64,000 bases of DNA from Sphingomonadales bacterium. Lineage in GTDB: Bacteria; Pseudomonadota; Alphaproteobacteria; Sphingomonadales; Sphingomonadaceae. The position numbers were made by a program, and so were the translations under genes. Below, one piece after another: positions 1 to 64,000 of this stretch. The notes below the pieces were generated by a model. The model was not told the origin of the DNA, searched no databases, and saw nothing but the letters and a program-made list of their open reading frames with translations. How positions within the stretch are numbered: the stretch's first letter is position 1; the number at the start of each line of letters is the position of its first letter. The stretch covers positions 1 to 64,000 of the forward strand of contig JAIXOE010000014.1 of the NCBI GenBank assembly GCA_027486895.1, written 5' to 3'.

Positions 1-758
1 GTGAAGGGCGGGACGATCATGGACAGATCGCTCGCAAATGCGCGGAAAGGGGCAGGGTGCGCGGATGTCACGAGGCCATCCATCGCGCCGCGGACAGGCT
101 CACGCAATGTTGCGACCCACAATCCAACGAGTATGCCGGGAATGCCAACGGCAACGAATGCCGCATGCCAGCCAGCCAAACCGAGCGGACCGCCTTGCGG
201 GTAAGCTGCGTCCCAGCTTTGAACAATGAGCGCGCCTAAAAACAGCGAAACGCCGCCGCCAATATACAGTCCGGAAGAATAAATCGCGAGCGCGGTCGCG
301 CGCTGCCGTTTCGGGAAATAATCGGAAATCAGCGAATAAGCCGTGGGGCTTGCGGTTGCTTCACCAACGCCAACGCCCATGCGCGCCATGGTCAGTTCAA
401 CCTGATTGCGCGCAAAGCCCGACAAGGCGGTCATGACCGACCATAAGGCCAAGCCAATCGATAGAAGCTTCACGCGGCTCCAGTTATCGGCAAGTCGACC
501 CAAGGGGATACCGAACAGCGCGTAAAACACAGCGAAAGCTGCACCACCCAAAAAGCCCATATCGGCATCGGTCAGGCCAAGGTCCGCCTTGATATCGACG
601 GCCAAAATGCTGAGGATTTGGCGGTCAATGAAGTTGAGTATGTAGACAACAACGAGGACCATGAGAACATACCAGCTGTAGCTGCTGGCCTCAGGTGATT
701 TAACCTCTGATTGCGGAGAAATGGCGTCCTTATTTTCGCCTTCGACCGTCACACTCAC
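1..758 (-). CDS. MFS transporter, C-terminus cut off by window edge
   Basis: Inner-membrane secondary transporter of the major facilitator superfamily; substrate not predictable. Read on the minus strand from a GTG at 758 preceded by a purine-rich GGGAGAG. About 25 polar residues precede the first membrane helix, which ends in NFIDRQ; the loop after helix 2 carries the MFS motif A in the form GRLADNW. Further hydrophobic helices follow, and the frame stays open to base 1, so about 252 residues (roughly the first half) are visible. An ATG two bases upstream is out of frame and closes at once, so the GTG is preferred. It diverges from the Bax-inhibitor gene, and the 280-bp gap between them must hold both promoters; I could not assign boxes in it. 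Confidence 0.85.
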   Translation of the reverse strand, partial: MSVTVEGENKDAISPQSEVKSPEASSYSWYVLMVLVVVYILNFIDRQILSILAVDIKADLGLTDADMGFLGGAAFAVFYALFGIPLGRLADNWSRVKLLSIGLALWSVMTALSGFARNQVELTMARMGVGVGEATASPTAYSLISDYFPKRQRATALAIYSSGLYIGGGVSLFLGALIVQSWDAAYPQGGPLGLAGWHAAFVAVGIPGILVGLWVATLREPVRGAMDGLVTSAHPAPFRAFASDLSMIVPPF

Positions 759-1040
759 ATCGCTCTCCCTTAATGGCTGTTGTCGCCTTCTGTTGCTACG
801 GCTAGCAGAACAGCCAATCTGCGCAACATGAATTCCCTTTCAACTCGTCGATCTGGAAATGCGGATTTACTTGCCCGCACTAATGGCTGGCAGTCACTCG
901 CCTTTCCCAAATCTGGGTGCGATGGCGCCATTAAGCAAAAATCGGAATGCGGCTTGTCGTGTTTCTCTTGAATCTGGAACGATTTCCTCCAATATACTTC
1001 TCATGCGGCTATATTGCCGTGTTTTGAGGAGAATTAAGTC

Positions 1041-1784
1041 ATGGCACAGTGGTCCGATCCACGGGCAACCGGGACCCAGTCAAGTCTTGCAGGTGTAGGT
1101 TCACGCGCCGGCGATGTCGCTTTTGACGCTGGTCTGCGTTCGCACATGCTCAAGGTTTATAATTACATGGCGTCGGGCATTTTGCTGACCGGTGTCGTCG
1201 CAATGCTGTTCGCGCAAACCGAATTAGCGCAAAACCTTATGCTCAACCCAAGTCTGATGAGCTGGGTTATCATCTTGTCGCCGTTGGTTGTTGTGATGGC
1301 GATGAGCTTTGGCCAAGGTAAGTTTTCCGCTTCCACGCTTCAGGCGATGTTCTGGGGCTTTGCGGTCCTGATGGGCCTGTCGATGGCTCGCATTTTCATG
1401 ATGTTTACCGGCGAATCCATCGCGCAGACTTTCTTTGCAACATCGGCAGCTTTTGCCGGACTGAGCTTGTGGGCGTACACCACGAAGAAGGACATCAGCG
1501 GTTGGGGAAGTTTCTTGGTGATGGGCCTGGTCGGTTTGATCGTTGCGTCAATCGTCAACATCTTCCTTGGCTCTGACACTCTGGGTTGGGTCATCAGCTG
1601 CGCAGGTGTGCTTATCTTCGCTGGCCTGACAGCCTATGATACGCAGCGTATCAAGAGCGAGTATTTCTACCTTCAGGGTTCGGAAATGATTGGCAAGGCC
1701 GCGGTAATGGCTGCGCTGACGCTTTATCTGGACTTCATCAACATGTTCCAGTTTTTGCTGAGCTTCCTCGGTAATCGCGAATAA
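1041..1784 (+). CDS. Bax inhibitor-1/YccA family membrane protein
   Basis: A 247-residue polytopic inner-membrane protein of the BI-1 (UPF0005) family, related to E. coli YbhL/YccA; bacterial members are linked to proton/calcium leak or to modulation of the FtsH protease, but the exact role here is unknown. After a soluble stretch of about 35 residues, seven hydrophobic helices follow, with the family-type segment GLTAYDTQRIK near residue 200 and a helix ending in YLDFINMFQFLL near the C-terminus. The ATG has a good GAGGAG site nine bases upstream. Monocistronic: a strong terminator lies 33 bases after the stop. Confidence 0.93.
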   Translation: MAQWSDPRATGTQSSLAGVGSRAGDVAFDAGLRSHMLKVYNYMASGILLTGVVAMLFAQTELAQNLMLNPSLMSWVIILSPLVVVMAMSFGQGKFSASTLQAMFWGFAVLMGLSMARIFMMFTGESIAQTFFATSAAFAGLSLWAYTTKKDISGWGSFLVMGLVGLIVASIVNIFLGSDTLGWVISCAGVLIFAGLTAYDTQRIKSEYFYLQGSEMIGKAAVMAALTLYLDFINMFQFLLSFLGNRE

Positions 1785-1816
1785 GTCATCGGCTGTTCAG
1801 CTTGAACGCCTAAATA

Positions 1817-1850
1817 TGGCCCGGTGGGAAACCACTGGGCCATTTTCTTT
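1817..1850 (+). terminator. Rho-independent terminator of the Bax-inhibitor gene
   Basis: An 11-bp stem (TGGCCCGGTGG with CCACTGGGCCA, one G-T pair), GAAA loop and a TTTTCTTT tail. Confidence 0.9.
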
Positions 1851-1927
1851 GGGATTTTGTCGAACAGGGCTTTTCTTTCGGACCAAAATCCTGTTGGATT
1901 CAAGAATAGAAAATCGGAGATATGCAA

Positions 1928-2674
1928 ATGCGTCGGGGCGTGAAAAGTTTAGCTGCCATCATCTTGGTAAGTGCTGTTGCCGCTTGCGCCCCTGCGCCGG
2001 TGAAGGTTGCGCCTCCTCCAATTCCACTGCCTGCGCCGCCTCCACCTCCGCCCGCCATGCCATTGCCACCCGGTGGTGCGGCGCTGTCCATGACAATACC
2101 GCCGGTGGGCCTCGACGGCGTGCGCGTTACGCCGAACCGTGGTTTAAGCCGTGACGAGCAAATCTGGCATTTCCGATCCGCGCTGAATGTTGCCGCCTTG
2201 AATTGCCAAGGGCCAGTATGGGGTCAGATTGCAACCGAATATAACAAGTTCATTGTCATTCATAAGGTGGTCTTGTCGAAAACCAGCAAAACCGTCGACC
2301 GTGAATATGTCGCGCGATACCCTGGCAAAAACGGCTTGCGGGTCCGCGATACACGCATGACCGATTTGTATAACTACTTCGCTTTGCCGCCCGTTCGTGC
2401 CCAATATTGTGACATGTCACTGCGTAAGCTGACGGAGGCAAATACCGTGCCCACGGGGGCATTGCCGGAATATGCCATTGGCGGTCTGGCTGACATTGAT
2501 GGCGTGTTCGTCAATTTCTACGATGCATATGTGAAATATGAGCGCGATCTGGCCGACTGGAATATGAAATACGCGCCGAAACCCACTTATGCCCCGATGC
2601 CTACGTCGAACGTTGCTTCGCCGCCAGCGGCGACATCACCGGTCGCAACAACGTCGTCCTCTAAACCAGGTTAA
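1928..2674 (+). CDS. Proline-rich outer-membrane-type lipoprotein, function unknown
   Basis: A 248-residue predicted lipoprotein. The N-terminus is basic and hydrophobic and ends in a lipobox (VAAC). A proline/alanine-rich linker of about 30 residues follows, typical of a tether, then a globular domain with two cysteines (in NCQGP and QYCDM) that could pair in the periplasm, and a proline/serine/threonine-rich tail. The ATG at 1928 is chosen over the ATG at 1922 because CGGAGA abuts the earlier codon but sits about seven bases before the later one. I recognise no named domain. Confidence 0.75.
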   Translation: MRRGVKSLAAIILVSAVAACAPAPVKVAPPPIPLPAPPPPPPAMPLPPGGAALSMTIPPVGLDGVRVTPNRGLSRDEQIWHFRSALNVAALNCQGPVWGQIATEYNKFIVIHKVVLSKTSKTVDREYVARYPGKNGLRVRDTRMTDLYNYFALPPVRAQYCDMSLRKLTEANTVPTGALPEYAIGGLADIDGVFVNFYDAYVKYERDLADWNMKYAPKPTYAPMPTSNVASPPAATSPVATTSSSKPG

Positions 2675-2683
2675 TCCGCTAAA

Positions 2684-3316
2684 TTAGCTGGCTGTGCTGG
2701 ATTGTGCCTCAGCGATGAGGGTCGCATCAATGGCCTTAGCAGCGACATGTGCCGGACGTTTTGTCAGTTGATCGCTGTACCGGACAAGAGCATCGCGTTT
2801 CGGCATTGAGCCGAAAAGTACGCCCCAAATGACTTGGCTTCCGACATAAAGATCTGCACCCGTAAATCTGTTGCCGCAGACATGTTCATTGTCGCTGAAA
2901 TGCTTGTCGAGCGCATCAATAACCCGATCATAGCTGCCATAGCCGAACATCATTTCCTTTTCAGGGGCAGGATCAAACCCGGCTGAATGGTTCGTAATAG
3001 CGGCCTCGACCGGCCCTGCGGCGAAGAACATCCAACGGTAATAGCTGGCGCGTTCGGCCTCGGTTGGTTGCAGACCGCTCGCGGGGAATGCATCGGTAAG
3101 ATAGGCGCAGATGGCGGCGCATTCGGTGACAACATGACCGTTGTGGACGATTGCGGGCACCTTACCCATAGGATTGATAGCAAGATATTCTGGCGACTTC
3201 ATTGTCGTGCCATATTCCAGAATATGCTGTTCATACTCTGCGCCAACTTCGTGCAACGCCCACCGTGCGATCTGACCGCGTGACATGGGATTGGTGTAAA
3301 AATCTATCTTGGACAC
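2684..3316 (-). CDS. Glutathione S-transferase family protein
   Basis: A cytosolic GST-fold protein of 210 residues. The N-terminal thioredoxin-like domain opens KIDFYTNPMSRGQIARW, so a serine sits where many GSTs have their catalytic Ser/Cys. The cis-proline motif appears as GKVPAI, followed by TECAAICAYL for glutathione binding; the rest is the helical C-terminal domain. The GTG at 3316 is preferred because GAGGAG lies six bases upstream and the domain begins there. It lies 25 bases downstream of the CBS gene, so the two are probably cotranscribed. The physiological substrate cannot be inferred. Confidence 0.88.
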   Translation of the reverse strand: MSKIDFYTNPMSRGQIARWALHEVGAEYEQHILEYGTTMKSPEYLAINPMGKVPAIVHNGHVVTECAAICAYLTDAFPASGLQPTEAERASYYRWMFFAAGPVEAAITNHSAGFDPAPEKEMMFGYGSYDRVIDALDKHFSDNEHVCGNRFTGADLYVGSQVIWGVLFGSMPKRDALVRYSDQLTKRPAHVAAKAIDATLIAEAQSSTAS

Positions 3317-3341
3317 TGCTTGCTCCTCGCTGAATAGCCTG

Positions 3342-3770
3342 TCAGGCCATGCTGATATAATCGCGCATCGCCGCAGCTTCGGCCTCAATTTTGTCGATGC
3401 GGTGCTTTACCAAGTCGCCAATGGAGACAAAACCGACCAGGTCATTGCCTTGGATCACCGGGAGATGGCGAATTCGGCGTTTCGTCATGAGCGATAAGGC
3501 GGAAAGGATCGCCGTATCAGGCGCAACGCTTATCGCCGGAGCAGTCATTGTGTCAGCAACGGTCTTGGTAAGAAAGGCAGAACCATGCCGCGCGACACCG
3601 TAGACAATATCGCGTTCGGAAAAAATGCCGACAACCGCTTTGCCATCGACAACGGGCAAAGCACCAATCCGGTTTTCCGCAAGTCGCGCGACTACGTCAC
3701 CGACACTTTCGTGCGGCGCAGCTGTGAACACATTTACGTGATGGTTGGCCAATATCGCAGAAATCGTCAT
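3342..3770 (-). CDS. CBS-pair domain protein
   Basis: A 142-residue protein made only of two CBS motifs, a module that senses adenine nucleotides. The first repeat contains RIGALPVVDG and GIFSERDIV, the second RRIRHLPVIQGNDLVGFVSI. A GGAGAGAG site precedes the ATG. First gene of a likely two-gene unit with the GST. Stand-alone CBS pairs like this are common in alphaproteobacteria; the target is unknown. Confidence 0.88.
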   Translation of the reverse strand: MTISAILANHHVNVFTAAPHESVGDVVARLAENRIGALPVVDGKAVVGIFSERDIVYGVARHGSAFLTKTVADTMTAPAISVAPDTAILSALSLMTKRRIRHLPVIQGNDLVGFVSIGDLVKHRIDKIEAEAAAMRDYISMA

Positions 3771-3833
3771 CGACTCTCTCCCTATGTCCTTGCCCCTGAT
3801 GGAACTTATAGCATAAGGCGGCCTTATCAAGCT

Positions 3834-4133
3834 ATGACTCGCCCCTCCCGCCTCGATGATCCTGAATATGCCAACTTCGCATGGCGCCGCTATTGGCGGC
3901 TCATGCGCTGGATGTTTGGCGTCACCCTGGTTGTTACGGTGGCCGCTCTCGGTACGTTTTGGTGGCAGAATGGAATGGTCTCGATCCACTTCTTCATCGC
4001 GACCGCTGGCGCTATCACGGGGGCCATCATGTTGACAGCGGCGCTCATGGGGCTGGTGTTCTTGTCTAGTGGATCAGGCCATGACGAGGCCATTGAGGAC
4101 CCTTTCGAAGATGAGGCTGACCGTGGCGACTGA
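3834..4133 (+). CDS. Small two-helix membrane protein
   Basis: A 99-residue hypothetical protein. A basic, tryptophan-rich N-terminus (WRRYWRLMRWM) leads into two hydrophobic helices separated by a short polar segment; the tail is strongly acidic (DPFEDEADRGD) and presumably cytoplasmic. The ribosome site is weak, so the start is the least certain point. The 3' end overlaps the start of the thioesterase gene, suggesting translational coupling. No function known. Confidence 0.7.
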   Translation: MTRPSRLDDPEYANFAWRRYWRLMRWMFGVTLVVTVAALGTFWWQNGMVSIHFFIATAGAITGAIMLTAALMGLVFLSSGSGHDEAIEDPFEDEADRGD

Positions 4134-4521
4134 GCCCGTCCGCAACCTCCCGAAGCGCGCAGACCCTATATTGCGGATGATTCCGGGGCCAGCAGACATC
4201 AACGCCAATGGCCATATATTCGGCGGTTGGGTGCTTGGTGTCATGGACCAAGCTGGCGGTATTGTCGCTGGACGCATTGCACAAGGTGCGTGCGCCACCG
4301 TCGCAATCGAAAAGATGGAATTCATTGCGCCCATATTGTTACGTGACATTATCTCGGTTTATGCAACGCTTGAACGGCGTGGTCGTACCTCAATGGGTAT
4401 TCGCATTGAAGTGATCGCAACACGCGCGCGAGGCCAACAAGAAGTGAAGGTGACTGAGGGGCTATTTACCTTTGTCGCCCTAGATGACGACCACAAGCCA
4501 CGGGCACTTCCCGAAGCTTAA
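4111..4521 (+). CDS. Acyl-CoA thioesterase, hotdog fold (YciA-like)
   Basis: A cytosolic hotdog-fold thioesterase that hydrolyses acyl-CoA to free acid and CoA. The family signature is clear: DINANGHIFGGWVLGVMDQAG, split as DINANGHIFGG then WVLGVMDQAG, with the catalytic aspartate in MDQAG. Length (136 residues) fits the YciA/4HBT group. The ATG at 4111 is inside the previous gene; a GTG at 4123 preceded by GAGG is a reasonable alternative. The stop codon shares four bases with the convergent DUF4139 gene. Confidence 0.87.
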   Translation: MRLTVATEPVRNLPKRADPILRMIPGPADINANGHIFGGWVLGVMDQAGGIVAGRIAQGACATVAIEKMEFIAPILLRDIISVYATLERRGRTSMGIRIEVIATRARGQQEVKVTEGLFTFVALDDDHKPRALPEA

Positions 4522-6170
4522 TTGCGGTCCAGCTTCATTTCATAAAATAACACTGCCTCACCGTTTGCCGCGATCGTCGTTTTCCATGTTGGCACGCCGT
4601 CCACCTTGATGACGTTCTTCGGGCTGCCGCGAAGTTCATAAGGAATTTCAACCTCTACGTTTACGGGAGCTGAGCGGGCATTGGATATCTCGACTTTCCA
4701 GCGTTGCAAGCCCTTCTTCTCGGCTACACGCGTCACCAACATACGTACATCGCTTGACTGGCCGACCACCATTTCGACCTCCTCGCCAACCGCGCGATCC
4801 TTCAGTCGATATTGCCCGGCGAGCAGTGGGCCATAATTGCTGTTTTCAAAAATCATCACCTGACCTTGTGGCATGGGGAGGCCAAGGCCCTTCGCGATCT
4901 TGTTCTCGCCGCGAAGCTTGAACGTCATCGGTTGGCTTTCGCCTCCATTGTCCTCGACGCTCGCGGCATAATAATGTTCGAACACTGCGCTGGGCTTGAC
5001 CAGCATCGCGACCTGTTTTTGCCCCTTTGCATTAATCGTCACTGGTTCTGGAATGCGGTAAAGCTTGAGATCGCCCAAATCCTCTTGCTCCGCCACGATG
5101 ACAGGTACGGGGGCGGCGAGCGACATATTACGCGATTGTCGTGATGCTGTTACCATGATGCTTTCCGCATCCGCCATTTCATACATAGCTGTAGGGGCAG
5201 GTGGAGCTGGCGGTGGCGGCGGTTCATACCCAGGGCGAAAGGGAACCTGATGCGTGCGCTGCGTTGGCCAGCATTTCAACTGCAACCCGCCGCCTGTGGG
5301 TCTTGGTTGTGCGCCGCGCCGCACCCGGTTGGGCTCACCTGCAATCGCCATCGTATTGGCATTGACGAAGCTCTGGTTTCCGCCGTTCGCGATGGTCAAC
5401 CACGCGAACATATCCACTTTGCCTTTCCCGTCGCTCCCACGGTCCTGCAGTTGCGCAATGTAGTTTGCTTCCCAATCAAACCCTGCGGCCATGTAAGTTA
5501 GCGTCAGTCTGGCTGTCGTGGGCTTGTCGCTTTGCGTAATGACTGAAAGCGTCGGCTTGGCGGACAGATTTGTGGGGACATTGCCAAAACCCATCCGCTC
5601 GGGAAGGCCAGTGCAGTGCAGCGCTTCAAAACCATCGCTGGTTTGCAAGATAACGGCTCCGTTTGGGGCGGATGTTATCACCGCGGGATATGCTTGGCTT
5701 TGGCCGGTCGTTCTGTTCATTCGGGTAATCGTCACTTCACGTTTGAGATATGCATCAACCAATCCCAAAGGCGACAGCAGCCTTGCATCGCGATTCTTTT
5801 CCCTCACGCGGTTCGGCAGTCCGGTGACTATCGCGCTTTCGGGAAACATCCCCTCGGCAACGCCCTCGAACCGGACCACGGTCTCGCCCGCCGGTATCGT
5901 AACGTTCCGCGTTTCAGTGATGAGTGCGTAACCTCGCGGCCAATTGCGGTCGATTGGTCCCGCGCCTGTTTTCTCGCCCCGGTACACAGTGATCGATACG
6001 GCTTCGGGTTCAGGGGACGTGGTGACCGTCTGGGCCGCCAGCGGACAACTGGTAAGAACCGCAAGCCCTGTAAAACAGCCCGGAGCCTTGCGAAGTGCGC
6101 TTCTCAGGCCATCAGTTGCAATTGATGCGTACTTCGATGGGTTCAGTACCCCGGTTGCTTTGCAGGGCAC
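4518..6170 (-). CDS. DUF4139 domain protein, second of a tandem pair
   Basis: A 550-residue predicted secreted protein. A long N-terminal segment ends in a hydrophobic stretch and an AQ-type cleavage site near residue 48. The rest matches the gene upstream in layout: a beta-rich N-terminal half (ITVYRGEKT, then RNVTIPAGE) and a C-terminal DUF4139 region with ANYIAQL, FAWLTIANGG and a proline-rich insert (PPPPPAPPAP) that the paralogue lacks. The GTG start lies 12 bases after the stop of the upstream gene with only a weak ribosome site, so translation may depend on the first gene. DUF4139 proteins have no settled biochemical role. Confidence 0.82.
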   Translation of the reverse strand: MPCKATGVLNPSKYASIATDGLRSALRKAPGCFTGLAVLTSCPLAAQTVTTSPEPEAVSITVYRGEKTGAGPIDRNWPRGYALITETRNVTIPAGETVVRFEGVAEGMFPESAIVTGLPNRVREKNRDARLLSPLGLVDAYLKREVTITRMNRTTGQSQAYPAVITSAPNGAVILQTSDGFEALHCTGLPERMGFGNVPTNLSAKPTLSVITQSDKPTTARLTLTYMAAGFDWEANYIAQLQDRGSDGKGKVDMFAWLTIANGGNQSFVNANTMAIAGEPNRVRRGAQPRPTGGGLQLKCWPTQRTHQVPFRPGYEPPPPPAPPAPTAMYEMADAESIMVTASRQSRNMSLAAPVPVIVAEQEDLGDLKLYRIPEPVTINAKGQKQVAMLVKPSAVFEHYYAASVEDNGGESQPMTFKLRGENKIAKGLGLPMPQGQVMIFENSNYGPLLAGQYRLKDRAVGEEVEMVVGQSSDVRMLVTRVAEKKGLQRWKVEISNARSAPVNVEVEIPYELRGSPKNVIKVDGVPTWKTTIAANGEAVLFYEMKLDRN

Positions 6171-6182
6171 CCCCGGTGACCC

Positions 6183-7595
6183 TTAGTACCGGCTGTCAAA
6201 TGTGGCGGTCAGCAATGCTTTGCCATTTGCCGGCACTGGCACGTTCCATTCGACGCGATCTGCAGATATCCGTTTGCCCTCTTGGGTCTGCTCGGTGATG
6301 CGGACATCGCCCCATAAACCGTTTTGGCCCAGGTCGACGGTAATCGCGTTGTTCCGCGCATTGGTGATTTCATAGCGCATCCGCGTTTTCCATCGGTTTG
6401 ACGAAATGCGCGTGCGCTCTTCAACGACGGTTTTGATCTTCACATCAAAGGCCTCGCCGGTGCGGATCGACATTGCACTGCCCATTGGCGTAGCTTCAAT
6501 CGCGCTTTCACCGATGAACTGCGGGTCACCTCTTTTGTCGCGCATATAAACGCGCATCGTACCTGCCGGAAGCTGGTCACCCAGTCCGCCACCGCGTGAC
6601 GTCGAAAATTTCAGGACTGACGCGGCGCTCACCGCGTCGTTGGACGCTAGCCAGCCATTGTTGAACTCATATGTGCTGCGGGCAGGGGCAGCCTTTACAT
6701 CCAAGAAGCTCACCTGCTTTTGCTGCGCATTGGCGATGTTTGTGCGCTCGGCGAGCGGGTAAAGATAATAGTCGCCGAGGCGTTCGCGCTCGTTAATCTC
6801 TGTGCCCGCTTCGTCGATAGTGCCGGTCGATGCGTCCCAAGGCGTCTGGATACTGCGCCGTCCACCGCCTTGGTTCGGGTTGCCAGCAACGAGCAGCACA
6901 TTGGCCTTGTTATAGTCGGTACCGGTATTGTTGGTGAGCGTGACCCAGCCCTGAACATCGATGGTCTGCTTTGCGTCATCGAACAAAGTTACATAATCGG
7001 CAGTCCAGCCTAGGCCGGGTGTGAGATAAGTAAGCGTAGCAGGGACTGACCCACCTTTTGACTCAACGGTTACCGACAAGGTGGGGCGGGCGCGAAGGTT
7101 CGGGGGTACCTTGTCAAAAATGACGCGTACCGGCAGGCCATCGTCGCGCAGTACTTCGATCGTATCGCCTATTTGGAGGACCACGCCGCCATTTGCGGCA
7201 AGGACTTTGGCTCTGACGCGTGTTTCGGCGCCTGTTGCTACGTTGGTCCGCAATAACGTAATGGTCTGCCCCACCGCCTTTTCCATCAGCTTTGCCGGCG
7301 TCAGCAAATCATAGTCGAAATTCTGCTCGACGATACCAATGCCCGGGCCGGTAAGCGTAACGGTTTCCGCTCTGATTTGCGCGGACACGTCGGGGAACTC
7401 TTGGCGGGACCGACCAGCAGGCAATGAAACGCGCCGTGTGTCCTGGACCAGGGTTTGCCCATTTTGATAGATAGTAACAGCAACGTCACCCTGCGCTGAA
7501 GCCTGATCAAGCGCTGTGTCGTTCATTGACGCAGATTGGGCGAACAAAGGCACTGCCAGCGCTCCGCCCAGCCCAAGAAGCAGAAGTGCACGCAT
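6183..7595 (-). CDS. DUF4139 domain protein, first of a tandem pair
   Basis: A 470-residue predicted exported protein with a clean signal peptide (MRALLLLGLGGALAVPLFAQ). Mature regions parallel the downstream gene: VTIYQNGQTLVQDTR, then RPTLSVTVESKGG, LTPGLGWTADYVTL, WVTLTNNTGTDY and a C-terminal beta domain. A GGGGG site lies upstream of the ATG at 7595. The two genes form a probable operon and arose by duplication, but they have diverged strongly. Function unknown. Confidence 0.85.
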   Translation of the reverse strand: MRALLLLGLGGALAVPLFAQSASMNDTALDQASAQGDVAVTIYQNGQTLVQDTRRVSLPAGRSRQEFPDVSAQIRAETVTLTGPGIGIVEQNFDYDLLTPAKLMEKAVGQTITLLRTNVATGAETRVRAKVLAANGGVVLQIGDTIEVLRDDGLPVRVIFDKVPPNLRARPTLSVTVESKGGSVPATLTYLTPGLGWTADYVTLFDDAKQTIDVQGWVTLTNNTGTDYNKANVLLVAGNPNQGGGRRSIQTPWDASTGTIDEAGTEINERERLGDYYLYPLAERTNIANAQQKQVSFLDVKAAPARSTYEFNNGWLASNDAVSAASVLKFSTSRGGGLGDQLPAGTMRVYMRDKRGDPQFIGESAIEATPMGSAMSIRTGEAFDVKIKTVVEERTRISSNRWKTRMRYEITNARNNAITVDLGQNGLWGDVRITEQTQEGKRISADRVEWNVPVPANGKALLTATFDSRY

Positions 7596-7673
7596 CAATT
7601 GTTCCCCCGTTATAACTTCAGAGGAAGGGTATAATTTCTAATATTGCCAGAATATTAACGGCAGGGCGGGTGA

Positions 7674-8393
7674 TTATTCCGCTGCTGCCGCAACTTCATC
7701 ATCGCCGGCTGGCTTAACGCGGCGGGCGCGTGGTTTGCGCGCTGGCTTTTCGATCTCCGCGTCACTTTCGTTCGACGAAATAGCGATGGATGGCGGCAAT
7801 ACAGCGAGATCAAGACCTGCTGGCGCATCGTCTTTTTCTTCGCTGTGGTGGCGGCGCGGACCGCGATTTGCGGAACGGTTATTGGCAGGACGATCGCTAC
7901 GTTCCGTCCGTTCGGGACGGCGCGGGCGGCTTTCGCGCTGTTGTTCGCGTGGTGCGCGCTCTTCGGTTTCACCATCGTCTTGCGAAAGGGATTCGGCTTC
8001 GATTCCATCGGAAGAACCCTGATCGTCATAATTCGGCGAACGATCATCATTCTGCCAATCGTCGCGGTCTTCGCGATTATCTTCGCGTGGACGACGCTCG
8101 CCTTGCTGATCCTGACGGGCTTCTTGGCGGCCGCGGAAATCGGCGAGGACGCGGAAATAATGGTCGGCGAACTGCAGGTGATACTCAGCGTTTACGCGGT
8201 CACCGTTGAATTGCGCGTCTTGCGCCAGCTTTTTGTATTTCTCCAGCATCTGCGCTGCGTTTCCGCGCGCACGATTGTCGATCTGGTTCTGATAGTCGAA
8301 ACCGCTGCGATTGTTGTTTTGCTGACGATTATTATTGTTGTTGCGGCCACGGCGACGATTGTTGTTTTGCTGCTGCCTGTTGTTGATATTCAT
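7674..8393 (-). CDS. DUF4167 domain protein, low-complexity Asn/Arg N-terminus
   Basis: A 239-residue protein typical of alphaproteobacteria. It opens with about 30 residues of Asn, Gln and Arg, followed by the conserved DUF4167 core (RGNAAQMLEKYKKLAQDA, then RVNAEYHLQFADHYFRVL). The remainder is highly charged and disordered (Arg/Glu/Asp), ending in a Lys/Arg-rich stretch and an alanine tail. The composition suggests RNA binding, an inference only. The start at 8393 follows family practice; an in-frame ATG at 8420 is possible. It lies downstream of prmC on the same strand, a common alphaproteobacterial arrangement. Confidence 0.85.
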   Translation of the reverse strand: MNINNRQQQNNNRRRGRNNNNNRQQNNNRSGFDYQNQIDNRARGNAAQMLEKYKKLAQDAQFNGDRVNAEYHLQFADHYFRVLADFRGRQEARQDQQGERRPREDNREDRDDWQNDDRSPNYDDQGSSDGIEAESLSQDDGETEERAPREQQRESRPRRPERTERSDRPANNRSANRGPRRHHSEEKDDAPAGLDLAVLPPSIAISSNESDAEIEKPARKPRARRVKPAGDDEVAAAAE

Positions 8394-8563
8394 CAGGGCT
8401 GACCCGTCCTCTTTTAGCATTTTAATATTGCAGAAAGCCCCAAAACCCAGCCTCTGGGTTACGCCAAGGTCAGCCGAGACCTTGTAAATTTTCCAACTGC
8501 GCTGGGGGCGGCTTCGCGCGAAAACGACGTAAATTACGGGTTTTGCTGCGATGCTCTTTAGCG

Positions 8564-9421
8564 TTAGCGGTTCGGTTCGTTGATTCCAAGCGAAAAGCGC
8601 AAGGCGCGTGGATTGCCGGAAAGGTCGTGGGTTAATTCGGAGGAAAATCCTGCGTCGGTTCCCAATTTTTCGACAGTTTTTGACTGGTTGAATCCGATTT
8701 CGAAAATCGCGAATCCGTTGGTTTTTAGCAGTTTTTCGAGGGTTTTTAAAAGTATGCGATAGTCGCGCAGACCGTCGGGGCCGGCGAAGAGGGCGCTGTG
8801 GGGTTCGTGGCGGGCGACCATGGGTGCAAGCGGGGTTTCGTCCTCGATATAGGGCGGGTTGCACAAAATGAGGTCGAATTGCCCCAGACCGTCGGCCCAT
8901 CCGTCCAAAGTCCAATCTCGGCGCTCGAAGTCTGCGCGGGCCGCCAGCCCCAGCCGCGCAGCGTTGCCCGATGCGACCGCCAGAGCCGCCGCGCTGGCAT
9001 CAATGCCGACACCTTCCGCGTCCCCAAAAACCGACAAGGCCGCGAGCAACAATGCCCCCGACCCCGTGCCAAGGTCCAATATCCGCGCCGGCGCATCCCG
9101 CCCCGCAAAGCCCGCTATCGCCACCTCAATCAAGGTCTCGCTGTCCGAACGCGGGATCAGCACATCGGGCGTCACATGCAGGTCGAGGTCCCAAAACGCC
9201 TGCATTCCGGTGATATAGGCCACTGGTTCATCCGCCACCCGCCGCGCCAGCATCGCCGCAAAGCCCGCAGGCACATCAAGATCGTGCTGCCGCAACAACA
9301 TTGCCGACCGGTCGATCCCCAAGGCATGCGCCATCAACAACTCCGCATCCAGACGCGGAGTCGCGCTGACGGGCGTCAGGGCATCGGTCGCATCGCGCAA
9401 GGGAAGGGCAAGGCCATTCAT
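8564..9421 (-). CDS. prmC: Release factor glutamine methyltransferase PrmC (HemK)
   Basis: SAM-dependent enzyme that methylates the glutamine of the GGQ loop in peptide release factors RF1 and RF2, acting in the cytosol. The 285-residue protein has the N-terminal helical domain, the linker DVLIPRSDSETLIE (family usually PRPETE), SAM motif I DLGTGSGA near residues 116-123 and the substrate-binding NPPY at 188-191. The ATG at 9421 is preceded by a G-rich site; a longer start at 9466 is possible but does not fit the family length. prfA, the usual upstream partner, is absent here: the next gene diverges. Confidence 0.93.
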   Translation of the reverse strand: MNGLALPLRDATDALTPVSATPRLDAELLMAHALGIDRSAMLLRQHDLDVPAGFAAMLARRVADEPVAYITGMQAFWDLDLHVTPDVLIPRSDSETLIEVAIAGFAGRDAPARILDLGTGSGALLLAALSVFGDAEGVGIDASAAALAVASGNAARLGLAARADFERRDWTLDGWADGLGQFDLILCNPPYIEDETPLAPMVARHEPHSALFAGPDGLRDYRILLKTLEKLLKTNGFAIFEIGFNQSKTVEKLGTDAGFSSELTHDLSGNPRALRFSLGINEPNR

Positions 9422-9572
9422 ACCCCCGCCCGTAAACCCAATGCCGCGATAAGCAAAGCCGTCCATCGCGCATACTTCCCCGCCCAGCGCATTTATTTCA
9501 CCGCCCGTGCATCCATTTGCCGACTTCGCACGTTATTGGCTGTTGAGGGGTTCAATTGGAAGGAATCACAGT

Positions 9573-10175
9573 ATGAAGATTTTGAAACTCACGTTAATTT
9601 CCGGCCTGTCAGCACTCGCATTGACCGCGTGCTCGGGCAGCGAAACCAGCAAAACTCCGGCGACCGATACCGAAGTGGTACAGGAAGACGCAATGGCATC
9701 TGACTCTATGGTTGCGGCCGACGCCACCGGTGAAAAGAACATCGTCGCATTGGCGCAAAGCAATCCAGAGGCATCGACGCTGGTAACTGCGGTAACCGCA
9801 GCTGGCCTTGCCGAAACATTGTCGGGCACTGGCCCGTTCACCGTATTCGCGCCATCGAACGCCGCATTTGCCAAGCTGGACAAGGCAACGCTCGACGGCT
9901 TGTTGAAGCCGGAAAGCAAGGACAAGTTGGCTGCGCTGCTGAAATATCACGTCGTCGCCGGCAATGTGAAGTCGGGTGATCTCGCCAAGTTGATTACAGA
10001 CGGCAAGGGCACTGCAACCGTCAAGACGCTCAACGGCGGAAGCCTGAAAGCCAGCATGGACGGTGACAAGATTGTCCTGACCGATGCCAAGGGCGGAAAA
10101 TCGACGGTAACGGGCGCCGATATGGTTGCTTCGAACGGCACGATCCACTTGGTCGACACGGTCGTCATGCCATAA
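9573..10175 (+). CDS. Fasciclin-domain lipoprotein
   Basis: A 200-residue lipoprotein with a lipobox (LTAC), a linker rich in Thr, Asp and Ser, and one FAS1 domain. FAS1 hallmarks are FTVFAPSNAAFAKL (H1 region) and LLKYHVVAGNV, ending with GTIHLVDTVVMP (H2 region). FAS1 domains mediate adhesion or protein interaction at the cell surface; a specific partner is not evident. The ATG has GGAAGGA upstream. The gene is followed by a repeat element before the first recognisable terminator. Confidence 0.92.
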   Translation: MKILKLTLISGLSALALTACSGSETSKTPATDTEVVQEDAMASDSMVAADATGEKNIVALAQSNPEASTLVTAVTAAGLAETLSGTGPFTVFAPSNAAFAKLDKATLDGLLKPESKDKLAALLKYHVVAGNVKSGDLAKLITDGKGTATVKTLNGGSLKASMDGDKIVLTDAKGGKSTVTGADMVASNGTIHLVDTVVMP

Positions 10176-10208
10176 GATTTCGGGTCGCTTGTTGGGCGAC
10201 CTGAAGTG

Positions 10209-10473
10209 AGGGTCAGGGCCTTCCAAATTCACTATCGAGGTTTGAGGCCATTTTGTTCAGTGCAAGGCGGGAAAGTGCAGACTTAGTGGTTCTAAGTCGC
10301 GCTTTGCCAACGTAGCAATGGACAAAATGGGTCAAATCCGGAGGACGTCAAAATGGCTTTGATCTCGAAGCAAAATATCCTTGCAGGCAGAATAACTGCC
10401 TGCGGCAGACATTTTCCTCCGATATCTTTGCCATTTTTACGCCTCGAAAGTGAATTTGGTAGGTCCTGACCCT
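10209..10473. repeat. MITE-like element with 31-bp terminal inverted repeats
   Basis: A 265-bp non-coding unit fills most of the gap between the fasciclin gene and the next terminator. The ends at 10210-10240 and 10442-10472 are inverted copies matching at 28 of 31 positions (key core CCAAATTCACT). The interior holds small hairpins, for example GCAGGCAG/CTGCCTGC (10383-10404) and GACTTAG/CTAAGTC. No open frame of note and no clear target duplication. The right tip reappears at 41981-41996. Confidence 0.7.
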
Positions 10474-10513
10474 AGTCCTCAAATTCCCCCTAGCAGGTGA
10501 AGAGGACCAAATT

Positions 10514-10551
10514 GACCCCGTCCGGAACCCTCCCCCGGACGGGGTCTTTTT
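10514..10551 (+). terminator. Rho-independent terminator, plus direction
   Basis: Perfect 12-bp stem (GACCCCGTCCGG with its complement), nine-base loop and a run of five T on the plus side. It probably once closed the fasciclin transcript and is now separated from it by the repeat element; on the minus side there is no T run. Confidence 0.85.
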
Positions 10552-10558
10552 ATGTGTT

Positions 10559-10879
10559 TTATCCTGCGGCCGGATTGACCGTCACGGGCCCAAGCTCTTT
10601 GAGGCAGGCCTGAACCTTGGCCATGCCTTCGGACGGGCTGGGCGGATTGGCGACAAGGTCGGACACGCTCTTGCCATCCATCACCTTGTCGGCGGCGCAA
10701 CCGCACACCTGATTGACGTCGACCTGAATGCCCTCGGGAATTTGTTCGCTGGCGGCGGTGGTGCAGGTGGCAACGATAGATTCGCGCACGCTGACCTTCA
10801 CCGTGTCGTTCAACGCGCTGCCTTCGCCACAGGCGGCCAGCGTGAGTGACAAGAGTGCGACTGATAATATCCGTTTCAT
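10559..10879 (-). CDS. Small lipoprotein with four cysteines in the mature domain
   Basis: A 106-residue predicted lipoprotein with lipobox LAAC at residues 14-17. The mature part has cysteines in VATC, QVCGC and QACL, likely forming disulfides in the periplasm, and a proline/glycine-rich tail. GAGGAAAAG precedes the ATG. No known function. Confidence 0.75.
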   Translation of the reverse strand: MKRILSVALLSLTLAACGEGSALNDTVKVSVRESIVATCTTAASEQIPEGIQVDVNQVCGCAADKVMDGKSVSDLVANPPSPSEGMAKVQACLKELGPVTVNPAAG

Positions 10880-10935
10880 GGCTTTTCCTCTGTCCAGAAA
10901 CCCCCGAACAGCAGATGTGGGCAGCGCGCCTTGCT

Positions 10936-12519
10936 TTACAACCCTAACGCCCGACGCATGATCTGGAAGATGGTGTTCTGTTCAATCGTGCCCTTGAACA
11001 GATGCGCCTTTGGCCCTGCGGCACGCGCGACAACATCTTCGCCGCTGTGCGTTTCGGAACCGGTGGGGATCAATGCCTGCTGCCGGTAATTCAGCGCCTG
11101 CGTATCTTCTTTCAACGGGTCGGGGCGTGGCATAGTCGTGATCGCGCCGGGGCCGTTGATATAGCCCAAAGTGGTGTAGCCCTTGCCATCAAAGGCCAAG
11201 GTCGATTTGCCTTTCTGGTCGACCACAGGGCCAAGGATCGGGTTGCCGCGCTCGGGATAGCCCGCCATGGTGAAGGTGTGGCTATGGTCCGATGTGACGA
11301 CGATCAGGGTATCGCGCAGGTCAACATTGTCCATCGCCGCCTTCAACGCATCATTCAGCGCAACGGTGTCCTGCAACGCGCGATAGGCGTTGCCGCCATG
11401 GTGGCCATGGTCAATCTTTCCCGCTTCGACCATCAGGACAAATCCCTTGCGGTTTTTGGACAGCATCGCGATCGCCTTCGTCGTCATTTCGGCGAGCGAT
11501 GGTTCTTTTGATCCCGTCGCGGTGCGATCTGCGTCAAATTGCATGTGCGATTGTTCGAACAGGCCAAGCAGCTTGCTGGTCTTTTTCGCATCAACGGCGG
11601 CAAAGCCTTCGCTGTTCCAGACATAGGCGCCTTTGGGGTTGGCGGCCAACCAGCTTGCGGTCAGGTCCTTGCCATCGGCGCGCTTGCCCATCTTGCCAGC
11701 ATATTCTGGGTCAGCTGCGGTGTTGGGCATGAAATGCTGGCGTCCACCGCCCAACATGACCTCAAAACCATCGCCATGCGGCCATTCGACCATTTGCCGC
11801 GCAATATCGATGCAGCCTTCGGCCTTGGCGGCGGCGGGCATATTGGCATCGACTTCCCAATCGCGCTGCGCGGTGTGGGCATAGGTCGATGCGGGTGTGG
11901 CGTGGGTGATGGTCGCGGTCGAAACGATGCCGGTGGCATATCCCTTATCCTCGGCCATTTCGAAAAGCGATTTGACCTTATAGGGTTCAGTCGCCTTGCA
12001 ATTGTCCTCGACCGCTTGCGGGCCAACGCCCAATACGCCGTTCAGCGTTTTGACGCCGGAGACAATCGCGGTTGCGGTCGGCGCGCTGTCGGGCACCTGG
12101 CCATCATGCGAATAGGTTTTGACCAAGGCGGTGTGCGGCAATCGGTCCATTTGCGCGACATAGGATTCGCCATCGACGCCCTGTTGCTGCCCTTCAAAAA
12201 TGCGCGCGGCGGTCAGCGTGGTGACGCTCATGCCGTCGCCGATGAAGATGATGACATTGCGCGCCTTGCGGTTGTTGGGCTTGTCCGCCTCCAACCGTGC
12301 GAGCTCGGCCGCGCCAGCCTTCAGATAGGCGTCGCTGGTCGTGAGCGGCGGCGTGCCGATGGGGCGCGCAGGGGGCCGGACGGTGGTCGCCGTCGCAGCC
12401 GCAGCCGCAGGGTCAGGAGTCGCCGCATATTGCGCCATCACCGGCACCGCAATCAGGCAGGACGCCAACGCCAAGGACACAGGCAGGCCGGATGATACGA
12501 ACGGCGATATATTGCGCAT
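10936..12519 (-). CDS. Alkaline phosphatase, PhoA family
   Basis: Periplasmic metal-dependent phosphomonoesterase of 527 residues. A signal peptide ends at about VMAQ (residue 30), followed by an alanine/proline linker. The metal-binding aspartate is in IFIGDGM (D95), the phosphoryl-accepting serine is S145 in PDSAPTATA, and THATPAS near 205-211 and DHSHTF further on provide further metal ligands. The ATG at 12519 has GGGAGAG upstream. The AT-rich reverse-transcriptase island begins about 130 bases upstream of this gene, so its promoter lies next to the insertion point. Confidence 0.92.
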   Translation of the reverse strand: MRNISPFVSSGLPVSLALASCLIAVPVMAQYAATPDPAAAAATATTVRPPARPIGTPPLTTSDAYLKAGAAELARLEADKPNNRKARNVIIFIGDGMSVTTLTAARIFEGQQQGVDGESYVAQMDRLPHTALVKTYSHDGQVPDSAPTATAIVSGVKTLNGVLGVGPQAVEDNCKATEPYKVKSLFEMAEDKGYATGIVSTATITHATPASTYAHTAQRDWEVDANMPAAAKAEGCIDIARQMVEWPHGDGFEVMLGGGRQHFMPNTAADPEYAGKMGKRADGKDLTASWLAANPKGAYVWNSEGFAAVDAKKTSKLLGLFEQSHMQFDADRTATGSKEPSLAEMTTKAIAMLSKNRKGFVLMVEAGKIDHGHHGGNAYRALQDTVALNDALKAAMDNVDLRDTLIVVTSDHSHTFTMAGYPERGNPILGPVVDQKGKSTLAFDGKGYTTLGYINGPGAITTMPRPDPLKEDTQALNYRQQALIPTGSETHSGEDVVARAAGPKAHLFKGTIEQNTIFQIMRRALGL

Positions 12520-12714
12520 TTTACTCTCCCAAATGTTTCTGGCCTGCACCTGACAGAAGCAGATGACGGCGACATGACAATAGAGGTTTACACGGGAGAG
12601 ATTGGGTTGGCGAGGGGGTGTGTGTGGGGGATAGTGATTAGAATTCGAAGAATAAGCATCCGTCATTCAGACGAACGATGTTCTTTTCAATTCCGACTGA
12701 TTCAGCGCCGTATG

Positions 12715-14043
12715 TTAGTAAAATGTGGAAATTTCCTCTTGAACGAATTTCTTGAATTGGCTCATGTGGGGGCGAATCTGTTTCTTGATCTCATTTGCTT
12801 TAAAAATTTTAGCTGCTCTGTACGCATACCTAGGAAAATTTCGGACTCGTCCAAAATGTGTGTAGCGCCGAAAAAGTTCGCGCATGAATATCTCGTCTTT
12901 CGGTATGCCTTTTTTAGACGCAGCAAGGATCTTGGCTCTTATACCTCTTCGCATTTTTGTGTAATACCGAGCTAGGGACGATGATCTAATCAACGTCCTG
13001 CTGCCATCAAAGGTAAAGCCTAGATACTGGAACGGCTGATCGCACTGGACAGCATGACCAGACAATTGAAATGTTGAGATTTCGGTCTTTTTTGAATTGA
13101 TCCGGAGTTTTGACTTACGAATTTCTGATCTGATATATCTCAGAACAGTAGAAACATCGATGCTTGCAGGAATTACAATAGCTATATCGTCGGAATAACG
13201 GCGATATATCCCGCCCTTTTTACCAAGGTATCGCGATAGTTTGCGGTCGAACGCAAACATTGAGATATTTGCATACAAGCCAGATAATGGAGTGCCTTGG
13301 GGAATTCCAAAACATTCCGTGTTTGTTTCGATCAGGCTGCTTCCTGCGCGCCTCACAATGTTTCGGAATTGCGATGGTGTGCAAATTCTCCCGTTAGGTG
13401 TTTTTATGCGTTTTAATCGTGCTTTAAGGACATCAGCATCGACGCATTCAAACTTAGTCATCCGTTCGAAAATTTTGAAATGTGCATCGGGCAGACGCTC
13501 AACGTCCAAGACGCTTTTGAGATTTTGAAATAATATTCCGTGGTCGATATTGTCGAAAAATCCACTAATATCTAAAGCTATGGCCGTGCAATTCCCAATC
13601 GACTTAATTTCATTAAATAAATCTCTGGCTTGGGTTATATTGTCGCCCACTCCAGACCTGTAAGCTAAAACACAGTCGCTTATGCCGCTAAAAAGGATAG
13701 CTTGTTCATAATGCTGTGAAAGACAGGCCGTGTGCCATTGTAATACCGCTGCATCGGTGTGTGATCCAAACTTAATTTCACGAGTCTTGTGTGAAACAAC
13801 CAGTTTGCCGTGCTTATCCTTCTTTGTCCGACGTTCTTTCTTCGCAAATCCCAGCAGCGGCCAAAAGGAATGCGTTACGATTTGTTCATCGGTAATTTCA
13901 AATGCTTCACGTCGATCTTTAGATAACGCGTGATCAAAATGTGTGTAACTTCGCACTTTGGCAACAAAATCGTCGATCCGTGGATCGAATAGATCTTGAT
14001 TCTCAGGTACGTACCCGGGGGCGTTGGATGCCGTGCGTCCCAT
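12715..14043 (-). CDS. Stand-alone reverse transcriptase, probable antiphage (UG/DRT-like)
   Basis: A 442-residue RNA-directed DNA polymerase. Palm motifs are intact: ALDISGFFDNID with the first catalytic aspartate near 158, FGIPQGTPLSG at 245-255, the active site YSDD at 283-286, KKTE at 318-321 and YLGF at 340-343. There is no maturase or HNH domain as in group II introns, and I see no retron-type VTG motif; the C-terminal helical thumb is rich in Lys and Arg. This layout fits the unknown-group RTs, several of which are defence genes. The gene is clearly AT-richer than its neighbours, a sign of transfer. It is alone, with no partner ORF, but is preceded by a structured leader. Subtype cannot be fixed by eye. 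Confidence 0.9.
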   Translation of the reverse strand: MGRTASNAPGYVPENQDLFDPRIDDFVAKVRSYTHFDHALSKDRREAFEITDEQIVTHSFWPLLGFAKKERRTKKDKHGKLVVSHKTREIKFGSHTDAAVLQWHTACLSQHYEQAILFSGISDCVLAYRSGVGDNITQARDLFNEIKSIGNCTAIALDISGFFDNIDHGILFQNLKSVLDVERLPDAHFKIFERMTKFECVDADVLKARLKRIKTPNGRICTPSQFRNIVRRAGSSLIETNTECFGIPQGTPLSGLYANISMFAFDRKLSRYLGKKGGIYRRYSDDIAIVIPASIDVSTVLRYIRSEIRKSKLRINSKKTEISTFQLSGHAVQCDQPFQYLGFTFDGSRTLIRSSSLARYYTKMRRGIRAKILAASKKGIPKDEIFMRELFRRYTHFGRVRNFPRYAYRAAKIFKANEIKKQIRPHMSQFKKFVQEEISTFY

Positions 14044-14300
14044 AATCCCCCGGGTTACTAGCCTAACTTCCGGTCACGCCGGTACGATAGTTACCTGGTG
14101 TGGTACAGTATTAGTACCACGTTCAATTCAGGAGGCGATGCCGCAATGATTAATATCATCATCACATTTCATCTCGCTCTCGGGAAGTTCCCGCTTGCGT
14201 TCCTAAACATAGCTCCCTCAAGCCCAAGTCTTGATGCAATTATTACTATGATATAATTTTCGAATATTTCAAGCGCTGACGAGCAAATTAAGTGGATCGA
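14044..14300 (-). ncRNA. Candidate structured ncRNA or leader of the reverse transcriptase
   Basis: An AT-rich, ORF-free stretch directly upstream of the RT start with several potential hairpins in close order: 14064-14068 with 14089-14093 enclosing CCGG/CCGG (14070-14073, 14079-14082); a perfect GTGGTAC stem 14100-14106 with 14114-14120 around a seven-base loop; ATGAT/ATCAT 14146-14159; and CGGGA/TCCCG 14181-14193. Further up, TTGAAA followed by an AT-rich block near 14240-14275 could be a promoter. ncRNAs in this position are the templates of some DRT systems. The 5' end is a guess. Confidence 0.4.
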
Positions 14301-14434
14301 CGCGTAAATTTACAATGGTTGTTCTACCGTTCTGGTAACCGTTCGTTCCACACCCCAATATTTGCCCCCAAGCCCAAACCCATCTAACACCGCCCCGTCT
14401 GCATGGCATGTGCAACGGCTCGGGGGGGCATCAT

Positions 14435-14980
14435 ATGAACGGGTTTGAATATATCTTTACGTTGTTCGGGCTGCTGCTCGGGCTGGCGCTGGCGGAGGGG
14501 TTGGGCGGGCTTGCCCGTGCGCTGAAGGCGCGGCATCGGGTCCACATCGGCTGGCCGACCGCGTTGCTGGGGCTGTTTGTGTCCTGCGACCTTGTGACAT
14601 TCTGGCTTTATGGCTGGGAATTGCGGGAGCTTATTCCCGTGACATGGCCCGCGCTGTTCGGCGGCTTTGTCGTTACGGCGATTTATTATCTCGCGGCCTC
14701 GCTCGTCTTTCCCGATGGCGATATGGAGGAGTATAACGACCATTTCGACCGCCATTATCGCACGGTCATGGCCGGGGTATTTGTGTGCAATACCGCATTG
14801 TTCGCCACGCTGCTAACGCTCACCGATATTCCCGACCTGTTTAGCGTGCGCTTTATGGTGATCGGATGGTCCGCGTTCCCGACCATGCTGCTGTCGATAT
14901 TCGTGCCCGACCGCCGCGTGGTGATGGGCTGTCTGGTGTGGCTGATCTTCCTCTATCCGCTGTCGGTGGTGTGGACCTGA
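14435..14980 (+). CDS. Polytopic membrane protein, function unknown
   Basis: A 181-residue hydrophobic protein with five or six likely membrane helices, starting FEYIFTLFGLLLGLALAEGL. An acidic loop (PDGDMEEYNDHFDRHYR) sits in the middle. The ATG at 14435 has a run of G seven bases upstream; a GTG or ATG further upstream adds only unlikely residues. No family recognised. Base composition returns to the local norm here, so it marks the right border of the reverse-transcriptase island. Confidence 0.75.
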   Translation: MNGFEYIFTLFGLLLGLALAEGLGGLARALKARHRVHIGWPTALLGLFVSCDLVTFWLYGWELRELIPVTWPALFGGFVVTAIYYLAASLVFPDGDMEEYNDHFDRHYRTVMAGVFVCNTALFATLLTLTDIPDLFSVRFMVIGWSAFPTMLLSIFVPDRRVVMGCLVWLIFLYPLSVVWT

Positions 14981-15017
14981 CTTAGGGCGCGTTTTCCAAC
15001 ACGGCTCTCCCACTTTT

Positions 15018-15119
15018 CGTCATCCTGAACTTGTTTCAGGATAACGCGATAAACGCACATGACTTTCTGAAGCATCCGGCAATGGTGGTTTGTTATCCCG
15101 AAACAAGTTCGGGATGACG
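15018..15119. repeat. Dispersed palindromic repeat, copy 1
   Basis: Two 28-bp arms, 15018-15045 and 15092-15119, are inverted copies differing at two positions (CTGAA...TTCAG in one, CCGAA...TTCGG in the other), so each arm is itself a near-palindrome. Same family as the repeats at 20035, 35633 and 54419. Confidence 0.85.
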
Positions 15120-15171
15120 AGAGGGTGCGGGATTACGAGAACGGGTGTCGGAGTGGCAATCCGGGGCTAGC

Positions 15172-18100
15172 TCAACTCGCCTTTTCCAACATCGGCTTTA
15201 GGTAATGGCCGGTGTAGCTCGCCGTGACCTTCACGACATCCTCCGGCGTGCCTTCGGCGACAATCTCGCCACCCTTGACCCCGCCTTCGGGGCCAAGGTC
15301 GATGATCCAGTCGGCCGTCTTGATGACGTCGAGATTATGTTCGATGACCACCACGCTGTTGCCCTGTTCGACCAGACGGTGGAGCACTTCGAGGAGTTTG
15401 CGGACATCTTCGAAATGCAGGCCAGTGGTGGGCTCGTCTAGGATGTACAAAGTCTGGCCCGTGGAACGGCGGCTGAGTTCCTTGGCGAGTTTGACGCGTT
15501 GCGCTTCGCCGCCGGACAGCGTCGTTGCCTGCTGCCCGACCTTGACATAGCCAAGGCCAACCTCCGCCAGCATCGCCATTTTGTCGCGGATCGGGGGGAC
15601 GGCCTTGAACACCTCCACCGCGTCCTCCACCGTCATGTCGAGCACGTCGGCGATGGAGAGGCCCTTCCATTTGACCTCCAGCGTTTCGCGGTTGTAGCGT
15701 TTCCCGTTGCATTCTTCGCACGTCACATAGACGTCGGGCAGGAAGTGCATCTCGATCTTGATCAGGCCATCGCCGCTGCACGTTTCGCAGCGTCCGCCCT
15801 TGACGTTGAACGAAAACCGCCCCGGCTTGTACCCGCGCGCGGCGCTTTCGGGCAGTTGCGCGAACCAGTCGCGGATGTTGGTGAACGCGCCGGTATAGGT
15901 GGCGGGGTTTGACCTTGGCGTGCGGCCAATGGGGGATTGGTCGATGTCGATCACCTTGTCGCAATGTTCAAGGCCAGTGATCTTGTCATGTGCGCCCGCG
16001 ATGACGCGCGCGCCATTTAAGGAGCGTGCCGCCGATGCGTAGAGCGTGTCGATGGTGAAGCTCGACTTGCCCGAGCCCGATACGCCGGTGATGCAACAGA
16101 AGGTGCCCAAAGGAATGCTCGCGGTGACGTTCTTCAGATTGTTGGCGCGGGCGTTGTGGACGGTGAGCTTCTTCTTGTTACCCTTGCGCCGCGTCTTGGG
16201 GACCGCAATCTCGCGCGTGCCGTTCAGATAGGCGGCGGTCAGGCTGTCTTTCGACTTCAGGATTTGCTTCAGCGTGCCTTCGGCCATGACAGTGCCGCCA
16301 TGGACGCCAGCGCCGGGGCCCAAGTCCACCACCCAGTCGGCGGTGCGGATCGCGTCTTCGTCATGCTCGACCACGATGACGGTGTTGCCCAAGTCGCGCA
16401 GGCGGCGCAGCGTGGCGAGCAGGCGGTCATTGTCCTTCTGGTGCAAGCCGATGCTGGGTTCATCAAGCACATAGAGCACGCCCGACAGGCCGGAGCCGAT
16501 TTGGCTGGCGAGGCGGATGCGCTGGCTTTCGCCGCCGGACAAGGTTCCGCTGGTCCGGTCGAGGTTGAGATAATCGAGCCCGACATTGTTGAGGAAGCCG
16601 AGCCGTTCGTTGATTTCCTTGAGGATCGCCTTGGCAATCTGCTGCTGCTGGTTGGTCAGCGTCTGGTCAACGCTGCCGAACCACTCCAGCGCGTCGCCGA
16701 CGCTCATCTTGGTCGGTGTGGCGATGTCGACGCCTGCGATCTTGACCGACAGCGCTTCGGGCTTAAGCCGCGCGCCGTGGCAGGTTTCGCATGGCTGCGA
16801 CGTCTGGTATTTCGACAGCTCTTCGCGCATCCACGCGCTGTCGGTTTGCAGCAGGCGGCGGTTGAGATTGCCAATGACGCCCTCGAACGCCTTGTTGACC
16901 GTATATTCCTTGCGCCCGTCCTTGAAGGTCAGCGCTACCGCCATCCCGCCGGTGCCGTGCAGGATGATGAGCTTCTGTTCGGGGAGCAAATCCTCCCATG
17001 TGGAATCGAGGCTGAACCCATAGGCCTTCGCCAGGCTGGACAGCACTTGCATATAATAAGGGCTTGGCGGGTTCGATTTCGCCCAAGGTACAATCGCACC
17101 TTTCTTCAGGCTGAGATGCTCGTTCGGGACCACCAATTGCGGGTCAAACTCCTGCCGCTCGCCAAGGCCATCGCAATCCGGACACGCACCTTGCGGGGCG
17201 TTGAACGAGAACAGGCGCGGCGCGATTTCGGCGATGGTGAAGCCCGAAACGGGGCACGCAAATTTCTCGGAGAAGACGATGCGGTTGGCGGGCAGGCCAG
17301 TGCCCTTCATCGCGCCGCCAGTGGCGTTTTTCCCTGCCTTGTCCTTCCCGTTCGCCTCGAGCGCAGACGAGAGGCCGTCAGGTTGTGCGCGACCGAGGGG
17401 TGTCTCGTCTTCGCTCGACACGAACGGGGTTCGGGCTTCGGCCAATCCGGAATAGGAGGTTTGCGCAGCCAACTCCGCAACCGTTGTGTCCGCCAAATCC
17501 ACAAACGCCAAGCCATCAGCGAGCTTCAACGCCGCTTCAAAACTTTCGGCCAAACGCTGCTGGATGCCGTCCTTTACGACGATGCGGTCAACCACAACCT
17601 CAATGTCATGCTTGTATTTCTTGTCGAGCGCAGGCGCTTCTTCGATGGCATACATCTCGCCGTCGATGCGGACGCGGGTATAGCCCGAACGCTGCCACTC
17701 GGCGAGTTCCTTGCGATATTCGCCCTTGCGGCCCTGCACCACCGGCGCGAGCAGGAAGGCGCGCGTTCCCTCAGGCAACGCCATCACGCGGTCGACCATC
17801 TGGCTGACTGTCTGCGCGGTAATCGGCAGGCCGGTCGCGGGCGAATAAGGCACGCCAACGCGCGCCCACAGCAGCCGCATATAATCGTATATCTCGGTGA
17901 CGGTGGCCACGGTCGAGCGCGGGTTCCGCGACGTCGTCTTCTGCTCGATGGAGATCGCTGGCGACAGGCCCTCGATATGTTCGACATCTGGCTTTTGCAT
18001 CATCTCCAGAAACTGGCGCGCATAAGCCGACAGCGATTCGACATAACGCCGTTGCCCTTCGGCATAGATGGTGTCGAACGCGAGGCTGGATTTGCCCGAA

Positions 18101-18207
18101 CCGGACAGGCCCGTGATGACGATGAGCTTGTCGCGCGGCAGGTCGATATCGACGCCTTTGAGATTATGCTCGCGCGCACCGCGCACCTTAATATGGGTGA
18201 GTGACAT
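15172..18207 (-). CDS. uvrA: Excinuclease ABC subunit UvrA
   Basis: DNA damage-recognition ATPase of nucleotide excision repair, working with UvrB. It has two ABC modules: Walker [13 protein letters not shown] near residue 34 with signature [12 protein letters not shown], and [10 protein letters not shown] with signature [12 protein letters not shown] in the C-terminal half. Zinc-binding cysteines are visible as CPDCDG and as CETCSGDG with CEECNG. At 1011 residues it is some 40 longer than usual because of an extra segment around residues 255-300; most of that (about 260-287) is encoded by a palindromic repeat. The insertion keeps the frame. ATG at 18207; the divergent neighbour begins about 190 bases away. 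Confidence 0.97.
17347..17428. repeat. Palindromic repeat embedded in uvrA
   Basis: An 82-bp imperfect palindrome: 26-bp arms at 17347-17372 and 17403-17428 match at 23 positions (outer CCCGTTCG, inner CGAGCG and AGACGAGA). It is translated as part of uvrA and corresponds to an additional, low-complexity segment not expected in UvrA. Confidence 0.8.
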
Positions 18208-18395
18208 GAAGTAGCTTGTTCCAGATTTGTTCTAAAAGCGCAAGTGCGCGAGTCTGTGCCCGAAATGGGCCGAAGATTAACCAATTTCAAGGCAGGTGTT
18301 CGCCTCATCTTGAATCTGTTCGCATTTGCAGCATAATGGAGCAAAATACCGGTCGTTTCGTTAAACTTGGGCATATCGTCAAAGGAATGAAATCA

Positions 18396-19367
18396 ATGGC
18401 TGTTCGAAGCTGCATCATGGGTTGCCTGCTGGGTGTCTCTGCCCCTGCCTGGGCGGTTCAGGCTGATCAGCCGTCAGCGCCCCAGATCGTTTTCCAGTCG
18501 GGTACGGGCAACGCGGCTAGCACGACATCCGCCGCCTATCCGCCGCCACGGGCAATGACCGACTGTAGCAGCCTGTCCCAATCCGCAGCGTCCATTCGCG
18601 ACAAAAATTACCCCTCTGGCGCAGCGAAGGCACCCCGCCTGCTCGAACAGGCTTTGTTTGAAACGGCATTGTCCAAATATCAGGGCTATTTTTGCGCCTT
18701 TGGCCGCAGCTCTGGTCCCGCAATTATCGTGATTGTCGATTTCGCCAAGCATAGCAGCGACCCGCGCCTTTACAGGGTCGATTTGCGCACCGGCGCTGGC
18801 CTAGACGCGCCGATAAAGGTCGCGCATGGCATTGGTTCTGATCCCGATGATGACGGCTATGCGAGCTTCTTCAGCAATGTTGAAGAAAGCCTGACATCCT
18901 CGCTTGGCGCAGCACTAGGGGCTGAGCGCTATTCAGGGATAAACGGACTGTCCTTGCGGCTCGACGGGTTGGAGCCGTCGAACAATCAAATGCGCGAACG
19001 CGACATTGTGGTGCACAGCTACGCGCCCGAACGGCGACGTTACTTTAACGCGGCGCATGTGGCGGTACGCGGCCGACCCGGCTCAAGCGAGGGATGCTTC
19101 GTGGTCGAACCCGACAAGCGCGAATGGATATTGCAGACGCTGGAAAATGGCGGATTTCTATATGCTGGCTATGGCAGTACGCGGCCAGCGCCCAAGCCAC
19201 CGGCAGCACAAATCATTTTTGCGTCCGGGACGGGGACGCCTCCGGCTGCTCCGGCGGCAACTGGCGCGTCGGCGTCGGCACTGGTTTCGGGAACATCCGC
19301 CGGCATGCCCTATAACCCGCCCACAGCCCCCATATCGCAAGGCCAAGAAGGACAAGCGCCACAATAA
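18396..19367 (+). CDS. Murein L,D-transpeptidase catalytic-domain protein (YkuD_2-like)
   Basis: A 323-residue exported protein. After a short signal peptide (cut near PAWA) comes a conserved domain with KYQGYFCAFGRSSG, RLYRVDLRTG, VAHGIGSD, DIVVHSY and SSEGCFVV; the histidine and the SxGC cysteine fit the YkuD_2 catalytic pair, which would act on peptidoglycan cross-links. The motif QIVFQSGTG near the mature N-terminus recurs as QIIFASGTG in the C-terminal tail. The ATG at 18396 has AAAGGA nine bases upstream; ATG 18387 is possible. The last 155 bases overlap the convergent DUF4126 gene. Confidence 0.83.
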   Translation: MAVRSCIMGCLLGVSAPAWAVQADQPSAPQIVFQSGTGNAASTTSAAYPPPRAMTDCSSLSQSAASIRDKNYPSGAAKAPRLLEQALFETALSKYQGYFCAFGRSSGPAIIVIVDFAKHSSDPRLYRVDLRTGAGLDAPIKVAHGIGSDPDDDGYASFFSNVEESLTSSLGAALGAERYSGINGLSLRLDGLEPSNNQMRERDIVVHSYAPERRRYFNAAHVAVRGRPGSSEGCFVVEPDKREWILQTLENGGFLYAGYGSTRPAPKPPAAQIIFASGTGTPPAAPAATGASASALVSGTSAGMPYNPPTAPISQGQEGQAPQ

Positions 19368-19863
19368 GCGCCGCGACGGGGTTGGCAAATGCGAGGATCA
19401 GCAGCCCGCCCGTCGCAACATCCTCCACCGTCGATACGACGACATTGCTGAACGGTTCAGGGCTGGTGTTGACTGCAGCGCGGGCGCTTGCCTTTGTCGC
19501 ATGACTGGCAAAAGCCGCACCGCCGCCGAGCAGAAAGGCGATGACTTGCCATGTCGGGTCAGCGCTATCGACCACCGCAAGCGCGAGCAATGCGCCGCCA
19601 ACCGGACGGATGAGCGTATGCAGTCCATCCCAAATCGAATCGAGCCACGCGATCTTGTCCGCAAAGAACTCGGCCACCGCGCCAATTGCGCTGATCCCCA
19701 GCACCCATGGGTTGGCGAGCACATCCAGCATTTGCAGATTTTCAGGCAGCGGCACGATGTCGAAATGCATCGCAAGGCCCGTGGCAAAAATCGTCAGGTA
19801 AAAACGCCAGCCAGATAAAAGGCTAAGGCTACCGGCAAGGCCCAATATTTCGATAATGCCCAT
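19213..19863 (-). CDS. DUF4126 family membrane protein
   Basis: A 216-residue inner-membrane protein with about five hydrophobic helices and the DUF4126 features GWRFYLTIFATGLA near the start and a following VLANPWVLGISAIGAVAEF. A proline/arginine-rich cytoplasmic tail (PKPVPTPTRQLPPEQPEA) closes it. GGAGACC lies upstream of the ATG. The tail is encoded opposite the L,D-transpeptidase tail, a 155-bp convergent overlap. Function of DUF4126 is not established. Confidence 0.83.
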   Translation of the reverse strand: MGIIEILGLAGSLSLLSGWRFYLTIFATGLAMHFDIVPLPENLQMLDVLANPWVLGISAIGAVAEFFADKIAWLDSIWDGLHTLIRPVGGALLALAVVDSADPTWQVIAFLLGGGAAFASHATKASARAAVNTSPEPFSNVVVSTVEDVATGGLLILAFANPVAALIVALVLLGLAIWGLWAGYRACRRMFPKPVPTPTRQLPPEQPEASPSRTQK

Positions 19864-20034
19864 AAAGATGGTCTCCGTAAACGGAGGCTGCCACGTTCCG
19901 TGGCCCCGCGCAACATAGGCGGCAAGACTTTACAAGGAATGCTGCGCGCCGTTGAGTGCGGACGACGCGCAGCAAGCGGTTAAACAGAGGGGCGTCTCAT
20001 GACGAAGGCCCCTCCGTCATCTTCATTTCACGTT

Positions 20035-20105
20035 CGTCATCCTGAACTTGTTTCAGGATAACACACCCATGTCGCTCGTTATCCCGAAACGAGTTCGGGA
20101 TGACG
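20035..20105. repeat. Dispersed palindromic repeat, copy 2
   Basis: Arms 20035-20062 and 20078-20105, inverted, separated by only 15 bases; sequence as in the copy at 15018, with one further A-to-G change in the right arm. Confidence 0.85.
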
Positions 20106-20142
20106 ATGGTGAGAATTTAGTCGATTGGGCGGATCTATGCAG

Positions 20143-20673
20143 TTAACGACGGCGACCGGCCTTGCGGGGTTTGAAGCTTGGGTCGCGCATGGCGGTGGAC
20201 GTCCGCTGGATTTGGCCATCGACGCGCGATGTGGAATTGCTGCGATTATATACCTGCTGCCCGTCGCGCGTGACGTTGCGACCTGTTTCGCGGCCGGTTT
20301 CGGTTTTGCGGCCATAGGCGTCATAGGCGTAGTCCCGGCCCTGCCTGTCGGTGGCGCTGCCCGTGGTTGTGAACCCGTTATCGGTCCGTGTACGGTCATA
20401 TTCGTAGCTTTTGGTCTTGCCGTTGAAGCCGGTTTGCGAACCGCTTCCGCTCACGCCAGTGTCGGTGCGGGTGCGTTCACGGTTTCGCGTTGCGGTCGCT
20501 CCGTCGCTTGCGCGTGTCGCGGTCGCGTCCACGGTCAGGTTGCCATTGTCGCGGGTCACTGTCTTGGTGGCCGTGCCCTTGGGCTTTTCAATGGTTGTCG
20601 TGCGGCTGGTTTGGGCATTGGCGGACGCCGCAAGTGCAAGCGCAGCCAGTGGCAAAATGATCAGATGTTTCAT
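20143..20673 (-). CDS. Secreted Thr/Arg-rich protein, function unknown
   Basis: A 176-residue exported protein with a typical signal peptide (cut near ASANAQ). The mature chain is polar, rich in Thr, Arg, Asp and Gly, with loosely repeated units such as TRTDTGVSG, RTRTDNGFTT and RNVTRDGQQV, and a basic C-terminus (FKPRKAGRRR). AAGGAGA abuts an ATG at 20679, so the ATG at 20673 with six-base spacing is chosen. No domain recognised; composition suggests an extended or disordered chain. Confidence 0.7.
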   Translation of the reverse strand: MKHLIILPLAALALAASANAQTSRTTTIEKPKGTATKTVTRDNGNLTVDATATRASDGATATRNRERTRTDTGVSGSGSQTGFNGKTKSYEYDRTRTDNGFTTTGSATDRQGRDYAYDAYGRKTETGRETGRNVTRDGQQVYNRSNSTSRVDGQIQRTSTAMRDPSFKPRKAGRRR

Positions 20674-20796
20674 GTCCATTCTCCTTCGGTTTGACAGGGT
20701 AGGGGGGTTTCCTGCTCCTGAAATGCAAACGGATGATGCGGCAAAACCCTTCGAAATTTTTTGAACTGATTTTTAGAATATTACCGAAGCCCTGAG

Positions 20797-20876
20797 CCGT
20801 CAGTGCGGAGCGCTGACGAAAAGTCGAAGGGCGCTTTTTTGTAAAGCCCTCGCTTGACTGAAAGGCGCCCTTCGAC
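20797..20876. repeat. Two intergenic stem-loops
   Basis: Between the secreted Thr-rich gene and the anti-sigma gene lies a nine-bp hairpin (CGTCAG...CTGACG, about 20799-20819) followed by a perfect 12-bp inverted pair GTCGAAGGGCGC (20823-20834) and its complement (20865-20876) around a 30-base loop. Neither has a proper T tail in the direction of the minus-strand transcript, so they look more like repeat palindromes than a terminator. Confidence 0.55.
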
Positions 20877-20916
20877 GGTCGCAGCCGCGGAAACGGCTGC
20901 TGCTCAGGACTGCGGT

Positions 20917-21678
20917 TTATTGGCTTGGTTCGGCGGTTGAAGCTGCTTGCCGCGCTGCCCGCCGTTCGCGAAATGCCTCTCGCATCGCTGCGCGCTGTTC
21001 TGGCGTGGCGTCGCGCAAGGCCTCGCGCCTTTCCATCCGTTGTTCGCGCCGGTTGGCCGCAGCTTTGCGCCATGCCTCCTTGGTGGCAGGATCAGCATCC
21101 TGGGCGAGTTCGCGCACCGCTGCGCGGACGTCTTGCCGGCTGGCTTCGCCAGACTGAACCATCTCGCGGACTTCCTTGCCGGCCGCGCGGATTTTTTCAC
21201 GCGGTGCAAGCTTCGCAAATTCGGGGTCATTGCGCAGCTCTTGGACTCGGCTCACTATCGCCCCGCTTCCGGCTGTCGCCGCCAATGCGCGCGGGGCAGC
21301 TGGTTCGAATGTAGGGGGCGCCGCGACGGCACGGACCACTGGCTGTGCTACAGGTCGTTTTGTTTCGACGATCTTGGCTTCGACCAATGCCTCGGTGATG
21401 CCGGGCATATAAACCGGTTTGCCGAAAATCCCGGCCGCGGCTGCTGTCGCCGTGGCCAACGAGAACATCGCGACTGCGCCAACGATCCGGCTGGTGCGCC
21501 GCCATGGGCTGTTTGAACGCCGCTTCTGTGTCGGAATTGGGGCGACTGCAACAACCTCGCCGGTATCGCCAGCAGTGATGCGCGCCATCAGCCGGTCCGA
21601 AAATGCAGACGGAACCGGCGGCACAATATAGCTGTCGAGAGCTTTTGAGATTTCGGGTGAAAATGCAGGTTCAGTCAT
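20917..21678 (-). CDS. Putative anti-sigma factor with one membrane helix and coiled-coil sensor
   Basis: A 253-residue protein. The N-terminal about 60 residues are cytoplasmic and would bind the sigma factor; one membrane helix (IVGAVAMFSLATATAAAAGIF) is followed by a periplasmic part. The last 130 residues are charged, Arg/Glu-rich helices ending in ATPEQRAAMREAFRERRAARQ-type sequence, reminiscent of CpxP/Spy/CnrX stress sensors. The start overlaps the sigma-factor stop as ATGA, a classic sigma/anti-sigma coupling. The assignment rests on position and topology; I see no zinc anti-sigma motif. Confidence 0.75.
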   Translation of the reverse strand: MTEPAFSPEISKALDSYIVPPVPSAFSDRLMARITAGDTGEVVAVAPIPTQKRRSNSPWRRTSRIVGAVAMFSLATATAAAAGIFGKPVYMPGITEALVEAKIVETKRPVAQPVVRAVAAPPTFEPAAPRALAATAGSGAIVSRVQELRNDPEFAKLAPREKIRAAGKEVREMVQSGEASRQDVRAAVRELAQDADPATKEAWRKAAANRREQRMERREALRDATPEQRAAMREAFRERRAARQAASTAEPSQ

Positions 21679-22253
21679 GATCCGGCGCTCACCACGCCCT
21701 TGCGCTCAACGCATCCGCGGAGCGACGCGCGTGCGCGAAACAGAAGCGATTCAAAGGCTTTCAACTGCATTTCCAAACTTTCCGCAGCGTGGTTGTTCTG
21801 CTGCTCTTCATAATAGGTCAGGACGACCGCAGCGCGCTGGCGGTCGGGTAGCGCCTCGATGCAATCCTTCACTGCGCGTCCCGTTTCAACTGCCTCAATT
21901 TGCGCAGATGCAATTGGCGTTTCATCTGCGCGTTCGGGCACTTCTTCGCCGCTGGTGAAGCGTTTGCGCCGAAGCCGGTCGAGGCACTGGTTTATGGTCA
22001 CGCGTTTAAGCCAAGCGGCGATGCCCGGACCGTTCGAACGCCAACGGTCAGCATGATTCCAGAGCTTTAGCAGCGACTCTTGCGCCACGTCCTCGGCTTC
22101 CGTCGGGTCACCAAGCATCCGATACGCAACCCGCCACACCATCTGTGCATGCCGGTCAGCCGCGATACGCATGGCGGCATGATCACGCAGCGCAATGCGC
22201 GCGACCAAATCGTCGTCATGTTCTTCCGCTGGCTTGACCGCCTGCTGCATCAT
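21675..22253 (-). CDS. ECF-type RNA polymerase sigma factor
   Basis: A 192-residue group IV sigma factor. Region 2 is AADRHAQMVWRVAYRMLGDPTEAEDVAQE with the following WLKRVTINQCLDRLRRKR; region 4 has ALPDRQRAAVVLTYYEEQQNNHAAESLEM with a helix-turn-helix. It would direct polymerase to a stress regulon under control of the anti-sigma factor encoded next. The ATG at 22253 has no good ribosome site and an upstream in-frame extension exists, so the start is uncertain. Confidence 0.9.
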   Translation of the reverse strand: MMQQAVKPAEEHDDDLVARIALRDHAAMRIAADRHAQMVWRVAYRMLGDPTEAEDVAQESLLKLWNHADRWRSNGPGIAAWLKRVTINQCLDRLRRKRFTSGEEVPERADETPIASAQIEAVETGRAVKDCIEALPDRQRAAVVLTYYEEQQNNHAAESLEMQLKAFESLLFRARASLRGCVERKGVVSAGS

Positions 22254-22376
22254 AAAAACACCCACAAAACCGCAGTTCAATAACAATACGCAGCTAGCGC
22301 AAAAACCCTTCGAAAAAATTTCTACGGGCGCGTTTAACCGCTGGATTAAATTTCCGCTTCTAACGGCCCGCATAAC

Positions 22377-23177
22377 ATGCTCATGTGGGACATGACTTTA
22401 GAAACTGCTTCAGAACCGATTGCCACCCCCGCCGCCACGATGGTTATCTTCCGCCAGAACCCTGATGGCGGTGCGCCATTGTTGCTGATGGTGGAGCGGA
22501 TCAAGGCGATGGCGTTTGCGGGCGGCGCGGCTGTGTTTCCCGGTGGGAAGGTCGATCCTGCAGATTTCGATTATGCCCAAATGCTGGGCGGGCCATTGCC
22601 GTTGGACGAGGCAGCGGCGCGGCTGGCGGCTATCCGCGAGACGATTGAGGAAGCAGGACTTGCGCTTGGGCTAAAGGGTGTCGATGACCCCGCCGATTGC
22701 GATGCCCCGCGCGCGGCGTTGCACGACGGCGAAAGCCTTCAGGCGATATGCAACCGCTTTGGCTGGGAACCCGATTTTGAACAGCTCGTGCCATGGTCAC
22801 GCTGGCGGCCACCCGCGTTCGAGCGCGCCTCGCGGGTTTTTGATACGCGGTTCTATTTGGTAGACGCAGGCAACACCGCTCCAATTGCAACGGTAGACCA
22901 CACGGAAAACCGTGCGCTGTTCTGGGCGAGTGCAGCCGAAGTTCTTGAGAAGGCCGACAAGGGCGAGGTGAAGATTATCTTCCCGACCCGTCGCAATTTG
23001 GAGCGGCTGGCGATGTTCGGTGACTTTGATTCAGCAGCTGCGCATGCGGCCGCCCATCCCGTGTCGACGGTCCTGACCTATATCGACAAGCGCGAAGACG
23101 GAAACTGGCTCTGCATTCCCAACGGCCATGGCTACCCCGTGCTCGAGGAGTCACTGGACCAGGCGATGCGCGGTTAA
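22377..23177 (+). CDS. Nudix hydrolase, NUDT19-like
   Basis: A 266-residue cytosolic hydrolase of nucleoside diphosphate-linked substrates. The Nudix box is split in the manner of the NUDT18/19 (CoA/acyl-CoA-type) group: FPGGKVDPADFD, an insert of about 20 residues, then AAIRETIEEAGL. The region PWSRWRPPAFERASRVFDTRFYL follows, as in that family. Start codons at 22377, 22383 and 22392 are all possible. The stop overlaps the next start (TAATG), so the transporter is probably cotranslated. Substrate is not decided by sequence. Confidence 0.87.
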   Translation: MLMWDMTLETASEPIATPAATMVIFRQNPDGGAPLLLMVERIKAMAFAGGAAVFPGGKVDPADFDYAQMLGGPLPLDEAAARLAAIRETIEEAGLALGLKGVDDPADCDAPRAALHDGESLQAICNRFGWEPDFEQLVPWSRWRPPAFERASRVFDTRFYLVDAGNTAPIATVDHTENRALFWASAAEVLEKADKGEVKIIFPTRRNLERLAMFGDFDSAAAHAAAHPVSTVLTYIDKREDGNWLCIPNGHGYPVLEESLDQAMRG

Positions 23178-24442
23178 TGCCGATATTGGCGCAACTGCAG
23201 GGGTTGATCGGGGTCGCGGCGATATTGCTGATAGCGTGGGGACTGTCCGAGCAGCGCAAGGCATTTCCGGGCTGGCGCTGGGTTGGCGGCGCATTGCTTA
23301 TGCAAATCCTGATCGCTTTGGTGATCGTGCGGGTGCCCTTTGTGTGGGACGTCATCATGCTCGCCAATTATGCGGTCATGGCGATCGAGAAGGCGACCTT
23401 GGTCGGTTCAAGCTATATGTTCGGCTATACGGGCGGCGGGGCGTTGCCTTTCGCGCTTAAGGAAGGGGCAAGCCCTCCGCTGATTATTGCCTTCCAGATT
23501 TTGCCTTTGGTCATCGTTTTCTCTGCGCTTTCCGCATTGCTGTGGCACTGGAAAATCCTGTCGATCATCGTCCGCGGGTTAAGCTGGGCGATGCAAAAGA
23601 CGATGGGGGTGAGCGGCGTCGTTGGCTTAAGCGCTGGGGCGAATATCTTCCTGGGCGTCGTCGAAGCGCCTCTTGTCACGCGCGCTTATTTCGAGAAAAT
23701 GAGCCGAAGCGAATTGTTCATGGTCATGGTGCTGGCAATGTCGACAATTTCCGGTGCGATCCTGATCCTGTATGCGCAGACGCTGTCCAAAACGGTTCCT
23801 GACGCCGTTGGCCATATGATTTCGGCATCGTTGATCGTGCTGCCCGCGTCGATCCTGATAGCGCGGCTGATGGTACCGGGCGAAGGCGATACCCAGATGG
23901 ACCCTGATGACACCAGCCTGAAATATGAAAGCAGCATCGATGCGGTGATCACCGGGACGATGGACGGGGTTCAGCTGTTCCTTGCGGTGATCGGCATCAT
24001 CATCGTGGTATTCGCACTGGTGGCCTTGGCTGACCAGATGCTGACCGTGTTGCCATTTGTCGATGGCGATCCGTTAACGCTGCGCCGGATGTTCGGCTGG
24101 CTGTTTGCGCCATTGATGTGGGCAATCGGCGTGCCGTGGGGCGAGGCAGGAACTGCGGGCGGGCTGATGGGAACCAAGGCGATATTGAACGAATATGTCG
24201 CCTATCTCGACATGGCCGCTTTGGCCGACGGCACATTGGGGCCACGCAGCAAGCTGATCGTGACCTATGCCTTGTGCGGATTTGCCAACTTGGCCAGCAT
24301 CGGACTGCTGGTGTCGACCATCGGCACCTTATGCCCTGCACGCCGCACCGAAGCTGCGTCGTTGGGTGTGAAAAGCTGGGTCGCAGGCAATCTCGCCTCT
24401 GCGATGACAGGGGCGATGATTGGCCTCGTTACGGCTGTTTAG
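23177..24442 (+). CDS. Concentrative nucleoside transporter (CNT/NupC family)
   Basis: A 421-residue inner-membrane nucleoside:cation symporter. Three N-terminal helices are followed by the gate domain and the conserved transport domain, with [20 protein letters not shown] split here as [11 protein letters not shown] and VVEAPLVTR, the motif [13 protein letters not shown], and near the end [15 protein letters not shown] and [12 protein letters not shown]. These match the CNT substrate-binding loops. The upstream Nudix gene overlaps by one base; together they suggest nucleoside or nucleotide salvage. The 3' end overlaps the convergent ferredoxin by four bases. Confidence 0.94.
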
Positions 24443-24756
24443 TCTTCAGGTGCGATGGTGACGATCAGGCCATCAAGCGCATCGGTCACAGGAACCTGGC
24501 ACGACAGGCGTGAGGTTTCATTGCGGTGGTCCGTGCTGTCGAGCAGGTCGTTCTCGTCTTCGCTCATCTTGGGCAGGCGATCGGCAAAGGCCGGATCGAC
24601 ATGGATGTGGCATGTCGCGCACGAGCAGCAGCCGCCGCACAATGCCAGCAATTCGTCAAAGCCATTGTCGCGGATGACTTCCATCAGGCTCAGGCCATTT
24701 TCGGCCTCAACTTCGCGGCCTTCGCCATCGCGTGAAATTACTGTGATTTTAGCCAT
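24439..24756 (-). CDS. [2Fe-2S] ferredoxin, adrenodoxin type
   Basis: A 105-residue soluble electron carrier. Cluster ligands are C40, C46 and C49 in [10 protein letters not shown] and C86 in RLSCQVP, the spacing of the Isc/adrenodoxin class. An additional C44 sits in the loop. The ATG has AGGGAG upstream. The neighbour trxB diverges. In sphingomonads such ferredoxins often serve cytochrome P450 or Fe-S assembly; no partner is visible here. Confidence 0.94.
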
Positions 24757-24838
24757 GAAATTGCTCCCTAAACCGCGTTTCGGCCTGCCTGATAAGTTGC
24801 CGTCGTTATAATGTGAAGCGCTAATTTAATGGGGATAA

Positions 24839-26388
<1,550 letters not shown>

Positions 26389-26488
26389 GTTCATTCTCCC
26401 TTTGTTCGTCGGATGCCAAGCAGGCTACACCGGAGCCAACAGGATAATCTATCGCCCAAACGGGTGATTTGGTGAGTATCGCCCGATT

Positions 26489-26953
26489 TTATGGCAGAAT
26501 GTCCAGTTCTCGTGCCCGGCCGATTGCCTGCGTGCGGCTTGCGACGCCCAGTTTTTCGAACAATCGGGCGATGTGCGTTTTTACGGTGTTGGGTGAAATA
26601 TCAAGGCGCCTTGCGATAACCTTATTGGCGTGACCGGCGGCCAGAAGATCAAGCACCTCAATTTCGCGCGCGCTTATGGCAAGCGATGCAATCGCTGCGT
26701 CGTTGCGGACATAGGAAATACGTGGCCTTGCCGTCAGGCGGTTGCCCACCCAGATGCCAAGTCCTACACACAAAACTGCGATGCAGGCGACGTAAAATTC
26801 AGTGGACCATGCACGGGTCGCATGCTTGTAATCGAGCCATTCGATGGTGAAGGCCAACGCAGCGAGTGCAAACCCATATGCAAGTATCAACCTCCACATC
26901 TCCCAAATAGACCATGTCGAAAGCCCACACGCAAGATGCGGTTGCATGTTCAT
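26489..26953 (-). CDS. Membrane-anchored LuxR-type transcriptional regulator
   Basis: A 154-residue protein with two N-terminal membrane helices (ILAYGFALAALAFTIEWL and FYVACIAVLCVGLGIWVG) and a C-terminal GerE/LuxR helix-turn-helix: SAREIEVLDLLAAGHANKVI, then ARRLDISPNTVKTHIARLFEKLG. There is no receiver or autoinducer domain, so the input is probably sensed in or at the membrane. A dyad at 26955-26976 abuts the start codon, in the gap to the divergent M48 gene. No clear ribosome site. Confidence 0.83.
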   Translation of the reverse strand: MNMQPHLACGLSTWSIWEMWRLILAYGFALAALAFTIEWLDYKHATRAWSTEFYVACIAVLCVGLGIWVGNRLTARPRISYVRNDAAIASLAISAREIEVLDLLAAGHANKVIARRLDISPNTVKTHIARLFEKLGVASRTQAIGRARELDILP

Positions 26954-26954
26954 A

Positions 26955-26976
26955 CTGTGTGATATAGCTAACACAG
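26955..26976. promoter_or_regulatory. Inverted repeat, candidate operator
   Basis: CTGTGT and ACACAG separated by ten bases, located between the divergent starts of the LuxR-type regulator (26953) and the M48 protease (26996). Suitable for binding a dimeric regulator, probably the adjacent one. Confidence 0.45.
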
Positions 26977-26995
26977 CATCATAGAGGGAAAATAT

Positions 26996-28168
26996 ATGGC
27001 ATTTGATCCAGCGGCAGAGACCGCGCGTTATATTGACAGTCTGGGGCCAGAGGCGCTGCAAAAGGCCGAAAGCTATACGATCGCGACGCATTGGATGCTG
27101 CTGGCGGGGCTAGTTGTCACCGCAATTGTGACGTGGATTTTGGTGCGTTCGGGCTTGCTCGACCGGTTGTCGGCGAAACTGCAAAATCGCGGCTGGGCTT
27201 TGCGCACATGGATCATCTGCGTCGCCTTCTTTGTGATTTCGGCGGTGATTAGTCTGCCCTGGAGCATTTATGAGCAGTGGGGTTTTGAACAATCCTATGG
27301 CCGGACCGAACAGCCATTAAGTGATTTCCTCGTGCAAAATGCCATTAGTATAACGCTGTCGAGCATATTGGGTGGGCTGTTTTTCCTCGGTGTTTATGCG
27401 CTGATCCGACGCGCGGGCAAAAGCTGGTGGATATGGTCCGGTGGCCTTGCGGCCTTTGCCGCGGCTGCGACGATATTGCTGGCGCCTGTTGTGATTGAAC
27501 CGATGTTCAATGAATATAAGCCAGTGCCAGCGGGGCCAGTGAGGACGGCGTTGCTTGAAATGGCCGACGAAGCCAAAATCCCGCATGACCGCGTGCTGAT
27601 GTTCGATGGTTCGCGCCAATCGAATAACTTCACCGCCAATGTATCCGGCGTATTTGGCTCGGCGCGGATTGCGATTTCTGACGTCGCGCTCAAGCAGGCG
27701 TCATTGGACGAAGTGAAGGCCGTGACGGGACACGAGATTGGGCATTATGTCCTTGGCCATGTCTGGCGGATGGTGTTCGCGATTGTGTTCATTGCGATGC
27801 TTGGTTTCTTTCTGGCAGACCGATTGTTCAATCGGGTCGCGGCCTTGTTTGGCAGCAAAGCCAGTGTCGGTGACCCCGAAGGATTGCCGATATTGTTGCT
27901 GATCGTCTCCGTTCTGGGCGTGTTGGCGCAGCCAGTGATCAACAGCGTGACGCGTGTCGGCGAGAGCGAAGCCGACGCCTATTCACTGCGGACGGCGAAT
28001 TTGCCCGATGCGCTTGCAGGCGCTTTGGTGAAGACCGCGGAATATCGCTACCCGCGGCCATCGGCGCTGCAAGAGGTGATATTCTATTCGCACCCGTCGG
28101 TCGAAAAACGCGTACGCCGGGCGATGGACTGGAAAGCCGCACAGATGGAAAAAGCGGCGCCGCGTTAG
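26996..28168 (+). CDS. M48 family zinc metalloprotease (Ste24-like)
   Basis: A 390-residue integral membrane protease resembling the CAAX prenyl protease Ste24. Several helices precede the active site HEIGH at residues 246-250; the third zinc ligand is the glutamate in [10 protein letters not shown]. The segment [22 protein letters not shown] upstream of HExxH (written in parts: [20 protein letters not shown]) is typical of the family. GAGGGAAAA precedes the ATG. The 3' end overlaps the convergent glcB stop by four bases. Bacterial Ste24-like enzymes are linked to membrane protein quality control; substrate unknown. Confidence 0.93.
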
Positions 28169-30237
28169 GCGGCCGCTTTCTTCTCCTGCCGGAATTTGTG
28201 CAGCAATGGCTCGGTATAACCATTGGGCTGCATCACGCCTTCGAAGATGAGCGCACGGGCGGCCTTCAACGCGATGCTGCCCGGTATGAGCTTTTCGTAT
28301 AACGGATCGCCGGCATTTTGCGCGTCGACCTTTGCCGCCATCTTGGTGAGTGCTGCGTCCACCTGCGCTTCGGTCGCAATGCCGTGGAGCAGCCAGTTGG
28401 CAATATGCTGTGACGAAATGCGCAACGTGGCGCGGTCTTCCATCAGGCCGATGTCATGAATGTCAGGCACCTTTGAACAGCCAACGCCTTGGTCAATCCA
28501 GCGGACGACATAGCCCAGAATACCTTGCGCGTTATTTTCAAGCTCTTGCGTGACCTCTTCATCGGACCAATTGTGGCCGATGGGCGCAACGGGAATGGTC
28601 AGCAAAGGATCGAGGCCCGGTGTGGGTTCCTTTGCCAACTCCGCCTGCCGCGCGAAAACATCAAACTGGTGATAATGCATTACGTGCAGCGTTGCTGCCG
28701 TGGGTGAGGGCACCCATGCGGTGTTGGCACCAGATTTGGGATGGCCGATTTTCTGCACCATCATGTCGCGCATCATATCGGGCGCGGCCCACATGCCTTT
28801 GCCGATTTGCGCCTTGCCCGAAAGGCCGCAGGCGAGGCCGATTTGGACATTGCGCGCTTCATAGGCTTGAATCCAACTGCTTGCCTTCATGTCTGCCTTG
28901 CGTATCATTGGGCCTGCCTGCATCGCGGTGTGCATTTCGTCGCCGGTACGATCAAGGAAGCCTGTGTTGATGAACACAATCCGGTCTTTTACGGCGTGAA
29001 TGCATGCAGCAAGATTGGCACTGGTGCGGCGTTCTTCGTCCATGACGCCGACCTTTATGGTGTGACGCGAAAGGCCAAGTACATCTTCAACGGCATCGAA
29101 CAGTGCGTTGGTCAGCGCAGCTTCTTCAGGGCCGTGCATCTTTGGCTTCACGATGTAGATTGAACCAGCGCGGCTGTTGCGATGGGTGCCAAGACCCTTG
29201 AGGTCATGCAGTGCGCACAGCGACGTGAACACGGCGTCCAATATGCCTTCGGGTGCTTCGCTGCCGTCGGGCAAAAGCACTGCGGGGTTGGTCATGAGAT
29301 GCCCGACATTGCGCACGAACATCAGGCTGCGGCCAGCAAGGGTGAGCCCGTCGTAGCTACGGTCTGCGTCCAGCGCGCGCGTCATTGTTCGTCCGCCCTT
29401 GTCGAACGAGGCGACCAGATCACCGCGCATCAGGCCAAGCCAGTTGGTGTAGGCAGCAACCTTGTCCTGCGCGTCCACCGCGGCGACCGAGTCTTCCAAA
29501 TCGATAATCGTGGTCAGCGCGGCTTCGAGGATAACATCCGCGATATGCAGTTCGTCAGTCGCACCGATAGGATGCGCTGGATCAACCAGTATCTCGATGT
29601 GCAGGCCATTCTGTTTGAACAGATAGCGTTTCGTGTCGCCCGATGCGGTTTGTGCGACGAAGAAATCGGACGCGCCGCCCGACAATACAGCTTCCCAACC
29701 GGGGATGCTGTGGTTCAGGAAATTGCGCGCATAAGCGATGACCGCTGCGCCACGATCTGCATCATAGCCGCCAGCGCGGGCAGGCGGTGCATCAAGAACA
29801 TCGGTTCCGTACAATGCATCATATAGGCTACCCCAACGGGCGTTGGCGGCGTTTAGCACAAAACGGTCATTGAGGCTGGGCACGACAAGCTGCGGCCCTG
29901 CCATCGTTGCGATTTCCGCATCAACATTTTGCGTTCCAATGGCAAAGGGCGCAGGCTCGGCAACGAGATAGCCAATATCGCGCAAAAATGCCTGATAGGC
30001 AGGCATATCGCTAATGGGGCCGGGATTAGCCTTGTGCCACGCATCAATCTGCAGCTGGATCGCATCGCGCTTGGCGAGCAATTGCCGGTTAACGGGCACA
30101 AACCGCGAAAGAATATCGGCGAGGCCTGACCACAAAGCATCGGGTGATATTCCCGTGCCCGACAGCGCGCGGCTTTCCACGAAAAGCGCGAGTTCATCAG
30201 CGACCTGAAGGTTGGCGCGGGTTACATATTCAGTCAT
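28165..30237 (-). CDS. glcB: Malate synthase G
   Basis: Condenses glyoxylate with acetyl-CoA to malate in the glyoxylate shunt and glycolate use. The 690-residue length, slightly under the E. coli enzyme, and the segments [45 protein letters not shown] and [13 protein letters not shown] identify the G isoform; the acidic and arginine residues of the active site lie in these. GGAG lies upstream of the ATG. Isocitrate lyase is not in the window. Monocistronic, divergent from manA. Confidence 0.96.
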
Positions 30238-30347
30238 TATTTTGGCTCCAGTAATATGTGGTGCCTGGGGAGATTTTTATTGTTGCGGTCTCCCTAGCGA
30301 TAGTTTGGGCGGTGCAAAAGCGTTTAATTGCTGGTAACGGCTGGCTC

Positions 30348-31133
30348 ATGAAACTGACCAAGCATCTGGTTGAAAAGCCTTGGGGCCGCACGGACGTACC
30401 GGCGGCATTTGGCGATATGGGCGACCGCCGCATTGGCGAGATTTGGTACGAAAGGGCGCAGGGTGCGCCGCTACCGATATTGGTGAAATGGCTGTTCACG
30501 TCCGAAAAGCTGTCTATTCAGGTGCATCCCAACGACGCGCAAGCGCGCGATCGCGGCCTGCAATCAGGCAAGGAAGAATGCTGGTTTGTCGTCCATGCGG
30601 AACCCGGCGCAGTGCTCGGTATCGGTACACAACAAGAGCTGAGCGCTGACGCTTTGCGGGCGGCGTCGCTGTCGGGCGAGATTGAAAGCCTGATGGACTG
30701 GAAGCCGGTGTCGGCTGGCGATTATTATTATATTCCCGCCGGAACAGTGCACGCGATTGGCGCGGGCATCACTTTGGTCGAGGTGCAGCAATTTGCGGAC
30801 ATAACCTATCGATTGTTCGATTATGGCCGGCCGCGCGAACTGCATCTGGATGATGGTGTTGCTGTGTCCGTTGCGACGCCCTATTGCGACGCAAGATCGG
30901 GCCGTGTTGCTGGCGGCCAGCAGCTGGTGGATGGACCGCATTTCCAGCTTTGGTATGTCGATCATCAAAGCCAGATCGATGCGCTTGATTTAACAGGGCA
31001 TTGCTGGATTGTGCCACTGACGGGGACGGTTTCGGTGGCGGATGAAATTGCTCCTGTTGGTGAATGCTTGGTTGTGGATGGGGCTGTGAGTATCGAAATA
31101 TCAGCCGATGCAACATTGTTGATTGCCCGCTAA
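30348..31133 (+). CDS. manA: Class I mannose-6-phosphate isomerase-like protein
   Basis: A 261-residue cupin enzyme that interconverts mannose-6-phosphate and fructose-6-phosphate. Visible are KPWGRTD at the start, IQVHPNDAQAR with the zinc-binding histidine, a following KEECWFVV, and the second zinc site GTVHAIGAG. It is shorter than E. coli ManA, matching the compact class I form found in many alphaproteobacteria. The ATG at 30348 opens the domain; the ribosome site is weak. Mannose-6-phosphate would feed GDP-mannose and exopolysaccharide synthesis. Confidence 0.88.
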   Translation: MKLTKHLVEKPWGRTDVPAAFGDMGDRRIGEIWYERAQGAPLPILVKWLFTSEKLSIQVHPNDAQARDRGLQSGKEECWFVVHAEPGAVLGIGTQQELSADALRAASLSGEIESLMDWKPVSAGDYYYIPAGTVHAIGAGITLVEVQQFADITYRLFDYGRPRELHLDDGVAVSVATPYCDARSGRVAGGQQLVDGPHFQLWYVDHQSQIDALDLTGHCWIVPLTGTVSVADEIAPVGECLVVDGAVSIEISADATLLIAR

Positions 31134-31318
31134 CCAACATCACCGATCAACTGTTAGGGTTTAAGCCTCATTGTAAAAATGCAACGTAGGTTGCGCAATT
31201 TTGACATTGTTCACAGTTGAGGCATTGCCCATTATTGCGAACTCCGTTACCTGAAGTGACAAATGTTTGCATGACCAGATGCAAGCAAAGCCCACTGACC
31301 TTGGACTGATTGAAACCC

Positions 31319-31480
31319 GTGGAAACCAGATTAATCATTGCGCTCGTGTTGATCACGATTTTAGTGCTTGCGCTCCTATTTGTGGTTGCGCGCTATTATC
31401 GTCGACGCAAGCAGTTCAAGATCCGCCAAATGGGTCGCGGCAAAGCCGTGCCGGGCCAGGGATCAAATCCTTCAAATTAA
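31319..31480 (+). CDS. Small single-pass membrane protein (53 aa)
   Basis: A frame too short to stand out by length: GTG start, then one long hydrophobic helix (LIIALVLITILVLALLFVVA), a run of basic residues (RYYRRRKQFKIR) and a polar tail ending GQGSNPSN. The positive-inside rule puts the tail in the cytoplasm. A TTG at 31310 is an alternative start just after a stop. No function known; the clean helix-plus-basic layout argues for a real protein. Confidence 0.55.
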   Translation: METRLIIALVLITILVLALLFVVARYYRRRKQFKIRQMGRGKAVPGQGSNPSN

Positions 31481-31519
31481 CCTTTAGTTGCATCCGCCGG
31501 ATTCGCAGCCTAAACCCTG

Positions 31520-31640
31520 TCCTGTCATCTGGGGAGTAGCCAGCCGTTCGATTTGAACGGGACATGCATCAACATATTTGGCCGAGAGGTCATGGTGCAT
31601 GTGGGGCCGCAAGTGCGGTTCAAGGCGAGACCAATGGCAT
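31520..31640 (+). promoter_or_regulatory. yybP-ykoY manganese riboswitch
   Basis: The leader of the GDT1-family gene contains GGGGAGTAGCC (31531-31541), the hallmark of this riboswitch, followed by GCATCAACAT, a long hairpin arm GACATGCA with TGCATG, and GGCGAGACC near the 3' side, in the family order. It senses Mn2+ and usually turns on exporters, which fits the gene that follows. Confidence 0.85.
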
Positions 31641-31649
31641 CTGCAATCC

Positions 31650-31707
31650 GTTCCGGTCGGGCGGGGTTGTAGGTGGCATTGCGTCTTTTAACTGCCTGAC
31701 CCGGAAC
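31650..31707 (+). promoter_or_regulatory. Expression-platform hairpin hiding the ribosome site
   Basis: 31650-31662 pairs with 31694-31707 (GTTCCGG with CCGGAAC plus TCGGGC with GCCTGA, one bulge). The right arm contains GGAA, the only ribosome-site-like sequence before the ATG at 31713, so the hairpin can block translation and Mn2+ binding upstream could free it. Confidence 0.65.
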
Positions 31708-31712
31708 ACATC

Positions 31713-32282
31713 ATGGAAATCTTCTTCGCGTCTACCTTGCTTGTTGCGGTTGCTGAAATCGGCGACAAGACGATGCTGCTCGCCATATTGTTGGCGACGC
31801 GGTTTAAAAAGCCTCTGCCTGTGATTGCAGGTATTTTTGTCGCAACGATAGCCAATCATGCTCTCGCAGCATGGGCGGGCAGCACGCTTGCCAGTGTCTT
31901 CACGAGCGATACATTTCGCATCGCGGTTGCGATTGGCTTCATCCTGATGGCGGCATGGACGCTCATTCCCGATAAGGTTGATGACGATATCAAAGTGGCG
32001 TCGCAGCGTGGGGCATTTGTTGCGACGACAATTGCGTTTTTCTTTGTCGAGATGGGCGACAAGACGCAAGTCGCGACTATCGCGCTTGGCGCGCAATATC
32101 ATGCAGTTCTGTTGGTTGCGGCGGGGACGACCTTCGGCATGATGATCGCCAACGTGCCTGCGGTGTATCTGGGCGAGAAGCTGGTGGAAAAGGTTTCGCT
32201 GCGCATCGTGCATATGATTGCCGCGTCGATGTTCCTCCTTCTGGGGCTTTGGCAGTTGTGGGAGTTGTCGAACCCTGCCTAA
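31713..32282 (+). CDS. Manganese exporter of the TMEM165/GDT1 (UPF0016) family
   Basis: A 189-residue, six-helix inner-membrane cation exporter. It contains both copies of the family motif E-x-GD-(K/R)-(T/S): AEIGDKT at 14-20 and VEMGDKT in the second half, each in a membrane helix and forming the ion site. Bacterial relatives (MntX, MneA) expel Mn2+. The gene lies behind a yybP-ykoY riboswitch and an SD-blocking hairpin, giving a consistent Mn2+-inducible unit. Confidence 0.93.
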   Translation: MEIFFASTLLVAVAEIGDKTMLLAILLATRFKKPLPVIAGIFVATIANHALAAWAGSTLASVFTSDTFRIAVAIGFILMAAWTLIPDKVDDDIKVASQRGAFVATTIAFFFVEMGDKTQVATIALGAQYHAVLLVAAGTTFGMMIANVPAVYLGEKLVEKVSLRIVHMIAASMFLLLGLWQLWELSNPA

Positions 32283-32323
32283 ACTGTTAGGCGCGCGGCG
32301 GATATTCAGCTTCGGAACATGAC

Positions 32324-33544
32324 ATGACAAAAGACAGCATCAAAAAAGTCGTCCTCGCATATTCGGGCGGGCTCGACACCAGCGTCATCCTGAAATGGTT
32401 GCAGGTGGAATATGGCTGTGAAGTCGTGACCTTCACCGCAGATCTGGGGCAGGGCGAAGAGCTTGGGCCAGCGCGCGAAAAGGCGGTGCTGATGGGCGTG
32501 CCAGACCACCACATCTACATCGATGATTTGCGCGAAGAATTTGTGCGCGACTTTGTCTTCCCGATGATGCGCGCCAATGCCCGTTATGAAGGCGACTATT
32601 TGCTCGGCACATCCATCGCGCGCCCGCTCATTTCCAAGCGGTTGATCGAGATTGCTGCCGAAACCGGCGCTGATGCGATTGCGCATGGCGCAACGGGCAA
32701 GGGCAATGACCAAGTGCGGTTCGAACTCTCGGCTTATGCGCTGAACCCCGACATCAAGGTGATTGCACCATGGCGCGAATGGGACCTGACGAGCCGGACG
32801 CGCCTGATTGAATGGGCGGAGCAGCACCAGATTCCTGTGCCCAAGGATAAGCGCGGCGAGAGCCCGTTTTCGACTGATGCCAACCTGTTGCACACCAGCA
32901 GCGAGGGCAAAGTGCTTGAGGACCCGTGGGATGAGACCCCCGATTATGTTTATTCGCGCACGGTCAATCCGGAGGACGCGCCGGATACGCCTGAATATAT
33001 CACCATCGATTTTGAAAAGGGCGATGGCGTTGCGCTGAATGGCGAAGCCATGTCGCCAGCGACCTTGCTCGCTGCGCTGAATGACCTTGGTCGCGCACAT
33101 GGCATTGGCCGCCTTGACCTCGTCGAGAACCGCTTCGTCGGCATGAAGTCGCGTGGCATGTATGAAACGCCCGGTGGCGAAATTTATGCCCGTGCACATC
33201 GAGGTATCGAGAGCATCACGCTCGATCGCGGCGCGGCGCATCTTAAGGATGAGCTGATGCCGAAATATGCGGAGCTGATCTATAACGGTTTCTGGTTCTC
33301 GCCCGAGCGCGAGATGCTGCAAGCCGCGATTGACCTCAGCCAAGCCGACGTTTCGGGGACTGTCCGGCTCAAGCTCTACAAGGGCCTCGCCAGTGTCGTT
33401 GGCCGCAAGTCGCCCAACAGCCTGTACAGCGAAAAGGTTGTCACGTTCGAAGATGACGCCGGTGCCTATGACCAAAAGGATGCGGCAGGTTTCATCAAAT
33501 TGAACGCGCTTCGCCTGCGGTTGTTGGGGCAGCGCGGGAAATGA
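32324..33544 (+). CDS. argG: Argininosuccinate synthase
   Basis: ATP-dependent condensation of citrulline and aspartate in arginine synthesis, cytosolic. The P-loop is AYSGGLDTS at residues 11-19; [14 protein letters not shown] and the following SAYAL region form the citrulline and ATP sites. 406 residues, the usual length for the non-E. coli class. The stop codon overlaps the next start (ATGA), so the DUF1345 gene is probably coupled. Confidence 0.97.
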
Positions 33545-34182
33545 CCGCAAAGACCAAAGCGCCAGTCTGGGCATTTATGCCGTGGCGCTATGGTCTTTTC
33601 CTGCTGCTCTGCCTGACCGCTTTGGGTTTCGGTCTGTGGTTGCCTTGGTATCAGGCTATCATGGCGGGGTTCGACGTTGCCGCTTTGGGCTATGCCGCCA
33701 CCTTGCCGCCGCTGTTCAAACTGGATGCGGCGGGCATTCGCGAAAAAGCCAAGCCTGAAGATGCCGACCGCATCCTGCTGCTTGCGCTTACCGCAGTGAT
33801 CATGGTCACGATACTGACGGCTGTCGCTGCTGAACTTACACAGACCGAAGCGCCATATTCGTTCGCGGTTGCATTGGTGATAGGTACACTTGCAATCGCA
33901 TGGTGTTTTTCAAACATGATTTACGCGATCCATTACGCACATTTATATTATGACGACAGCCGCGGCGGGGGTGATCGCGGCGGGGTTGAATTTCCCAAGA
34001 CCAAATCGCCCGACTATTGGGACTTTGTCTATTTTGCCTACACGCTGGGCATGACATTCCAGACGTCGGACGTGAACATAACGGACGGGCAATGGCGCAA
34101 GGTCGTCATTTTCCACTGCATCGCGGCATTCGTGTTCAACATTGGCATAATCGCATTTTCGATCAATATTCTCGCCAGTTGA
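33541..34182 (+). CDS. DUF1345 membrane protein
   Basis: A 213-residue protein with five membrane helices. The C-terminal half carries the DUF1345 pattern: [15 protein letters not shown], then [20 protein letters not shown] and a final helix [12 protein letters not shown]. Overlaps argG by four bases but shows no link to arginine metabolism. Function unknown. Confidence 0.88.
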
Positions 34183-34231
34183 GCGGGGACCCGCTTTCCG
34201 TTTCTTAACCAATTCCCGCTAATGCAGCGGA

Positions 34232-35587
34232 GTGAAAACGAGCGCAATCAAAGCCACCGATCCCCGGCCTGTGTCCGCCGTCAGCAGCGCTGTCGGCCTG
34301 TGCGGCCTGTTGGGACTATTTGTCGCGATTTTCGTAGCCCGCAATTTCGGTGACATTGGCGCGACCCTAGGTTTTGAGGGTTGGCCAGCGCGCGCCGATG
34401 GTCCCTATTCCGCGCTTGTCGCTTTGCTCTTTTGTGGTATCCCGATGGTCTTGTGGTCCATCCTTGTCGACAAAGTCCATCAACGGCCGTCCACCGGGAT
34501 CGACTGGACTATTCGTCGTCCAATTGCGGATGTCCTCGACACCAGCATTATCAAAGTCGCTGGCCTTTGGGCGACTTGGGCACTGATCGCGGCCATTTAT
34601 GCGTTGTGCCGTTTCTATTGGGACGGGAATTATCTGTTTTCGATGCAGATGTTTCAGGCAGCGGCCATTCCGCTGATCCTGTTGTCCGTGCCTTATATCG
34701 TCTGGCTTGACCGGTATTTGGTCAACCCGCGCGATGGTGTCTGGCACTTCGGTGCATGGATCGCGGGCCGCAATGACTGGGACCGGCAAGAGATTTTCCA
34801 TCATCTTCGGGCTTGGGCGGTAAAGGGCTTTTTCCTTGCGTTCATGATATCCATCGTCCCCGGCGGCTTTCGCGATATCGTCAATATGAACTTTGCTGAG
34901 GTTGCCCATAATCCGGTCTGGCTCGCCAATGCCCTGATTACCGGCATGTTCCTCGTCGATGTGCAGTTCGCCACCATTGGTTACATGCTGACGATGAAAC
35001 CGCTCGATGCGCATATCCGCACGGCCAACCCTTTTCTTGCTGGGTGGGTTGCAGCGCTCATGTGTTACCCGCCGTTTATCCTGATGAACAATGGCGGCCC
35101 GCTCGATTATCATATCGGCACCAGCGACTGGGCCTATTGGTTTGAAGGGCACACGAGTTTGCTCTGGATCTGGGGCGCGATGCTCGTTGTCTTGACGGGC
35201 ATATACGCATGGGCAACGGTCGCCTTCGGCCTTCGTTTTTCGAACCTCACGCATCGCGGTATCTTGACGCATGGGCCATATGCCTTTTCCAAGCACCCTG
35301 CTTATCTCACCAAAAATGCCTTCTGGTGGCTGTCCACTTTGCCGTTTCTGGTCACCACGGGCAGCACTGCGGACATGATCCGCAACAGCGCAATTCTGGC
35401 GCTGGTCAGCGCGATCTATTACTGGCGCGCGCGAACTGAGCAGAAGCATTTAATGGCCGATCCCGCATATGCAGCCTATGCCGATTGGATGGATCGCAAC
35501 GCCATGGTCCCGCGTTTCTTTGCCGCACTGCGCCGGTTGGCGGGCAATCGCCTGCGCCAACGCAGCGAAGTCCAGCCCGCCGAATAA
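34232..35587 (+). CDS. Isoprenylcysteine-methyltransferase-like membrane protein
   Basis: A 451-residue polytopic membrane protein with about ten helices. The C-terminal part resembles the ICMT/PEMT fold: THRGILTHGPYAFSKHPAYL, then KNAFWW, and later YYWRARTEQKHLMADPAYAAY, matching the methyltransferase signature GPYxxxRHPxY and RxxxEExxL. The first 300 residues are additional helices. GTG start with weak GCGGA. Whether it methylates lipids or proteins cannot be told. Confidence 0.82.
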   Translation: MKTSAIKATDPRPVSAVSSAVGLCGLLGLFVAIFVARNFGDIGATLGFEGWPARADGPYSALVALLFCGIPMVLWSILVDKVHQRPSTGIDWTIRRPIADVLDTSIIKVAGLWATWALIAAIYALCRFYWDGNYLFSMQMFQAAAIPLILLSVPYIVWLDRYLVNPRDGVWHFGAWIAGRNDWDRQEIFHHLRAWAVKGFFLAFMISIVPGGFRDIVNMNFAEVAHNPVWLANALITGMFLVDVQFATIGYMLTMKPLDAHIRTANPFLAGWVAALMCYPPFILMNNGGPLDYHIGTSDWAYWFEGHTSLLWIWGAMLVVLTGIYAWATVAFGLRFSNLTHRGILTHGPYAFSKHPAYLTKNAFWWLSTLPFLVTTGSTADMIRNSAILALVSAIYYWRARTEQKHLMADPAYAAYADWMDRNAMVPRFFAALRRLAGNRLRQRSEVQPAE

Positions 35588-35632
35588 GGAATTTCGGCGC
35601 ATGGGCCAAGGCTAAGCAAAGCTCACATACAT

Positions 35633-35702
35633 CGTCAACCTGAACTTGTTTCAGGATAACATGCAACGGTGACGCATTATCCTGAAACAAGTTCAGGATG
35701 AC
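35633..35702. repeat. Dispersed palindromic repeat, copy 3
   Basis: Arms near 35633-35660 and 35677-35702; both arms carry the CTGAA...TTCAG variant. The left arm has CGTCAACC in place of CGTCATCC. Sits between the methyltransferase-like gene and the deacylase. Confidence 0.85.
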
Positions 35703-35792
35703 TATGTGTTTGTTATTTAGCCTCTAACGCGACCCCACTTTAACCGCGCGATTAAGTCTGATACGCTCCCCTTGAGGAAGAGGAGAGTCGAT

Positions 35793-37532
35793 ATGCATGA
35801 TTTGGTCATTCGCGGTGGAACATTGGTTGATGGCACGGGCGCGCCGCGCTTTGTCGCCGATGTTGCGGTAGACGGCGGCATCATCACCGCGATCGGACAA
35901 ATCAGCGCCTCTGGCCGCGAAGAAATTGACGCAACGGGCAAAATCGTCAGCCCCGGCTTTGTCGACATCCACACCCATTATGATGGTCAGGCAACATGGG
36001 ACAGCGAAATGGCGCCATCCAGCTGGCATGGCGTGACCACGGTCGTCATGGGCAATTGCGGCGTCGGTTTCGCGCCAGCCAAGAAAGACAAGCATGACTG
36101 GCTGATTGGCCTGATGGAGGGTGTCGAGGATATTCCCGGCACCGCGTTGGCCGAGGGCATGACATGGGATTGGGAAACCTTCCCCGAATATCTGGATGCG
36201 CTTGAGCGCCGCCCGCGCACCATTGATGTGGCAACGCATGTCCCGCACGGCGCAGTGCGCGCTTATGTGCTGGGTGACCGCGAAATGCCGGGCGCAGTGC
36301 CAACCGACGCGGACATCGCAGAAATGTCGCGCATCGTCGAAGAAGGCATTCGTGCAGGCGCACTTGGCTTTTCTACCTCGCGCACTGTGCTGCACAAGTC
36401 CGTCGATGGCGAACTCGTTCCCGGAACAACCGCGACCAAGGAAGAACTCATCGGAATTGGCCGCGCGATGGGCCGCGTTGGCTATGGCGTGTTTGAAATG
36501 GCGAGCGACATGAAGCGCGATTGGGATGAATTTGGCTGGATGGGTGCGCTGAGCCGCGAAACCGGATTGCCCGTCACCTTCGCCGCGTTGCAATCCATCG
36601 CCAAGGAAATGCCGCTTGAGGAGCAGATTTCCTCAATGATCGCCGAGAATGACAATGGCGCGAATATCGTCGCGCAGATCGCCTTACGCGGCAATGGCAT
36701 CATCATGGCATGGCAGGGAACGGTGCATCCGTTCCGTTTCAAGCCAGCATGGGCGGAGATTGAAACGCTTCCTTGGGCGCAGCAGCTTGCGCGCCTGAAA
36801 GATCCAGCGTTCAAGGCGCGGATGATATCCGAAGAGTCGGTATTCCCTGAAAGCGACATCATCGATTTTCTGCGCATCGTTGCGGGCGGCTGGCCCGTGC
36901 ATTTTGAAATGGGGCCTGAATTCAATTACGAACCACGGCAGGATGAAAGCGTCATGGCGCGTGCCATCGCTGCGGGCATTAGCCCTGCGGAATATGCCTA
37001 TGACCTGTTGATGCAGGACGACGGTACCGGGTTCATCTATTTCCCGATCCTCAATTATCGCGACGGCAATCTGAACTTCCTTGAGGAACTTCAGACCCGC
37101 GATGATTGTGTGAACAGCCTGTCCGATGGCGGCGCGCATTGCGGTACGATTTGTGATGCCGCCAGCCCGACCTTCATGCTGCAACATTGGGTCCGCGACC
37201 GCGCTGGAACACGCATCACGCTTGAGAATGCCATTAAGCGCCAGTGTCACGACACCGCGCGGCTATATGGCCTGAACGACCGTGGAATTCTGAAACCCGG
37301 CTATCTGGCAGACATCAACGTTATTGATCTGGAGCGGCTGAAGCTGAGCAAGCCATGGCTTGCGTTCGATCTGCCCGCAGGTGGCAGGCGCCTGCTGCAA
37401 AAGGCAGATGGCTATGTGGCGACGATTAAGTCAGGCCTAGTGACATTCCGCGAAGGTGCGATGACGGGAGAATTACCCGGCGGTGTCATCCGCGGCCCAC
37501 AGAGTATCGAAATGGCTGAGGCTGCGGAGTAG
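35793..37532 (+). CDS. N-acyl-D-amino-acid deacylase family amidohydrolase
   Basis: A 579-residue metal-dependent hydrolase. It begins with the urease-like beta domain ([17 protein letters not shown]), then the metal site [16 protein letters not shown], the characteristic [14 protein letters not shown], a conserved SRTVLHK region and a C-terminal [16 protein letters not shown]. These identify the D-aminoacylase group, which removes acyl groups from N-acyl-D-amino acids. GAGGAGAG precedes the ATG at 35793. Single gene; converges on the HEPN cassette. Confidence 0.92.
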
Positions 37533-37538
37533 GCGCTC

Positions 37539-37913
37539 CTACACTGCCATACGTAGAACGATACCGTCCGGAAGCAAAAAACCGTTAAATCGATTGTTAG
37601 AAAAGTGAGCGCTGCCCAAGCCTTCAATGTGAAGCATCTGTCCCAGTCCTTTCACTGCAGGATGGGTATCTGATTTGAATTCTACTGAACTGATATCAAA
37701 ACTGGGAAGCTCGTCACGGTGAGCTGAGATTATGTCGGAGAGCGTTAGATAAAATTCGTGTTTATCTTGAACCTTGGACGCTGGAACAATCCAAAGCTTC
37801 CAGTTCTCCGTTTCTGAATTATAAACCCACATAGCAGCTCGGGGCTTCAACTTGCTATCATCGAGCAAGCGAACGAGCTTTGTTCCCTCCTCTACCAGTG
37901 CGTTCTTATCCAT
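37539..37913 (-). CDS. Partner protein of the HEPN gene, function unknown
   Basis: A 124-residue soluble protein starting MDKNALVEEGTKLVRLL, with a central WVYNSETENWKLWIVPA motif suggestive of a small alpha/beta fold and a C-terminal FNGFLLPDGIVLRMAV. It overlaps the HEPN gene by 22 bases, so the pair is surely cotranslated. Composition is AT-richer than both flanking genes. I do not recognise a named domain. It is a candidate antitoxin or effector, an inference from the pairing only. Confidence 0.72.
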   Translation of the reverse strand: MDKNALVEEGTKLVRLLDDSKLKPRAAMWVYNSETENWKLWIVPASKVQDKHEFYLTLSDIISAHRDELPSFDISSVEFKSDTHPAVKGLGQMLHIEGLGSAHFSNNRFNGFLLPDGIVLRMAV

Positions 37914-38311
37914 TTTAGTACTCCGTGGTCTGGATCGCCAATTGCTTGCCAAAGTAACTGGGCCGACATCGAGTCACACGTAGCATAGCGGGCGTCAGGT
38001 GACCACTCTGCTATAATTCCCCAGTAAGCTTGAAACCTATGATCTGCGTCCTGTTGGATTTTCAGATCTGATTTTAGTCCGGCAAGACCCGCCAATGATT
38101 CAAAATTGTGAGTATATACACGATTGACCAGCTCTTTGTCTGGTATCTCATCTTGTCGAATTTGACGCGCAACGCACGCTTTCAATCCTAATTCGACAGA
38201 ATATCCTGCCAGATAGTAGGCGTTGGAATAGCTAGCGTTATCAAGCAGGAGCTTGGAGTCCCTTAGTTTCAGTTCTGCGAGATCTCGAAGTTCGATGCGC
38301 GATAACGCCAT
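37892..38311 (-). CDS. HEPN-domain protein
   Basis: A 139-residue protein with the HEPN signature: LAELKLRDSKLLLDNASYSN, then AYYLAGYSVELGLKACVA, followed by VYTHNFESLAGLAGL. HEPN proteins are often RNases or accessory parts of toxin-antitoxin and defence systems; the canonical RX4-6H catalytic motif is not obvious here, so nuclease activity is uncertain. The start lies 15 bases after the dnaN stop on the same strand, with no terminator between, so it may be read from the dnaN promoter. AT-rich relative to neighbours. Confidence 0.8.
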   Translation of the reverse strand: MALSRIELRDLAELKLRDSKLLLDNASYSNAYYLAGYSVELGLKACVARQIRQDEIPDKELVNRVYTHNFESLAGLAGLKSDLKIQQDADHRFQAYWGIIAEWSPDARYATCDSMSAQLLWQAIGDPDHGVLKWIRTHW

Positions 38312-38326
38312 AACCGAAGCCCGAGA

Positions 38327-39442
38327 TCAAACCCGCATTGGCATCAGAACGTACAACGCTGCTGACTTGTCATTCTCGCGAATAAGCGTTGGGGCGCTGG
38401 CATCGGCCAAGTGAAGCTCGACGATGTCACCTTCAATCTCGCTTAAGATGTCCATCAGATAGCGCGCGTTGAAACCGATTTCGAAACCGTCGCTGCTATA
38501 TTGGCCGGACACCTCTTCGGCTGCCGTGCCGTTTTCAGGGCTGGTGACCGACAAGGTGATCTTGTCTTTATCGAGTGCCATTTTGACAGCGCGGGTTTTT
38601 TCGGTGGCGATGGTGGCAACGCGGTCAACGCCTTGGCTGAATGCCTTGGGATCGATGCGCAGCAGCTTGTCATTCGCGGTTGGAATGACGCGGCTGTAAT
38701 CGGGGAATGTTCCGTCAATCAGCTTCGAAGTCAGGATGACGTGATCAAAGGTGAAGCGGATTTTGCTGGCCGACAGGTCGACCTGAATGGAGTTGCCGCC
38801 ACTTTCGTCGAGCAGCTTGCGGATTTCGGCGACGCATTTGCGCGGCACGATGATGTCGGGCATATTTTCTGCGCCAGCAGGGCGCGGGAGCGTAACACGG
38901 GCGAGGCGGTGGCCATCGGTTGCCGCTGCCTTCAACACCGGTTCTGCGTCGTCAGTGACGTGCAGGAAAATACCGTTGAGATAATAGCGCGTTTCTTCGG
39001 TCGAGATCGCAAAGCGCGTCTTGTCGATAATCTGGATCAACGAGCTCGCTGGAATTTCGAACGATGTGGGTAGTTCGCCCTCTGCAATCGTCGGGAAATC
39101 GTCGCGTGGCAATGTGGCGAGCGAGAAGCGCGCGCGGCCGGCGTTTACCGCCATGCGTCCGTCTGCAGCGTGCAGCTGGACTTGCGAACCCTCGGGCAAT
39201 TTACGCGCGATTTCGAACAAGGTGTGCGCGGAAACGGTGGTTGCACCGGGGGTTTCGACATCGGCGGCAAAGGTTTCGACGACTTGCAAATCAAGGTCCG
39301 TCGCGGTCAGCTTGATCTTGCCGCCTTCGCTGGCTTCGATGAGGACGTTGGACAAAATGGGGATGGTGTTGCGCCGTTCCACAACAGATTGGACGTGGCT
39401 CAGGCTTTTCAGCAGGGTCGCGCGTTCGATCGTGGCTCTCAT
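38327..39442 (-). CDS. dnaN: DNA polymerase III sliding clamp beta
   Basis: Ring-forming processivity factor. The 371-residue protein has the three-domain clamp layout: N-terminal MRATIERATLLKSLSHVQSV and RNTIPILSNVLIEA, central YYLNGIFLHV and ATDGHRLARV, C-terminal TVPIR-type end LPMRV (here MPMRV). AAGGGG precedes the ATG. It stands alone here rather than in a dnaA operon, as in other alphaproteobacteria, and is followed closely by the HEPN cassette. Confidence 0.97.
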   Translation of the reverse strand: MRATIERATLLKSLSHVQSVVERRNTIPILSNVLIEASEGGKIKLTATDLDLQVVETFAADVETPGATTVSAHTLFEIARKLPEGSQVQLHAADGRMAVNAGRARFSLATLPRDDFPTIAEGELPTSFEIPASSLIQIIDKTRFAISTEETRYYLNGIFLHVTDDAEPVLKAAATDGHRLARVTLPRPAGAENMPDIIVPRKCVAEIRKLLDESGGNSIQVDLSASKIRFTFDHVILTSKLIDGTFPDYSRVIPTANDKLLRIDPKAFSQGVDRVATIATEKTRAVKMALDKDKITLSVTSPENGTAAEEVSGQYSSDGFEIGFNARYLMDILSEIEGDIVELHLADASAPTLIRENDKSAALYVLMPMRV

Positions 39443-39583
39443 TCAAAATCCCCTTGTCGGGCATGGCAGGCACAAAGCAGCCAAAAATCCCTATTTCTAT
39501 GGCGATTCTTCCTTAACCGCTTTGGCCAGCAGGGCAAGCCGATAGGTTTTGCGTCGAAGAATATCCTGTGGAATAAGACCATT

Positions 39584-40231
39584 ATGGGGATTTCAACAAA
39601 CGGTAAGCGTCTTTTCATTGCTCGGCATGGAGAGACGGTGTTCAACAAGATTGCACGTATGCAGGGCCAAGCGGAGGTGCATACGCCGCTGACTTGGGAG
39701 GGCTGTGTGCAAGCGCGTGCCATGGGCCGTGCGTTGGCACACTATCTGGGGGATGACCCCACGCCGCAATTGTGGTCGTCCACCGCAGGCCGCGCGTTGC
39801 AGACTCTTGCGTTGGTGGCCGAGGAAATCGACGCCGATTGGCACCAGACGATGCGTGACGACCGGCTGCTGGAAATTGATGTCGGCCTTTGGTCAAGCCG
39901 GACTTATGCCGACATATCGGCGGAAATCGGGCCAATTGTCGATATGGAGCATAAGCTGTTTTCGGTGCGTCCCGAGGGCGGTGAATATTATGACGATGTG
40001 GCACAGCGGCTAGGCGAATGGATAGCTGACCAAAGCTTTGAACAGGACATGCTCGTCATTTGTCACGGGATGACGGCACGCGTGCTGCGCGGGGTGTTGC
40101 TGGGGTTGGAGCCCATGGATCGCTTTGGCGCGCCCATCGCGCCTAGCCTATCGCAGGGCAGTATGGTGATGATCCGCGATGGTGTCGAGACATTGGTGAT
40201 TGACGGCGACGGCGCGGGGGAGCGCGCTTGA
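39584..40231 (+). CDS. Histidine phosphatase (phosphoglycerate mutase-like)
   Basis: A 215-residue cytosolic phosphatase of the histidine branch. The catalytic RHGE is at residues 14-17 (FIARHGETVFN) and the second histidine is in VICHGMTARVLRG; AGRALQTL carries a phosphate-binding arginine. Diverges from dnaN. Its stop TGA overlaps the TTG start of the next gene. Substrate unknown. Confidence 0.92.
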   Translation: MGISTNGKRLFIARHGETVFNKIARMQGQAEVHTPLTWEGCVQARAMGRALAHYLGDDPTPQLWSSTAGRALQTLALVAEEIDADWHQTMRDDRLLEIDVGLWSSRTYADISAEIGPIVDMEHKLFSVRPEGGEYYDDVAQRLGEWIADQSFEQDMLVICHGMTARVLRGVLLGLEPMDRFGAPIAPSLSQGSMVMIRDGVETLVIDGDGAGERA

Positions 40232-40815
40232 AGTTACTCTCGGGACATCATGTGTTCTCCTGCGAAGGCAGGAGCCCAGAACAGCCCGGCGCACCGCCTC
40301 GCTGGATTCCGGCCTTCGCCGGAAAGCACGTGCTTTTAATGCTTGGTTTGATGTTTGCTGCTGCCGCGCCGCTCGCTGCCAAAGACAGGCTGGGCGTGTA
40401 TCAAGGGTGGGCAGCCTTTCGTGACCCGGATACCCCGCGCTGTTATGCCATTTCGGAGCCCGAGGAGACGATAAGAACCCCAACGCGCTCGGCCTATATA
40501 TCTGTCGGTTTCTGGCCAGACCGCAAGGTTACGCACCAGCTTTACTTGCGTCTTTCGCGCGACCGGTCTGCAAACAGCGGCGTAACGCTCAGCGCAGGCG
40601 GAAGGCGCTTTCGTTTGAAGGCAGATAGCAGCGCAGCATGGGCTGCTGACCGGCGAATGGATCTGGCCATTGTCGCCGCCATCCGCTCGGCAACGTCGCT
40701 CAGCATTGAAACGATTGGCCGTGACGGCCGGTCGATTGTCGATGCATACGCCTTGCGCGGTGCACCCAGTGCAATCGATTCCGCGGCCTTGGGATGTGCA
40801 GGCCTGAAAAGGTAA
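40228..40815 (+). CDS. Exported protein with repeat-encoded N-terminal extension
   Basis: A 195-residue protein. The TTG start overlaps the upstream stop (TTGA) and has GGGGAG six bases before it. Residues about 10-33 are read from a palindromic repeat (including PPRWIPAFAG), then comes the hydrophobic core VLLMLGLMFAAAAPLAAK of a signal peptide. The mature part is a small domain with cysteines in PRCYAIS and LGCAGL. Later in-frame starts (GTG 40330, ATG 40339) would skip the repeat. No domain recognised. Confidence 0.72.
   Translation: MKLLSGHHVFSCEGRSPEQPGAPPRWIPAFAGKHVLLMLGLMFAAAAPLAAKDRLGVYQGWAAFRDPDTPRCYAISEPEETIRTPTRSAYISVGFWPDRKVTHQLYLRLSRDRSANSGVTLSAGGRRFRLKADSSAAWAADRRMDLAIVAAIRSATSLSIETIGRDGRSIVDAYALRGAPSAIDSAALGCAGLKR
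40257..40324. repeat. Paired-hairpin repeat inside the 40228 gene
   Basis: Two perfect hairpins, CTCCTGC-GAAG-GCAGGAG (40257-40274) and TTCCGGC-CTTC-GCCGGAA (40307-40324), form a REP-like unit of the GAAGGC type common in sphingomonads. It lies in frame within the start of an exported-protein gene. Confidence 0.8.
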
Positions 40816-40960
40816 GGGCAGCGAAACGTTGAATTGATTCACGAACTTTGGCGCAGTGTGTTACAAAGTTTACGTTTCGTGCCTTTGACGCCTTTGCGAG
40901 ACGTGACGCCTGGGTATGGCTCTCGCACCGCGAGTCTCCAGTTTATGACGGCTTTATGCC

Positions 40961-41983
40961 ATGGAAAATTTACTGACCCGTTTGCCTGAACACGCCGACA
41001 ATATGTCGATTGCGCTGGTTTCATCGTCCTTTTCGCCACTCATTCTCCTGAAGGAAGATTTGACGATCATCGCGGCAAGCAAGTCCTTTTGCCATGCCTT
41101 TGACATCGATTGCGCTGGGGTCACGGGGAAGAAGCTTGCGGATCTGGGCAAGGGCGAATGGAATGTACCGCAGCTGACTACGCTTTTGCTCGCGACCGTT
41201 GCCGGCAAGGCAGCGATTGATGTCTATGAAATGGACCTGAAACGTGCTGACCAGCCAACGCTTCATTTGCTGATTAACGCGCATACGCTCGATTATTTCG
41301 AAGCTGAAAGCATTCGCGTTGTTCTCGCGATAACGGATGTTACGCAGCAGCGACTGGCTGATAAAGTCCGAGATGATCTTGTCCGTGAAAAGCAGTTGTT
41401 GCTGCATGAAATCCAGCATCGCGTGGCCAACAGCTTGCAAATCATCGCCAGCGTATTGCTGCAAAGTGCGCGCAAAGTGCAATCAAGCGAAACGCGCGAA
41501 CATCTGCGTGATGCGCATAATCGCGTGATGTCGATCGCCATGCTGCAAAAGCATTTGTCATCGACCTCGGTCGATAATGTGGATTTACGCACCTATTTCG
41601 CTGATCTGTGCCGGAGCATCGGGGCGTCGATGATTGGCGATCCCGACCGGCTTTCGCTCACCACTGATGTTGATGACAGCGTCGTCGACGCGGATACGTC
41701 CGTCAGCCTTGGCCTTGTCGTTACCGAACTGGTCATCAATGCTTTAAAGCATGCTTTCCCCGGCCGCACGCAAAAGGGCACGATCAAGGTCGGGTATAAA
41801 TCGACCGGCGACGCGTGGACACTGGTGGTCGCCGATGACGGCATTGGCATGCCAAAAGACGAGGAAGACCGCAAACCCGGTCTTGGCACCGGCATTGTCG
41901 AGGCACTCGCTGCCCAATTGGGAGCAGTGGTCATGATATCAGACCAGTCGCCCGGCACACAGGTCTCTGTGGTCAAGAGCTAG
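40961..41983 (+). CDS. Sensor histidine kinase, HisKA_2/HWE type
   Basis: A 340-residue soluble kinase. The N-terminal about 125 residues form a PAS-like sensor; the dimerisation and phosphoacceptor motif is LLHEIQHRVANSLQII with H153; the ATPase domain shows VVTELVINALKHAF (N box), VADDGIGMP (G1) and GLGTGIVEALAAQLG (G2). Such kinases feed the PhyR/EcfG general stress response in alphaproteobacteria, but PhyR is not in the window. No membrane helix. The stop codon is part of the 16-bp sequence shared with the element at 10.2 kb. Confidence 0.92.
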   Translation: MENLLTRLPEHADNMSIALVSSSFSPLILLKEDLTIIAASKSFCHAFDIDCAGVTGKKLADLGKGEWNVPQLTTLLLATVAGKAAIDVYEMDLKRADQPTLHLLINAHTLDYFEAESIRVVLAITDVTQQRLADKVRDDLVREKQLLLHEIQHRVANSLQIIASVLLQSARKVQSSETREHLRDAHNRVMSIAMLQKHLSSTSVDNVDLRTYFADLCRSIGASMIGDPDRLSLTTDVDDSVVDADTSVSLGLVVTELVINALKHAFPGRTQKGTIKVGYKSTGDAWTLVVADDGIGMPKDEEDRKPGLGTGIVEALAAQLGAVVMISDQSPGTQVSVVKS

Positions 41984-41996
41984 GTCCTGACCCTAG
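41981..41996. repeat. 16-bp match to the tip of the 10.2-kb element
   Basis: Bases 41981-41996 are identical to 10460-10475, at the right end of the MITE-like element. Probably a remnant or a site of the same family; it supplies the kinase stop codon. Confidence 0.4.
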
Positions 41997-42048
41997 GGCT
42001 TAGCGACGCTGGCTTTTCCCCCATAATCCCCTTATAGGCGCGGCCATC

Positions 42049-43287
42049 ATGCAGATTCCCGGCCACATAGACCCCGTCGTCACCCCGCGCGCGATTACGC
42101 CGCGTTCGGATGGCCGAATTGACCTTTTGGGCCTGAACCATCTCCAAATCCGTCAGCTGTTCGAAGAATCGCAGCTCGATGAAAAAGCGGCAAAGCTGCG
42201 GTCAAAGCAGGTGTTTCACTGGATATACCATCGCGGTGTGACCGATTTTGAAGCGATGACCGACATCGCCAAAACGATGCGCCCATGGCTTGCCGACCGC
42301 TTTGTCGTTGGCCGGCCCGAAGTCGTCGAGGCGCAGGTTTCGACCGATGGCACGCGCAAATGGCTTTTGCGCACCGACGACGCGCAGGATTATGAAATGG
42401 TGTTCATCCCCGATGCGGATCGCGGCACCCTGTGCATTTCTTCGCAAGTCGGCTGCACGCTCAATTGCCGTTTCTGTCACACCGGCACGATGCGGCTGGT
42501 GCGCAATCTGACCCCGGGCGAAATCGTCGGGCAGGTGATGCTCGCGCGTGATGCGCTTGGCGAATGGCCAAAGGGCAATATGGCGTCGGTTGCCGACGAT
42601 GATGAAGATGACGATGTCGGCCATTATACCGCCGATGGCCGCATGCTGACCAACATCGTGCTGATGGGCATGGGGGAGCCGCTGTATAATTTCGAGAATG
42701 TCCGCGATGCAATGAAGATCGTCATGCATGGCGAAGGCCTTGGCCTGTCGCGCCGCCGGATTACGCTTTCGACGTCTGGCGTTGTGCCGATGATGGCGCG
42801 CGCGGGCGAAGAAATTAACGTGAACCTCGCTGTCTCGCTGCACGCAGTGACCAAGGAAATCCGCGACGAAATCGTCCCCATCAACCGCAAATATGGCATT
42901 GATGAACTCTTGCGCGCCTGCGCCGAATATCCCGGCGTCAGCAACGCACGGCGGATCACATTCGAATATGTGATGCTGAAGGATAAGAATGACAGCGACG
43001 AAGACGCGCGCCAACTTATCAGCCTGATCCGCCAATATAAGCTGCCGGCTAAGGTCAATTTGATACCGTTCAATCCATGGCCCGGCGCGATCTATGAATG
43101 CTCGGATCCCGAACGCATCAAGCGTTTTTCCAGCATCATCTTTGAAGCCGGCATCAGCGCGCCGGTGCGCACACCACGCGGCCGCGATATCATGGCGGCA
43201 TGTGGCCAGCTAAAATCCTCCAGCGAAAAGAAAAGCCGCGCCGAACTGGACCGCCTCGCCGAGGAAAAGCAGGCGGCTTTAGGCTAA
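42049..43287 (+). CDS. rlmN: 23S rRNA (adenine2503-C2) methyltransferase
   Basis: Radical-SAM enzyme that methylates A2503 of 23S rRNA and A37 of some tRNAs. The 412-residue protein has an N-terminal RNA-binding domain ([12 protein letters not shown]), the iron-sulfur motif C136-x3-C140-x2-C143 in [19 protein letters not shown] and a catalytic C-terminal cysteine in MAACGQL. An acidic insertion of about 15 residues ([11 protein letters not shown]) follows the first SAM segment. The start is at the conserved N-terminal extension; the ribosome site is weak. Confidence 0.96.
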
Positions 43288-43291
43288 GGCC

Positions 43292-44242
43292 ATGAGCTTT
43301 ACCTGGTGGAAATACCCGACACGTCGGTTTGCAATCGATGGGCTGTCCTTCACTGTTTCCAGCAAAGCGCGCGGCGATGGCTTGCATTCGTCACTGGCGA
43401 TGCTTGGTGTCGAGCAGGCGCGTGACGAAACGCCCGTTTTTGGTGCTGAATCGGTGCGCAATCACATTTTGCGCGCCAATCTGCCCGATGGTCGGCTGTT
43501 GGAAGTTGAGCTTGGCTATATGGGCATGTGGACCACGGGGATAGTGGCCCGGTTCTGCGGCGCTGTGGTCTATGAAAGCCACAAAGGCCGCGTTCCTGCA
43601 TATCCTGACAAATATCGCGCGGCCGCTACCCAGCATGATAGCTTCGGCGAAAGTGTGAAGGCCACCCAAGGCGCCCAAGCTATGAACGGCGGGGTGTTTG
43701 CGCGCCACAACCGCCTGCCATTCGCCATTGATATCATCACTGGCCTGCTGTTCTACTTTGTGGCCAAGTTCACCGATTTGCAGACGGCTGCAATTGTCGG
43801 CGTTGTCGTCGGGTTCGGGCTTGTCCTGTTCCAGCGCATTACCAAGATTGACGTTACCGGCGGCCTCGCTCTGTTTGGCATATTGATGCTGTGCATTTCG
43901 GCTGGCCTCGCTGTTTGGCTGAATGATGATGAATGGATCAAGCAGCGTGGGACCATAACGGGCCTGATCGCCGCCAGTTTCTTCATTATCGATGGCGCGC
44001 GTGGCGGGCCGTATATCGGCAAGGGGTTGGCGCGCTATATGCCTTATTCCGATATCGATGCCGGGCGCTTTGCGATCATCATGGGTGTTATCGGGCTAGT
44101 GATGGCCGCGCTGAATTATGGTGCGGCAAAGTTGCTGTCGACGGACAATTGGTTGTTCTACAAAACCTTCGTGGACAATTTCATCGTCGTTGGGCTGGTG
44201 TTTTTTGCCATGCGCTTTGCGCGTCCGACACGTACGACTTAA
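43292..44242 (+). CDS. Septation protein A (IspZ/YciB)-like with extra N-terminal domain
   Basis: A 316-residue protein in two parts. Residues 1-140 are a soluble domain (VSSKARGDGLHSSLAMLG, GVTT-like beta strands) that I cannot name. From about 145 the sequence matches the intracellular septation protein A family: membrane helices with VAKFTDLQTAAIVG, KIDVTGGLALFGILM and LNYGAAKLLSTDNWLFYKTF. The usual family protein is about 180 residues, so this is a fusion. Begins four bases after rlmN. Confidence 0.8.
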   Translation: MSFTWWKYPTRRFAIDGLSFTVSSKARGDGLHSSLAMLGVEQARDETPVFGAESVRNHILRANLPDGRLLEVELGYMGMWTTGIVARFCGAVVYESHKGRVPAYPDKYRAAATQHDSFGESVKATQGAQAMNGGVFARHNRLPFAIDIITGLLFYFVAKFTDLQTAAIVGVVVGFGLVLFQRITKIDVTGGLALFGILMLCISAGLAVWLNDDEWIKQRGTITGLIAASFFIIDGARGGPYIGKGLARYMPYSDIDAGRFAIIMGVIGLVMAALNYGAAKLLSTDNWLFYKTFVDNFIVVGLVFFAMRFARPTRTT

Positions 44243-44342
44243 ATTAAGCCGTTATCGGATAAGCTTGGCAAAGTGTCGATTTTGTAACAGTATCAAAAAA
44301 AGAGTTGGTCGCAGGGGGCATCGTTTTACGAAAGGCACTGCA

Positions 44343-45584
44343 TTGGCATTACTCGCGCGCATTTTAAGCGGCCGGATTCATCACGGTACGCTGACGATCA
44401 TTCAACCAAATGGCGATGCAGTTGTTTTCGGCTCGGCCGCGGCTGGCTGGCCCGACGTTATCTTGCGGATAGTTCACCCCAACGCCGAACGCCGCATTTT
44501 GCTTAACCCGCGACTGGGTCTGGCGGAAGCCTATATGGACGGCGGTGTCACGGTCGACGGTGACGACATCATGGGCCTTGTCGAACTGGTCCGGCGCAAC
44601 AACCCTTGGGAAAAAGGCGGCGAAATCGGCGACAGAAAGCCGTTGAAGGCATTGCTTGGCCAAATCGCGCGCCCATTCCAGCAGCTGAACTCCTTGGCCA
44701 ATTCAAGAGCGAACGTCGCGCATCATTACGACCTGTCGAATGATTTTTACCGCCTGTGGCTCGACGACGATATGCAATATAGTTGCGCCTATTGGTCAGA
44801 AGCGGACGACACGCTGGAGCGCGCGCAACTTGCCAAAAAGGCGCATATTGCAGCGAAGCTGGCACTGCAGCCGGGGCAGAAAGTGCTCGACATTGGTTGT
44901 GGCTGGGGCGGAATGGCGCTGTATCTGAACAAGGTTGCCGGGGTCGAAGTGCTTGGCATTACGCTGAGTGCCGAGCAGTTGAAACTTGCGCGTGAACGTG
45001 CGGAGGCCGCTGGTGTGGCGGACAAGGTTAGGTTTGAATTGCTCGACTATCGCGTGCTGGCGGAGCGTGCGCCGGGCTATTTCGACCGCATCGTCTCAGT
45101 CGGTATGTTTGAACATGTCGGCGTGCCGCAGTTTGACACGTTTTTTCGCGCTTGTGCCAATTTGTTGAAGGATGACGGCGTCATGCTTCTGCATACGATT
45201 GGCCGTTTTGGCAAACCGGGCAGCACGGACGCATTCACGCGCAAATATATCTTCCCCGGCGGCTATATTCCCGCATTATCCGAAACGCTGGCGGCGAGCG
45301 AGAAAGTCAAATTGATCCCCAGCGACATCGAAACCCTGCGGCTGCATTATGCCATGACGCTGCGCGAATGGTACGCCCGTGTGCAAGGCCATCGCGAAGC
45401 CATCGTCGCGCAATATGACGAACGATTCTACCGCATGTGGATATTCTATCTCGCTGGCGCGACCGCCGCGTTTGAATCGGGCGGGATGGGCAATTATCAA
45501 ATCCAGTTTACCCGCAACCGGCGTGCGTTGCCGATTACCCGTGATTATATCATGGAGGCGGAGCGCGGCTTTATGGCCGCCTAA
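44343..45584 (+). CDS. Cyclopropane-fatty-acyl-phospholipid synthase family methyltransferase
   Basis: A 413-residue SAM-dependent enzyme that converts cis double bonds of membrane phospholipid acyl chains to cyclopropane rings. It has the N-terminal lipid-binding part (GLAEAYMDGGVTVDGDD, VAHHYDLSNDFYRLWLD), SAM motif VLDIGCGWGGMALYL, and C-terminal GGYIPALSE, YERFYRMWIFYL-like (DERFYRMW). The TTG at 44343 with AAAGG upstream is chosen because the longer frame overlaps the preceding gene. The stop shares four bases with the convergent thioesterase. Confidence 0.92.
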   Translation: MALLARILSGRIHHGTLTIIQPNGDAVVFGSAAAGWPDVILRIVHPNAERRILLNPRLGLAEAYMDGGVTVDGDDIMGLVELVRRNNPWEKGGEIGDRKPLKALLGQIARPFQQLNSLANSRANVAHHYDLSNDFYRLWLDDDMQYSCAYWSEADDTLERAQLAKKAHIAAKLALQPGQKVLDIGCGWGGMALYLNKVAGVEVLGITLSAEQLKLARERAEAAGVADKVRFELLDYRVLAERAPGYFDRIVSVGMFEHVGVPQFDTFFRACANLLKDDGVMLLHTIGRFGKPGSTDAFTRKYIFPGGYIPALSETLAASEKVKLIPSDIETLRLHYAMTLREWYARVQGHREAIVAQYDERFYRMWIFYLAGATAAFESGGMGNYQIQFTRNRRALPITRDYIMEAERGFMAA

Positions 45585-46354
45585 GCAAAAATTGCCACCG
45601 ATTGCATGCCCGTGAGCACCGCTTCGCCGCGGCTGTTCCATGCCGTCATATACTGGCTGCTCGCGCCATTGGCGGCGTGATGGGTTTCGCTGGAGAGATA
45701 CCACCAGCCATCTTGAGTCGTTGGCGTGTCCGTCAGCATATTGATCTGCCAGTTCATCGAACTCACCATGCCCTTTTCGGTCATCAACCCCATCGCAGAA
45801 GGCGGCAAGGCGTCGCCAATGCAGATAAGCTCGGCGATATGGTCAAGCCCGTCATGTTCGGTGAAGCGATGCCACGACGCAAGCCGGTTGGTGGCTAGCC
45901 CCAGTTCAAGCCGCTTGTCTGGATATTGCATATGCCCGGTGAAAAACTCAGAGGGTCCGCTGCGCGCATTGTCCGCGGTCGGGATCGGCGGAAATTCGGG
46001 CTGCGCGATGCTGATATAGTCCAAATGGCTCTGCCGCCGGTTCATGAAAATGAATGTGCAGGTAAGACCAACGCCATCTGCGCCCATAATGTCGGCCTTG
46101 ATGAATGCCGTGTTTTTACCGCGACGCAGGATATTGGCCTGCACCTCGACATCGCCCGCCAAGGGACCGACAAACGCGATTTGTGCCGACTGAAGCGGCG
46201 GTAAATCCTCCGCCGTCAGCTTCGCTGCTTGATAGGCCAAAGCTGAACTTAGCCCGCCATAAGACGTGCGTCCCTGATGCCAGCTGGCGGGGATGGAGAT
46301 CTTGTGCGACGTGGCGCCGGGTTCGAATTGGGCGAGGAGTGATGCAAGGTTCAT
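45581..46354 (-). CDS. Acyl-CoA thioesterase, double-hotdog (TesB-like)
   Basis: A 257-residue cytosolic thioesterase with two hotdog halves: HQGRTSYGGLSSALAYQA in the first and TEKGMVSSMNWQINML, followed by WWYLSSETHHAANG, in the second. Similar to 4HBT_3/TesB members acting on medium and long acyl-CoA. The ATG is accepted although the ribosome site is weak. Diverges from the AraC regulator, which could control it. Confidence 0.87.
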   Translation of the reverse strand: MNLASLLAQFEPGATSHKISIPASWHQGRTSYGGLSSALAYQAAKLTAEDLPPLQSAQIAFVGPLAGDVEVQANILRRGKNTAFIKADIMGADGVGLTCTFIFMNRRQSHLDYISIAQPEFPPIPTADNARSGPSEFFTGHMQYPDKRLELGLATNRLASWHRFTEHDGLDHIAELICIGDALPPSAMGLMTEKGMVSSMNWQINMLTDTPTTQDGWWYLSSETHHAANGASSQYMTAWNSRGEAVLTGMQSVAIFA

Positions 46355-46522
46355 GGCTTTGACTTAGCGAGAGAAATTTGAAGCCGCAAGGCACGGCGGA
46401 AATCGCGCTTGCGTTACCCGCTGCCGCGTGTTGAACCTGTTACCATCATCGACCGGGAGCCTGCTATTTTCAGTTGGATTGATCTTTTGTTGAAGGATGG
46501 CACGGCCATCGCGCCAAACACG

Positions 46523-47506
46523 ATGTCCGCCAATCTTGCCGCGCGGATACTGCGCGCTGCCGTTGCGGAGGGTGGCGACAGGCGCACACTGCTCGCGGCA
46601 GCTGGCTTGGACGAAACCCGCCTGCGCAACCCGTTCAGCCGCATTTCAGCATCTGCCGCGATCCATTTTTTCAAGATACTTCAGTCGCATTTCAACGACC
46701 CTGCGGTGCATTTACGGCTTGGCGAGACAGCGGCGATGCAAAATTTTTCAGACTTCGGATTTGCCACGCGTCTGGAAACCGACTTGGGATCAGTGATTGA
46801 TGCGCATATCCGCCTTCAGGCGCTGCGTCAGACGATGGTCAAAACCCGGTTCAGTTCTTCGGGTAAACCACCCTTTTTCCTTTGGGATTGCCCGCCGGAA
46901 CGGACTTACGAATACGCCAGTTTTGTGGAATTTTCGGTCGCAACTTATGCCCGCCTGTCGCGGCAGGTGCTCGGCGAGCTGCCTTTGCTGCAATCGGTAC
47001 ATTTCCAGCATCAGCCGCAATTTGCCGTGACGCGATATGAGGCAGCCTTTGGCTGCGCGGTGCAGTTCGGCATGCCGTCCACGCGCATGGAAATTGCGGG
47101 GCGGCAGGTGTTTCGTCCGTCGCCTTTTGCCAACAAGGCGTTGTTGGAGGCGGCTGTCGCGCGCTATCAGCGGCCAGCACAATGGATGGTTCATGGTAAG
47201 ACGCATCTAGCACTCAGCTATTTTTATCTGACCAGCGAACTCGACAAATCACCGCCGACGCTTGACCGGCTGGCCGCGTCCTTTGGCATGAGCGAGCGCA
47301 GCCTGCGCCGAAAGCTGTTGGAGGAAGGCATGTCCTTTCGCGACCTGCTTGACCTTGTCCGCAATGATATGTGCCATGTATATTTTATGGAAAATACGCG
47401 CTCGCTGGGTCAGATCGCATTCTTGCTTGGCTACAGCGAGCTCAGCGCCTTCACCCGCGCATACAAACGCTGGCACGGCACCGCGCCAAGCCGGCGGGAG
47501 GGTTAG
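46523..47506 (+). CDS. AraC-family regulator with Arabinose_bd-type N-terminal domain
   Basis: A DNA-binding transcription regulator of about 327 residues. The N-terminal domain (AARILRAAVAEGGDRRTLLA, RLGETAAMQNF) is of the OruR/ArgR ligand-binding type; the C-terminus has two helix-turn-helix units: TLDRLAASFGMSERSLRRKL and LGQIAFLLGYSELSAFTRAY, the latter a typical AraC signature. An upstream TTG at 46409 would add 38 residues; the ATG at 46523 matches family length. No ribosome site is clear at either. Neighbour thioesterase is a candidate target. Confidence 0.9.
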   Translation: MSANLAARILRAAVAEGGDRRTLLAAAGLDETRLRNPFSRISASAAIHFFKILQSHFNDPAVHLRLGETAAMQNFSDFGFATRLETDLGSVIDAHIRLQALRQTMVKTRFSSSGKPPFFLWDCPPERTYEYASFVEFSVATYARLSRQVLGELPLLQSVHFQHQPQFAVTRYEAAFGCAVQFGMPSTRMEIAGRQVFRPSPFANKALLEAAVARYQRPAQWMVHGKTHLALSYFYLTSELDKSPPTLDRLAASFGMSERSLRRKLLEEGMSFRDLLDLVRNDMCHVYFMENTRSLGQIAFLLGYSELSAFTRAYKRWHGTAPSRREG

Positions 47507-47540
47507 CGATAGGTTTGTGCCTCAATAGCGCGAAATTAAA

Positions 47541-47576
47541 AAACCCCACCGTTCCATTGGGACGGCGGGGGTTTTT
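47541..47576. terminator. Bidirectional terminator between AraC gene and tRNA-Val
   Basis: A stem of CCCC, CCGT and CC paired with GG, ACGG and GGGG, flanked by A run on the left and T run on the right. It can end the AraC transcript on plus and the tRNA transcript on minus. Confidence 0.8.
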
Positions 47577-47578
47577 AA

Positions 47579-47653
47579 TGGTGGGCGTAGCAAGGTTTGA
47601 ACTTGCGACCCCTGCAATGTCAATGCAGTGCTCTACCGCTGAGCTATACGCCC
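47579..47653 (-). tRNA. tRNA-Val (anticodon GAC)
   Basis: A 75-base tRNA with encoded CCA. Acceptor GGGCGTA pairs with TACGCCC; D stem GCTC/GAGC; anticodon stem CTGCA/TGCAG around TTGACAT, giving anticodon GAC; T arm with loop TTCAAAC. It reads valine GUC/GUU codons. Lies between a terminator and cpdR. Confidence 0.96.
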
Positions 47654-47696
47654 ACTATTCGGCAGCCTCTAGCTGGGCTTGCTATATCATTCAAGC

Positions 47697-48074
47697 CTAT
47701 TTCAGCTCACCAAAACTTTCCTTGGCAAACAGTCGCTCGACTTCAAGGACAAGGTCTTTGAGGTGGAAGGGTTTGGACAGCACTTTGGCGCTTGGCATGG
47801 ACTCGCCCGCGCGCAACGCAACGCCCGAAAAGCCCGTGATGAACATGACTTCAGTAGCGGGAGAGACACGGTTGCAATGGCGCGCGAGTTCGATGCCGTC
47901 CATTTCCGGCATCACAATATCGGTGAGCAGAAGGTCGAAATGCTCTTGTTCCAACAAGGGCGCTGCTTCTGTGCCCCGGTCGACTGCGACAACTTCATAG
48001 CCCGAGCGTTCCAGCGCGCGCGCAAGATATTCGCGCATGGCCTGTTCATCTTCGGCGAGCAGAATTCGGGTCAT
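47697..48074 (-). CDS. cpdR: Single-domain response regulator CpdR
   Basis: A 125-residue receiver domain without output domain. The acidic pocket is LLAEDE, the phosphorylated aspartate is D52 in LLTDIVMPEMDG, the conserved lysine is in LSKPFHLKDL. In Caulobacter unphosphorylated CpdR primes ClpXP to degrade cell-cycle proteins; the sequence closely fits that alphaproteobacterial family. AAGGA precedes the ATG. The tRNA-Val gene lies downstream in the same direction. Confidence 0.88.
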   Translation of the reverse strand: MTRILLAEDEQAMREYLARALERSGYEVVAVDRGTEAAPLLEQEHFDLLLTDIVMPEMDGIELARHCNRVSPATEVMFITGFSGVALRAGESMPSAKVLSKPFHLKDLVLEVERLFAKESFGELK

Positions 48075-48209
48075 AAAGGGTCCTTAAACAACTTTTGGGG
48101 CGCTGAGCTGCTGCGCCGACGCTGTCTATAATTGCAGAGATTTAATTTTTTTGCACCATTTTGCGCAAAACCTGCCAACAACATATTTTCTAAGGTTAAT
48201 GAGGGCGAC

Positions 48210-49076
48210 TTGGACATAGCGGCATCCGGATTTGCAATGTGGGGCACGGAGAATATGTCCGTGCCTGTGCTGCTGTCCGTGCCGCATGCGGGGCGCGATT
48301 ATCCAGCTGCTGTGTTTGACGCACTGCGCGTACCGCCAGCATCGCTTGTGCGGCTTGAGGATAGATATGCCGATCTTTTGGCGCGGCGTTCGGTGCAGTT
48401 TGGCCATCCCGTCATCATCGCCCATCGCGCGCGCGCTTGGATCGACCTGAACCGCGACGAGCAGGATATCGATGTCGAGATGGTCCAAGGCGCACAGCGC
48501 GCGGACTATCCTGCGCCTGGCGCTAAGCAGCGCGGCGGTCTTGGCCTTGTGCCGCGCCGATTGTCGGGCGAAGGCGATTTGTGGAAGCGCCAGTTTACTT
48601 TAGATGACATCAATGAGCGGATATCGGCGCTTCACCGGCCCTATCATCAGGCCGTTGCGGCAGTGCTTGAAAATATGCGGCAAAAGTTCGGTGTCGCGAT
48701 ATTGCTCGATTTGCACAGCATGCCGCCGATCCACAGCGCGACGTCCGGCGCGGGGCCGCAATTTGTGATTGGCGACCGATTCGGTAAAAGTGCCGCCTCG
48801 CAATATGCCGAATTGCTGATGTCACGTTTGCAGGGGCACGGGTTTACCGCGGCGCTCAATCACCCCTATGCCGGGGATTATATCTTGCGCCGCCACGCCA
48901 AGCCGCGTGCGAATATCCATGCGATCCAGCTGGAAGTGGACCGCTCGCTCTACCTTGACCCTGACCTGCGACAACCGGCGGCAGGCATTGAGCCGCTGAA
49001 GCTGTTGATACCCAGACTAATAGAGGCATTGGCGGACGAAGCGCTTGGTTCGTCTGCATTAATTGCCGCCGAATGA
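48210..49076 (+). CDS. N-formylglutamate amidohydrolase family protein
   Basis: A 288-residue zinc hydrolase that releases formate from N-formylglutamate or a related substrate, the last step of one histidine-degradation route. Motifs are VPHAGRDYP near the start, LEDRYADLL, WIDLNRDEQDID, the metal-site LLDLHSMPP and NHPYAGDYI. The TTG at 48210 with GAGGG upstream is chosen over the longer frame. The other hut genes are not nearby, so histidine use is not certain. Confidence 0.87.
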   Translation: MDIAASGFAMWGTENMSVPVLLSVPHAGRDYPAAVFDALRVPPASLVRLEDRYADLLARRSVQFGHPVIIAHRARAWIDLNRDEQDIDVEMVQGAQRADYPAPGAKQRGGLGLVPRRLSGEGDLWKRQFTLDDINERISALHRPYHQAVAAVLENMRQKFGVAILLDLHSMPPIHSATSGAGPQFVIGDRFGKSAASQYAELLMSRLQGHGFTAALNHPYAGDYILRRHAKPRANIHAIQLEVDRSLYLDPDLRQPAAGIEPLKLLIPRLIEALADEALGSSALIAAE

Positions 49077-49092
49077 CCTGACCGATTCGCAC

Positions 49093-49124
49093 AAAAAAAA
49101 CCACCCCGGAATGCTCCGGGGTGG
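49093..49124 (-). terminator. Rho-independent terminator, minus direction
   Basis: Perfect ten-bp stem CCACCCCGGA with TCCGGGGTGG, ATGC loop, and a run of eight T on the minus side. It would end a minus-strand transcript coming from 49.3 kb or from a separate small RNA. Confidence 0.88.
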
Positions 49125-49260
49125 CCTAGGTTCAGGGAGTTGATGCCGGTAAGGGCATCGTTGGACAGAAACGGGAGGGGATGTCTCCGCCCAATACCAA
49201 GAATGGGACCTTGGCATTGCAGTTTCAAGTCAGGACAAAATTATTCTGCCCCCAATGTCG
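49093..49260 (-). ncRNA. Candidate small RNA ending at a strong terminator
   Basis: Between the cytochrome b561 stop and the terminator lies about 210 bases without coding potential on the minus strand. It contains a hairpin GATGCC/GGCATC, an exposed CCCCTCCC that could pair with ribosome-binding sites, and TTGACTT/TTGAAA-like promoter elements near 49225-49250. It could be a stand-alone sRNA or only a long 3' UTR. Confidence 0.3.
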
Positions 49261-49336
49261 TTGAGTCGAGCGTTCCGCGCGGGCAATTGCTGAAAATCAG
49301 CTGCTTTAGCGGCGCGTTAACGCCGCTAACCCGGGT

Positions 49337-49861
49337 TTATGGCCACATCCGCTGTACGAACGGCATCTTGTCTATGAACTGATGCTTCAAAGCGCCCAAA
49401 ACATGCAGGCCGATCAGAACAATGAGCGGCGTCGCCAATATCTCGTGTCCTTCATGCGCGATACCCGCCAGCGCGGTGTTTTTGCCAACCGCCATATCGA
49501 GCGTGAAGAGGCCAAAGAAATCAACCGGGGCTGCTTTGCCATTGGCGCCAATCATCAGCCAGCCGGTGAGCGGCATGACAATCATGAAGACGTAGAATAG
49601 AATATGTGCGGTGTGGCCCGCTTTGGCCTGCCAGCCTGTAATCTTGTCAGGCAACGCAGGCGGACGGTGGGTGAGACGCCATAAAATACGGCCGACGGTT
49701 AGCAAAAGAATGGAAATGCCAATGGCCTTGTGCGGGCTCATATAGGCTGCGCGCGCCGCGCGGGGCAGGCCTTCCGAGAGATTTGCCAACAAGATGTTGG
49801 CGCCGATCATTATGGCAATCAGCCAGTGAAACAAGATCGCGATTTTACTGTATTTTGCCAT
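49337..49861 (-). CDS. Cytochrome b561 family protein
   Basis: A 174-residue inner-membrane di-heme cytochrome. Four helices carry paired histidines: ILFHWLIAIMIG (helix 1), SPHKAIGISILLL (helix 2), AHILFYVFMIVMP (helix 3) and LIGLHVLGALKHQFID (helix 4). It would pass electrons from quinol, like E. coli CybB. The ATG at 49861 with GAGGGA upstream is preferred to one at 49894. A hairpin TTAGCGGCG/CGCCGCTAA follows the stop. Confidence 0.9.
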   Translation of the reverse strand: MAKYSKIAILFHWLIAIMIGANILLANLSEGLPRAARAAYMSPHKAIGISILLLTVGRILWRLTHRPPALPDKITGWQAKAGHTAHILFYVFMIVMPLTGWLMIGANGKAAPVDFFGLFTLDMAVGKNTALAGIAHEGHEILATPLIVLIGLHVLGALKHQFIDKMPFVQRMWP

Positions 49862-49910
49862 GCCGTCACTTCCCTCAATGGACAGTGACGGCATGAAGCA
49901 TTTGGCCCGA

Positions 49911-50690
49911 TTAGGTCGAAGGCAGTTCCGTCACTTGCGGTACTTTACCTTGTGCAACCTGAACTGCAAATATTTCCCGCATCAGCTGCAATGAGAACAG
50001 ATGTGCGTGGATGAGGGCAAGGATACCGTTCTGGTTCAGCTTGCGAACGTTGTCGCCGCGCAAATCGCGCAGTTTCGTTTCGTCGATCATTTTGAATCCA
50101 CGATAGATGAATGGCTGTTCCTGACCTTCTTGCTGGATCGAAACTTCGCCGTCCATCAACAGATCAAGCTTTTGCAGTTCTTCAACAAACGCATGAGTCT
50201 GCGAACCCGCATTTTCAAAATCTTCACAGAATTTCAAAATCGCCTGGGTGTTTTCGCTTGGCTTGCCATCTTCGAACAATGGTGTGCCTTCTTCGAATTC
50301 ACCAACTGCGCCTGACGTTGGGTCAAAGCACAAGGAAAGCTCTTCGGTGTCGGGACGCAGCTTTGCCAACAGGAACGGATAGCGGCGCACATAAGCTGGA
50401 ATATAAGCCGGACGGTCAAACTGGCCTTCTTCGTTCATGAACGTATTAACGCCTTCGTTCATACCCATCAGGACCAGCGGCACAGGATTGTCTGTCGCGG
50501 AAAAAATGATGGGATAATTGCGCGAAGCGGGAACGAATTCCTCAATGGTCAACGGAATGGCATGTTGGCCATCCAGGAATTTCGCGTTTTCGAGCATACG
50601 CGATTTCCACGTGACGTGATCGTTGCTGTTGAGCGGGATGAGGTCTTTGTAAAGAAGCGGCAAGTTTGCGGCTTGGGGCGCGGTGGCCAT
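49911..50690 (-). CDS. SapC family protein
   Basis: A 259-residue soluble protein matching SapC (PF07277): PLLYKDLIPLNSNDHVTW, FVPASRNYPIIFSA, VPLVLMGM and NGILALIHAHLFSLQ are the conserved blocks. In Campylobacter relatives lie near S-layer genes, but the function in sphingomonads is unknown; genomic partners are often TonB receptors and tryptophan halogenases. GGAG precedes the ATG. Neighbours give no further hint here. Confidence 0.9.
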   Translation of the reverse strand: MATAPQAANLPLLYKDLIPLNSNDHVTWKSRMLENAKFLDGQHAIPLTIEEFVPASRNYPIIFSATDNPVPLVLMGMNEGVNTFMNEEGQFDRPAYIPAYVRRYPFLLAKLRPDTEELSLCFDPTSGAVGEFEEGTPLFEDGKPSENTQAILKFCEDFENAGSQTHAFVEELQKLDLLMDGEVSIQQEGQEQPFIYRGFKMIDETKLRDLRGDNVRKLNQNGILALIHAHLFSLQLMREIFAVQVAQGKVPQVTELPST

Positions 50691-50755
50691 GTGAAACTCC
50701 AGTGCTTGATTATTGGGTAAAAAATTGATGCGGCGCTTTAGGCGGGCAGCAGCTT

Positions 50756-52195
50756 TTACGCAAGTGGAACAAGCTTGCCAGGGTTCATAATAGCAAGCGG
50801 ATCGAACGCATTTTTAACAGCGCGTAACGCCGCAAGCCGGGCAGGCTCGGCAAGGCGGGCGAACTCCTCGATTTTCGCTTGGCCGATGCCATGTTCCGCA
50901 GACAATGAACCGCCATAGGCGCGCACACGATCATAGACGTGCGACGTAATCGCCTTGCCGTCGCCTGCGTACCAGCCCGCAACATCGGCGCCTTCAGGAG
51001 CCTTTACATGGAAGTGGATGTTGCCATCGCCCAAATGGCCAAAAGCGACAGTCTTGGTCCCGGGATAAGCAGCTTCGATAATGGGCGATTCTTCCTCGAT
51101 AAAGCGCGCCATGGCAGCCACGGGAACGCTGATGTCATGTTGGAGCGCAGCGCCCGCGGCACGTTCGGCCTCCGCAATCGAATCGCGGATTTTCCAGAAT
51201 GCTTCTGCTTGCGCATCGCTGCTCGCGACAGTCGCGTTTTCTAGCAAATTCTGGCTGATGGCATCTTCAAGTAAATGCATCGCAAGCTCGCCGGGGCTGG
51301 ATTGGGCAGGGTCATCCTGCACAAATTCCATCAACGCATGCCAATTGTGCGTGGTATCAAGCGGCTGCCGTGTGCCCGAAATATGCGTTATCACGGCATT
51401 CAGCGCGCGTTGTGGCAGAATCTCAAATCCCTCCAAACGATCGCGCCCGTGTTTTTGCATGAACAGCAACAGCTCATAAGCCTGTTGCGGGCTGTCGACG
51501 CCGGCCCAAACCACGCAGCGGTCTATCAGCGCAGGCACCGTTTGAAGCACTGCTTTAGTCACTATGCCAATCGTGCCTTCTGCACCGATCAGCAGTTGTT
51601 TCAGATCATAGCCGCGATTGTCTTTTTTCAACGGCGCCATCGCGTCATAAACCGAACCATCGGGCAGCACTGCCTCCAGACCTGCAACGAGCAAACGCAT
51701 GGTGCCGTGCCGCAACACCTGCGTGCCGCCCGCGTTGGTTGAAATCAGACCGCCAACGGTTGCCGAACCCTTGCCCCCAAGCGTGAGTGGAAAGCGCCGC
51801 CCAGACTGTGCCGCGGCCTCATGCAGGTTCTGCAAGATGACACCAGCTTCGCAGGTGATCAGGCCAGCATAAGCGTCGACCGCGGAGATATTGTTCATTC
51901 GCCGCATCGAAAGGATGAGTTGATCGCCGCTATTATTGGGGGTTGCGCCGGCGACCATGCCGCTGTTGCCACCCTGTGGAACCAGCGACAGCCGATGCTT
52001 CGCGGCAATCCGAACAATCGCGGCGACCTCTTCGGTCGTTGCGGGTGAAAGCAACGCGGCGGCAGCGCCGGTAAACCGGCCACGCCAGTCGGTCAGCCAA
52101 GGCGTTATGACGTCCTGATCGTCCGTATAACCCTTTGGTCCCAAAATGGCGCGAATTTCGGATAAAGCGTTTACATCTGGCACGGCATTTCCCAT
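50756..52195 (-). CDS. FAD-binding oxidoreductase (GlcD/D-2-hydroxyacid dehydrogenase type)
   Basis: A 479-residue vanillyl-alcohol-oxidase-type flavoenzyme that oxidises a D-2-hydroxyacid. FAD domain: PQGGNSGMVAGATP, GGKGSATVGGLISTNAGG, IGAEGTIGIVTKA; cap domain: FGHLGDGNIHFHV with the metal-binding histidines, and GSLSAEHGIGQAK near the C-terminus. Substrate could be D-lactate, glycolate or 2-hydroxyglutarate. A single-subunit form without the GlcE/GlcF partners. Confidence 0.9.
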   Translation of the reverse strand: MGNAVPDVNALSEIRAILGPKGYTDDQDVITPWLTDWRGRFTGAAAALLSPATTEEVAAIVRIAAKHRLSLVPQGGNSGMVAGATPNNSGDQLILSMRRMNNISAVDAYAGLITCEAGVILQNLHEAAAQSGRRFPLTLGGKGSATVGGLISTNAGGTQVLRHGTMRLLVAGLEAVLPDGSVYDAMAPLKKDNRGYDLKQLLIGAEGTIGIVTKAVLQTVPALIDRCVVWAGVDSPQQAYELLLFMQKHGRDRLEGFEILPQRALNAVITHISGTRQPLDTTHNWHALMEFVQDDPAQSSPGELAMHLLEDAISQNLLENATVASSDAQAEAFWKIRDSIAEAERAAGAALQHDISVPVAAMARFIEEESPIIEAAYPGTKTVAFGHLGDGNIHFHVKAPEGADVAGWYAGDGKAITSHVYDRVRAYGGSLSAEHGIGQAKIEEFARLAEPARLAALRAVKNAFDPLAIMNPGKLVPLA

Positions 52196-52286
52196 TGTGT
52201 GCGGAGGTTCAGGGCATATAATTCATGATAGGTTCAACCCTATCGGGTAAAGCCGTTAGAACTTCAACTTCATACCGGAATGTTTC

Positions 52287-52790
52287 TTGCGCATAGCTTT
52301 GGCCATCATCCTATTTGCGGCCGGTCTTACGACCTTGTCGCACAAGGCTTGGGCCGATTTTAATGTCGACATGGCAGACAATCCTTTCACGCCCTTCGTC
52401 CGGTTAAACACAGACTTTGGTCAGGTCCGTATCGACCAACGCGTGATCATCCGTTTGCCAAGCCCGGCGTCGGCGCCAGCGGCTGTTGGGGCGCAACGGC
52501 AATCGGTCGCTAAGCTGAAATATAAAGAACAGAAAATCGGCAAATGCCTTTGGGTCGACAAGCTGGGCGGCTCGCGGCCCGGACCAGACCGAACGCTGGA
52601 CCTTTTGACTCGCGACGGCACGCTCATCCGCGCCTATCTGGGTGAGGGGTGTCTCGCACGGGAGTTTTATGCGGGCGCCTATATGGAGCGGTCATATGAC
52701 GGCAAATTATGCGTTGACCGCGACTTGTTGCACGCCCGCACCGGGGCAAAATGCGAGATCGATAAATTCCGATTGTTGATACCCCGATAA
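52287..52790 (+). CDS. Exported protein, function unknown
   Basis: A 167-residue protein with a signal peptide (MRIALAIILFAAGLTTLSHK, cut near AWA). The mature domain has cysteines in IGKCLWVDK, GEGCLARE, GKLCVDR and GAKCEID, which could form two disulfides. The start is a TTG with GGAA upstream. Diverges from the FAD oxidoreductase and precedes the helicase by about 115 bases. No domain recognised. Confidence 0.75.
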   Translation: MRIALAIILFAAGLTTLSHKAWADFNVDMADNPFTPFVRLNTDFGQVRIDQRVIIRLPSPASAPAAVGAQRQSVAKLKYKEQKIGKCLWVDKLGGSRPGPDRTLDLLTRDGTLIRAYLGEGCLAREFYAGAYMERSYDGKLCVDRDLLHARTGAKCEIDKFRLLIPR

Positions 52791-52905
52791 AGCAGGGCGC
52801 ATTCGGCCAATTACCTTGACATTTACACCCATAGAGACCAATGGCCACGCTCGTCGCTATGGCTTTGGCACCGGTGGCGCTGCACCTTCTTTTCCGGAAC
52901 AACAT

Positions 52906-54303
52906 ATGCGTTTTGCCGATATCGGCTTGTCTGATGAATTATTGAGAGCCTTGGGTGAGGCTGGCTATGACGAGCCAACCCCAATTCAGGCCGCTGCTAT
53001 CCCGCAGGTCCAGATGATGCGTGACATCATCGCTATCGCACAGACGGGTACCGGCAAGACCGCGAGCTTCGTTCTTCCGATGATCGATGTGCTCGCCAAT
53101 GGCCGCGCGCGTGCGCGCATGCCGCGCAGCCTCATTCTCGAACCGACACGCGAACTCGCGGCGCAAGTTGCCGAGAATTTCGAAAAATACGGCAAATATC
53201 ACAAGCTATCGATGGCGTTGCTTATTGGTGGCGTTCAAATGGGCGATCAGGTGAAAGCGCTTGAAAAGGGCGTTGATGTATTGATCGCGACGCCCGGCCG
53301 CCTGATGGATTTGTTCGAACGCGGAAAGATTTTGCTGACTGGCTGTGAAATGCTCGTCATCGACGAAGCGGACCGTATGCTGGACATGGGCTTCATCCCC
53401 GATATCGAACATATCTGCACCAAATTACCGGCGACGCGCCAGACATTGCTGTTTTCGGCAACGATGCCGCCGCCCATCAAAAAACTGGCCGACAAGTTTC
53501 TGTCAAACCCGAAATATATCGAAGTCGCGCGTCCGGCGACCGCGAACATCAATATCGAGCAGTTTCTGGTGAATGTTTCACCGATGAAAAAGCGCGATGT
53601 GTTGCGTGATCTGTTGCGCACAGAAGATGTGTCCAACGCCATCATATTCTGCAACCGTAAAACGACGGTGCGCGAATTGAACACCAGCCTGCAGCGTCAC
53701 GGCATGCGTTCTGGTGAAATTCACGGCGACATTGATCAGGCGACGCGCCAGAAGCAATTGGAAGCGTTCAAAAACGGCGACATTAATCTGCTCGTGGCGT
53801 CCGACGTCGCTGCGCGTGGACTCGACGTCAAAGGCGTCAGCCATGTGTTCAACTTCGACGCGCCATGGCACCCCGATGATTACATCCACCGCATTGGCCG
53901 CACGGGCCGCGCGGGCGCCAAGGGCAAGGCCTTTACCTTTGTCACCAAGGCAGACGAAGAAGCCATTGAAGGCATCGAAAAGCTGATTGGCAATAAGATC
54001 GAGCGCCTTGGCAAGATTGAAGCGCCATCGGGTGATACCGAAGAACGCGCACCCGCAAAGCGAGGCCGCAAGCCAGCCGAGCCAAAAGCCAAGGCAGAAC
54101 GCCCGGAAGCACCTGCTGAAGCTGAGGCACCATCATCACCGAAGCCGGCCCGCGAAAAGGCTGCACCTAAGCCAGCCCGTGAAAAGGCAGCGCCCAAAGC
54201 TGAAGCTGAACCAGCGGCAAAGCCAAACGGAACGCCAGCCGGCGATGATCGTTGGAACGGTCCAATGCCTGGCTTCCTGAGCGTTGGGTTTGGGACGTCC
54301 TAA
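52906..54303 (+). CDS. DEAD-box RNA helicase (RhlE-like)
   Basis: An ATP-dependent RNA helicase of 465 residues. All core motifs are present: Q motif (PTPIQAAAIP), AQTGTGKT, PTRELA, TPGRL, DEAD in VIDEADRMLDMGF, SAT, and in domain 2 ARGLDVKG and HRIGRTGRAG. The C-terminal about 85 residues are a disordered Lys/Ala/Glu/Pro tail with the unit PKPAREKAA repeated, likely for RNA binding. The ATG at 52906 with CCGGAA upstream is preferred to the longer frame. Confidence 0.95.
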   Translation: MRFADIGLSDELLRALGEAGYDEPTPIQAAAIPQVQMMRDIIAIAQTGTGKTASFVLPMIDVLANGRARARMPRSLILEPTRELAAQVAENFEKYGKYHKLSMALLIGGVQMGDQVKALEKGVDVLIATPGRLMDLFERGKILLTGCEMLVIDEADRMLDMGFIPDIEHICTKLPATRQTLLFSATMPPPIKKLADKFLSNPKYIEVARPATANINIEQFLVNVSPMKKRDVLRDLLRTEDVSNAIIFCNRKTTVRELNTSLQRHGMRSGEIHGDIDQATRQKQLEAFKNGDINLLVASDVAARGLDVKGVSHVFNFDAPWHPDDYIHRIGRTGRAGAKGKAFTFVTKADEEAIEGIEKLIGNKIERLGKIEAPSGDTEERAPAKRGRKPAEPKAKAERPEAPAEAEAPSSPKPAREKAAPKPAREKAAPKAEAEPAAKPNGTPAGDDRWNGPMPGFLSVGFGTS

Positions 54304-54418
54304 GCACGGTCCGGGAAGCATTGAGGATGTGACGGCGGTTCATTCCGTTTTGGAAACCGGTCCTTACTTGATTCCAAAGCGCCATCGCGAAAAATCCGAA
54401 GCGTCGTAAAAAACAAAA

Positions 54419-54507
54419 CGTCATCCTGAACTTGTTTCAGGATCTATTTATCCGCCTGAGATATGCCTTGTCTGCATGATAGACCCTGAAACGAGTTCAG
54501 GGTGACG
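54419..54507. repeat. Dispersed palindromic repeat, copy 4
   Basis: Arms near 54419-54446 and 54479-54507 with CCTGAA...TTCAGG and an altered inner end (GGATC/GACCC). The remaining 54304-54418 and 54508-54554 hold no feature I can support. Confidence 0.8.
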
Positions 54508-54554
54508 AAACGTCATTGAACGCGTAACTCTTTTCCCTGTGTCCATAGTCACAC

Positions 54555-54590
54555 AAAAAAAGGGCCCGCATTGCTGCAGGCCCTTTTCTG
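54555..54590. terminator. Bidirectional terminator of helicase and TonB receptor
   Basis: GGGCC...GGCCC stem extended by A-T pairs with T runs on both sides (TTTTCTGTTT on plus, seven T on minus). Confidence 0.85.
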
Positions 54591-54608
54591 TTTGGGTAGG
54601 CTAAGTTC

Positions 54609-57392
54609 TTAGAACTTGCCGCGCAATGTGATGCCGTATGTCCGTGGTTCGGCAAGGAACTGGGACATTAGCTGGCGACCACCTGGATATTGTGGATCTA
54701 CAAATGGTGCTGAAGTTGCACCCGCCTGGAATGGCGAGTTGAAGGCAACTTGGGCATAATCCTGATTGAAGATGTTCTGACCCCAAAGCTCAATGCCCCA
54801 GGATTCGTCAGGACCGCGCAGACCGATACGTGCGTTGAATACCGCGAAGCCGTCTTGCTCTTTTTGTGGGAACAGGTCGGAACCGGTGTTGTAATCGCTG
54901 GTCATACGACCGTCGATATACACCAGGCCGCTCATGCCGTTGCTGCCGATATCAGGCGTCCATGTTACGCTTGATGTGGCAACCAACTCTGGTGCGTTGG
55001 ACAGATTGTCACCTGGCAACTTGCGCAGCGCAGGGTCAAGTGGTGCACCGGTTTTGCTGCCGACCAGATTGTCCCGGTAGCTGGTTTTTGCATATGTCAG
55101 ACCTGCAGCCATGCGGAAGTTACGAGCGGGCACCAAGGACGCTTCAAGCTCGACGCCTTGTGCGCGAACACCGTAGCCGACATCGCTTGCAGCACAGGCA
55201 CCCGTTGTCGCCGCTGCTGCATTGAAGTTGGTTCCGGCTGCAGACAAGTTCTGGTCACGGTCAGCGCCAGCCAAGTCCGTGCCGCAACCGTTGATCGATT
55301 GAACAAGGAACACGGTGCCGTTGAACGTATTCAGCTGGAAATTGCTGAAGTCCGAACGGAAGGCAGAAACGCTCAGGCCAAATGGACCGTTTGAGAATTT
55401 CGCACCCAGTTCGTAGCTGTCGACCAATTCAGGGTCGAATTGGAGTCTGCCCGTCAACGCCTGCGCGCCGCCGGATGCTGCAAATGTGCCGATTGGTGAC
55501 TTCAGCGCAGAACGGTCGAGGTTGAAACCACCCGCCTTATAGCCACGGGCAAAGCTGCCGTAGACCAACAGATCGTCAGTTGCTTTCCACGAGAGGATTG
55601 CGGTGCCGGTGAATTCATCTTCACTACGCTTGTCGTTGATAGACACGCCGTTGAGTTCCGCTGTCGAGTTGCCCTGACAAGCCAGACCAATCAACGAGCC
55701 CGCAAGCGCACGTGCCGTTGCGGTTGTGAGCGGGTTGCTCAAATCGTCGGTCACAAGTCCTTGGATAGACGTACAGGCGGTGTTGTCATTGCCGAAGGTC
55801 GCGTTGAACTTCTTCTTGTCGCTGGTGTAGCGAATGCCAAGCGTCAGATCGAGCGCATCGGTAATGTGCAGGATGTTGTGCGTGAACGCCGCGAAGTTCG
55901 TGCCGTTCTGGAAATAACGGTCGTTGGTGGTGCCCAGATTGTTGAGGTTATCAAGCCGCGTGAACGCTGCGAGAATATCTGGACCGGACAGACCCGAGGC
56001 GCCACCGATGGTTGCGGTGCCGACGCCAGGGATTACGCATGATGGGCTGGTGGGCGAGTAAAGCCCAGCCAAACCGCCACCCGAAATGATGCGGCATGTC
56101 GCAAAGCGGCCATATTGGTTGCCGAAGCGCAGATTGTCGCGGACAGTCAGCTTCTCGTTCGAGAAAAACCCGCCGACGAGCCAGTCAAGCTTGCCATCAA
56201 ATGCTTCACCCTGAAGACGCAGTTCCTGCGTGAAGGTATGGAACTGACGATAGGCATCGTCGCTTGGTGCACGATACAGAATGTCGACTTCGCCATAATC
56301 GGTGTCCGAAGCCTGACCCGAACGATATTGGCGGTAAGCCGTAATCGAGGTCAACGTTGCGCCGCCGAAATCATAATCGATCTGGCCCGAGAAGCCATAA
56401 TCCTTGGTTTCGCCTGTAAAGACGCGGTTTGCGCTGACCGAGATGTTGCGGCCATATCCTTGGTTGAACGCAGCCAATGGCTGGCCAAGGTCACGCAATA
56501 CGTTGATAATGTTGTTGGATGTTGCTGTTGCAGCCACACCTGTCGTGCTTGGGTTGTTCAGGTCGCCGATAAACTGATTGACTGTCCGGTCGACAAAGGT
56601 CGCTGCGCAGCATTCTTCCTTACGCGAGGTGTAGTCTGCAATCAGGCGAACTGACAGCGCATCAGTGGGTTCGAAAAGCAATTGGCCGCGCAGGAAGTAA
56701 CGGTCACGATTGTTGACGTCGCGGCCATTCTGGTCATCGCGGTAGAAACCGTCACGCTTGACGTAAACGCCGTCGACGCGAAATGCGAGCTTCTCCGAAA
56801 TCGGTCCAGTAAAGCTGGTTGCGGCACGCATGAAATCATAATTGCCGTAGGTCAGCTCGCCGCTGCCACCAAAGGTGAAGCTTGGCTTTTTCGAATAGAT
56901 GCTGATGAGACCAGCCGACGAGTTGCGTCCGCCAAGGGTTCCCTGAGGTCCACGCTGAACTTCGACGCGGTCAATCTCGCCGAGTTCGTTCAGACCGATG
57001 CCCGAACGCGAACGGTATACGCCGTCGATGAATACAGGAACCGAGCTTTCGAGGCCGGGGTTGTCGCCAACCGTACCAATACCGCGGATACGCGCAGAAC
57101 CGTTTGCTTCCGAACCAGTTGAGGAAACCAGAAGTGACGGCGCGACTTGGTTCAGCTGACGAATGTCATTTGCGCCGCTGTTTTGGAGTGTTTCGGCATT
57201 TACCGCGGAAATGGCAACTGGCACATCGGAAAGCAGCTGGCTGCGGCCTTGCGCGGTTACAACGATTTCCTCGTCGGCGTTATCTTCAGCTTGTGGCGCC
57301 TCTTGCGCGAATGCAAGGCTTGGCACGGCAAGCGCAAGGCAAGCCGCCGATAGTCTCAATGCATGGCTGAGGGATTTGTCACGTCGCAACAT
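54609..57392 (-). CDS. TonB-dependent outer-membrane receptor
   Basis: A 927-residue active-uptake porin. Signal peptide ends near AFAQ (about 29); the TonB-box-like stretch EEIVVTAQGR follows, then the plug (VPVAISAVNAETLQNSG, IRGIGTVGDN, RVEVQRGPQGTLGGRNS) and a 22-strand barrel ending in YGITLRGKF with terminal phenylalanine. The type resembles sphingomonad receptors for steroids, polyketides or aromatic ligands rather than siderophores, but the substrate is unknown. GGAGAGAAG precedes the ATG; a long dyad lies upstream. Confidence 0.94.
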   Translation of the reverse strand: MLRRDKSLSHALRLSAACLALAVPSLAFAQEAPQAEDNADEEIVVTAQGRSQLLSDVPVAISAVNAETLQNSGANDIRQLNQVAPSLLVSSTGSEANGSARIRGIGTVGDNPGLESSVPVFIDGVYRSRSGIGLNELGEIDRVEVQRGPQGTLGGRNSSAGLISIYSKKPSFTFGGSGELTYGNYDFMRAATSFTGPISEKLAFRVDGVYVKRDGFYRDDQNGRDVNNRDRYFLRGQLLFEPTDALSVRLIADYTSRKEECCAATFVDRTVNQFIGDLNNPSTTGVAATATSNNIINVLRDLGQPLAAFNQGYGRNISVSANRVFTGETKDYGFSGQIDYDFGGATLTSITAYRQYRSGQASDTDYGEVDILYRAPSDDAYRQFHTFTQELRLQGEAFDGKLDWLVGGFFSNEKLTVRDNLRFGNQYGRFATCRIISGGGLAGLYSPTSPSCVIPGVGTATIGGASGLSGPDILAAFTRLDNLNNLGTTNDRYFQNGTNFAAFTHNILHITDALDLTLGIRYTSDKKKFNATFGNDNTACTSIQGLVTDDLSNPLTTATARALAGSLIGLACQGNSTAELNGVSINDKRSEDEFTGTAILSWKATDDLLVYGSFARGYKAGGFNLDRSALKSPIGTFAASGGAQALTGRLQFDPELVDSYELGAKFSNGPFGLSVSAFRSDFSNFQLNTFNGTVFLVQSINGCGTDLAGADRDQNLSAAGTNFNAAAATTGACAASDVGYGVRAQGVELEASLVPARNFRMAAGLTYAKTSYRDNLVGSKTGAPLDPALRKLPGDNLSNAPELVATSSVTWTPDIGSNGMSGLVYIDGRMTSDYNTGSDLFPQKEQDGFAVFNARIGLRGPDESWGIELWGQNIFNQDYAQVAFNSPFQAGATSAPFVDPQYPGGRQLMSQFLAEPRTYGITLRGKF

Positions 57393-57514
57393 AGTCTTCT
57401 CTCCTGTTTTGAAATTATTTTGTCACAATCTAACGAAACGACATAGGAATGTCATCGCCGTTAACCGCGGTTTTCTTGAAATTATTTCTGTGCGTCTATT
57501 GTGCAACATTGACA

Positions 57515-57576
57515 TTTTTGACGTTACGGAATGCGTGTGTCGATTTGAACAGGCTTTTCCGTAACAGCGTCAAAAA
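57515..57576. promoter_or_regulatory. Long inverted repeat in the TonB-receptor promoter region
   Basis: The 17 bases at 57515-57531 (TTTTTGACG then TTACGGAA) recur inverted at 57557-57576 with three bases inserted between the two blocks; spacer 25. It lies 120-185 bases upstream of the receptor start and ends just before the stop of the next gene. It could be a regulator site or, read as RNA, the end of the CurA-like transcript. Confidence 0.45.
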
Positions 57577-57594
57577 TGCTGCGCAGCAATTTGC

Positions 57595-58611
57595 TTATAT
57601 TTTTACAAGCATCTTGCCGGTGTTTTCACCACTGAACAGGCCCAGAAAGGCTTCGGGTGCTTTTTCGAGGCCCTCCTTTACCGTTTCACGGCCCTTGACT
57701 GCGCCAGACTGAATCAGCCCCGCCATGTCGGCGTTGAATTCTGGTACTTGAGCGTAGAAGTCAGGATAGAGGAATCCCTTGATCATGATGCGCTTGCCGA
57801 TGATCATCGGAAGATACTGCATCGGTTGGGCCTTGAAGTCGTTATAGACATCGATCATGCCGCAAATCGCAAAGCGCGCCCATTCATTGGATGTGGCAAG
57901 CGCCGCGTCAAAATGTTCGCCGCCGACATTGTCAAAATAGACATCAATGCCGCTTTCTCCCATATCTTTCAGTGCGGCCAACAATTGCGGCAGCACTTTG
58001 CCGGATTTGTAATCGATGACGGCATCGGCGCCGAGTTCTTTAACCCAAGCACATTTGTCTGCGCCGCCAGCGGAGCCAATGACCTTCATGCCCTTCGCCT
58101 TGGCGATTTGCGTAACGGTCGAACCCACAGCGCCAGCTGCGGCTGATACGAAAATGACTTCGCCGGCCTTTGCTTCTGCCACTTTCAGCAAGCCGAACCA
58201 CGCCGTTCCGCCGGGCATGCCGATGATGCTGAGCCAATGCTGATCGGGAACGCCTATCTCAGGCAATTTGACCGGTGGCATGCCAGCAGGTGGCGTCTTG
58301 CCACCGCCAAAAACGACCGAATCGCGCCAGCCAGCCATATGGAGAACCTTTGCGCCCACCGGAAAATCGGCATTGTTGCTTTCGGTTACTGTGCCGACTG
58401 CGCCGCCGGTCATCGGCTCGCCAAGCGCGAACGGATCGGAATAGCTTTTCGCATCGTTCATCCGGCCGCGCATATAAGGGTCGACGGACAACCAGCTGTT
58501 CACAACGCGAAATTCGTCCGCGCCCAGTGGCGCATCGGGTGTTTCCACCATCGCAAAATTGCTGTCATTTGGAAGCCCGGCAGGGCGGCTAGCTAAGGTC
58601 CATGCACGCAT
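57595..58611 (-). CDS. NADP-dependent oxidoreductase, CurA-like (MDR family)
   Basis: A 338-residue zinc-free medium-chain reductase that reduces enones or alkenals with NADPH. Features: VDPYMRGRM near residue 47, GGAVGTV, HWLSIIGMPGGTAWFGL, cofactor loop VSAAAGAVGSTVTQIAKAKG and YFDNVGGEHFDAAL. The start overlaps the amidohydrolase stop (TAATG), and it is the last gene of a three-gene minus-strand operon. Confidence 0.92.
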   Translation of the reverse strand: MRAWTLASRPAGLPNDSNFAMVETPDAPLGADEFRVVNSWLSVDPYMRGRMNDAKSYSDPFALGEPMTGGAVGTVTESNNADFPVGAKVLHMAGWRDSVVFGGGKTPPAGMPPVKLPEIGVPDQHWLSIIGMPGGTAWFGLLKVAEAKAGEVIFVSAAAGAVGSTVTQIAKAKGMKVIGSAGGADKCAWVKELGADAVIDYKSGKVLPQLLAALKDMGESGIDVYFDNVGGEHFDAALATSNEWARFAICGMIDVYNDFKAQPMQYLPMIIGKRIMIKGFLYPDFYAQVPEFNADMAGLIQSGAVKGRETVKEGLEKAPEAFLGLFSGENTGKMLVKI

Positions 58612-60293
58612 TATCTTGTCTCTCCATTGGGTTTGTCGTCTGCAGCATTTGCTGCAGCATTTTTGTATACGGGCCGACCGCCGACCCATGTTTCTTTGAC
58701 TATGGCATTACGCAGTTCGCGCGGGCTTGCAAGCAATGGGTCGACATCAATCAATATGAAGTCGGCATAATGCCCCGGGGTCAACGAACCGAACTTGCCT
58801 TCTGCAAATGCAGCATAAGCTGCACCAGTGGTAAAACCGGCAAGCGCCTGCTCACGCGATACGCGTTCTTCGGGGCGCCATCCGCCAAAGGGCTGGCCCT
58901 CGGCATCCTCACGCGTCATGGCAGCGGCCAATCCAGCGAAGGGATCAGCGGACTCAACGGGTACGTCTGAACCAAACGCCAGCTTGCCGCCTGCACGCGC
59001 GATGGATTGCCAAGCATAAGCACCTTTTAAGCGCTCTGGGCCAAGCCGCGCTTCGGCCATCAGTCGGTCGGATGTCTGGTGCACGGGCTGCATTGACGAA
59101 ATGATGCCATGCTTGCCAAGCTTTTGCAGATCAGCCGAGTCGACGATTTGGACATGTTCAATGCGCCAGCGCATGTCGCCCTTGTAGGTCTCGGACAGTT
59201 CTTCGATCGCGCCGATGACTTCGGCATTCGCGGCATCGCCAATGGCGTGCACCGCCGTCTGGAACCCGTCCATCGACGCACGCACCATCAGGTTGCGGAT
59301 TTCGGCGCTGGCCAAAAACTGGAGGCCAGTCTGCCCCGGGGCATCGGCATAGGGTTTCTTCAGCCAAGCACCGCGGCTGCCCAAGGCGCCATCGAGATAC
59401 AGCTTCACGCCGCCCAGCCGCAGTTTGTCATTGTACAGCCACGGGCTTGGCGCAGGGCCGGCAATCGCGACCATATTGTCGATGCCGCCGGCATAAGCGA
59501 ATATGCGCACCGTCAGCCATCCTGCATCGCCTGCACGGCGATAGCTTTGCCAATCGTCGATGGAGGTGCCCATATCAGCAATGGATGTGATGCCCAGGCT
59601 GTGCAGCTTCTTTTGCGCTTCGCCCAAGGCAACATCGCGTTCCAGCGGCTTTGGCGCTGGCACGAATTTTCCGACCAGATCGGCGGCGGAATCGACAAAG
59701 ATGCCGCTGGGTTTTCCGCCAGCCAGTTCAATGCGACCGCCGGACGGTGATTTCGATGCAGCGGTAACGCCCGCTATCTCCATCGCTTTGCTGTTCGCCC
59801 AACCGGCATGACCGTCAACGCGCTCAAGCCATACAGGCCGATCGCTGACAGCGGCATCAAGGTCCTGTGCTGTCGGGAACCGACCAAGGCCCCATTTTTC
59901 CTGATTCCAACCACGTCCGATAATCCAGCGGCGCTCGGGATATTTCGCCGCATAGGCCTTTATCGCGGCTTGCGCTTCGGCAAGGCTGTTGGTTCCGGAC
60001 AAATCGAGCGTCAGCAATTGAAAGCCAAGACCCATGACATGGCCGTGCCCGTCAATCAGGCCGGGCAACAAGGTTGCGCCGCGTCCATCGAGGCGGAAAT
60101 CGAGCTGCTTGGGAAGCTTGTCTCTCTTGGTCAGCAGTTCAGTGACTTTGCCATCTTTGCCGACCAGCATTGCGTTGAAACGGATAACCTTACCGTCCTG
60201 ATCAAGCGTAATGCCGTTTACATTTTCAACGAGCCCGTCGGCAAATGCAGGTGCGGCAAACGCGAGCAGGGCTAACGCAAAAAACGTCTTCAT
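58611..60293 (-). CDS. Exported amidohydrolase (YtcJ-like)
   Basis: A 560-residue metal-dependent hydrolase with a signal peptide (FFALALLAFAAPAFAD). Metal ligands: DGHGHV near residue 84, HAIGDAANAEV and RIEHVQIVDSADL; the C-terminus contains GKFGSLTPGHYADFILIDVD. Family members hydrolyse amides of unknown nature. The start overlaps the upstream stop by four bases (ATGA), so the three genes are coupled. Confidence 0.9.
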   Translation of the reverse strand: MKTFFALALLAFAAPAFADGLVENVNGITLDQDGKVIRFNAMLVGKDGKVTELLTKRDKLPKQLDFRLDGRGATLLPGLIDGHGHVMGLGFQLLTLDLSGTNSLAEAQAAIKAYAAKYPERRWIIGRGWNQEKWGLGRFPTAQDLDAAVSDRPVWLERVDGHAGWANSKAMEIAGVTAASKSPSGGRIELAGGKPSGIFVDSAADLVGKFVPAPKPLERDVALGEAQKKLHSLGITSIADMGTSIDDWQSYRRAGDAGWLTVRIFAYAGGIDNMVAIAGPAPSPWLYNDKLRLGGVKLYLDGALGSRGAWLKKPYADAPGQTGLQFLASAEIRNLMVRASMDGFQTAVHAIGDAANAEVIGAIEELSETYKGDMRWRIEHVQIVDSADLQKLGKHGIISSMQPVHQTSDRLMAEARLGPERLKGAYAWQSIARAGGKLAFGSDVPVESADPFAGLAAAMTREDAEGQPFGGWRPEERVSREQALAGFTTGAAYAAFAEGKFGSLTPGHYADFILIDVDPLLASPRELRNAIVKETWVGGRPVYKNAAANAADDKPNGETR

Positions 60294-61159
60294 CCTTTGG
60301 GCAACCTTTTCACTATGGAACTGGTGTCAAGTCGGCCGCCCCCCATATGTTGCACATCGGCATAAAACTGATCGATGATCGCGGTGATGGGCAAGGTCGC
60401 GCCAACCGCGCGCGCCTCTTCGAACGCGAGACCCAAATCCTTGCGCATCCAGTCAACGGCAAAGCCAAAGTCGAACTTGTCCTCGGCCATCGTCGCCCAA
60501 CGATTGTCCATTTGCCAGCTTTGTGCCGCGCCGCCGGAAATCGCCTCATAGACCTTTTCAACGTCCAATTCAGCCGATTGTGCGAAACGCATGGCTTCGG
60601 ACAGCGACTGGATGACGCCAGCAAAGGCGATCTGGTTGCACATTTTGGTGATCTGTCCGGTGCCGGGGCCGCCGACATGGACAACGCGTTTGGCGTAAGG
60701 TGCCATGATAGGTCGCGCGGCTTCAACCGCCGCTTCGCTGCCGCCGCACATGATCGACAAGGTTCCGTTTTCGGCGCCGGCCTGTCCACCCGTGACTGGC
60801 GCATCGACAACCAATAGGCCGCGTGACTTTGCCTCGACGCCAAGCTGCCGCGCAATCCGTGCTGAGACGGTCGTATGGTCAATGTAAAGGCTGCCCTTCG
60901 CCATCGCGGCGAACGCACCATCGCGGCCAAGCGTTACGCCCGCAAGGTCATCGTCGGTGCCAACGCAGCTGATAACCACCTCTGCATCCTTGGCGGCGTC
61001 CCCCGGTGAAAGCGCCAGCGTTCCGCCATAGGTCGATACCCAGTTTTCGGCCTTGGCGCGCGAACGGTTATACACCATCAGCTCATGCCCTGCCTGTTTA
61101 AGATGCCGTGCCATTGGGCCGCCCATGACGCCCAGTCCGATAAAAGCTATTCTAGTCAT
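60290..61159 (-). CDS. 3-Hydroxyisobutyrate-dehydrogenase family oxidoreductase
   Basis: A 289-residue NAD(P)-dependent beta-hydroxyacid dehydrogenase. Rossmann loop IAFIGLGVMGGPMARHL at the N-terminus, substrate loop DAPVTGGQAGAENGTL, catalytic lysine in GQITKMCNQ. First gene of the operon with the exported amidohydrolase and CurA-like reductase. Substrate could be 3-hydroxyisobutyrate or glyoxylate-type acids. Confidence 0.92.
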   Translation of the reverse strand: MTRIAFIGLGVMGGPMARHLKQAGHELMVYNRSRAKAENWVSTYGGTLALSPGDAAKDAEVVISCVGTDDDLAGVTLGRDGAFAAMAKGSLYIDHTTVSARIARQLGVEAKSRGLLVVDAPVTGGQAGAENGTLSIMCGGSEAAVEAARPIMAPYAKRVVHVGGPGTGQITKMCNQIAFAGVIQSLSEAMRFAQSAELDVEKVYEAISGGAAQSWQMDNRWATMAEDKFDFGFAVDWMRKDLGLAFEEARAVGATLPITAIIDQFYADVQHMGGGRLDTSSIVKRLPKG

Positions 61160-61215
61160 AGCCGGGTCTTAATGTTTGTTTTCACTTAACGCCAGATACG
61201 TTAGGGCCGCTTTCT

Positions 61216-62436
61216 ATGTCTGACCTTCTGACCCTTGAACATGTCCGCGCCGCGCATGCGCGGATCCGTGACTCCATCGTGGCAACGCCAACGCTGCACA
61301 GCCAGACTTTGTCGAAGCTCACCGGAGCAAATATTTATCTGAAGTTCGAAAACCTTCAGTTCACGGCGGCGTATAAGGAACGCGGCGCGCTGAATGCTAT
61401 CCTGCTGCTCACCGAAGAACAGCGCAGCAAGGGCGTTATCGCGGCATCGGCAGGGAACCACGCGCAAGGCTTGAGCTATCATGGCACGCGCTTGGGTATT
61501 CCCGTGACCATCGTCATGCCGATTCCGACGCCTACGGTTAAGGTGATGCAGACCGAAAGCGTCGGCGGCAAAGTCGTGCTGCATGGCGAGACATTTGACG
61601 ATGCCTATGCGCATGCGCGCTTGCTTGAGGTGGAGCAGGGCCTGACATTTGTGCACCCGTTTGACGATCCAAATGTCGCCGCAGGGCAGGGGACGGTTGC
61701 GCTTGAAATGCTGGAGAGCATTCCGTCGCTGGATATGCTTGTCGTTCCCATCGGCGGCGGCGGCTTGCTGTCGGGCATGGGCACTGCGGCGCGCGCGTTG
61801 AAGCCGGACATTGGCCTGATTGGTGTGCAGGCAGAATTGTACCCGTCGATGTACGCACTGCTCAATAACCTGCAAATGCCATGCGAAGGCGACACGCTGG
61901 CCGAAGGCATTGCGGTGAAAATCCCCGGATCGTTCACCAGCGAAGTCATCCGCGAGCTGGTCGACGAAATCGTCCTCGTCAGCGAGGCGCAGCTGGAAAC
62001 CGCAGTGAGCTTGCTGCTGCAGATTGAAAAAACGGTCGTTGAAGGCGCTGGCGCGGCGGGTCTTGCGGCAGTCATGGCCAATCCGGTGATATTTAAGGGC
62101 AAGAATGTCGGGATCGTATTGTGCGGCGGGAATATCGACACGCGCTTGCTGGCCAATGTTCTGTTGCGTGACCTCGCGCGGTCCGGGCGCCTCGCGCGCC
62201 TGCGCCTCACGCTTCAGGATCGCCCTGGAGCCTTGTTCAAGGTGATGCGTTTGTTCAATGAGCATAACGTCAACATCATCGAAATTTACCACCAGCGTAT
62301 TTTTACGACGCTTCCCGCCAAGGGCCTGATTACCGACATCGAGTGCGAAGCCCGCGATGCCGAACAATTGCAGGGTCTGGTCGATGGTCTGGATGCCGCT
62401 GGCTACAAGGTTGAGCGAGTCGAGCTCAACAAATAA
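61216..62436 (+). CDS. ilvA: Threonine ammonia-lyase
   Basis: PLP enzyme converting threonine to 2-oxobutanoate and ammonia, the entry to isoleucine synthesis. PLP lysine K54 in AAYKERGAL; the serine/glycine loop is ASAGNHAQG; the phosphate-binding loop is VPIGGGGLLSG. After residue 320 an ACT domain (RLTLQDRPGALFKVMRLFNE) gives likely feedback control. At 406 residues it is the single-ACT form. Diverges from the three-gene operon. Confidence 0.93.
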   Translation: MSDLLTLEHVRAAHARIRDSIVATPTLHSQTLSKLTGANIYLKFENLQFTAAYKERGALNAILLLTEEQRSKGVIAASAGNHAQGLSYHGTRLGIPVTIVMPIPTPTVKVMQTESVGGKVVLHGETFDDAYAHARLLEVEQGLTFVHPFDDPNVAAGQGTVALEMLESIPSLDMLVVPIGGGGLLSGMGTAARALKPDIGLIGVQAELYPSMYALLNNLQMPCEGDTLAEGIAVKIPGSFTSEVIRELVDEIVLVSEAQLETAVSLLLQIEKTVVEGAGAAGLAAVMANPVIFKGKNVGIVLCGGNIDTRLLANVLLRDLARSGRLARLRLTLQDRPGALFKVMRLFNEHNVNIIEIYHQRIFTTLPAKGLITDIECEARDAEQLQGLVDGLDAAGYKVERVELNK

Positions 62437-62540
62437 TCCGGAACGAACGAAAGATGGTAAATTCGCTTTTCAGCGCATGGGGACCTGTGCATAAAAGGTA
62501 AACAAAGTCTTAACAGTCGCACCCCAAGAACGGAGAGAAT

Positions 62541-63287
62541 ATGAGCGCACCAGTCCGTTTTCCCCGGTTTTTTGTGACCAGCCCTGGCCCTTGCCCGTAT
62601 CTTCCGGGCAAAACAGAGCGCAAGGTCTTTACCGAGCTGAACGGCAATCATTCAGACGAACTGAACGAAGCGCTTGGCCGCATTGGTTTTCGCCGTAGCC
62701 AGAATGTTGCCTACCGCCCAAGCTGCCTTGATTGTAAGGCCTGTGTATCGGTTCGCGTGCGTACCGATGAGTTCCGGCCAAACGCAACGCAGCGCAAGAT
62801 ATTGCGGCGCAACGCCGATCTGGTGGTGAGCGCGTGCCGCCCATGGTCGACATCCGAACAATATGATTTGCTCCGCCGCTATCTGGCGACGCGCCATCCC
62901 GAAGGCGGCATGGCGAATATGGACGATATGGATTATGCCGACATGGTCGAACAATCGCCCGTCCGCAGTCATGTTGTCGAATATCGCACGCCCACACGTT
63001 TCGGCCGGCTTGGCGAATTGGTGGGCGCGTGCCTGACCGATCAGCAAAGCGACGGCATGTCGATGATCTACAGCTTTTACAATCCCGACATCGAAGACCG
63101 CGGCGGCCTTGGCAACTTCATCATCATGGACCACATCCTGCGCGCAAAGGCAGCTGGTCTGCCTTATGTGTATCTGGGCTATTGGGTAAATGGCGCCGCA
63201 CGGATGCAGTATAAAACACGCTACCGCCCGTTGGAACGCCTTGGTCCGGATGGATGGGAATTGTTCGACCCCGACCTTGTAAGCTGA
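62541..63287 (+). CDS. bpt: Aspartate/glutamate leucyltransferase Bpt
   Basis: Transfers leucine from Leu-tRNA to N-terminal Asp or Glu, marking proteins for ClpAP through the N-degron route. The 248-residue protein has [20 protein letters not shown], the cysteine-rich signature, then [19 protein letters not shown] and [18 protein letters not shown], as in the Bpt/ATE1 family. GGAGAG precedes the ATG. Single gene. Confidence 0.95.
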
Positions 63288-63293
63288 GAATAG

Positions 63294-64000
63294 TCAGCGA
63301 AGGCTGGATAGTGCCTGACCTGCTGCCGCCACTGTCCTTGCGACATCGTCGGCGCTCGTATTCCAGCCGCACACGCTGATCCGCATAACACGCTCTCCGT
63401 CCCAGCTGCCACCGCTGAGGAAGGCTTCGCCGCTAGCATTGATCGCAGCAATGACCGCGTCGCTGATATTCGAGCCATCGCTTGCCTCGAACCGGATCAG
63501 GCCCTGATTCATTGTCGGACGCGCAATGCCAGTGGCGCCTTGTAAGTGCACGATCCCGTCATAGATGGCGGCTGCATGGTCGCAGCATCGTTCGATCATT
63601 TCAGCAAGGCCGTCACGGCCGAGCTCCATCAACGCCGCTAGCGCTGGCAATGCCCGGGCGCGGCGCGACCATTCTGGCGTGAAGTCCATCGGATCACGCA
63701 CCGGCCCACCACTGGTCAGATAGGCAGCTGTCATGCGCATCGCCGCACTGTGCGCGTTTGGATGGCGCGTAATTGCCATGCCGCAGTCATAGGGTGTGTT
63801 CAGCCATTTATGCCCATCGGTGGCCCAGCTATCCGCCATCTCCACCCCCGCCACGAGCGGTGCCAGACGCGGGCTGGCATTGGCCCAAAGCCCGAAGGCA
63901 CCGTCGACATGAACCCAAGCCCCTGCGGCTTGGGCAATCGGGCATAAAGTTGCGAAATCATCACACGCCCCGATGTTGAGATCACCCGCATTGAGAATGA
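63294..64000 (-). CDS. PLP-dependent decarboxylase/aminotransferase, N-terminus outside window
   Basis: The C-terminal about 235 residues of a group II decarboxylase-type PLP enzyme. The PLP lysine lies in DSWATDGHKWLNTPYDCG, preceded by WVHVDGAFGLWA with the PLP-binding aspartate; the rest is the C-terminal domain. The frame runs off the end of the window. Related enzymes decarboxylate aromatic or acidic amino acids; the substrate cannot be told from this part. Confidence 0.87.
   Translation of the reverse strand, partial: ILNAGDLNIGACDDFATLCPIAQAAGAWVHVDGAFGLWANASPRLAPLVAGVEMADSWATDGHKWLNTPYDCGMAITRHPNAHSAAMRMTAAYLTSGGPVRDPMDFTPEWSRRARALPALAALMELGRDGLAEMIERCCDHAAAIYDGIVHLQGATGIARPTMNQGLIRFEASDGSNISDAVIAAINASGEAFLSGGSWDGERVMRISVCGWNTSADDVARTVAAAGQALSSLR

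What the first reader, a model, noticed from the sequence alone, without database searches (positions are those of the whole stretch)
12715..14043. Lone reverse transcriptase of the defence (UG/DRT) kind on an AT-rich island
All catalytic RT motifs are intact (ALDISGFFDNID, GIPQGTPLSG, YSDD), yet there is no intron, maturase domain, retron signature or partner protein. Known UG-type RTs with this form (for example DRT2 and DRT9) are antiphage systems. The active site YSDD and divergent N-terminus leave open that it is a new subtype.
Basis: partly seen in the sequence, partly recalled or inferred. Interest (0 to 1): 0.82.

Follow-up and report, generated by a model that had tools for sequence, protein, structure and literature searches.

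The report
DRT2 phage defence, hidden repeat gene
The lone reverse transcriptase belongs to a known bacterial anti-phage family (DRT2) and is probably not alone: beside it lies an RNA that it is predicted to copy round and round into a hidden, endless gene, using a copying signal different from the one described for the studied Klebsiella system.

Summary
The ORF is real, intact, and a DRT2 reverse transcriptase: 451 bits against the NCBIfam Drt2 cut-off of 390; E 1e-84 to solved KpnDRT2. "No partner" is only half right. A predicted structured RNA of about 224 nt lies upstream (14013-14236, minus) and overlaps the RT start. It holds a 114-nt stretch (14095-14208) which, repeated head to tail, gives an endless hydrophobic frame and sets promoter halves 17 bp apart, as in KpnDRT2's neo gene. 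The published ACA jump motif is absent; this RNA and its relatives fit a GTT...GT rule. With one fixed rule and no frame filter in choosing units, units are divisible by 3 and stop-free in 5 of 5 loci of its clade, 12 of 16 of the sister clade, 10 of 12 of a third clade and 0 of 24 Klebsiella-type loci. The frame is the most hydrophobic of three in 17 of 17. Weak points: in the window the jump sites share only GT, the promoter halves match the E. coli consensus poorly, codon positions show no coding signal, and nothing was tested at the bench. Relatives carry other defence genes at this site. New variant of a known kind.

The parts
12640..14355 (-). Acquired module (RT plus upstream RNA and its promoter), set between phoA and the 14408 gene/uvrA
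   Evidence: Alignments to genus relatives stop at 12639 (L176, phoA side) and resume at 14356 (L179); low GC
12715..14043 (-). DRT2 reverse transcriptase, 442 aa, intact
   Evidence: NCBIfam Drt2 451 bits, PADLOC Drt2 432 bits, PDB KpnDRT2 E 1e-84
14245..14272 (-). Possible promoter of the RNA/RT transcript: TTGAAA-16-CATAGT
   Evidence: Consensus match 9 of 12 only; 4 such sites found in the region against 3.7 expected, so not significant by itself
14013..14236 (-). Predicted non-coding RNA, about 224 nt (ends inferred: 28 nt before the template as in KpnDRT2, to the end of the 3' hairpin)
   Evidence: Fold z -3.75, 0 of 100 shuffles; -3.79, 0 of 200 for 14005-14236; same layout in L186, L032, L074, L039
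14217..14235 (-). 5' handle hairpin
   Evidence: 93.3% of cells paired in 5 sequences, covariation 0.850 against 0.446 shuffled, 0 of 500
14206..14208 (-). 5' jump site GTT (first bases of the template)
   Evidence: Register
14095..14208 (-). Template unit, 114 nt
   Evidence: Best-scoring unit without frame or stop filter; divisible by 3 and open
14092..14094 (-). 3' jump site GTA; shares only GT with the 5' site
14095..14208 (+). Predicted Neo frame, one repeat of 38 codons, stop-free when repeated: LVWYSISTTFNSGGDAAMINIIITFHLALGKFPLAFLN
   Evidence: GRAVY 0.93, 3 of 300 stop-free shuffles as high
14104..14109 (+). -10-like half of the junction promoter, TACAGT (4 of 6)
   Evidence: 17 bp from the -35 half over the junction
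14195..14200 (+). -35-like half of the junction promoter, TTGCGT (3 of 6 to TTGACA); TTGCGG/TTGCGT in all five clade members
14130..14148 (+). Ribosome-site-like AGGAGG, ten bases, ATG in the Neo frame
   Evidence: Sequence; found as the best in-frame start
14070..14082 (-). Short hairpin behind the template (buttress-like; weak, 4 bp)
   Evidence: at the same place or one base off in L186, L074, L039, unclear in L032
14013..14055 (-). 3' hairpin (tower-like), 9 bp; its loop holds the RT start codon at 14043
   Evidence: 8-12 bp stem in 5 of 5

Best explanation
It is a DRT2 abortive-infection module. One transcript gives a structured RNA and the RT message. The RT binds the RNA, copies the 114-nt template, jumps from the GTT at the template's 5' end back to the GT just behind its 3' end, and so makes head-to-tail cDNA repeats. 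In double-stranded form the repeats bring a -35 and a -10 half 17 bp apart and create a ribosome site and an endless hydrophobic frame (Neo), whose translation stops growth of the infected cell. Shown here by sequence: RT family, conserved RNA and hairpins, repeat arithmetic, open frame and its hydrophobic bias. Inferred from KpnDRT2: RNA binding, jumping, second strand, transcription, translation, growth arrest, phage trigger.
For: Drt2 HMMs and PDB match. Conserved upstream RNA in 5 of 5 clade members with compensatory changes in the handle hairpin. GTT rule without frame filter: units of 114, 129, 102, 102 and 117 nt, all divisible by 3 and open in the same frame; 17 of 17 alphaproteobacterial loci given; by group 5/5, 12/16, 10/12 and 0/24. 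L186, L188 and L189 were fetched after the register had been noted. No shuffle of the window (0 of 200) reached the score with a unit that is also divisible by 3 and open; 5 of 200 reached the score. Predicted frame most hydrophobic of three in 17 of 17, mean z 2.1 against stop-free shuffles.
Against: In the window and L186 the jump sites share only GT. The junction promoter of the window is poor: TTGCGT 3 of 6, TACAGT 4 of 6. An open frame in the window alone is unremarkable (25% of shuffles) and substitutions by codon position are flat, 1020/956/954. The GTT rule misses L003, L143, L146, L188, L069 and L147. RNA fold z-scores of L032 and L039 are modest (-1.64, -1.53). The register and the TTGCGG alternative were found in part of the same sequences. 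No experiment.
Confidence: 0.82

Rival explanations
1. DRT2 RT and copied RNA are right, but the repeat cDNA itself, not a protein, is the effector; the open frame is a by-product.
For: No codon-position signal; weak promoter halves in the window. Other class 2 DRTs act through DNA products (passages of PMC12632851).
Against: Units of at least six different lengths are divisible by 3 and open and the frame is biased to hydrophobic residues; DNA-only function would not ask for this.
Confidence: 0.08
2. The Neo mechanism is right for the relatives, but in the window the true jump lies elsewhere or the system has decayed: GT alone is too short and the promoter halves are poor.
For: Two-base match and weak -35/-10; the nearest relative L186 has a broken RT.
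Against: RT intact; unit open and in frame; two-base GT matches are also seen in relatives with better promoters, for example L005, L062 and L191.
Confidence: 0.08
3. Group II intron, retron or DRT9-like RT.
For: Shared RT domain gives sub-threshold matches.
Against: Every other family scores under 85 bits, and those with a curated limit lie far under it (one search listed the best 25 of 90 families); Rfam at gathering level gave only a tRNA and a Mn riboswitch in the window.
Confidence: 0.01

Closest known systems
KpnDRT2 of Klebsiella pneumoniae (PMC11100668, PMC12039810)
   Same: RT family; upstream RNA with 5' handle hairpin, template and 3' hairpins; unit divisible by 3 and stop-free; promoter halves 17 bp apart over the junction; ribosome site; hydrophobic Neo.
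   Different: GTT...GT instead of ACA...ACA; 8/9 instead of 6/11 bases between jump sites and promoter halves; 114 instead of 120 nt; RNA about 224 instead of 280 nt; RT start codon inside the 3' hairpin.
Sister alphaproteobacterial Drt2 loci (L057, L067, L189 and others; fetched here)
   Same: GTT rule, 8/9 spacing, open hydrophobic frame.
   Different: Unit mostly 129 nt; several with consensus TTGACA and TATAAT; GTT matched over 3 bases or more in most.
DRT9 (recalled; passages in PMC12632851)
   Same: Single RT gene with an RNA.
   Different: PADLOC Drt9 65.9 bits against 431.7 for Drt2; DRT9 copies a poly-U tract into homopolymers.

Membership tests
DRT2 / UG2 reverse transcriptase | Score above the curated Drt2 cut-off | tested here: met
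   451.3 bits, cut-off 390
DRT2 / UG2 reverse transcriptase | Intact RT catalytic aspartates, no further domain | tested here: met
   D158, D285, D286 invariant; RVT_1 the only Pfam match at E 0.001
DRT2 system | Structured RNA upstream with handle, template and 3' scaffold | tested here: met
   By prediction and comparison only; expression not tested
DRT2 system | Pseudoknot in the 3' scaffold | tested here: inconclusive
   Looked for by eye only; candidate pairings are 2-4 bases long
DRT2 system | Repeat unit divisible by 3 and stop-free over the junction | tested here: met
   114 nt, frame 0 open
DRT2 system | Sigma-70 promoter rebuilt over the junction with 17-bp spacing | tested here: inconclusive
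   Spacing 17, but TTGCGT 3 of 6 and TACAGT 4 of 6
DRT2 system | Rolling-circle cDNA, Neo and phage defence | not testable with these tools
   Needs infected cells
KpnDRT2-type (ACA) template | ACA-1 and ACA-2 bounding an in-frame template | tested here: not met
   No candidate in the window; ACA rule 0 of 5 in the clade
DRT9 | Best family match | tested here: not met
   65.9 bits against 431.7 for Drt2
Group II intron RT / retron RT | Curated cut-off; intron or retron RNA | tested here: not met
   78.7 of 300 and 58.2 of 235 bits; no such Rfam match at gathering level

The most novel reading that the evidence does not exclude
DRT2 systems come in two template classes: the described ACA class and a GTT class, with its own 8/9 spacing, that holds most of the loci of the three mainly alphaproteobacterial clades examined here. 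In the window's own clade the RT start codon lies inside the RNA's 3' hairpin, so each transcript can serve either as template RNA or as RT message, and an RT that binds its RNA would shut off its own translation: built-in autoregulation of a dangerous gene-assembling enzyme.
Probability: 0.3. Interest if true: 0.72.

Novelty: new variant of a known kind. Interest (0 to 1): 0.56.

Why it matters
[quoted passage not shown] One change of rule (GTT for ACA, 8/9 for 6/11) recovers in-frame Neo templates in 27 of the 33 loci of three clades tested. That would mean that the gene-assembly principle is wider than the ACA motif; it shows which part of the jump is free to vary and which junctions to look for in sequencing data.

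Tried and rejected
Published ACA rule on the window: no candidate. Jumps at CTAT (window), CCAG (L032) or GAACCGT (L074), and TGTTAA as the -35 half, were considered by eye on printed sequences and dropped because spacing or frame would not fit or because L039 showed GTTAA at both ends. The MAFFT alignment of the 3' scaffold (A3) misplaces the arms of the 3' hairpin and was not used for pair counts. The codon-position test gave no support. Searches for more clade members: single-protein scan of genome contigs (39 stretches, 0 relatives), alignment scan of viral contigs (58 stretches, 0 relatives), DNA search of plasmids (no match); whole genomes: one new member (L186) in 396 genomes of the order, none besides the window in 385 of the class. 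L004, L005 and L006 were first read on the wrong strand and dropped out of the tree with L045 and L096; L004-L006 were later re-read on the right strand.

The GTT-type search with a looser motif (GT) was run on 24 further loci: 14 gave a best hit of score 11 or more, of which 13 were divisible by 3 and open (L069 only with its second hit); 10 gave none or a poor hit (L033, L052, L054, L055, L058, L059, L060, L064, L108, L122).

Full report
Observation. The ORF 12715-14043 (minus) is real, 442 aa, with every quoted motif, on a stretch with 42.6% GC. It is intact and found once in its genome.

Family. NCBIfam Drt2 451.3 bits against a cut-off of 390; next is the group II intron model with 78.7 against 300. 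PADLOC Drt2 431.7 bits (a second Drt2 model 392.3), next family 80.8. phmmer against the PDB: KpnDRT2 chains at E 1.1e-84 over residues 29-430. Among 249 genomes of its family only the window's own is over the Drt2 cut-off; four more have Drt2-like full-length hits just under it, 354-382 bits.

Relatives. In a tree of 57 DRT2 proteins (five rows left out as too short) the window falls with L032 (Ketogulonicigenium plasmid), L074 (Paracoccus) and L039 (Brevundimonas), support 100/99, next to a 12-row alphaproteobacterial clade (both together 98/90). The Klebsiella-type loci form a group of 24 rows (97/91). A later search added L186, which is nearest to the window (54% over 241 aa) and whose RT frame is broken.

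The hidden RNA. Upstream of all five RTs of this clade lies a similar RNA. Its 5' handle hairpin is kept by compensatory changes: 93.3% of cells paired; covariation score 0.850 against 0.446, reached by 0 of 500 shuffles, slid versions at most 0.250 (five sequences only). A 3' hairpin of 8-12 bp is present in 5 of 5. Fold z-scores are -3.75 (window), -2.98 (L186), -1.64 (L032), -2.66 (L074) and -1.53 (L039), so two of five are modest. In the window, L186, L032 and L074 the start codon lies in the loop or at the 3' arm of this hairpin, so RNA and reading frame overlap; L039 was not resolved. The window and L186 share the N-terminal protein sequence that follows (read by eye), which favours translation from there. 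The RNA's ends are inferred; the promoter found upstream is no better than chance.

The template. In KpnDRT2 the RT jumps between two ACA motifs and makes 120-nt repeats that rebuild a promoter and an endless frame, neo (PMC11100668, parts 1-4 of 8 and passages; PMC12039810, parts 1-3 of 10 and passages). The ACA rule finds such units in Klebsiella-type loci fetched here (for example L119, L120, L123 and L125 with 117 nt, L041 and L043 with 120) but nothing in the window. L039 shows GTTAA at both ends, and sister loci show GTT at both ends with TTGACA-17-TATAAT over the junction (L057, L067, L077). With the register GTT + 5 nt + (-35 complement) ... (-10 complement) + 9 nt | GT, and no condition on frame or stops, the best-scoring unit is 114 nt in the window, 129 in L186, 102 in L032 and L074, and 117 in L039, all divisible by 3 and open in the same frame. 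Of 17 sister loci given, one (L143) had no anchor and 16 had a unit divisible by 3 and open, L146 perhaps at a wrong place. One search, with 400 nt or so upstream of each RT, was given the 5 and 12 sister loci (near-duplicates L071, L096 and L102 and the poorly anchored L143 and L146 were left out): 17 of 17 divisible by 3 and open. Shuffles reached the observed score in 5 of 200 (window), 2 of 200 (L003, L188), 1 of 200 (L063) and 0 of 200 (the other 13), and in no case with a unit that was also divisible by 3 and open. L186, L188 and L189 were fetched after the register was noted.

Discrimination. One rule each, applied to all groups (score 10 or more, divisible by 3, some frame open): GTT rule 5 of 5 (own clade), 12 of 16 (sister), 10 of 12 (third clade: L004, L005, L006, L062, L069, L072, L080, L083, L088, L145, L147, L191), 0 of 24 (Klebsiella-type). 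ACA rule: 0 of 5, 0 of 16, 1 of 12, 10 of 24. Misses of the GTT rule: L003, L143, L146, L188, L069, L147. L003 and L188 pass with the looser -35 limit; L069 and L147 have in-frame open units among the two best hits; L143 gives a 120-nt open unit only in the filtered search. In the own clade a second -35 motif (TTGCGG), taken from those sequences, was allowed. Six of the third clade's loci are in the tree as one clade (100/100); the other six were assigned by best BLAST hits.

Is the frame coding? An open frame in the window alone is unremarkable (25% of shuffles; the product over five loci is 10^-2.6, treating them as independent). Substitutions by codon position among twelve 129-nt sister units are 1020, 956 and 954 (all pairs): no sign of selection on individual residues. 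But the predicted frame is the most hydrophobic of the three in 17 of 17 loci and more hydrophobic than stop-free shuffles (mean z 2.1; window 3 of 300 as high; weakest L077 and L087 with 51 of 300). This fits what Wilkinson et al. report for Neo: hydrophobic bias, residue conservation mostly due to promoter and jump elements. In the window the frame has AGGAGG ten bases before an in-frame ATG.

Setting. Of ten regions from genus relatives, seven hold both phoA and uvrA flanks. In five of these (L176, L177, L183, L184, L185) only 83-362 bp separate the two alignments; L179 and L182 carry other genes. The window's stretch 12640-14355 found no counterpart. At this place G641 (L179) carries an Mrr-type nuclease and a PDC-M38A-like gene, G632 (L182) an AriA/PtuA-like ATPase, and G640 (L178, phoA side only) two ThsB/TIR proteins (7 proteins given, the 2 of L180 without a clear match). 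This looks like a defence hotspot.

Mechanism. Most likely as in KpnDRT2, with GT(T) in place of ACA as the realignment sequence. Shown by sequence: family, RNA, register, frame, bias. Not shown: transcription, RNA binding, jumping, Neo, defence. That the overlap of RNA and RT start gives autoregulation is a hypothesis.

Literature. The searches, the parts read and the passages gave no mention of a GTT jump motif or of an RNA that overlaps the RT start. Supplements and the journal version of the Tang paper were not seen, and its figure S6 deals with divergent clades, so earlier notice cannot be excluded.

Noticed in passing
window 12523-15171 and L178, L179, L182: The phoA-uvrA interval is a variable spot in the genus: short in five of seven relatives with both flanks, elsewhere with Mrr-type nuclease, ThsB/TIR proteins or an AriA/PtuA-like ATPase.
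   Followed up: partly
window 14408-14980 (+): 190-aa predicted protein without Pfam, PADLOC or NCBIfam match, in 8 of 41 genus genomes (window's own included); also beside non-DRT2 cargo in L179, so not a DRT2 partner by this evidence.
   Followed up: partly
L004, L005, L006, L062, L069, L072, L080, L083, L088, L145, L147, L191: A third DRT2 clade also fits the GTT rule, often with 3' GTC or GTA, units 96-150 nt.
   Followed up: partly
   Followed up: partly
L186: Nearest relative of the window's RT has a broken RT frame but a template that is still open and in frame.
   Followed up: partly
window 31516-31621 (+): Manganese riboswitch (yybP-ykoY), 63.5 bits.
   Followed up: no
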